From the NCBI GenBank assembly GCA_947259305.1, contig CAMYML010000071.1, positions 1 through 38,468 of the forward strand: DNA of 38,468 nt, in the 5' to 3' direction. The DNA is from an uncultured Gammaproteobacteria bacterium (GTDB taxonomy: Bacteria > Pseudomonadota > Gammaproteobacteria > GCA-001735895). Made by a program: the position numbers and the translations under genes. Shown here piece by piece: positions 1 to 38,468 of the stretch; the first letter of the stretch is position 1, and the number at the start of each line of letters is the position of its first letter. Under the pieces are notes generated by a model. It had not been told where the DNA came from. It saw only the letters and a program-made list of their open reading frames with translations, and ran no database searches.

Positions 1-22
1 GCGGTTGAAAATCCGAAAATCC

Positions 23-175
23 GGGGACAGTATGCAATGCTACTTACCTGACAATACATGGTCATTCCCGCGCAAGCGGGAATCTTGTAACAGCTGCTTT
101 CCAGTAGTATCAAGACCGATACGTCGGACCGCCGCTTACGCGGGTATGACGCCCTTAAGTAAGTATACTGTCCCC
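23..175. repeat. Nested inverted-repeat element (REP/MITE-like)
   Basis: Outer perfect 11-bp inverted repeat ggggacagtat (23-33) / atactgtcccc (165-175). Inner imperfect ~20-bp terminal inverted repeats gtcattcccgcgcaagcggg (61-80) and revcomp of ccgcttacgcgggtatgac (~132-150). Left inner end is itself a REP-like palindrome attcccgc-gcaa-gcgggaat (64-83). Confidence 0.7.
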
Positions 176-189
176 CTTGTGAGGGGGTA

Positions 190-1053
190 TCAGTGCAGCA
201 AGGTAAAGAGCTTGCGCCGGTATTTTTGCACGATGGGGTGCTCGCCGCCGAGCATATCGAACAACTCGAGCAAGCCTTTGCGTCCGGCGTCGTCTTCGAA
301 TTCGCGATCGTGGCGCATAATTTTCAGCAGGCACTCCATCGCGTCTTCATAATCACCCTGGGCTGTCAGGTGGCGGCTTTTTTGCTGCAGCGCCTCGAGA
401 TCCTGCGGATTGGCCGAGAGTCGCTGCTCGATTTCCTCCAGCGAAGGCAAATCGGCGAGTTGGGCCGCCAGGTTTATCTCGGCGCGCAGTTTGATTGCCG
501 CATCCAGCTTGCTGCCTTCTTCATCGAGGCTATCCAGCAGCGTCACTGCGCTCTCGCTGTCGCCCTGGGCGTGCACCATTTGCGCGATGGTGACCTTCAG
601 CTCGGCATTGTCGGGATCATTGACCAGGGCTTGATTCAGCATCTCCAGCGCCTGCTCGGTCTGACCTTGCTGGTAGGCCATCATCGCCGCCTGCATGAAC
701 TTGTCAGACTCGGAAACGATGTGCTTGTCGAGCATCGCCCGAATTTCGGACTCGGGCAGCGCGCCCATGCGTTCGTCGACCAGCTGTCCCTGAAAAAAAA
801 GCTTCATTGTCGGCAGGCTTTTAACGCCGAAATGAGCGGCCAGTTCCTGCTCTTCGTCGGCGTTCACCTTGGCCAGTTCGAATTTGCCAGCGTATTCCTC
901 GGCGAGCTTGGCGAGCATCGGCATAATGGTCTGGCAGGGCTGGCACCAGTCGGCCCAGAAATCCACCAGGACCGGCTTGTTTATCGATTTTTCCAGCACC
1001 AGTTGCTGGAAATTCTGCATACCGACATTGTGAATATAGGGTGACTCGCTCAT
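190..1053 (-). CDS. cnoX: Thioredoxin-like co-chaperone, CnoX/YbbN family (thioredoxin domain WCQPC plus TPR-like C-terminus)
   Basis: 287 aa; VDFWADWCQPCQTIMPMLAKLAEEYAGKFELAKVNADEEQELAAHFGVKSLPT plus helical repeat tail typical of YbbN. Confidence 0.88.
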   Translation of the reverse strand: MSESPYIHNVGMQNFQQLVLEKSINKPVLVDFWADWCQPCQTIMPMLAKLAEEYAGKFELAKVNADEEQELAAHFGVKSLPTMKLFFQGQLVDERMGALPESEIRAMLDKHIVSESDKFMQAAMMAYQQGQTEQALEMLNQALVNDPDNAELKVTIAQMVHAQGDSESAVTLLDSLDEEGSKLDAAIKLRAEINLAAQLADLPSLEEIEQRLSANPQDLEALQQKSRHLTAQGDYEDAMECLLKIMRHDREFEDDAGRKGLLELFDMLGGEHPIVQKYRRKLFTLLH

Positions 1054-1124
1054 AATACAAAACCTGAAAAAAGATGCGCATTATATCAGGCAGATGGTCA
1101 TGTATTTCAAGAGTCTGAGACCTT

Positions 1125-3041
1125 GTGATCACAAATACCCAGGAACCACCACATTTGAAAAATCAGTACGACGCTGCCTCGATCGAAGTGTTGACGGGGC
1201 TCGAACCGGTCAAGAAGCGCCCGGGCATGTATACCGACACCACCCGACCGAATCACCTCGCCCAGGAAGTGATCGATAACAGTGTGGACGAGGCAATTGC
1301 GGGATTCGCGACGCAAATCGGAGTAATTCTGCATGCCGATCAGTCGCTTAGCGTGATCGACAACGGTCGCGGCATGCCGGTCGATATTCATCCCCAGCAA
1401 AAGATCCCCGGGGTCGAAGTAATCCTCACCAAGCTGCATGCCGGCGGCAAGTTTTCCAACAAGAATTACCGGTTTTCAGGTGGCTTGCACGGCGTCGGGG
1501 TGTCGGTCGTAAACGCCCTGTCGAAGCAGCTCGACGTGCGCGTGCGACGCGAAGGCAAGGAATACACGATCAGTTTCAGAGGCGGCGATAAAAAAGATCC
1601 GCTCAAGCAAACCGGCACTGTCGGCAAAAAGAATTCGGGCACGAGCCTGCGTTTCTGGCCCGACCCGAAGTATTTCGACAGCCCGACATTCTCGGTTACG
1701 CGGCTCAAGCATATCCTGCGCGCCAAGGCGGTTTTGTGCCCGGGATTAAAGGTCAAGTTCTACGTCGAAAAAACCAAGGAATCGATTGAATGGCTGTACG
1801 AGGATGGTTTGGCCGACTATCTGCTCGAAGCGCTGCAAGGTTTCGAACTGCTGCCGCCGCAGCCGTTCTACAATTCCCTGCAGGGCGAGCACGAGGCGGT
1901 CGACTGGGCGGTGCAGTGGTTGCCGCAGGGTGGCGAGTCTGTGACCGAGAGTTACGTCAACCTGATTCCGACTTCCCAGGGCGGTACTCACGTCAACGGC
2001 TTGCGCACCGGTATCACCGACGCCATCCGCGAATTTTGCGAATTTCGCAGCCTGCTGCCGCGCGGCGTCAAACTCGCGCCCGACGATGTCTGGGACAAGG
2101 TTAGCTTCGTCCTCTCGGTGAAGATGGAAGATCCACAGTTTTCGGGCCAGACCAAGGAGCGGCTGTCGTCGCGGGAAACCGCCGCGTTTGTTTCCGGCGT
2201 CGCCAAGGACTCATTCAGCCTGTGGCTGAACCAGCACGCCGACATCGGCGACCAGCTGGCGCAGCTGGCTATAGCCAGCGCGCAAAGCCGCCTCAAAACC
2301 GCCAAGAAGGTGGTGCGTAAAAAGGTGACTTCCGGTCCGGCGCTGCCGGGCAAGCTATCCGATTGCAGCAGCCAGGACGTGTCGCGCACCGAGCTGTTCC
2401 TGGTCGAGGGCGATTCGGCCGGGGGCTCGGCCAAGCAGGCCCGCGATCGCGCGTTCCAGGCGATCATGCCGTTACGCGGCAAGATTCTGAATACCTGGGA
2501 AGTGCCATCGGACCAGGTGCTGGCGTCGCAGGAAGTGCACGATATTTCGGTCGCCATTGGCGTCGAGCCGGCATCAGATGATCTGGCCAACCTGCGCTAC
2601 GGCAAGATTTGCATACTCGCCGATGCCGATTCGGACGGGGCCCATATTGCAACTCTGTTATGCGCGCTGTTTTTGCGGCATTTTCAGCCGCTGGTCGAAA
2701 AAGGGCATGTCTACGTCGCCAAGCCGCCGCTGTATCGTATAGACGTAGCCAAGGACAAGTACTATGCACTCGACGAAGCCGAGCGCGACGGTATTCTCGA
2801 TCGAATCGCCGCCGAAAAACGCAAGGGCAAGGTTTCGGTAACGCGCTTCAAGGGGCTGGGTGAAATGAACCCGATGCAGTTGCGCGAAAGCGCTATCGCG
2901 CCGGATACCAGGCGCCTGGCGCAGTTGACCATCGAGCCCGGGGACAAGACATTTAAAATCATGGATATGATGCTGGCCAAGAAGCGCGCCGCCGATCGAA
3001 AAGACTGGCTGCAGACCAAGGGAGACCTGGCGGAAGTATGA
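1125..3041 (+). CDS. parE: DNA topoisomerase IV subunit B
   Basis: 638 aa, GTG start; GHKL motifs ([34 protein letters not shown]), [21 protein letters not shown] and DADSDGAHI. Confidence 0.95.
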
Positions 3042-5290
3042 GCGAGAACATGGAACTCGATTACGAGGGCGTCGAAAAGCAGCCTTTGCACGTCTTTACC
3101 GAGAAGGCTTATCTCGATTACTCGATGTATGTCATCCTCGATCGCGCGCTGCCGCATATCGGCGATGGCCTGAAACCGGTACAGCGCCGCATCATCTACG
3201 CGATGTCGGAACTGGGGCTTTCGGCCAGTTCCAAGCACAAAAAGTCGGCGCGCACCGTCGGCGACGTGCTCGGTAAGTACCATCCGCACGGCGATAGCGC
3301 CTGCTACGATGCGATGGTGTTGATGGCGCAGGCGTTTTCCTATCGCTACCCGTTGATCGATGGCCAGGGTAATTTCGGTTCGCCCGACGATCCCAAGTCC
3401 TTCGCCGCCATGCGCTACACCGAATCGCGCCTGTCCGAATTTGCGCGCGTGCTGCTGCAGGAGCTGGGCCAGGGCACGGTCGACTGGAGCGCAAACTTCG
3501 ACGGCACCATGCAGGAGCCGTCGCTGCTGCCCGCGCGCCTGCCGCATATTTTGCTCAATGGCACGACCGGCATCGCGGTCGGCATGGCGACCGATTTGCC
3601 GCCGCACAATCTGCGCGAGATCGCCAAAGCCTGCATAATGCTGCTGGACAAGGCCAAAACCCCGCTCGACGAACTGCTCGAGCAGGTCAATGGGCCCGAT
3701 TATCCAACCGAGGCCGAAATCATCACCCCGCCGGAAGAATTGCGCGGCATGTATGAAACCGGTCACGGCTCGGTCCGCATGCGCGCGGTATTCGAACGCG
3801 AAGACGGGGATATCATCGTCACCGCGCTGCCGCACCAGGTTTCCGGCGCGCGCGTGATGGAGCAGATCGCGCAGCAAATGCTGGCCAAGAAACTGCCGAT
3901 GGTGGATGACCTGCGCGATGAGTCCGATCACGAAAACCCGACTCGCCTGGTTATCGTGCCGCGCTCCAATCGGGTCGATGTCGAGACCCTGATGGGTCAC
4001 CTGTTCGCGACGACCGATCTCGAGCGCACCTACCGCGTCAACATGAATATGATCGGCACCAATGGCCGGCCGCAGGTCAAGAATCTGAAACAGATTCTGC
4101 AGGAATGGATCGCGTTCCGTATCACGACCGTGCGCCGGCGTCTGCAATGGCGGCTGGATAAGGTAGATGCGCGCCTGCACGTGCTCGCCGGATTGTTGAT
4201 CGCCTTCCTGAATCTGGATGAAGTCATTCGCATCGTGCGCGAGGAAGACGACCCCAAGGCGGAGTTGATCAAGACCTTCAAGATCAGCGATATCCAGGCC
4301 GAGGCGATCCTCGAAACCAAGCTGCGTCACCTGGCCAAGCTCGAAGAAATGAAAATTCGCGCGGAGCAGGAAGAACTCAACGAGGAGAAAAAAGAACTGG
4401 AAACGCTGCTCGGCTCGGAACGCCGTATCAAGACCCTGATCAAAAAGGAAATCCAGGAAGACGCAGAAACTTTTGGCGACGAGCGGCGCTCCCCGATCGT
4501 CGGTCGTGAAGCCGCGCAAGCGCTCGATGAATCCGACCTGGTGCCGTCCGAGGCTATGACCGTGGTGCTGTCGAGTAAGGGCTGGGTACGTGCCGCCAAG
4601 GGGCTTGACATCGACGCGCGTGCACTCAGCTATAAATCCGGCGATGCTTTTCTGGATATGGCGCAGGGCAAGAGTAACCAGAGCGTGGTGTTTGTCGATT
4701 CCTTCGGCCGCGCCTATGCCCTGACCGCGCACACGCTGCCGTCGGCGCGTGGCCAGGGAGAGCCGCTGACGGGACGTTTTAAACCGGCCAGCGGGGCTGA
4801 ATTCAGGAGCTGCTTGATGGGGCGCGACGAGGATCAGTTCCTGATGTCGTCATCGCACGGTTATGGCTATGTCTGCAACTTTGCGGACATGCTGACGCGC
4901 AGCAAGAACGGCAAAGCGCAGATCAGCCTGCCCAAAGGGGCGCAGCTGATGCCGGTGGCGGCTGTAACCGATTACGACTCGGACCAGCTGGTTTCGATTA
5001 CCAGCGACGGCTACATCGCCTTGCTAGAGGTAAAATCGGTGCCCCAGCTCGCCAGGGGCAAGGGTAACAAGATCCAGGGTATTCCACCCAAACGTCTCAA
5101 GGCCGGCGAAGAGGAGGTCGCGTTTATCGCCTGCCTGTCGGGTAAACAGAAACTGGTTATCCATTGCGGCAAGAAATACAAAACCATGAATCCGAAAGAG
5201 CTCGAGGATTATCGCATCGAGCGCGGCAAGCGCGGTCGCAAGCTGCCGCGCGGCTATCAGAACGTAACTGCGATTGAAGTTATCGACTAG
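3038..5290 (+). CDS. parC: DNA topoisomerase IV subunit A
   Basis: 750 aa; [48 protein letters not shown] (catalytic Tyr context); 4-bp ATGA overlap with parE. Confidence 0.95.
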
Positions 5291-5456
5291 TCGCCCGTTT
5301 TTGCATCATCAGGCAATCTGCCGCTCGCCAGGCTGGATACGGGGTAATCGCATATAGCGCTTACGAGAAAACAGACGCTCAGACTCGATGAGTCAGCGGC
5401 GAAAAGCGACCCGACGTAGTCATTAAGTTTTCACCGAGTCTTACTCACACCTAGTC

Positions 5457-6560
5457 CTAATCCCTCAAACCCCAGGCGAGATATACCCCACTAAAGTCAA
5501 AATCATCAACAGATTGGTCGGTGTATTTCAGTGATAAATAACTGTGAGGACTTCGTTTCCATTCTAATCCGACGCCCCAGGCCATCCCCGACTCTTTGTT
5601 ACGATAGGTCGTGCTGGTCTCTCCGGCCGAACATAGCGGAATACCGATAAGAATCAGGAGGCTGCAGTCTAAACTGTCTTTTTCTATCTCGATTTCAATC
5701 TCTGAGTAACCTACCAAAGCGAAACCGGCGATTGTTTCGCTAATGGGCCAATTACCACGGAGGTATAACAATTGTGACCTTATATGGAATTCTTCAAAAT
5801 CGCCTAAATCTCGTCCCTTATCTAATGAAGGATTCGATAAAAAAAGATCATCAAACACAAAATCAAACGGTGCATTGCTGTTGTATTCATACGCAATTTC
5901 ATAGTGAGAATCAAAGGAGGCGCCTAAAGTAAATCCAAAAATTTTCCCGCTTCCGCTAAAAATGTCGTCCTCGAAATCTATACTTGCAAAGTTAAGCCCC
6001 AGCACTGGTGAAATGGCTTTCGATTTTTTTGCTGCGAGGCCGGTGGTATTCGGAGATGCGACGTTTTCTTCGCCCAATAGCTGTGACTCGCTAGACAGGT
6101 TCATGGCTTCGTAATTGTCGTATTCTGGCGGTGTTAGTTTTCGAACCGTTACCCAAATAGACTCTATGTCTTCGAGCTTAACCTCGACAACATCGCCAAA
6201 AACTTCCTCATTTACGAAATAGTCGCAACAAGCCTCAACTATACTACCTCTAACTATTGTCGTATTTGCTCCCTTAACAAGGATCTCTAATCTATCTACA
6301 TTCCCTGAAGATACGTAGTTTTTATTTTTTGTATGTATGTTGATTTTATTTTTTGTATGTATGGTAATTGTATCGCCTTCCTTAAAAGGCATCGATAAAT
6401 CAGTCGGACCTTCCATAATTGCCTGAATCGATTCAGTTCCAATTTTCTGTGATACAGGGACCGATATATTCGTTGAACGTGTTTCCCATGTAGCACATCC
6501 GCTGATTGCAATAATCATTAAACCGCAAGCAAGAAACAAAATTAAATTTCGAGTAGCCAT
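5457..6560 (-). CDS. Putative lipoprotein with C-terminal outer-membrane beta-barrel-like region, unknown function
   Basis: 367 aa; N-terminal lipobox-like AISGCAT; C-terminal alternating pattern (FGFTLGASFDSHYEIAYEY, YLSLKYTDQSVDDFDFSGVYLAWGLRD). Visibly more AT-rich than flanking genes. Confidence 0.6.
   Translation of the reverse strand: MATRNLILFLACGLMIIAISGCATWETRSTNISVPVSQKIGTESIQAIMEGPTDLSMPFKEGDTITIHTKNKINIHTKNKNYVSSGNVDRLEILVKGANTTIVRGSIVEACCDYFVNEEVFGDVVEVKLEDIESIWVTVRKLTPPEYDNYEAMNLSSESQLLGEENVASPNTTGLAAKKSKAISPVLGLNFASIDFEDDIFSGSGKIFGFTLGASFDSHYEIAYEYNSNAPFDFVFDDLFLSNPSLDKGRDLGDFEEFHIRSQLLYLRGNWPISETIAGFALVGYSEIEIEIEKDSLDCSLLILIGIPLCSAGETSTTYRNKESGMAWGVGLEWKRSPHSYLSLKYTDQSVDDFDFSGVYLAWGLRD
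6320..6363. repeat. 24-bp-period tandem duplication inside the lipoprotein gene
   Basis: ttttattttttgtatgtatg occurs at 6320-6339 and 6344-6363; protein reads TIHTKNKINIHTKNKN. Confidence 0.9.
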
Positions 6561-6917
6561 TTTCTAATTACAGCATTGTTGACATCGAAGGTTTTGACCT
6601 GCGTCACCCATATCACTATGTGGCCAGGCCAAGAAGCCACGACGCGTAAAAGGTCTGTTTAGTTATTCGAGCTAAAGGTGGGCGTCCGAAACTGGTCGAA
6701 GATTGCCTCCTAGCTCAGCCAATTGAGCGTCTGCTTACGAGAAAGCTGCCACTGAAATCATATACACCAGCAACCGTGTTTAACCCTGAGTGGGCGCCCA
6801 GCCGGTTGGTATTTTCAACAATTGGATGGTTCTAAAAATCAGCGGAGCAAGTCAGTATTCGGTAAACGCGTATAGGCTCACTCGAATGCCCAGCGATCGT
6901 CGCTGTCGGTAATATTT

Positions 6918-9443
6918 CTAGTGGCCTTTTTTGGGTTTGTAGACGCGCAGCTTGTCGGTGCTCTTCGGGCGGACACTTAAACGGGCTTCGTTAATTTCGC
7001 GTATGGTGTTTAGAATCTCTGGATATTTCCAGAGAATCCGCGATATTGTATCGGGCGAAATCCTGACCAGCGTGCAGGGCGTTTCCGCCTTTATCGTCGC
7101 GCTTCTATGATGTTTGTGACGTTTTTGCTTTGCCAGCAGGCCGGATTCACCCATAAAGTCGCCCCGCAGTAATTCGGCCATGAACTGCTCGCGACTGAAT
7201 GCATCCTTGATCCATACGGTGGCCTTGCCATCCACCAGCACGTAGAAATCTACGCCTGCTTCAAAGCGGCCCATAATGGTATCGCCGGCTAAAAACGTGA
7301 CAATGGACGTGTTTTCCTCCAGGAAAGCGTAGTCCCGGTCGTTCAAATCGTGGAACAGGTCAATATCTTCCAGGTATTCGGATATGGTGCTGACCGTTTT
7401 CGAGAAAATAAGCGGTGATTCATCAATTCCCGCCAAAATTGCTTCTACTTTGGACTGCACCAGGTTGTAGCCTTTGGCACTGAGATCACCATGGGCAAAC
7501 TCGGACTTTACCCGATTCCAGCCACTGTTGATCATGGATCGTGTCGTGAGTCGCTCGAGATATTCCAGGTAGAAATTCGGGTAATATTTTCTGATCTGTT
7601 TTAGCTGTTTGCGGTAGTATTTTTTTCGGTCCCCGTAGATAGATGTTACCTTGTTTATGACTTCCTCAAGCAAATCATTCTGTTGGCTCAGCATCGATAT
7701 CACGTCGTCGCTTACCAGGATATGCGCAAGGTTGCGTTGCACTCGATGCACCGTCCTGCGTTCCTGGTATTTCGAAAGCCATCCGGAAAGCCAGGTCCTT
7801 TCCCGAGTTTTTGCCAACACAAAAGTCTCAAATCGTTGAAACAGAGTCCGTTCCTCCGACTCGTCGACCACGCCAACACTGCCTTCACCGAGTCGCAGCG
7901 ATTCCTGCACTGCATGTAACCTGTTGTTCATATCGAGATAAATGTACTGGCTGATAACGCCAGTCTCGTAGAGCGATTTTAACGATTCTCGCTCCACTCG
8001 ATAGGCTCTGAATTCAGCGAAATACTCGTCGTTCTCGTGCGCTGCTGTTGCGTCATCTTCGATGCCACTGGAGAAGGTTGTACGAATCTGCTCCTGCAAC
8101 GGAACGACGGTGCCCCGCGGAACAATTTTGCTAGCGGCGAGGCTTGACAAATATCCCTGAGAAGTTTCTTCAGCACTATGTAGCGAGTTTCGATACTCCA
8201 GCTCCTCTCCCCTGGAAAACTCGCTTAAGCCGAGAAAATGCATCAGCGGACGTATCGTCGGCGCGCTGATCAACAGCGTAAACAGGACGACCCCGAGCGT
8301 GACTTCGAACAGGAACTGGCGCTCCGGCAGGTCGCTGGGGATTGAAAGCACCACGGCAATCGCCAGACCGCCCTTGAGGCCGCCCCACCACATGATGTGG
8401 CGTTCGCCCAGGCTGATGTGGGGCAGCTTAAACCGTTTTACCGCCAGGGGAACCAGGGTATAAATAGACAGTGCTCGTGCACTCAACACCAGAGCGATAG
8501 CGATGAATATGGGCCCGAGCTGGTTAAAAAGCGTGCCGACGCTAATCGACAAGCCCACCAGTAAAAACAGCAACGAATTGCAGCACAACGCGATAACCTC
8601 CCAGACCTCGCTGATGGCATGGGTAGTATCCTGACGAAACCGGGTCACGCCGAATCGCCGCAGGGCGATTGCGGATCCGACCACGGCCATGACCCCCGAC
8701 ACGTGGAAACTGTGCTCGGCGATGACGAAGCTGGCGTAGGCGATGATGATCGATGAGGTCAGAATCACACTGATTCCGCTGTTCATCCGATATAACAATT
8801 CGCATACCACGAAACCCAGCAAGGCGCCGAACAAAGCGCCACCGATGAACACGCGCAGGAAATCCAGGAATACGTTGTCCAGGTCGGACCAGCCGATACC
8901 CCCACCTTCGACAGCTATGCCGAGCAGTATCGTAAATGCCACGATAGCGGTCGCGTCGTTAAGCAGGGATTCGCCCTCGACCAAAACATTCAGGCGGTTC
9001 GGAGCACCCAGTTCCTTGAACAGGGCAACTACCGCGACCGGGTCGGTGGCGGAGATTAAGGCGCCGAACACCAGGGCGACAATCAGCTTGATATCCAGTG
9101 CCCACCAGACCCCCAGCCCGACCACGAAGGTGGACATGAGCATCGCGGGTATTGCAAGAATCAGAATGGGCGGCAGATCCTTAATCATCTGGCGCGCATC
9201 CAGTGCAAACCCGGATTCAAATATGAGCGCGGGTAGAAACACGAATAACATGATTTCGGGGCTTAAACTAAAATCCTGCAGAGGTTCCATGAAATGCAGC
9301 AGGTGCGACAGTTTGCCCAGCAGCAGGCCTACCAGGACCAGGATTACCGTGAACGGAACCGGCAGGTTGCGGCAGGTTCCGGTGATCAGCATGGCTATGC
9401 CCAGCAGTACTACCAATACATAGACGATCTCCGAAGCTGGCAT
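6918..9443 (-). CDS. CPA1-family Na+/H+ antiporter with C-terminal cyclic-nucleotide-binding-like domain
   Basis: 841 aa; SATDPVAVVALFKELGAPNRLNVLVEGESLLNDATAIVAF, GLKGGLAIAVVLSIP; C-terminal FLEENTSIVTFLAGDTIMGRFEAGVDFYVLVDGKATV...RGDFMGESGLLAKQKRHKHHRSATIKAETPCTLVRI. Confidence 0.9.
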   Translation of the reverse strand: MPASEIVYVLVVLLGIAMLITGTCRNLPVPFTVILVLVGLLLGKLSHLLHFMEPLQDFSLSPEIMLFVFLPALIFESGFALDARQMIKDLPPILILAIPAMLMSTFVVGLGVWWALDIKLIVALVFGALISATDPVAVVALFKELGAPNRLNVLVEGESLLNDATAIVAFTILLGIAVEGGGIGWSDLDNVFLDFLRVFIGGALFGALLGFVVCELLYRMNSGISVILTSSIIIAYASFVIAEHSFHVSGVMAVVGSAIALRRFGVTRFRQDTTHAISEVWEVIALCCNSLLFLLVGLSISVGTLFNQLGPIFIAIALVLSARALSIYTLVPLAVKRFKLPHISLGERHIMWWGGLKGGLAIAVVLSIPSDLPERQFLFEVTLGVVLFTLLISAPTIRPLMHFLGLSEFSRGEELEYRNSLHSAEETSQGYLSSLAASKIVPRGTVVPLQEQIRTTFSSGIEDDATAAHENDEYFAEFRAYRVERESLKSLYETGVISQYIYLDMNNRLHAVQESLRLGEGSVGVVDESEERTLFQRFETFVLAKTRERTWLSGWLSKYQERRTVHRVQRNLAHILVSDDVISMLSQQNDLLEEVINKVTSIYGDRKKYYRKQLKQIRKYYPNFYLEYLERLTTRSMINSGWNRVKSEFAHGDLSAKGYNLVQSKVEAILAGIDESPLIFSKTVSTISEYLEDIDLFHDLNDRDYAFLEENTSIVTFLAGDTIMGRFEAGVDFYVLVDGKATVWIKDAFSREQFMAELLRGDFMGESGLLAKQKRHKHHRSATIKAETPCTLVRISPDTISRILWKYPEILNTIREINEARLSVRPKSTDKLRVYKPKKGH

Positions 9444-9557
9444 AGCTAATTACTCAGGCGAGTGAGTTTTTCAATTGCGGTGCGATACATGGTCTGGACG
9501 CGCCCCAAAAGCAATCAAGCTTACATAATAAGGCAAAATCCCGTAAAAACCGAAATA

Positions 9558-9571
9558 TTGATTCACATCAA
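9558..9571. promoter_or_regulatory. FNR/ANR-type (CRP-FNR family) candidate site TTGATTCACATCAA
   Basis: Exact match to TTGAT-N4-ATCAA; ~115 bp upstream of the antiporter start codon. Confidence 0.55.
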
Positions 9572-9651
9572 GTGACGGCTTGAGCAGTGATGAGGATGGA
9601 TATTTTTTTAACCACGACACGCGCCGCCACTGTGACATGGCTGCGGCGCCG

Positions 9652-9840
9652 TCAGCTTCCCCTCTCTAAATCGCGGAAGTCCCGGCGTATTGTTTCGAGC
9701 CTTCCCGGGTAATCGGCGCTGTCTCCGTGCTCGAGAAATTTATGATAACGGCTGTGAATACTGGTCAACTTGCGGGCATGCTTGATTGGGCACCAGTATT
9801 GTTCGGTGCGGGCGGCAATTTCCTGTACGTAGGCGATCAA
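9652..9840 (-). CDS. Small ORF of unknown function, possibly a 3' gene remnant
   Basis: 62 aa, TTG start only; YWCPIKHARKLTSIHSRYHKFLEHGDSADYPGRLETIRRDF looks protein-like. Only seven sense codons lie between the upstream in-frame stop and the TTG. Confidence 0.4.
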   Translation of the reverse strand: MIAYVQEIAARTEQYWCPIKHARKLTSIHSRYHKFLEHGDSADYPGRLETIRRDFRDLERGS

Positions 9841-9891
9841 CCCGTTGAAGTAACTGCCTGATTACAGCGCTGCAACACCTCGAAAGCGAAC

Positions 9892-11917
9892 CTACATCGA
9901 GCTGAAGTCGTAATTTAATTCTTTCTGTGCGGGCTGCAGGAAATCGCCCTGTACGAAATCGACGTTAAGCGTCCACAGCACGCTGAGCACCGCGGCGTCT
10001 GTCACCCCGGGCGTGATCGTGTTGATTTCCATGTCGACGGCCTGGTAGGCGAGTTCACGAATGCTATCCTGGTTTTCTTTGTTTTGCGCCAGGTTTTCCA
10101 TGTAAACGTGATTGATGCGCACGTAGTCGGCATCGATGTGTTTGACCAGCTGAAAAGGATTGATGCCGGTGCCGAATTCATCGATCGCAAACTGGCAATG
10201 AATTTGCTGTAAACCCCCGGCCAGGGCCTTGGCGGCCTTGAGCTGATTCACCGCCTGCGTTTCGTCGATCATGAACACCAGCTGCTTGCCGTTAATCTTT
10301 TCCTTGGCAATATTTTCTGAAACCCAGACTGCAAGCGCGGGGTCCTTTATCGAATCCGCGCTTAACGGCAGGAAAAATTCGATTGTGCGACCGCTTCTAC
10401 TGGTATCTTTCACTTTTTTTATCGCGTGCAGTATGCGCCAGCGATCGAGCATTTTCGCAGTGCCGGTCCGCTCGGCGGCAGCGCGAAAATCCTGTTCCCG
10501 CATGACGTGACCCGCATCTGAAGTTATCTCCAGGCTCGAAATGTAGCGCTCACCGCCTTGCGCCTTGACGCCGACAATCGGTTGATACAGGCCGCGGATA
10601 CGGTTGTGATTAAGTGCGTCCTTGATCAGGTCGGCGGCGATGCCATCCTCTTCGTCCTGCGTTATTTCCCCGGCTTTCGGGACGTAGGTCCTGGCTTCAT
10701 TACCGCCTGCAGACTGCACTTCGTCACAGGTTTTCTCGGCGCGGGAGATGATTTCGTTGGCACTGTCCGGCGAATTCTCATCGATGAAAACCACGGATAC
10801 GCTGCAGGTCGCGCTGATCGACTGGTTGCCGATCTCCGAGATATGCTGTTCTACCAGTTCAGGAATTGTTTTCGCACGAATACGAATCTGGTTGGCGGGA
10901 ATAGTACGAGATTTTTAGATACTTGTAAATTTTGATTATGTTGTCGGCATGCAGCGAGATACCGACCATGTCACGAATCGTCTGGAAGTTGTCGATAGCA
11001 ACGTAAACGATAAACGATTTGTGCATGCTGTTGATCGCCTGGGTGATCGAAGTTTTCAGTTCGTTCATAAAATGCTGGCGATTAAACAGGCCGGTAATCA
11101 GGTCGTGCTGATGCAGGTAATTGATCTGCTCCTCGAGCTCGGAGGTATCGGCGCTGGAACGAATCAGGATCTGGGTACAGGGTTCGCCGTCATAGCTGGC
11201 GCGTGAAAACTCGAGCGTTGCGGATATTTTTTCGCCGCTGCTGTGAATAAGTTCCAGCTCGAGCTCGTTGGTTTCATTTTCGTTTTTACTCAGATCGCGT
11301 AGAAAAGCCTTTAACTCGTTCTGTTGTGACGGATCCACCATGTCGATTATCGGGGTGCCTTCGAGCTCATCGAAATCGGGGTTGCCAAACAAATCCATGT
11401 AGACTTCGTTGGCGAAAATATGCATGCCCTCGTGCACATAGGCAACCGCGTCCTTGGAATTCGACAGCAGGTTTTGACAGCGTTTTTCGCTTTCCTGAAA
11501 ATCCAGCTCGAGTCGCATCGCCCGCCGCCAGATATTGATGTGGTAGGACTCGCGTTTAATCACCTGGATCAAATGTTCGAGGCTATCGCTGGCGACGACG
11601 TCCTGGGCACCCTCGTCAATCGCCCTGACGACGACTTCGGTATTCACTTTCTTGGCCATAGCGATTAACGAAACATGGCGGCCGCATTCGCTGATCAGAT
11701 GTTGCGCCTGACTGAGCGCAAAATTCGGCAGGTCGATCGAAAAAAGCACCAGGTCGAGGGTTTTATTCTCGAGAATTTCGCACATGTCCTCGCTATCTTC
11801 GGCGAACTCCGCGCGCACGTGCATGCCCGTTGCACGTAACGAGCTGGTTATCTGTTCAGCCTTGTGAAAGCCCTCGTCAACGATGAGCAGGCGGATCAGC
11901 TTTTCTTCGGTTGCCAT
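9892..11917 (-). pseudogene. FimX-like REC-PAS-degenerate GGDEF-degenerate EAL protein, split by a frameshift (ORFs 10859..11917 and 9892..10794)
   Basis: N-part: REC-like IRLLIVDEGFHKAEQITSSL..., PAS, then GGDEF start YLHQHDLITGLFNRQHFMNEL. C-part: IPELVEQHISEIGNQSISATCSVSVVFIDENSP (end of GGDEF fold), then degenerate EAL LYQPIVGVKAQGGERYISSLEIT, QFAIDEFGTGINPFQLVKHIDADYVRI, FVQGDFLQP. Reading frame changes near an A5 run (T5 on + strand, 10912-10916). Confidence 0.75.
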
Positions 11918-12026
11918 AGATTAAACTGTCGATGATACTTCTTTTACCAAGCATTAATAATAGCGGATATATTTCGAATCAAACATATATTCCGGTATGA
12001 TTGGCGTTTTTTTAGCCGAGGCGGTA

Positions 12027-12596
12027 ATGGCAAGTTACAGCACTAACGAGTTTCGCAGCGGATTGAAGATCATGATCGATGGTGATCCCTGCTCAATTAT
12101 TGAAAATGAGTTCGTCAAACCAGGCAAGGGCCAGGCGTTCAACCGCGTCAGGATCCGCAACCTGAAGACCGGGCGCGTACTGGACAAAACCTTCAAGTCG
12201 GGGGAGTCGGTCGACGCCGCTGACGTTATCGATACCGAGATGCAGTATTTGTACAGCGACGGCGAATTCTGGCATTTCATGGATCCGCAAAGCTATGAGC
12301 AACAGGCCGCCGATGCTAATGCGGTTGGTGATGCGAAGCAGTGGCTGAAGGCGCAGGACAGCTGCGAAATTACCCTCTATAACGGCAGTCCGATCGGGGT
12401 TACGCCGCCCAATTTCGTTGAACTCGAAATCACCGATACCGATCCGGGCCTGAAGGGCGATACCGCCCAGGGTGGCACCAAACCAGCAACGCTGGAGACC
12501 GGCGCGGTCGTCAAGGTGCCGTTATTTCTCGAAATTGGAGAGCTGGTCAAGGTCGACACCCGTTCCGGCGAGTATATGTCGCGGGTGAAGAAATAA
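12027..12596 (+). CDS. efp: Elongation factor P
   Basis: [38 protein letters not shown]; modification-site Lys34 in KPGKGQA. The ORF track extends upstream to 11997, but ATG at 12027 gives the canonical N-terminus. Confidence 0.95.
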
Positions 12597-12615
12597 GCGC
12601 CAACCCGGTGCCCGC

Positions 12616-13548
12616 ATGAACTGGCAACCGAGCGCGAGTCTTACCGTGATTCGCCAGCGAGCCCGGATTTACAATCAGATCCGGGCTTTTTTTAATACGC
12701 GCGGCTGCCTCGAAGTCGATACCCCGGCGCTGATGCCCACCACCAGCACCGATTTGAACATCGCCTCGTTCGAGCTCCCGCATATCCCACACCGGCTTTA
12801 CCTGCAAACCTCGCCGGAATACGCGATGAAGCGATTGCTGGCCGCGGGCAGCGGTTCGATATTCCAGATTTGTCACGCGTTTCGCGAGGGCGAAGCGGGC
12901 CGACGGCACAACCCGGAGTTCAGCCTGCTGGAATGGTACCGGGTTGGTTACGACTACCAGCAGTTGATGGATGAAATCGAGCTTCTGATCACCACACTCA
13001 GTTTGTCGCGCTGCCGCTTCAGGCGCATCAGTTACCGAGAATTGTTCCGGCAATCGCTGCAGCTCGAAATCGAGGCGCTTGCGCTCGGCGATTTACGCCG
13101 ACACTGCGAACGGCTGGTGCCGGGCACCGACAGTGACGGGCTCGATGCCGACCAGTGTCTCGACCTGCTGCTGGCGATGGCGATAGTGCCGGCGATGCGG
13201 GATTACCTGTTTGTCTATGATTATCCGATTTCACAGGCCGCGCTGGCGCGCGCCAGCGCCGGCGATGCCAGCGTCGCCGAACGCTTCGAGCTGTTTTACG
13301 ACGGCATCGAGCTCGCCAATGGATTTTCGGAACTGACCGACGCAAGCCAGCAACGCGCGCGCTTTGAGCAGGACAACCGTGCCCGCCGCGAGCGGGGTTT
13401 GCCGGAACTCGAAATCGACGCACGGCTGCTGGCCGCGCTCGAGTCGGGAATCGAAGACTGCGCCGGCGTCGCGCTCGGACTCGACCGCCTGTTGATGGTT
13501 TTACTCGAGCTGGACTCGATCGATCAGGTTTTAACCTTCAGGGATTGA
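12616..13548 (+). CDS. epmA: EF-P beta-lysine ligase (GenX/PoxA, lysyl-tRNA synthetase-like)
   Basis: 310 aa; NWQPSASL, YLQTSPEYAMKRLLAAGSGSIFQICHAFREGEAGRRHNPEFSLLEWYR, GIELANGFSELTD, GVALGLDRLLM; lacks an anticodon-binding domain; adjacent to efp. Confidence 0.93.
   Translation: MNWQPSASLTVIRQRARIYNQIRAFFNTRGCLEVDTPALMPTTSTDLNIASFELPHIPHRLYLQTSPEYAMKRLLAAGSGSIFQICHAFREGEAGRRHNPEFSLLEWYRVGYDYQQLMDEIELLITTLSLSRCRFRRISYRELFRQSLQLEIEALALGDLRRHCERLVPGTDSDGLDADQCLDLLLAMAIVPAMRDYLFVYDYPISQAALARASAGDASVAERFELFYDGIELANGFSELTDASQQRARFEQDNRARRERGLPELEIDARLLAALESGIEDCAGVALGLDRLLMVLLELDSIDQVLTFRD
12660..12693 (+). terminator. Intrinsic terminator embedded in the epmA 5' coding region
   Basis: agcccggat (12660-12668) - loop ttacaatcag - atccgggct (12679-12687), T7 run 12687-12693; ~64 nt after the efp stop. 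Confidence 0.75.
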
Positions 13549-13579
13549 GCTGTCACTGGCCAGTGCTGGAGGACTTAAA

Positions 13580-14443
13580 TCAGGTTGGGAAGTGGCCGAT
13601 GAGCTGGCCCATCTTGACCGGCTGGCCGGGGCTGATGTGCGGTAACCATTCGACATTGTTGCCGGTTAGCAGGATGACCGTCGAGCCCATGTTGAAGCGG
13701 CCCATTTCCGCGCCCTTGGCAATTTCCTTGCGCGTGTGGCTGTAGTCGTACTCGCTGATTTTCTTGGCGCGCGGCGGCGTCACCAGCCCACTCCAGACGG
13801 TTTCGATGGCGGCGACATTGATCGCGCCGACCAGCACCATGACTAACGGGCCGGCGCTGGTTTCGAAGTAACAGGCGAGGCGTTCATTGCGCGCGAACAG
13901 ACGCGGAATTTCGGCGACGGTCCACTCCGCGACGCTGAACAGGCGGCCCGGAACGTGGATCATCCGGATCATGTTCGCGTTCAGCGGCATATGCAGGCGA
14001 TGGTAATCGTGGGGCGCGAGATAAATAGTCGCGAAGCGCCCGTCGGCGAACTGGGCCGCCATGGTTTTATCGCCACCGAGCAGTTCGAGCACGCTGTAGC
14101 CGCGTCCCTTGGCCTGCATCATGGCGCCGGCGCGAACCGAACCCGCCTGGGATACGGTGCCGTCACAGGGGCAGGCGAGGGTGTTTGCGCCGGGGGCGAT
14201 GGGGCGGATATTGTCTTTTAGCGGGCGCGTAAAGAATTCATTGAAGGTCTGGTAGTAACCGATCTCGGACTCCTCGGCATCGTCCATGTTGACGCCGTAT
14301 CTCTGCACGAACCATTTGACCATGATGGGTACCTGCGGTCCGCGTAGCCGGGTGATGAAATAAACCACGCGCGACACGGCGTGGTGCGGCATCACGTAAA
14401 ACAGCGCCTTCAGGAATTTCTGCTTTTTGCTCAGTTCTGCCAC
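13580..14443 (-). CDS. psd: Phosphatidylserine decarboxylase proenzyme
   Basis: 287 aa; PCDGTVSQAG, YLAPHDYHRLHMP, FNMGSTVILL (GST self-cleavage motif). Confidence 0.93.
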   Translation of the reverse strand: MAELSKKQKFLKALFYVMPHHAVSRVVYFITRLRGPQVPIMVKWFVQRYGVNMDDAEESEIGYYQTFNEFFTRPLKDNIRPIAPGANTLACPCDGTVSQAGSVRAGAMMQAKGRGYSVLELLGGDKTMAAQFADGRFATIYLAPHDYHRLHMPLNANMIRMIHVPGRLFSVAEWTVAEIPRLFARNERLACYFETSAGPLVMVLVGAINVAAIETVWSGLVTPPRAKKISEYDYSHTRKEIAKGAEMGRFNMGSTVILLTGNNVEWLPHISPGQPVKMGQLIGHFPT

Positions 14444-14445
14444 GA

Positions 14446-14856
14446 TTATTTTCTTACCGTCAGTTCCAGGGTTTGCATGCTGCCATCGTCAAACTCGATC
14501 GTGATGCGACGAACTTCACCCGGGCGGGTTGGTTGCGCCGGTTGCATCAGCATTAAATGTAGTCCACCCGGGGCCAAATGCACAGTCGCGCCGGGTGCGA
14601 TTGTCATATTCGGCACCGGGTCCATACGCATCATGCCATCCTGCATTCGCGTCTGGTGTATTTCCACGCTGGCAAAGGCCTCGCTATGCAGAGCGACGAT
14701 ACTGACCGCCCGCGACCGCGGATTGTGAATCGTCAGGTACCCGGCACGCACCGGAACCGCGGCCGGCAGATTTTTAATCCAGGCATCGCTGAATTCGAGC
14801 TGGGCGAATCCAGTTGCCGGGAGCAGCAGCACCAGGAGCAGGAAGAAGCGTTGCAT
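14446..14856 (-). CDS. PCu(A)C-type periplasmic copper chaperone
   Basis: 136 aa, signal peptide; Cu-binding pattern HQTRMQDGMMRMDPVPNMTIAPGATVHLAPGGLHLMLM. Confidence 0.88.
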   Translation of the reverse strand: MQRFFLLLVLLLPATGFAQLEFSDAWIKNLPAAVPVRAGYLTIHNPRSRAVSIVALHSEAFASVEIHQTRMQDGMMRMDPVPNMTIAPGATVHLAPGGLHLMLMQPAQPTRPGEVRRITIEFDDGSMQTLELTVRK

Positions 14857-14872
14857 CGTCGGGTTTCGGGCT

Positions 14873-15493
14873 TTAGTTATGTTCGACGATGCGGGTCATG
14901 TCCCGCGCCATCGCCACGGCGTCGTGCGGTGCGCCGAACAGCCCGGCATATTCCCCTTTGGGATTGACCAGCACGATCGCGGCACTGTGATCGACGTCGT
15001 AAACCGGGTTGCCCTCGACGCGGTTGCGGATTCCATGCGCAATACCCAGCGACCGGGTCAGCGGCTTGAGCTTGTCCATCTGCGCGGTGGCGCCGGTAAA
15101 CGCTGGATTGAAATAGCCGACGTAGCTGGCCAGCACCTCGGGTTTGTCGCGCTCGGGATCGACCGAGACGAAATAAACACGCAGGGCATCGGCGACATCC
15201 GGGTCCTCGATTACGGCGACCATGTCGCTCAGGGTTTGCAGGCTGCTCGGGCAGATATCGGGACAATGCGTATAACCGAAAAAGATCAGGTTCCATTTGC
15301 CGTGCAGACTCGCCCGCGACAGGGTCTGATTGTTATGATCCAGCAGCTCGTATTCGGGTAACGCTCGCGCCTGGTCACCAAACCAGGTGCCGGCCTCGAG
15401 CTCGATCGGCTTGCCGCTGCTTATAATCCAGGACATCGCAAAACCACCGGCCAGGGCCAGTACTGCGACGATTGCGATACTCGATTTATTCAT
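14873..15493 (-). CDS. SCO1/SenC-family cytochrome oxidase assembly protein
   Basis: 206 aa; FFGYTHCPDICPSSLQTLSDM, YFVSVDPERDKPEVLASYV, YDVDHSAAIVLVNPKG. Confidence 0.92.
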   Translation of the reverse strand: MNKSSIAIVAVLALAGGFAMSWIISSGKPIELEAGTWFGDQARALPEYELLDHNNQTLSRASLHGKWNLIFFGYTHCPDICPSSLQTLSDMVAVIEDPDVADALRVYFVSVDPERDKPEVLASYVGYFNPAFTGATAQMDKLKPLTRSLGIAHGIRNRVEGNPVYDVDHSAAIVLVNPKGEYAGLFGAPHDAVAMARDMTRIVEHN

Positions 15494-15548
15494 GGCTGTA
15501 ATGGTGTAAAATCCGCGGCATTATATTTCAACTGGTAACAAACACAAC

Positions 15549-16475
15549 GTGTCGATTCCTGAACCCTTGCAAGTCCTGACGACGATGCGGGACTTCGTTC
15601 GCTGGGGTAGTAGCGAGTTTTTACGCAATGACCTGAGTTTCGGCCACGGATTTGTCAACGCCCTGGACGAAGCCAGGTACCTGGTGCTGCACGCCCTGTC
15701 GCTGCCATACGACTGGCCGGACGCGTATTTCGACACCAGCCTGACCGTCGCCGAGCGCGCGCAGGTGATCGAGTTCCTGCAGCTGCGTCTCAGTTCGCGC
15801 CAGCCAGCAGCCTATATCACGCGTGAATCCTGGTTTTGCGGCCTGCGGTTTTACGTCGACGAGCGCGTGTTGGTGCCGCGTTCTCCGATCGCGGAACTGA
15901 TTGCCAACCACTTCGAGCCCTGGATCGACAGCAACCGGGTAAGCCGGATTCTCGACCTTTGCAGCGGTAGTGGTTGCATTGCGATTGCCGCCAGGTACCA
16001 GTTCCCCGAGGCCGCGGTTTGTGCCTCCGACGTATCCCGCGACGCGCTCGAAGTCGCCGCGATCAATCTGCAGCAACATGAGCTCAGTGACCATGTAAAG
16101 CTGTATGAGTCCGATCTTTTCAACGCAATTCCGGCACAGGAATTCGACGTTATCGTCAGCAACCCACCCTATGTCGATGCCGCGGAGATGGCGGCCCTGA
16201 CCGCTGAATTCAAGGCCGAGCCGCAGCTTGGCCTGGCTGCGGGTGAGGATGGATTGTTGCTGGTCGATCGTATCCTGGCGCAGGCGGGCGAATACTTGAG
16301 CGATGATGGCGTTTTATTCATCGAGGTGGGTAATTCGCAGGCGGCGCTGGAGCAAAAATACGATTTCCTGCCGCTAACCTGGATCGAGTTCGAATATGGC
16401 GGCGGCGGAGTCTGCTGTATCCAGGCGCGGGACCTGAAGCAGCAGCAGGCTGCCATCACTGCGCTCGCCAGCTAG
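15549..16475 (+). CDS. prmB: 50S ribosomal protein L3 N5-glutamine methyltransferase
   Basis: 308 aa, GTG start; YITRESWFCGLRFYVDERVLVPRSPIAELI, ILDLCSGSGCIAIA, VSNPPYVD. Confidence 0.9.
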   Translation: MSIPEPLQVLTTMRDFVRWGSSEFLRNDLSFGHGFVNALDEARYLVLHALSLPYDWPDAYFDTSLTVAERAQVIEFLQLRLSSRQPAAYITRESWFCGLRFYVDERVLVPRSPIAELIANHFEPWIDSNRVSRILDLCSGSGCIAIAARYQFPEAAVCASDVSRDALEVAAINLQQHELSDHVKLYESDLFNAIPAQEFDVIVSNPPYVDAAEMAALTAEFKAEPQLGLAAGEDGLLLVDRILAQAGEYLSDDGVLFIEVGNSQAALEQKYDFLPLTWIEFEYGGGGVCCIQARDLKQQQAAITALAS

Positions 16476-16493
16476 TTCAAACAGGTAATTTCA

Positions 16494-17339
16494 ATGACAG
16501 CAAAAGTAGATTCCAAAGAGGTCGGGTTGATTGCCGGGCTTAACCTGTTTAATTTTTTTCTCGGCACCCGCGACCTGCACTATGGCCTGTGGCAGGATGA
16601 CCTGGAAGTCTGTATTCAAAACTTGCCCGCAGCCCAGCAGCGCTATTCCGATTTTCTAATTAGCCATATTCCAGCAGGGGTCAAGCGGATTCTCGACGTC
16701 GGCTGTGGCGCCGGTGGCCTCGCCAGCGAATTGCTGGCGCGTGGTTTCGAGGTCGAGGGCGTTTCCCCGAGCCCGTTGTTGTCCGAGGCTGCCCAGCAGC
16801 AGGCGGGTGAGGGCTTCAAGATCCACCAGGGACGTTTCGAAGACGTCCGCTTCGACCAGGAGCAGAAATTTGACCTGGTCATGTTCAGCGAAAGTTTCCA
16901 GTACATTACCCTGGCCAGCGTTTTTGAAAACGCCATGCAGCGACTCAAGCCGGGTGGCTATATCCTGATCTGTGATTTTTTCAAGACGGATGCGCCGGGC
17001 AGGTCGGTCATCGGTGGCGGGCATCCGCTCAAAAAATTCATGGCGGCGCTGGAAAAATCAGGTCTCGAGGTATTGGCGGATGAAGACATCACGCGCGAAA
17101 CCGCCCCCAATCTGGATATCGTCGATCAAATGGGGCGCGAGTTGTTGCACCCGACCTTCAAGTTAATCGGTTATGCCTTCGATAGTAATCATCCCTGGCT
17201 GGCGAAGCTGTTGCGCTGGAAGTACCAGAAAAAAATCAAAAAGATCAATCGCAAGTATCTGAGCGGCGAACGTAACGGCGAAAATTTCGCGCTGCACAAG
17301 GTCTATCGCCTGCTGTTACTGCGGAAACCGGAGCAATAA
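16494..17339 (+). CDS. Class I SAM-dependent methyltransferase
   Basis: 281 aa; RILDVGCGAGGLASELLARGFEVEGVSPSP. Confidence 0.82.
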   Translation: MTAKVDSKEVGLIAGLNLFNFFLGTRDLHYGLWQDDLEVCIQNLPAAQQRYSDFLISHIPAGVKRILDVGCGAGGLASELLARGFEVEGVSPSPLLSEAAQQQAGEGFKIHQGRFEDVRFDQEQKFDLVMFSESFQYITLASVFENAMQRLKPGGYILICDFFKTDAPGRSVIGGGHPLKKFMAALEKSGLEVLADEDITRETAPNLDIVDQMGRELLHPTFKLIGYAFDSNHPWLAKLLRWKYQKKIKKINRKYLSGERNGENFALHKVYRLLLLRKPEQ

Positions 17340-18124
17340 TGGCCTGGTGGGGTAAAGCGCTCGGCGGCGCGTTTGGATTCATGATTGGCGGGCCGCTCGG
17401 CGCGCTCATGGGAATCGCCTTCGGGCATAGCTTCGACCGCGGCATGAGCGGCGCTGGCGGCGTCGAATGGGGCGCTGACCCGGAGCGAATTCAGGCCGCG
17501 TTTTTCACCGCGACGTTTTCGGTCATGGGCTATATCGCCAAGGCCGACGGGCGGGTGACGCGCGAGGAAATCCAGGTGGCCGAGGCGGTGATGGACCGAC
17601 TGGGATTAAACGCGGAAATGCGCGCCTCGGCGAAAAAGCTGTTCGGCGAGGGCAAGGCCGACGATTTCCCGATCGACGAAATCATGCAGCAGTTCCGGCG
17701 GGAAACGCATCGACGCACCACCTTGATACAAATGTTTCTCGAAATCCAGCTGCAGGCCGCCTACGCCGACGGCGTTATGCACCCGGCGGAAAAAGAGGCC
17801 CTGGTTAACATCTGTGGTCACCTGGGCATCCCGGTTGCGCAACTGGATCGGCTGGAAGAGATGCTGCGCGCCGGATTCGGCCGCAGCGGTTACGACGCCG
17901 CGACCAGCAAGACTTCGCTCGCGGACGCCTACCATATTCTCGGCGTCGACAAATCGGTCAGCGATGCCGAACTCAAAAAGGCTTACCGCAGGCTGATGTC
18001 GCAGCATCATCCCGACAAGCTGGTTGCCAAGGGCTTGCCCGAGGAAATGATTCAGGATGCAAACCAGAAAACGCAGCAAATCAAGGCTGCTTACGATTTG
18101 ATTCGGGAGTCCCGAAAATCATGA
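17339..18124 (+). CDS. djlA: DjlA-like co-chaperone (TerB-like domain plus C-terminal J domain)
   Basis: 261 aa; glycine-rich N-terminal membrane segment; J domain AYHILGVDKSVSDAELKKAYRRLMSQHHPDKL (HPD); 1-bp overlap with the upstream gene. Confidence 0.88.
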   Translation: MAWWGKALGGAFGFMIGGPLGALMGIAFGHSFDRGMSGAGGVEWGADPERIQAAFFTATFSVMGYIAKADGRVTREEIQVAEAVMDRLGLNAEMRASAKKLFGEGKADDFPIDEIMQQFRRETHRRTTLIQMFLEIQLQAAYADGVMHPAEKEALVNICGHLGIPVAQLDRLEEMLRAGFGRSGYDAATSKTSLADAYHILGVDKSVSDAELKKAYRRLMSQHHPDKLVAKGLPEEMIQDANQKTQQIKAAYDLIRESRKS

Positions 18125-18426
18125 GGAAGGTTTTCACCCATGAAAACCGCATGATTGTATTCAACATGAAAAACCTGCTGCAGGCGGCAGGAATCGAAAC
18201 CATCGTGATTAACGAGTTTGCCGCGGGCGGCGTCGGTGACTTATCGGCCTTCGATACCTGGCCCGAACTCTGGCTGGAAGATGAATCCAGATGCGCCGAA
18301 GCCGAGGCGATCATGCGGGATGTGCAGGAAAACAATGGCGGGCGGCCCTGGTTTTTCCGGAGTTGCCAGGAACAAAACGATGCGGCCTTCCAGATATGCT
18401 GGAATTGCGGCCGCGCCTTTGAGTAA
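18121..18426 (+). CDS. DUF2007-like small protein with C-terminal Cys motif
   Basis: 101 aa; N-term MIVFNMKNLLQAAGIETIVINEFAAGGVGDL; C-term CQEQ...CWNCGRAFE; 4-bp overlap with djlA. Confidence 0.65.
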   Translation: MRKVFTHENRMIVFNMKNLLQAAGIETIVINEFAAGGVGDLSAFDTWPELWLEDESRCAEAEAIMRDVQENNGGRPWFFRSCQEQNDAAFQICWNCGRAFE

Positions 18427-18442
18427 CAGTGAGGTCTTGCCG

Positions 18443-18793
18443 ATGAAACATTTACTAACCGGATTACTGCTGTTGTCTCCCGCGTGTTTTGCCGGGGAGG
18501 TCAGCATCGTCGAAGTCAGGGTCGAGTGCCCGAGCAGTTGCACCTTCTCGGTAACCCTCGAACATGCCGACGAAGGCTGGCATCACTATGCCGACAAATG
18601 GGATGTGGTCACGCTCGCAGGCAAACTATTGAAATCCAGGGTGCTGCACCATCCGCATGAAAACGAGCAGCCCTTTACGCGCTCACTGTCGGGGGTATTG
18701 ATCCCGCAGGGGGTAAGCCAGGTAAAAATACGCGCGCGCGACTCGAAACATGGCTATAGCAAGCAGGAATTTATCGTCGACCTGCCGGGCTAG
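18443..18793 (+). CDS. Secreted hypothetical protein
   Basis: MKHLLTGLLLLSPACFAGEVS signal peptide; start placed at ATG 18443 within the longer ORF. Confidence 0.6.
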   Translation: MKHLLTGLLLLSPACFAGEVSIVEVRVECPSSCTFSVTLEHADEGWHHYADKWDVVTLAGKLLKSRVLHHPHENEQPFTRSLSGVLIPQGVSQVKIRARDSKHGYSKQEFIVDLPG

Positions 18794-18808
18794 CCTGCAA
18801 CATGCACG

Positions 18809-19432
18809 TTAGTTATCCTGCCACAGTAAGCGCAAGCCCAGGTAAAGCAATACGCTACCGGGAAGCCAGCGATGGACCCATTCGCTGAACCTGCCACGCG
18901 TGCGGGATGCCCCGGCCGCGACCAGCCAGGCCAGCGAGCCGTTGACGATAGCGCCGGTGACCAGGAAAACCGAACCCAGCGCCAGCGATACCACGAAGCC
19001 CGGGGTTTCGACGGCATCGAGAAACTGCGGGATAAAGGCGAGAAAAAACAACGCGATCTTGGGGTTTAGCGCATCCACCAGCAGCCCGCGGCGAAAATAC
19101 TGCCAGCCGCTGACATCGTCCCGGTAACCCGGTTCGTTCGTCGACGCCGGCTTTGCTCTGAACAGGTCGATGCCCAGGTAGATCAGGTAAGCCGCGCCGA
19201 GATACTGCACCAGCGCAAACGCTATCGGTGCGGCGGCGAGCGCCGCGGCGACACCGCTGGCGGCCAGCACCACGTGCACGAAGGCGCCCACGGTCATACC
19301 GAGCACCGCGAACAGGCCGGCCTTGAAGCCGCGCGCCGCGCTTACCGACGACACCAGCAGCACCGATGGGCCGGGTGACAGGTTGACCGCGAGGCAGGCG
19401 ATCACCAGCAGGATAAAAGCATTCAGATCCAC
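18809..19432 (-). CDS. LysE/RhtB-family amino-acid exporter
   Basis: 207 aa; VNLSPGPSVLLVSSVSAARGFKAGLFAVLGMTVGAFVHV. Confidence 0.88.
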   Translation of the reverse strand: MDLNAFILLVIACLAVNLSPGPSVLLVSSVSAARGFKAGLFAVLGMTVGAFVHVVLAASGVAAALAAAPIAFALVQYLGAAYLIYLGIDLFRAKPASTNEPGYRDDVSGWQYFRRGLLVDALNPKIALFFLAFIPQFLDAVETPGFVVSLALGSVFLVTGAIVNGSLAWLVAAGASRTRGRFSEWVHRWLPGSVLLYLGLRLLWQDN

Positions 19433-19434
19433 GG

Positions 19435-20832
19435 CTAGTTTTTGCGCACCTGTTCCCGCGCCGCGACGAATGCGCGCACCGCGCGCGTGACATCGGCCTC
19501 GGTTGTCGCCCAGGAGCAGACGCTGACGCGAATTACGCTATGTTGCTGCCAGGAAGTGCCCCCGACCCAGCATTCGCCCGATTGCTGGATCAGTTTGATC
19601 GTCTCCACGGTTTCGGTATCGCTATCGCAGGCCACCAGCACCTGGTTAAAAACAACGTCATTCAGAATCTCGAAACCCTTTAGTTGGAGCTCACTCGCGA
19701 ACTGCCGCGCGCGTAAATGCAAGCCGTAAACCAGGTCATCGATACCTGATTTGCCGAGATATTTCAGCGCTGCCCAGAGTTCGAATATTCTCGAGCGGCG
19801 CGACATTTCAGGAGTATGCAACATGCCGTCGCGGTTTTCGCTATAGGTAATATAGGCGCCTGCGGCATGCAGCGCTTTTACCAGGGCGTCGCGGTCGCGG
19901 CACATGATCACGCCACTGTCATAGGGGGTGTTCAGGGTTTTGTGACCGTCGAACGACCACGAATCCGCAAGTTCGATGCCGCGGGTTAAATGGCGCAATT
20001 CTGCGGCCGCCGCTGTCCATAGGCCGAAGGCGCCGTCGACATGCACCCAGGCCCGAGCCTCGCGCGCGCGTCGACCCAGCGTTTCGAAGTCGTCGAAGGC
20101 TCCTGAATTTACATTGCCGGCCTGTAGCACCAGAATCGTAGACCCATCGAGGTCGGGTACCGCGGCGGTTTCGATTCTGCCCTGGTCGTCGGCCGGCACC
20201 CATTCGACATTGTCGATTCCGAATCCGAGTAGTGCGATCGCCTTGGAAACGGTGCCGTGCGCCTGCTGGCTCGCGACCACGCGTAGCCTGGGAGCATCGA
20301 TAAAACCCTTTCGGTTGATGTCCCAACCCAGGCGCTCGAAATTTCGCTGCCGCGCAGCGGCCAGGCCACAGAAAATCGACAGCGAGGAACCACTGACAAA
20401 TCCCGCTACGGTGGAATCGGGAAGTCCAAAAAGCCCGCGTAACCAGCCCTCGGTGATCTCCTCCAGGCTCGATGCGACCGGAGAGGACAGATATAGGGGT
20501 GTATTCTGATCCCAGAAGTCGGTCAGCCAGCGCACCGCCAGCGTTGCCGGTATCACGCCGCCATTCACCAGGCCGAAGTAGCGCCCGCCGATCTGCGCCA
20601 CGGTCGCCGGCGAGCCGTACCGGTCGAGCTGTTGCAGAATTTGCCGCGCATCCCCTGGTTCGTCAGGCAGCGGTTCATCGAAATGAGCCAGGTTATCCAG
20701 CGCTTGCGGCGTTGGGAAGACATTGCGCTCCAGCGCCGCGTCAGCGTAGGCGTAGGCGGCGCTGCGAGCGTCGTCAAACGCGGTCTTTTGCTGCATTTCA
20801 TGAAACATGCGCTTACGGATATCTTCAGTCAT
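19435..20832 (-). CDS. PLP-dependent group II decarboxylase family protein
   Basis: 465 aa; HVDGAFGLWTAAAAELRHLTRGIELADSWSFDGHKTLNTPYDSG (PLP-Lys motif). Confidence 0.88.
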   Translation of the reverse strand: MTEDIRKRMFHEMQQKTAFDDARSAAYAYADAALERNVFPTPQALDNLAHFDEPLPDEPGDARQILQQLDRYGSPATVAQIGGRYFGLVNGGVIPATLAVRWLTDFWDQNTPLYLSSPVASSLEEITEGWLRGLFGLPDSTVAGFVSGSSLSIFCGLAAARQRNFERLGWDINRKGFIDAPRLRVVASQQAHGTVSKAIALLGFGIDNVEWVPADDQGRIETAAVPDLDGSTILVLQAGNVNSGAFDDFETLGRRAREARAWVHVDGAFGLWTAAAAELRHLTRGIELADSWSFDGHKTLNTPYDSGVIMCRDRDALVKALHAAGAYITYSENRDGMLHTPEMSRRSRIFELWAALKYLGKSGIDDLVYGLHLRARQFASELQLKGFEILNDVVFNQVLVACDSDTETVETIKLIQQSGECWVGGTSWQQHSVIRVSVCSWATTEADVTRAVRAFVAAREQVRKN

Positions 20833-21419
20833 TTGGCTTCGTCATCGAGAATCTGGTTAATCCTGGTTTTCAATTCTGGCAGTAGTTCGGCGGCAAACCA
20901 GGGGTTTTTGCTGAGCCAGCGGTTATTCCTCGGGCTCGGATGCGGCAAGGGTAGCACGGTGGGCCAGTATTCCTGCCAGTCCCGTACCAGCTCGGTTAAG
21001 GGGCGCGCTCCCGCTTGCAGATGGTAACGCTGCGCGTATTGCCCCAGCACGAGGGTCAGCTCGATCTGCGGCATCTGTGCCAGCAGCAATTCGCGCCATT
21101 GCGGTGCGCATTCGGGTCGCGGCGGCAGGTCACCGGATTTGCCACTGCCCGGATAGCAGAATCCCATCGGCAGAATGGCGATGCTCCCGGCATCGTAGAA
21201 TACATCCCGGCTGATTCCCATCCAGTCGCGCAGGCGCTCCCCGCTGGCGTCGTCAAACGCTATCCCCGAGGCATGTACCCGGCTGCCGGGCGCCTGCCCG
21301 GCGATTAAAATTTTTGCGGATCTGGAGCACTGTAATACCGGCCTGGGGCCGAGTGGCAACTGCGCGGCGCAGATGCGACAGCGACTAACCTCGGAAAGCA
21401 GCGATTTCAGGCTGGCCAC
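20829..21419 (-). CDS. Uracil-DNA glycosylase superfamily protein
   Basis: 196 aa; CRICAAQLPLGPRPVLQ, ILIAGQAPGSRVHASGIAFDDASGERLRDWMG, PLPHPSPRNNRWL; ATGA overlap with the decarboxylase gene. Confidence 0.85.
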   Translation of the reverse strand: MASLKSLLSEVSRCRICAAQLPLGPRPVLQCSRSAKILIAGQAPGSRVHASGIAFDDASGERLRDWMGISRDVFYDAGSIAILPMGFCYPGSGKSGDLPPRPECAPQWRELLLAQMPQIELTLVLGQYAQRYHLQAGARPLTELVRDWQEYWPTVLPLPHPSPRNNRWLSKNPWFAAELLPELKTRINQILDDEAK

Positions 21420-21423
21420 CGGA

Positions 21424-22866
21424 CTAGTGGGTCAGGAACTGCCCGTTGCGGACGCCGGTGGAAGCCTTGTCGTGCCAGCTCAGTTTACCGTTGACCCAGA
21501 CGCTGACGATGCCGTCGCTGGCCTGCGTGGGCTTTGCGAAACTGGCGCAGTCGATGATCGTGTCAGGGTCGAACAGCACCAGATCGGCATAGTTGCCGAC
21601 GGCAATGCTGCCCCGATGCGTGAGGCAGAAGCGTTGTGCGGCGAGCGCGGTCATTTTCCGCACCGCCGTTTCCAGGTCGAACAGTTTCCTTTCGCGCACA
21701 TAGTGCCCAAGCACGCGCGGAAAAGTGCCCCACAGCCGCGGATGCGGGGTTGCCATCGAAGCAATACCGTCGGAACCGATCATTGCCGCCGGGTGCCGCA
21801 TGATGCGCTCGAGATCGGCATCGTCAATCTGGAAGTAAATCGCCGCCGCCGGGTAAAGTCGTTCGCAGGCCTCTTCCATGGAACAGCCCCAGTCCGCCGC
21901 GATGCGATCGAGCATTTGCCCATTGCATTGCGGATGCGGTTTCGATTCGGCGACCAGCACCGACACGGATTCGCGGATGAATTGCGGCAGTAGCGAAGTC
22001 GAGCTGGCGGTATAGGGGTAGACATCGAAACTCACCGGCTGCTTCTCGGCCCGGGCCTGATCGATCATTGCCAGGGTTTGCGTCGAGCGTCCGTAATTGT
22101 TAGGTCCGGCACAATGGTGATGCGAACTGATGACCGGCACCGCTGCGCGGCTGCCGATTTCGAGGGTCTCCGCGACCGCCTCGACCACGTGGTCGCCTTC
22201 GTCGCGCATATGGGTTGCGTAAACCGCGTTATCGAATTCACGCAACACGCCGGCCAGCTGGGTCACTTCATCGGTCGAGGCCGCTTCCGCGGGCGGATAA
22301 CCAAGACCCGTGCTCATGCCGATACAGCCCTGCTGCAACGCGAGCCTGAGATCTCGTTGCATCCGCGCCAGCGCCTTGCGGTCGGCGGACTGATCGAGTC
22401 GCTCCCCCATGGCGGCGAGACGCAAACTGCTGTGGCCAGCGAGCAGCGCCAGGTTTACCGCGCCAGGTGTTGCCGCTAGCGCGTCCCGGTAAGCCTTAAC
22501 CAAAGGAAAGCGGAACTCCTGCGGTTCGCCGAGCAACGGAAACGGAGGCGGCATGTCGTCGTCCGGCTGCAGCGGCGCCAGGCTGATGCCGCAGTTGCCG
22601 GCGATCACGGTGGTGACGCCCTGGGAAATTTTGCAGGCCAGGTCCGGCGACTTGAATATCGCCAGGTCGTCGTGTGTGTGGCAATCGATGAATCCCGGGG
22701 CGAGTGCCAGCCCGGAGGCGTCGATCCGGGAATCGGCCTGCCAGTGCTGGCAATCGCCGATCTCGGCGATGCGCTCGCGATCGATTGCGACGTCGACAAA
22801 GCATGAGGCACCGCCGTTGCCATCGATTACCCTGGCGCCGCTGATGATGAGGTCACAGCTGGCCAA
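21424..22866 (-). CDS. N-acyl-D-amino-acid deacylase / D-aminoacylase family amidohydrolase
   Basis: GFIDCHTHDDLAIF, GVTTVIAGNCGISLAP, GLGYPPAEAASTDEV, SSHHHCAGP, GSDGIA. The ORF track extends to 23112, but the native start is likely TTG near 22866 (LASCDLIISGARVIDGNGG) because upstream sequence overlaps the GGDEF gene. Confidence 0.87.
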   Translation of the reverse strand: MASCDLIISGARVIDGNGGASCFVDVAIDRERIAEIGDCQHWQADSRIDASGLALAPGFIDCHTHDDLAIFKSPDLACKISQGVTTVIAGNCGISLAPLQPDDDMPPPFPLLGEPQEFRFPLVKAYRDALAATPGAVNLALLAGHSSLRLAAMGERLDQSADRKALARMQRDLRLALQQGCIGMSTGLGYPPAEAASTDEVTQLAGVLREFDNAVYATHMRDEGDHVVEAVAETLEIGSRAAVPVISSHHHCAGPNNYGRSTQTLAMIDQARAEKQPVSFDVYPYTASSTSLLPQFIRESVSVLVAESKPHPQCNGQMLDRIAADWGCSMEEACERLYPAAAIYFQIDDADLERIMRHPAAMIGSDGIASMATPHPRLWGTFPRVLGHYVRERKLFDLETAVRKMTALAAQRFCLTHRGSIAVGNYADLVLFDPDTIIDCASFAKPTQASDGIVSVWVNGKLSWHDKASTGVRNGQFLTH

Positions 22867-22886
22867 ATCAGGGAACCGGGTGGATC

Positions 22887-23660
22887 TTAGCTTGCAACCA
22901 CTTGTTCGGTTGCGTAATTGAAAACGGCGGTCTGGTTTCGGCCATCGCGTTTGGCCTGGTACAGGGCCAGGTCGGCATGCGCCAGCAGATTCTCGATGCT
23001 GTCGAGGCTGCCGATACTGGAAGCGGTGAGACCGATGCTGACGGTATAACGAATCATCGAGTTCTGGTGCTTCAGCACCGCTTTGCCGATCGCATCGTGC
23101 AGGCGCTCGCAAAACTCCTGCGCCTCGGCGGTGTTGGTGCTGGGCAGCAGCATGCCGAATTCCTCGCCACCCAGTCGACCAACGATATCGCTGCGCCTGG
23201 CGACGCTGTTGACCACGTCGGCAAACAGCTTGAGGACCGCATCGCCGGCGGGATGTCCGAAGCGATCGTTAATCGATTTGAAGTGATCGAGATCGATGAT
23301 CAAAACCGCAAAGGCCGCCCGGTGTCGATTGGCCAGCGAAATCGAACGATTGGCGTTTTCGAAAAAGGCGTGCCGGCTGAGCAAACCGGTGAGCGAGTCA
23401 TAGCTTGCGAGGTTACGCATTTCTTCTTCGATGCGATAAACCCTGAGCATTATGCCGACCAGAACCCAGCTGATTGGCGGCGCAACCACCAGTGCAATGC
23501 AGGCAGTCAATGGGAGGGCGAGGTCGAGCCTGATGCCAAGCCCGTACTGATTAAGCGTTAAAATCGCAGCCGTGGCGACCAAAACCGAGGCGACTGCGGC
23601 GACTATCGTGATGATTATAACGGAGTTTAAACACCCGATTTTTGCCAGGAGTTTTATCAT
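22887..23660 (-). CDS. Membrane-anchored GGDEF diguanylate cyclase
   Basis: 257 aa; N-terminal hydrophobic segments; YDSLTGLLSRHAFFENANRS, DLDHFKSINDRFGHPAGDAVL, RLGGEEFGMLLP (intact GGEEF). Confidence 0.92.
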   Translation of the reverse strand: MIKLLAKIGCLNSVIIITIVAAVASVLVATAAILTLNQYGLGIRLDLALPLTACIALVVAPPISWVLVGIMLRVYRIEEEMRNLASYDSLTGLLSRHAFFENANRSISLANRHRAAFAVLIIDLDHFKSINDRFGHPAGDAVLKLFADVVNSVARRSDIVGRLGGEEFGMLLPSTNTAEAQEFCERLHDAIGKAVLKHQNSMIRYTVSIGLTASSIGSLDSIENLLAHADLALYQAKRDGRNQTAVFNYATEQVVAS

Positions 23661-23926
23661 GATTGTGTGCCCGCCCTGAAGCTTTTACTTATGGTTTTCG
23701 GGTCACTGTAATGGGATATATGCCAGGGTTCAAGTCTTTCACTGATAAACGGTAGTCTGACACTACTATTAATTTACCCGGACGCTAGCCGTAAGATCGT
23801 AGCTGGTTATTAGCTTTGCAGACAGTTAAACCAGGCCGGCGGATTAAATTCGGGTCAAAAAAATCCAAAGCCGCCGGACTAACGTACAATACTCGATTTG
23901 AGTATCCCGATAGTGAATCCCCGACG

Positions 23927-24295
23927 ATGAAAGTAATGTTGTTAATTGCCCACGGCAGTCGCAAGGAGACGGCCAATGACGAAATAAAGCGACTGGCGCA
24001 GCAGGTTCAGGCGATCGGCGGCGAAGACTATGCGGCGGTCGTGGCCGCGTTCCTCGAAATTGCCGAACCCAGTATCCAGCAGGGGGTAGAGCAATGCGTC
24101 GAACTGGGAGCAACAGAAGTAGTCGCGGTGCCTTATTTTCTCGCCGCCGGCAAGCATGTGGCGTCGGATATACCCGGCGAACTCGCCTGCGCCAGGGCGG
24201 GGCATCCTCAACTTAGCATCGAACTGTCGCAATACGTCGGCGACAACGAAGCGATGGCCGACCTGGTGCTGCGCTGCTCGCGGCTGGCCGGTTAG
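23927..24295 (+). CDS. CbiX/SirB-family sirohydrochlorin chelatase-like protein (short single-domain form)
   Basis: MKVMLLIAHGSRKETANDEIKRLAQQV, VVAAFLEIAEPSIQQGVEQC, VVAVPYFLAAGKHVASDIP; start set at ATG 23927. Confidence 0.85.
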   Translation: MKVMLLIAHGSRKETANDEIKRLAQQVQAIGGEDYAAVVAAFLEIAEPSIQQGVEQCVELGATEVVAVPYFLAAGKHVASDIPGELACARAGHPQLSIELSQYVGDNEAMADLVLRCSRLAG

Positions 24296-24468
24296 GCTGG
24301 CGGCCTGGCTCGGTCGCGCGAACGGGGTCGATCGGCTGTTTGTACCGGGCGCAGGGATATTTCCCTTCGCCGGGACCGAAAACTGGTTTAGTTAGGGGGC
24401 CGAAATCTCTATAATACTGGTTTCCCTGCGCCGAGCGATCGGTGCTATCGAGATAGCGAGTACCGACT

Positions 24469-25845
24469 ATGAACGCCCCCCTCAGCAATAGCGCCCTGGT
24501 TGATAAGGACCAGGAGCACATGATCCATCCTCTGCACCAGAATGCGGCGCACGCCAATGCCAAAGTCTGGGTCAAGGCGGAAGGCTCGCACCTGATCGAC
24601 GCCGACGGCAACCGCTACATCGACGGCCTTTCCTGCCTGTGGAACGTCAGCTGCGGTCACGGGCGTCAGCCATTGGTCGACGCGGCCAGCCGGCAAATTC
24701 AGCAAATGGCCTTTTGCTCGAGTTACAACGGCAGCTCCAATCCACCGGCGATCGAACTCGCCGAGCGCCTGGCCGACATCTGCTACCCGCAGATCAACAA
24801 TTTCTATTTCACCTCGGGCGGCGGCGAATCCACCGACAGCAACTTCAAGCTGGCGCGTTATTACTGGAAGGCCCGGGGCAAACCGGGAAAAATCAAAGTC
24901 ATCAGCCGCATCTGGGGATATCACGGTGTCACCTTCGCGGCGATGTGCGCCACCGGGATTGCAGGTTACTGGGCGTCGTTCGAGCCGCGTATCCCGGGTT
25001 TCAGCCATATTCCCGCACCCGATCCCTACCACTACCCGGTGCCCGAGGACGGTTCTTCGCAGGGTATCGCCATGGCCAACGAGCGGGAACATGAAATTCA
25101 GAGGCAGGGAGCGGAAACGGTGGCGTTGTTTATCGCCGAGCCTGTGATGGGCGCGATCGCCGAGCCGGTGATGGGCGCGGGCGGTGTTATCGTGCCGCCG
25201 GCGGATTATTTCCCGCGGATTCGCGAAATCTGCGACCAGTACGAAGTGCTGTTCGTCGCCGATGAAGTCATCACCGGCTTCGGTCGCACCGGCAAGACCT
25301 TCGGGCTGGAGCATTACGGCGTGCAGCCTGACCTGGTGCAGTTCGCCAAGTCGATTACCTCGGGTTACCTGCCGCTCGGCGGCATCGGCATCAGCGACGA
25401 AATTGCCGCGGTCATTCGCGACAGCGACAAGCCCTGGATGCATGCCTACACCTACAGCGGCCATCCGACGACCTGCGCGGTCGGCCTGGCGACCCTCGAT
25501 TACATCGAGAGCGAGAACCTGGTCCAGCAGGCCGCCAGCAAAGGGGCTTATCTGCTGGAGAAGCTGCACCACGAGCTGGATGACCACCCGCATGTCGGTA
25601 ATGTGCGCGGTCAGGGAATGATGTGCGGTGTCGAACTAGTTGAAGACAGGGCCAGCAAGTCCTGGTATCCGCCGGAGTGGGGCGTCGGCCCAAAGATGAC
25701 CAGGGCCATGATCGATAACGGCATTTTTACGCGCATGCGCAGCGAAGTGGTTTGCATCGCGCCGCCGCTGACTACCGACGAGGCCACGCTCGACGAGCTG
25801 GTCGCCGGCATCCGCAACGCCATCGTCACCGTTTTCGGGGAATAG
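24469..25845 (+). CDS. Class III (omega) aminotransferase
   Basis: 458 aa; YIDGLSCLWNVSCGHGRQPL, FVADEVITGFGRTGKTFGLEHYGVQPDLVQFAKSITSGYLPLGG. Confidence 0.9.
   Translation: MNAPLSNSALVDKDQEHMIHPLHQNAAHANAKVWVKAEGSHLIDADGNRYIDGLSCLWNVSCGHGRQPLVDAASRQIQQMAFCSSYNGSSNPPAIELAERLADICYPQINNFYFTSGGGESTDSNFKLARYYWKARGKPGKIKVISRIWGYHGVTFAAMCATGIAGYWASFEPRIPGFSHIPAPDPYHYPVPEDGSSQGIAMANEREHEIQRQGAETVALFIAEPVMGAIAEPVMGAGGVIVPPADYFPRIREICDQYEVLFVADEVITGFGRTGKTFGLEHYGVQPDLVQFAKSITSGYLPLGGIGISDEIAAVIRDSDKPWMHAYTYSGHPTTCAVGLATLDYIESENLVQQAASKGAYLLEKLHHELDDHPHVGNVRGQGMMCGVELVEDRASKSWYPPEWGVGPKMTRAMIDNGIFTRMRSEVVCIAPPLTTDEATLDELVAGIRNAIVTVFGE
25132..25179. repeat. 24-bp in-frame tandem duplication inside the aminotransferase gene
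   Basis: atcgccgagcctgtgatgggcgcg (25132-25155) followed by atcgccgagccggtgatgggcgcg (25156-25179); one mismatch; protein IAEPVMGAIAEPVMGAGG. Confidence 0.95.
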
Positions 25846-26045
25846 AAAAACCTCTTATTTGGCGCGGATTATGGTAACGCCGAAAAGTAAATTCCCCGGT
25901 GACACAGTCAGCGCGTGGGATAGTTTGCTTTGCTGCCATTATCGAGCGTCGATTTGCAGGGAGCGGCTAGCCTCTGGAAGATTTTATCTCATCTCCGGAG
26001 AGTGGTCATAACAGGACTGATGCAGACAAAAACCCGGATGCCGAC

Positions 26046-27161
26046 ATGGGCTCACGAATATCCAGTTGGATTAACAGGCTCGATGCTAACCCGCAAAATC
26101 GGTCTATATTCAGCGGGCAATTACCGGCAGGTAAAAATCGAGATTGATGAGGAGTCCCTTCAGAAGATAGCACAAAAAACAGGGGCCCGGTATTTCAGGG
26201 CAACAGATACAACAATCCGCTTGATCACTACGCTGCCCAGATAGGCGATGCTCCGTCACTTAAAGCAATGCTGAAAACCGGTTCACCGCGAGTCATAAAC
26301 AACATGCTTACCTTTGAAGGAAAAGGCGGCGAGCACTCGAGACGACTGGGGCGCTACGGATATGCGGCAAGCTATACCATGCCGATGTTTAACAACGGCG
26401 TATTCTTTGGTTTTATATTTTTTAACTCGGATAAAAAAGATGTTTTCGACGAAAATACATTGCGCCAGATCGATACCTATGGCCATTTAATCTCATTGAT
26501 GGTGATAAATGAAATCACCTCTATTCGAGTCTTGACCGCTGCCGTGAAAACCGCCGGCAACATAACCCATATACGTGATCCGGAAACGGGGAGTCATCTG
26601 GATCGAATGTCCCGTTATTGTCGTTTAATTGCCAATTCTATCGCTGATAAATACGAACTCGATGATGACTACATCGAGCACATATTCATGTTCTCGCCAT
26701 TACATGATATCGGCAAAATCGGTGTTCCCGACGAGATCCTGCTAAAACCCGATCAATTGAACGATAAGGAAACTGAAGTCATGCACACCCATGCGAATCT
26801 GGGTAAAAGAATGGTGGACGAGATTTTGGCAAACTTTGGTCTTGAAAATATCGAGCATGTGGACATGCTGCGCAATATTGCCGAATTACACCACGAATCT
26901 GTCAATGGGCAGGGATATCCAACCGGCATCAAGGGTGAGCAAATTCCACTTGAAGCTCGAATAGTTGCGGTCGCGGATGTTTTCGATGCTTTAACCAGCG
27001 CGCGACCCTACAAAAATGCCTGGTCGAATGAAGATGCCATCGAGGAACTCAATAAACTTGCGGGCGAAAAGCTTGATCGAGATTGTGTGAATGCGCTAAT
27101 TCAGAACCTGGATGAAGTGGAACAAATCCAGCAGCAATTTAGAGAAAATTATTACGGCTAG
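26046..27161 (+). pseudogene. HD-GYP domain protein (putative c-di-GMP phosphodiesterase), 5' part apparently interrupted by a 66-nt insertion
   Basis: Intact 3' ORF 26268..27161: HDIGKIGVPDEILLKP, HHESVNGQGYPTGIKGEQIPLEARIVAVADVFDALTSARPYK. Same frame upstream: MGSRISSWINRLDANPQNRSIFSGQLPAGKNR (26046-26141), then a TGA, then resumes YNNPLDHYAAQIGDAPSLKAM from 26208. Confidence 0.7.
26142..26207 (+). other. 66-nt insertion resembling a batA (VWA-domain protein) 3' coding fragment
   Basis: In the +1-offset frame (ORF 25930..26244) it encodes IDEESLQKIAQKTGARYFRATDT, which resembles the BatA C-terminal motif (L)DE-L--IA--TGG-YFRA-DT. Removing it restores the HD-GYP frame as ...LPAGKNR|YNNPLDHY.... 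Confidence 0.55.
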
Positions 27162-27300
27162 CCCTGTCAGGCCAGGATATCGATAACGCCGGCTTCGACA
27201 GCTCTTTTTAGAGCCCTTCCAGTACTTTTAGAATGCAGCAAGATTACATAATTCTCGCCGGGCCCTGCGGGCTCACGCCAGGCTGGCCTCGATTCAGCTT

Positions 27301-28374
27301 CTACTTTGGGAGTTCCTTGATGTAGAGGTCGTGCTTGGAGTAAGGGATTTCGACGCCTTCCTCGATGAAACGCTTGTAAACCTTGCAGTACAGGATATCC
27401 AGTATCCGTCCGCGCAATACCGGTTGCTCGATCCAGCAGAGTAACTCGAAATCGAGGCTGGAGGCGCCGAACTGGCGGAATCGGACTCGCGGCTCCGGCT
27501 CTTGGCAAACGTTCTCATCGGTGAGTGCGATATCCATCAGGACATCCCGCACCTTGTCGATGTCGGATCCATAAGCGACACCCACGGCAACGCGGATGCG
27601 ATATTTCTCCTCGGGGCCGCCCGACTCGTTGATGATCTTGGTATTCCCCATGACCGAATTTGGCACGGTAATCTCGATGTCGTCGCGCGTCATCATCCGC
27701 GTGCTGCGAATACCGATATTGGTAATGGCGCCCCGCTCACCGGTTTCCAGCACCACGTAATCGCCGATCTTGTAGGGCGCATCGGCCATGATAAACACCC
27801 CTGAGAACAGGTTGGCGAGCGTATCCTTGGCGGCAAATCCGACGGCGATACCGATAATTCCCGCCGACGCCAGCCATGCGGTCATGTCGACGTTCCAGGC
27901 CGAGAATACGACATAAACCGCCAGCACAACGATAACGATCAGGGCAATGTTCTCGAACAAGGGTAAGGTTTGATGATGCACAATCGCCAGGCGCTGATCG
28001 TTAGCAGCGATAGCGCGCAAGATGGTACGAACGACACGAATCAAAAATACCGTCCAGACGATATAGGCGATGGTTTGCAGGCTGGAGAAGATAATGGAAT
28101 CGAACGGTGCCTCAATCTCCACCAGGTTAATTGCGAGCGCAGCACCAATGAGTATCACGCTGAAATAGATCGGGCTGTGCAGGTGCTCGACTATCTGATC
28201 ATCAAACCCAAACCTGGTACGCGCGGTGAGCTTTTTAAGCGTGACGCTAATAATATTGTCGAATATCCAGGCAAGCGCGAGAAAGACCAGGATAACGGCC
28301 ACGGCTTTGAGCCAGGGGTGCTCGCCAAATATTTCGAGATAAGGCGCAAGCCAGATTTGTATTTCGTTCAGCAT
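27301..28374 (-). CDS. MscS-family mechanosensitive channel
   Basis: 357 aa; [59 protein letters not shown]. Confidence 0.92.
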
Positions 28375-29747
28375 TCGATGATGTTCACCGCGAGCCCACC
28401 GCGCGCGGTCTCCTTGTACTTGGTTTTCATATCGGCACCGGTCTCGCGCATGGTCTTGATCACCTTGTCGAGCGAAACGAAGTGCTGGCCGTCACCGCGC
28501 ATCGCGATGCGCGCGGCGTTGATCGCCTTGACCGAAGCCATTGCGTTGCGTTCGATGCAGGGCACCTGCACCAGTCCGCCGACCGGGTCGCAGGTCAATC
28601 CGAGATTGTGTTCCATACCGATTTCGGCGGCATTTTCGGCCTGTTCGGGCGTGCCGCCGAGGACTTCGGTGAGTGCGCCGGCCGCCATCGAGCAGGCGCT
28701 ACCGACTTCACCCTGGCAGCCGACCTCGGCGCCCGAGATCGATGCGTTTTCCTTGTAAAGAATACCGATAGCGCCGGCGGTCAGCAAGAAGCGGACGATG
28801 CCGTCGTCTTCGGCGGCGGGGTAAAAGTGCTGGTAGTAATGCATTACCGCAGGGATGATGCCGGCCGCGCCGTTGGTGGGCGCGGTGACCACGCGCCCGC
28901 CGGCCGCGTTTTCTTCGTTGACCGCGAGCGCCCACAGGTTGACCCAGTCGAGCGTGGTTAGCGGGTCCTTGTAGGTGATATGCGGCTGGCTGCTCAACTT
29001 ACGGTACAGGTCCGCTGCGCGGCGGTTGATTTTCATGCCGCCGGGTAATATGCCTTCGTGCCGGCAGCCGTTCCTAACGCAGCTTTGCATGACCTTCCAG
29101 ATCCCGAGCAAGCCCGTGCGGATATCGTCTTCGCTGCGCCAGGCTTTTTCGTTGGCCAGCATGACGTCGCTGATGCGCAGCTTATGCCTGGCGCAATGAA
29201 TCAGCAGGTCGACCGCGGTCGTGAAGGGATAGGTCAGCGGCGTATCGTCGGCGACGATGCGATCGGCGCCGGCCGCGTTTTCATCGACGATAAAGCCACC
29301 GCCGACCGAGTAAAAGGTGGCGCTGCGGATTTCGTTTTTCTGCTTGTCGTAAGCGCGGAAAGTCATGCCGTTGGAGTGAAACTTCAGGGTTTGCCTGCGA
29401 TGCATGATCAGCTGTCTGGATTCGTCGAAGGCTACCGGATGTTCGGCCAGCAGGTTTAATTGCCGGCTCCTGCGGATCGTATCGAGCCGCGTATCGACGC
29501 TTTCGGTATCGATGGATTCCGGCAATTCACCTTCCAATCCGAGCATCACCGCCTTGTCGCTGCCGTGTCCCTTGCCGGTGGCGCCGAGGGAACCGTAAAG
29601 ATCGGCCTTGACGCTGTCCACCTGTTGCAGCATGCCGTCCTGTTTAAGCGTTTGCACGAACTGCTGCGCCGCCCGCATCGGACCCACGGTATGCGAGCTC
29701 GATGGTCCGATACCGATCGAAAACAAATCAAAAACGCTAATCGCCAT
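28368..29747 (-). CDS. sdaA: L-serine ammonia-lyase (single-chain, iron-sulfur type)
   Basis: 459 aa; [67 protein letters not shown]. Confidence 0.93.
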
Positions 29748-29822
29748 CGGGCAATCCTATCTCAGCGGAGAACGAGAGTATAAGTCCAGAACGGGCGAAT
29801 GTATGCGCCAATATTTGCCTGG

Positions 29823-32702
29823 TTAATCTTCCTCGTCGACATAGGATGAGAGTGGCGGGCAGGAGCAAATCACGTGGGTATCGCCAAACACGTTATCAAC
29901 CCGGCCCACCGGTGACCAGTACTTGTTGGCACGCAATGACGCCAGCGGGTAGGCTGCCTGTTCGCGGCTATAGGCGTGGCTCCATTCGTCGGCGCAGACC
30001 ATGTCGACCGTATGCGGCGCATTTGTCAGCGGATTGTCTTTCGGGTCCATGCGCCCCTCCTCGATTTCGCGAATCTCGCCGCGGATCGAAATCATCGCTT
30101 CGCAAAAGCGGTCGAGCTCTTCCTTGGATTCGGATTCGGTCGGTTCGATCATCAGCGTGCCGGCCACCGGGAAGGACATGGTCGGCGCGTGAAAACCATA
30201 GTCGATCAGGCGCTTGGCGATATCGTCGACGTTGGCAAAATCCTTGACCACGCGGGTGTCGATAATGCATTCGTGCGCCACCAGCCCGTTGGAGCCGGTA
30301 TAGAGAATCGGGAAATGCTCCTTTAGCCGTTGCGCGATATAGTTGGCGTTGAGAATCGCGGTCGCGGTGGCTTTAGGCAGTCCATCGCGCCCCAGCAACG
30401 ATATATAAGCCCAGCTGATCGGCAGGATGCCGGCGCTGCCAAAGGGTGCCGCGGCAACCTTGTTGATGCCGCCGTTATGATTCTGGCTGGTCGATGGCAG
30501 AAACGGCTTGAGATGTTGCTTGACGCCGATTGGACCCACCCCGGGTCCGCCGCCGCCATGCGGAATCGCGAAGGTCTTGTGCAAATTCAGATGCGAGACA
30601 TCGCCACCGAACTTGCCTGGTGCGCAGACGCCGACCATCGCATTCATGTTGGCGCCGTCGATGTAAACCTGGCCGCCGTGGTCATGCACGATTCCGCAGA
30701 CTTCGCGCACGTCGTCCTCGAACACGCCGTGGGTCGAGGGATAGGTGATCATGATCGCGGCAAGGTTTGCGCTGTGCTTTTCGCACTTGGCCCTGAGGTC
30801 GTCGAGGTCGATATTGCCATTCTTGGCCGAGCCGACCACGACCACTTTCATGCCCGCCATTTGTGCCGAGGCCGGGTTGGTGCCGTGCGCCGATGACGGC
30901 ACCACGCAGATATCGCGATGACCCTCGCCGCGGCTTTCATGGTAAGACTTGATCGCCAGCAGCCCGGCGTATTCACCCTGCGCGCCGGAGTTTGGCTGCA
31001 GCGAGATGGCGTCGTATCCGGTGCAGGCGCACAGCATTTGCTCGAGCTCGACGATCAATTGCTGGTAGCCCTGCGCCTGGTCGAGCGGCACAAAGGGATG
31101 GATGCGGCCGAAGCCGGGCCAGGTTACCGGGATCAGCTGCGTCGCCGAATTCAGTTTCATGGTGCAGGAACCGAGTGGAATCATGCTGCGATCGAGCGCC
31201 AGGTCCTTGTCCGCCAGTTTACGCATGTAACGCATCAGGTCGGTTTCGGAATGGTGGCTGTTGAACACCGGATGGGTCAGGTAGTCGCTGCTGCGGATCA
31301 GGTCCTGCGGCAGCGCGGTTTTGATTTTGCTATCCAGTTCGTCGATCGAGACCTCACGCCCGCGGTCATGCGTGAAGACATCGTACAGGCGGCTGACGTC
31401 GCCGCGGGTAGAGACTTCGTCCAGAGAAATGCCGACCGTATGCGCATCCACCTGGCGCAGGTTCATTTGCTTGGAGCGCGCCGCGGCCATGATGAACTCG
31501 GTTGCATTACCGGTATTGACGGTAATGGTGTCGAAATAGTGTTTGGTGTTGACCTCTACGCCGAGCTCGCGCAAACCCTCGGCCAGCAAGCCCGTTAACC
31601 GATGTACGCGCTGGGCGATGCGTCGAATTTCCGCGGGGCCGTGATAGACGGCATACATGCTTGCCATGATCGCGAGCAAGGCCTGCGCGGTGCAGATATT
31701 GCTGGTGGCTTTTTCACGGCGAATGTGCTGTTCGCGGGTTTGCAGGGTCAGGCGTAAAGCGGGTTCGCCACGCGTATCCCTGGAGACACCGATCAGGCGC
31801 CCCGGCAGCGAACGCTTGAAAGCGTCGCGGGTTGCCATGAATCCCGCGTGCGGGCCGCCATAACCGAGCGGCACGCCGAAGCGCTGGGAACTGCCGACCA
31901 CGATATCGGCGTCAAACTCGCCCGGCGGGGTCAACAGCGTCAGGCTGAGCAGGTCCGCCGCGACCGCGACCAGGCCCTTTTTCTGGTGAATGTTCGCCAC
32001 CAGCTCACGGTAATCGTGCACTTCACCGGTTGAGCAGGGGTATTGCAGTAAAACGCCGAACAGCTCGGGATTATCGGCCGCGGCGAAAGGATCGCCGATG
32101 ACGCATTTGATATGCAAATGCCTGGCGCGGTTGGTGACGACTTCGATGGTCTGCGGGTGGCAGGTATTGGCGATATAAAATACGTCGCTCTTGCTCTTCG
32201 ACAGGCGGTGGCACATGGTCATGGCTTCGGCCGCGGCGGTGGCCTCGTCGAGCACCGATGCGTTGGCCAGTTCCATGCCGGTTAAATCGCTGACCATGGT
32301 CTGAAAATTGAGCAGCGCCTCGAGCCGACCCTGCGAAATCTCTGCCTGGTAAGGCGTGTATGAGGTATACCAGGCGGGGTTACGCAGCAGGTTGCGCTCG
32401 ATTACGGTCGGTGTCTGCGTGTTGTAATAGCCCATGCCGATGAACGACTTGTAAAGCTGGTTGCGGATCGAAATTTCGTACAGGCGCAACAGCACCTGGC
32501 GTTCACTGAGGCTGCTTTTCACGGCCAGCGGTTTGCGCCGCCGAATCGATTCCGGAACCACCTTGTCCAGCAGTTCATCGACACTGTCCATGCCGAGCTC
32601 GGCGAGCATCGCTTTTTCTTCGGCCGGATCGGGGCCGATGTGACGGCGGATAAAGCCGTGGAAGATATCGAGATCCTTCAGCTGGAGGTCGAGATTTGGC
32701 AT
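29823..32702 (-). CDS. gcvP: Glycine dehydrogenase (decarboxylating), P protein
   Basis: 959 aa; [88 protein letters not shown]. Confidence 0.96.
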
Positions 32703-32816
32703 GGCGCGGTCCTCAGTTCAAACTTTAATAGATTCGTTCTTAATATTACGGAAATCTTCGAATTCTGGGTTTCATTTTTTGTGGCGCACAGTTTAGCACT
32801 ATCACCGCGGCGCGAG

Positions 32817-33602
32817 TTAGTCTTTGCCGAGGCTTAACACCAGCTGGTCGCCAATCCATTGTTTGAGAAATCCCGCCGCCACCAGCGCCACCTGCTCGGC
32901 GTCGATCCACTCGAGCAGGCCCTCGCATATTGCGGCGAAATTCGCGCCCTCCGCGGCCTGTTCGATTGCCCAGGCTTCGTGCACCTCGAGTGAGCGCCAG
33001 TAGGTTTTCAGCTCCCGGCGCCATATCAGCCAGCGTTGCGGAAAGTCACTGCGCCGTGCTTGCGGCACTTCGGTGCCGGTGTCGATCGCGTTTTCGATGA
33101 GTGCGACGTTCCAGTGCAGGTCCAGCCACAACATCGCCGGCTTGAAGCGGAATGTCAGCTCGGGCCAGGCCTCGGGTGGGACCTGCGCCATGTCCTCGAG
33201 CTGGAACAGCGATTCGCTGTCGGCGGCATCGAACACCAGGGATTGCGCCCATTCGTAGCTGGCCAGCTCCTGCAGGAATTCCTGCTCTTCGCCCGCATAA
33301 ATATCGCGCAGGTACGCGGGCAGGTGCTGGCCGAACCAGCGCACCGACGGATGAGTCGAAGGATAGTGCCGCAGGTAATCCAGCGCCAGGTTCTCGAAGG
33401 CGCCGCGGCCGAGGTAATGCGCCAGCGCCGAGTAATCTACCGCCAGGCAATCGATCAGACGGATGCGGTAGGCATTGTAATAGGTGCCGAGACGATGCTC
33501 GGCAAGCGCGTTTTCGGTGCTGATGATGTCGGCTTCGATGTCCTCGGATTTACCGATCAGGTAATCCTGGAAGCGCAGCTGCAGATCGCGCAAATGCGTC
33601 AT
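32817..33602 (-). CDS. bufC: DUF2063 (BufC/HvfC-like) MNIO partner protein
   Basis: 261 aa; LRDLQLRFQDYLIG...ALAEHRLGTYYNAYRIRLIDCLAVDYSALAHYLG...LDYLRHYPSTHPSVRWFGQHLPAYL; 4-bp overlap with the DUF692 gene. Confidence 0.83.
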   Translation of the reverse strand: MTHLRDLQLRFQDYLIGKSEDIEADIISTENALAEHRLGTYYNAYRIRLIDCLAVDYSALAHYLGRGAFENLALDYLRHYPSTHPSVRWFGQHLPAYLRDIYAGEEQEFLQELASYEWAQSLVFDAADSESLFQLEDMAQVPPEAWPELTFRFKPAMLWLDLHWNVALIENAIDTGTEVPQARRSDFPQRWLIWRRELKTYWRSLEVHEAWAIEQAAEGANFAAICEGLLEWIDAEQVALVAAGFLKQWIGDQLVLSLGKD

Positions 33603-34444
33603 TTTCCGGCCTGGTAATAGGGTGCCGCGATGGCGCGCGCATGGTCGAGTTCTTCGAGCACGGCCTCGAGCGCGGGGATATTACCGTCACGTTCGATCAT
33701 CGTCGATACCGGGCCGAAACGCCTCGCGGTTTCCTCGTACAGCGCCCACACCGGGTCGATAATGTCCTGGTCGTGGGTGTCGATAATCAGGTTGCCGTCA
33801 TTGGTATGGCCCGCCAGGTGATGTTGCCAGACGCGCTCGCCGGGAATGCCCGCGAGATAATCCACCGGGTCGAAATGGTGGTTGAAGCTACTGACATAGA
33901 TGTTATTGACATCGAGCAGCAGGTAACAATCCGCCTTTTCCGCGATCGCCGAGAGGAATTCCCATTCAGGCATGGCGTCGTCGCAGTAGGTGATGTAACT
34001 GGACAGGTTCTCGATCAACATCTGGCGGCCGATGAAATCCTGTACCCGGGAGATGCGGTCGGCGAGATGATTAACGGCTTCCTGCGTGTAGGGCAGGGGC
34101 AGCAAGTCGTGCATATTCCTGTGATCGACCCCGGTCCAGCAAAGGTGATCGGAAAACCAGCGCGGCTCGACACGTTCGATCAGGGCCTTGAGCTGCCTGA
34201 GGTAATCGAAATCCAGTTCGTCGGTGCTGCCCAGCGACATGGATACGCCGTGCATGACCATCGGGTAATCCTGGCGGATCGCATCCAGGAAATACAGCGG
34301 TTTGCCGCCGTCGATCATGTAGTTTTCACTCAGGATTTCAAACCAGTCGACGTTTTTCGGTTTGCGTTCGAGGACGTCCTGGTAATGTTCCGCGCGCAGG
34401 CCGAGGCCAAATCCGAGGAAGGGTTTAGTTCTGCTTTCAGTCAT
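33599..34444 (-). CDS. bufB: DUF692 multinuclear non-heme iron-dependent oxidative enzyme (MNIO; BufB/HvfB-like)
   Basis: 281 aa; GFGLGLRAEHYQDVLERKPKNVDWFEILSENYM, VMHGVSMSLGSTDELDFDYL, SDHLCWTGVDHRNMHDLLPLPYTQEAVNHLADRI, LLLDVNNIYVSSFNHHFDP, HLAGH. Confidence 0.92.
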   Translation of the reverse strand: MTESRTKPFLGFGLGLRAEHYQDVLERKPKNVDWFEILSENYMIDGGKPLYFLDAIRQDYPMVMHGVSMSLGSTDELDFDYLRQLKALIERVEPRWFSDHLCWTGVDHRNMHDLLPLPYTQEAVNHLADRISRVQDFIGRQMLIENLSSYITYCDDAMPEWEFLSAIAEKADCYLLLDVNNIYVSSFNHHFDPVDYLAGIPGERVWQHHLAGHTNDGNLIIDTHDQDIIDPVWALYEETARRFGPVSTMIERDGNIPALEAVLEELDHARAIAAPYYQAGK

Positions 34445-34489
34445 TGATGCGGTAGCTATTCTGAATCGAAATCATTGTAGCCAGCGGGC

Positions 34490-34521
34490 AAAAAAAATGC
34501 ACCGGCAAGACCGGTGCATTT
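34490..34521 (-). terminator. Perfect intrinsic terminator between the precursor-peptide gene and the DUF692 gene
   Basis: Minus strand: AAATGCACCGG-tcttg-CCGGTGCATTT followed by further T's (T8 run 34497-34490); 11-bp perfect stem, 5-nt loop; ~21 nt after the precursor stop. Confidence 0.88.
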
Positions 34522-34542
34522 CTATGAGCCGAGAAAGTCAGC

Positions 34543-34794
34543 TCAGGCTTCGAATTTACCACCTGAGTCTTCACACTCAGACTTGGTGCGTTTGACCCAA
34601 CCCTGGCCGGCGCAGGAATTTTGACCCGCACAGCTGGTGGTTGCGGTGGCGCAGGCGCTGGTACCCTTGCATGAATTGACGTTAAAGCATTTACCCGCTT
34701 TTTCGGCCGCAGTAGCGCTCATCGGCGCAACAGCGAACATGGCAGCTGCAGCAGCAGCCAGGGCGACCCCGGTGGTTTTCTTAGCTGAAATCAT
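34543..34794 (-). CDS. bufA: Cys-rich secreted MNIO substrate candidate (bufferin-like precursor)
   Basis: 83 aa from ATG at 34794 (preceded by GAGGAAA): MISAKKTTGVALAAAAAAMFAVAPMSATAAEKAGKCFNVNSCKGTSACATATTSCAGQNSCAGQGWVKRTKSECEDSGGKFEA. Sec-type signal, six Cys, immediately upstream of DUF692/DUF2063 genes. Confidence 0.85.
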   Translation of the reverse strand: MISAKKTTGVALAAAAAAMFAVAPMSATAAEKAGKCFNVNSCKGTSACATATTSCAGQNSCAGQGWVKRTKSECEDSGGKFEA

Positions 34795-34911
34795 TGAATG
34801 TTTCCTCAAGTTAATAAACGTTTGGTTGTACTGGTAATTTCCCCATTACGCGAGCTTAGAGGAAGTGATTTTGCAGAAAGTTCATAAAAAAATACAAAAA
34901 TGAGAAAAAAT

Positions 34912-34925
34912 CTGTATTTGTACAG
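34912..34925. promoter_or_regulatory. Palindrome CTGTATTTGTACAG upstream of bufA, possible operator
   Basis: CTGTA-N4-TACAG perfect 5+5 inverted repeat in an AT-rich intergenic region, ~118 nt upstream of the bufA ATG. Confidence 0.3.
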
Positions 34926-34938
34926 GGTTCGGGAACTT

Positions 34939-35451
34939 TTACCGATATTGCCGAATGATGAGTTGATCACCGCGCTGTATCAGTTCGAAGTGCTTTAAAA
35001 CATTCATTCCGAGCAGGATTTCGTCGACGCCCATGCCCGAGATAATGCTGGCGTTGACGTCGTAAAGCTCGATCCCACCGATCGCGAGCTGATCGAGGCG
35101 AGTCAGGTAAGCGGTGGTTATCCCGTTCGCGGTCGATACCGAGGTCGCCGGGCCGGCCCTGAGCCCCAGCGTTCGCTGTAATTCGCCCGGAATCGCGGTG
35201 GTGGTGGCCCCGGTATCGACCAGGAAAGTAACCTTTTTATGGTTGATTTCGCCATCGAAAATATAGTGTCCATTGCGGCTGCGGGTCAGCACGACTTCCT
35301 GAAACTCACTATTCTGCAAGGTCGCAATCGACTGGTTCGGATTGTTCTGGCGATCGAGGATCTTGGAAAACCCAAGCGCCATGAGTAAAAAACCGAGCAC
35401 CCAGGCGCCGACAGTGAACATCATGCCGAGTTTTTTAGTAGAATGCGTCAT
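34939..35451 (-). CDS. Retropepsin-like aspartic protease, membrane-anchored (clan AA)
   Basis: 170 aa; N-terminal TM; VTFLVDTGATTTAIPGELQRTLGL (DTGA), LLGMNVLKHFELIQRGDQLIIRQ. Confidence 0.88.
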   Translation of the reverse strand: MTHSTKKLGMMFTVGAWVLGFLLMALGFSKILDRQNNPNQSIATLQNSEFQEVVLTRSRNGHYIFDGEINHKKVTFLVDTGATTTAIPGELQRTLGLRAGPATSVSTANGITTAYLTRLDQLAIGGIELYDVNASIISGMGVDEILLGMNVLKHFELIQRGDQLIIRQYR

Positions 35452-35502
35452 AACACTATAAGTTAGCGATTATTCCGGTAAATTCAATTAAAGGGCAGGT
35501 AA

Positions 35503-36590
35503 ATGTCGGGTAATAGTTTCGGCAAATCTTTCGTGGTGACTTCGTTTGGCGAAAGCCATGGCAGCGCAATCGGCTGCATCGTTGACGGTTGTCCGCCGGG
35601 GCTCGAACTCAGCGCGGACGATCTGCACGCCGCAAGCCCGGGACTTCGCGGCATACCACCCAGCGACGCGAGGATGACGCGGTCCAGATTCTGTCGGGTA
35701 CTTTCGAGGGACGCACCACCGGCACGCCGATCTGCCTGCTGGTGCACAACAAGGATCAACGTTCGAAAGACTACGGCGACATCATGAACCTGTTTCGCCC
35801 TGGTCATGCCGATTACAGCTACCACCACAAGTATGGTTTTCGCGACTATCGCGGCGGCGGGCGTTCGTCGGCGCGCGAAACGGCGATGCGCGTCGCTGCC
35901 GGCGGCATCGCAAAAAAGTATCTGTTCGAGAAATGCGGCATCCAGGTGCGTGGCTACCTGTCACAGCTGGGGCCATTGAGACCGGTTAACTTCGACTGGG
36001 AACAGGTCAACCAGAATGCTTTCTTTTGCCCGGATGCGGAGATGGTGCCCGAGATGGAAAAGTACATGGATGCCTTGCGCAAGGAAGGAGAGTCCATCGG
36101 CGCCCGGATTTCGGTGGTCGCCAGCGGGGTTCCGCCGGGGCTCGGCGAGCCGATTTTCGATCGCATCGATGCCGATATCGCGCATGCGATGATGAGCATC
36201 AATGCGGTCAAGGGCGTCGAGATCGGCGCCGGTTTCGGCAGCATCGAGCTCAAGGGCACGCAAAATCGAGACGAGATTACACCGGCTGGATTCCTGTCTA
36301 ACCATGCCGGCGGCACGCTCGGTGGTATAACCTCGGGGCAGGATATCCTGGTCAGTATCGCGTTAAAACCAACCTCCAGTATCCACCTGCCGGGCAAGAC
36401 CGTCGATATCGACGGCAACGTGGCTGAAATCCGTACCAAGGGGCGCCACGATCCCTGCGTCGGCATTCGCGCCACGCCGATCGCCGAAGCCATGCTCGCC
36501 ATCGTGTTGATGGATCACTTCCTGCGCCACCGCGCGCAAAACGCCGACGTCGACTGCCAGACCCCAATCATCCCCGCTAGCCCCGCTTAG
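35503..36590 (+). pseudogene. aroC: Chorismate synthase, apparent frameshift near the 5' end (ORFs 35503..35787 and 35589..36590)
   Basis: First frame [42 protein letters not shown]; second frame [35 protein letters not shown]...[36 protein letters not shown]...[26 protein letters not shown]. Frames switch at ~35622-35632. Confidence 0.85.
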
Positions 36591-36721
36591 CAGCAGCTGC
36601 TCACTGTCATCCCGGAATGTGCGCAGTACATACCGACGCGTCGGGCCGCCGGGAACTCCTAAATAGTGCCGTAGAAGCTATTCCTCGGCTTCATGTCCCA
36701 ACCTGCAATAATATCCAGAAC

Positions 36722-36774
36722 GGCAACCGAGGAAGCCCCCGGCCTTTATGTCGCAAGAGACTCCCTCGGTTGCC
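36722..36774. repeat. Long inverted repeat/stem-loop in the aroC-cytochrome intergenic region
   Basis: ggcaaccgagg (36722-36732) and cctcggttgcc (36764-36774), perfect 11-bp arms, 31-nt spacer. Confidence 0.7.
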
Positions 36775-36994
36775 TTACTATCAGCTAACCAGTCTCGAGT
36801 CCTGCCGAGTATCGATGTGGTCTTTAACGCATAAACAGTTGGCAAATTTAAGGCATGACCTGCCCGCAATAAGGAAGGATTAACTTAAAGAAGACGTTGA
36901 GATGCGCTCTGCGGGCTGCCGCTAACGGCACACACCGGTCGTTTCTTTGGATTCGATTAAATGCAGAAAACGGCTAACAGTAGACACCCGGATT

Positions 36995-37549
36995 TTATTT
37001 TTTAACTTCTGCGGGCACGGCCAATAGCCCGTTATCGGGCAGAAGGAATGTCCCTGCTTCGGCTATCCATTCCAAGACCAGTGTATCCATCGGGGAAATT
37101 GTGGTCGGCGCAAAGCCAAAGGCTTGCAGATCTAACGCAAGCTCATCAAAACTGTCGTTAAATACCACCATTTGCACGGTTTGACCTTTAGCAACGGATT
37201 CCTGTGTGATGCTCCATCCCAGATCGGTATAGACTAATTCCACCAGTGGTATTTGCCCCAGTGACTCAACGTAACGGGAGAGGTTGGCTATGTTGTCCAG
37301 GCTGAGCGCATTGCCCAACAATTGCATGGTCGGTTGCTCCGCTAGCGCTTTATCGAAAGCTTCCCGAGTTGCGCCTCGAATGGCCCCACCTGCCTGGCCG
37401 TTGCCATTTGCTACCGGTCCGTGGCAGACGCCACAGCCATACCCGCCGGCCGTGAGGTACAGGTCTCGCCCGGAGCCGGGCGCTTGAGCCATTGCCAAAG
37501 TGCCAATAGTGGCACCAAGACAGATGAGTAGCTTGATGGCTGCGATCAT
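36995..37549 (-). CDS. Secreted c-type cytochrome (CXXCH) with C-terminal cupredoxin-like extension
   Basis: 184 aa from ATG at 37549; signal peptide, GCGVCHGPVANGNGQAGG; C-terminal VAKGQTVQMVVFNDSFDELALDLQAFGFAPTTISPMDTLVLEWIAEAGTFLLPD. Starts 1 nt after the upstream DUF411 stop (TGAaATG). Confidence 0.75.
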   Translation of the reverse strand: MIAAIKLLICLGATIGTLAMAQAPGSGRDLYLTAGGYGCGVCHGPVANGNGQAGGAIRGATREAFDKALAEQPTMQLLGNALSLDNIANLSRYVESLGQIPLVELVYTDLGWSITQESVAKGQTVQMVVFNDSFDELALDLQAFGFAPTTISPMDTLVLEWIAEAGTFLLPDNGLLAVPAEVKK

Positions 37550-37550
37550 T

Positions 37551-37976
37551 TCAATATTGATTGACCAGCGAAAGTTTACCGTTGTCATCAAAACCGATCA
37601 CTTTAAATCCGGAATATGCTTTGCCCGGAGGTGCCATGCCAGGTGACATCTGCGGCATACCAGGTACTGCCAGACCCTTCGCGCCCGCCGGCGGTTTTGC
37701 TAAAAATCTGACAATATCCTGCTCCGTGATATGACCTTCAAACAGGTAACCATCGATCACGGCGGTGTGGAAAGAGCATAATCGCTTCGGAACGCCCAGG
37801 TCAGCTTTAGTAGCTTGTAGATTAAAGGGGTGCTCCACCTTAACGTCGTGGCCTTTGGACTCCATGATCTTGACCCATTCGGTACAGCAGCCGCAGGTAG
37901 GTGACTTGTAGACCGTTATTGATTCTGCGGCAACGGTGCCAACAAAGAATGACAATGCAAGTATCAGTGATCTCAT
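37551..37976 (-). CDS. DUF411 metal-binding protein
   Basis: 141 aa from ATG at 37976: MRSLILALSFFVGTVAAESITVYKSPTCGCCTEWVKIMESKGHDV...GVPKRLCSFHTAVIDGYLFEGHI; signal peptide. The ORF track start at 38177 is probably too long. Confidence 0.88.
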   Translation of the reverse strand: MRSLILALSFFVGTVAAESITVYKSPTCGCCTEWVKIMESKGHDVKVEHPFNLQATKADLGVPKRLCSFHTAVIDGYLFEGHITEQDIVRFLAKPPAGAKGLAVPGMPQMSPGMAPPGKAYSGFKVIGFDDNGKLSLVNQY

Positions 37977-38468
37977 TAGTAAACCCTCTTTTAAAGTGCG
38001 GGATGCGTAATTGAGCGCATCGTGAAAAATGTTGATGGAATCGGTAATCAAAGAATAGGAAGAATATGCATTTTTTCCTGCTGGTCGAGCAATTTCTGAA
38101 TGTCGACCGACCCATGGCTGGCACGGTAAAGTTCTGCAATTTGTCTCATCCGACTGAAGTTCATCCCTATTCATCAAAGAAATATTTTTTCGTGAGTATA
38201 AATATGATTATTACAACACCGCCGATGTAGGGAGATAGTGATCAGTATCAAATTTGTTTTCATAAAGTTAAGCTGAAAAGTCGCTGGAAGATTTTGAAAC
38301 CAGGAACCTGTGATTTGGGATTACATAGATTAACGCTTCATTGGCACAGCTCAACAGACCTGGAGTCCTTGTTTGTCGCATCACGGACCTTAAGACAATC
38401 ATATTTATATGCCCGTTGGCAAATAAGTGATTAAAGGCAACATGAGGCACCTGGCAGTGCCGAGCTCT

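Follow-up and report, generated by a model that had tools for sequence, protein, structure and literature searches.

A hairpin in the bufA2 mRNA, between the bufferin-2 precursor gene bufA2 and the maturase gene bufB, is a conserved feature of BufA2 operons. Its position just downstream of bufA2 and its structure are kept, its stem covaries within the clade of the locus under study, and its U-tract is optional. Comparison of these loci makes it fairly probable that the hairpin keeps bufA2 RNA well above bufBC RNA, through leaky termination together with protection of the 3′ end.

The locus lies in the window, the whole 38,468-nt stretch of gammaproteobacterial DNA that was analysed. On its minus strand, bufA2 (34543–34794) encodes an 83-aa bufferin-2 precursor with a signal peptide, recognized by eye, and a Cys-rich core. 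It is followed by bufB (33599–34444), encoding an MNIO maturase (PF05114, E = 1.9e-112), and bufC (32817–33602), encoding a DUF2063 partner protein (PF09836, E = 5.6e-18). An earlier reading of the sequence alone had named the first two genes bufA and bufB, and rightly so, as their products score above the cut-offs of the NCBIfam models Cu_RiPP_BufA2 (NF050166; 78.8 bits, cut-off 60) and MNIO_BufB (NF050167; 382.9, cut-off 310). With a BufA2 precursor, an MNIO BufB and a DUF2063 partner, the three genes form a bufferin-2 operon. Genes bufA2 and bufB are 98 nt apart, while bufB and bufC overlap by ATGA. The hairpin thereby sits between the precursor gene and the modifying-enzyme genes on one strand, the position of an attenuator in a RiPP operon.

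Several neighbouring genes were also noted. Upstream of the operon and in the same orientation lies a gene for a retropepsin-like protein; a downstream gene looks, by inspection, like glycine dehydrogenase (gcvP). Close to the operon is a gene for a DUF411 protein (PF04214; 37554–38177, minus strand), a family frequently found near copper genes. The chorismate synthase gene aroC (35503–36590, plus strand) is split across two frames; PF01264 aligns with its main part starting at profile position 37. As this gene is normally essential, the split is probably a sequencing or assembly indel.

The hairpin occupies 34490–34521 on the minus strand, where the arms AAATGCACCGG (34521–34511) and CCGGTGCATTT (34505–34495) enclose the loop TCTTG. 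The T-tract runs to 34490 and counts eight T in total, three of them inside the stem. The sequence-only reading had described this 11-bp perfect stem, 5-nt loop and T-tract at the correct coordinates, and its distances of about 21 and 45 nt to the neighbouring genes also proved accurate: 21 nt separate the bufA stop codon (34545–34543) from the stem, and 45 nt separate the end of the T-tract from the bufB ATG (34444). With a stable, GC-rich stem-loop and a U-tract directly 3′ of it (T8 in the window copy), the element is shaped like an intrinsic terminator. The stem is beyond chance expectation. Folding of 34480–34530 with RNAfold gave −25.5 kcal/mol (z = −4.85), a value reached by none of 200 shuffles. 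No other perfect stem of at least 11 bp occurs in the window; shuffled windows contained a mean of 0.1 such stems, none with a T6 tract (40 shuffles). A simple terminator scan of the window did not list the hairpin, presumably because the stem absorbs part of the T-tract.

Other identities for the element were considered and rejected. On the plus strand the hairpin is followed by CTATGAGCC and has no T-tract; it is one-directional, which rules out a bidirectional terminator. A DNA-uptake-like or other genome-wide repeat was ruled out because the 4.29-Mb genome has just 14 GCACCG-N3-9-CGGTGC palindromes, and its 13 copies of AATGCACCGG compare with 9 of the reversed control pattern. An Rfam search of the hairpin region returned no known RNA family at gathering score; a weak match to sroD at 34493–34578 (23.9 bits, cut-off 50) was regarded as chance.

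Comparison with related loci indicates that the hairpin is under selection, since it is kept in all genus and family gaps with compensatory changes in the stem. Of 57 related genomes searched, 42 yielded BufB, and each of the 28 bufA2–bufB gaps analysed from the genus and family contains the hairpin, nearly all with a T-tract. Across the clade alignment, 97.7% of the cells of a 12-pair helix are paired, while slid controls of the helix alignment reached only 31–48%. Two-sided changes numbered 15 compared with 3.8 in shuffles (0 of 500 shuffles as high) and affect four of the 12 pairs. The sequence-only reading had proposed comparison across homologous loci as a check, with the lack of a hairpin in related loci as grounds for rejection; the hairpin is clearly retained, and it covaries.

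To see how far the feature extends, we pooled the gaps from BufA2 searches of 274 class genomes and of a named genome collection, whose bufA2 loci include those of Cocleimonas flava and of Pseudomonas sp. strains; the survey covers Proteobacteria and a few other phyla. It yielded 104 distinct bufA2–bufB gaps, 99 of them longer than 45 nt. A strong hairpin was present in 97 of these 99, mostly starting 5–30 nt past the bufA2 stop. Single-threshold counts are too weak on their own, because 40% of 100-nt shuffles reach −12 kcal/mol, so each gap was compared with its own dinucleotide shuffles; 78 of the longer gaps beat all 30, where about three would be expected. Hairpin sequences differ between families, so what is conserved is where the hairpin lies and how it folds, not its sequence. 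The U-tract varies more. When tracts swallowed by extended stems are included, a T-run of at least five occurs in 27 of the 29 gaps with the core motif of the window; in the 70 gaps outside this clade, 23 have a T-run of at least five, 11 have four and 36 have three or fewer. The feature shared by BufA2 operons is therefore a 3′ hairpin of the bufA2 mRNA, not a terminator as such, and its shared function is not intrinsic termination alone. The earlier description of a textbook terminator inside the operon thus holds for form and position in the window's own lineage, where the hairpin is conserved and covaries, but not for the roughly one-half of hairpins in other lineages that have no U-tract.

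The hairpin also accompanies bufA2 genes that stand alone. Ten of 16 orphan bufA2 genes have a hairpin that beats all 30 shuffles, among them both orphan genes in the genome that contains the window: one (L105, G000:C32) has an 18-bp perfect stem and the other (L108, G000:C41) its own strong hairpin 3′ of bufA2. The window's TGCACCG stem recurs, with T8, in an orphan of a sister genus (L114). In the window's genome we found a single bufB, besides two orphan bufA2 genes beyond the operon copy, and one maturase may serve three precursors there. As controls we used precursors of the BufA1-like and EGKCG types, assigned by a simple motif in a small sample (15 each). In 10 of 15 and 12 of 15 cases, respectively, no more than 45 nt separate them from the MNIO gene; the gaps are usually 3–20 nt (medians 11 and 18 nt). 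None of these short gaps (45 nt or less) contains a hairpin, and a few longer control gaps (L040, L041) do contain stems. As a separate observation, a Cys/Lys-rich CKGxxSCKG precursor type before MNIO genes has a gap hairpin in three loci (L219, L208 and L026), in L219 with a T8 tract.

Alignment of upstream regions revealed a candidate ECF-type promoter of bufA2, GAACTT-N17-TCTAA (34856–34883, minus strand), highly conserved across the genus and to some extent in sister genera. It resembles ECF sigma promoters, which makes ECF its putative sigma class. The Shine-Dalgarno sequence of bufA2, GAGGA (34803–34807, minus strand), is near-invariant in the aligned relatives, whereas anti-Shine-Dalgarno energies gave no clear counterpart for bufB of the window; median duplex energies are −5.6 (bufA2) and −2.5 kcal/mol (bufB). 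The translation signals thus point to a preference for precursor over enzyme, in the same direction as the hairpin. SigF, an ECF factor, controls both Caulobacter operons of this general kind, and copper induces them (PMC3511200, PMC8224329).

BufA2 operons have the U-tract form and the U-less form at the same position, and therefore the simplest common function would be an excess of bufA2 RNA over bufBC RNA, which might be reached by termination, by protection or by both. Each route has precedents. A leaky terminator behind the precursor gene is an accepted means of making precursor in excess in RiPP operons (PMC7113386), and intercistronic hairpins without U-tract protect the upstream message from 3′–5′ decay (PMC5927463). 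In the reading that we favour, the hairpin would cap the 3′ end of the bufA2 message within the bufA2-bufB-bufC operon. Transcription would begin at the conserved ECF-like promoter, and in the window's lineage the hairpin and T-tract would act as a leaky intrinsic terminator that halts part of the polymerases, while those that continue would produce the bufBC mRNA. The same stem would block 3′–5′ decay of the bufA2 segment. The expected outcome is abundant precursor RNA and scarce enzyme RNA, a dosage bias that would be reinforced by the good Shine-Dalgarno sequence of bufA2 and the usually poor one of bufB. Here, we infer promoter activity, the degree of termination, stabilisation and the ratios of RNA and protein from sequence. 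The precursor-mRNA excess proposed in the sequence-only reading is thus still the best reading, with leaky termination as its putative cause. Published co-transcription by RT-PCR concerns gig operons, which by their description are not of BufA2 type.

A stem this strong (about −19 kcal/mol), followed by T8, could also bring about nearly full termination, in which case bufBC would need another promoter, an alternative already raised in the sequence-only reading. A candidate exists in TACAAT (34474–34479, minus strand), a −10-like motif between the T-tract (10 nt away) and bufB (29 nt away). In the alignment, TACAAT or TACACT is kept in 19 genus loci, usually 9–12 nt past the T-tract and about 28–31 nt before the bufB ATG, within an otherwise variable spacer. 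However, we found no clear −35 hexamer at normal spacing, a promoter scan of the window detected nothing at this site, and the motif is absent from sister genera and other families that retain the hairpin. Full termination with a separate weak promoter for bufBC is the likeliest alternative, though clearly less probable than the leaky terminator. We consider it improbable that the hairpin does not terminate at all and only protects the bufA2 mRNA 3′ end after cleavage of bufBC, as in puf or malEFG. The many gaps outside the clade with no T-run above three near the hairpin would fit such a role, as would the stems of orphan bufA2 genes and locus L066, where a 19–20-bp stem is accompanied by a T-run of four away from the stem end. 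Decay protection alone would, however, not require the T-runs of at least five that are kept almost throughout the window's clade. A regulated attenuator, in which metal or translation state chooses between terminator and antiterminator, would suit an operon encoding a copper-binding peptide and a small stem that, in the window and in some members of the genus, overlaps the stop codon of bufA2, but is very improbable, as predicted folds show two independent hairpins with no competing or alternative structure and Rfam gave no family or known aptamer at gathering score.

The favoured arrangement, a hairpin that biases the operon towards precursor RNA, resembles RiPP attenuators such as the putative imperfect terminator that follows btmD in the bottromycin cluster, cited with further examples (PMC7113386). 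In both, a hairpin lies just 3′ of the precursor gene, with the enzyme genes downstream and an excess of precursor transcript expected. The bufA2 product, however, is a copper-binding bufferin with an MNIO maturase, and its hairpin occurs almost throughout the family, in many cases without a U-tract. Decay-terminator hairpins of puf and E. coli (PMC5927463) are likewise strong intergenic stems, often U-less. There the upstream segment is more abundant, an excess that for bufA2 is predicted, and the window copy differs in its T8 tract, which also gives it intrinsic-terminator form. The gig/BufA1-type and HvfA (EGKCG)-type operons share an MNIO and DUF2063 pair after a Cys-rich precursor gene, but with the close, hairpin-free spacing described above. 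The papers on bufferins or related MNIO peptides that were consulted mention neither a hairpin nor a terminator, and no useful paper came from literature searches on bufferin and terminator or on nisin-type readthrough. The kind of device is known, while its generality in BufA2 operons seems undescribed; what is new is its extent, as a BufA2-specific hairpin with an optional U-tract.

We tentatively propose that a 3′ hairpin belongs to bufA2 almost as an obligate component, travelling with the gene also to orphan sites, free to evolve in sequence and able to switch between terminator and non-terminator forms. It would decouple the dosage of peptide and enzyme, while BufA1 and HvfA would be coupled by close spacing. 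Bufferins are recently described copper-binding peptides, and if the proposal is true, BufA2 would be produced in bulk as a copper sponge while the enzyme is kept at catalytic amounts. A near-universal hairpin found only with BufA2 would offer a direct, testable reason for differing peptide:enzyme dosage between MNIO branches, and the natural variants with and without a U-tract could separate termination from decay protection at one operon position.
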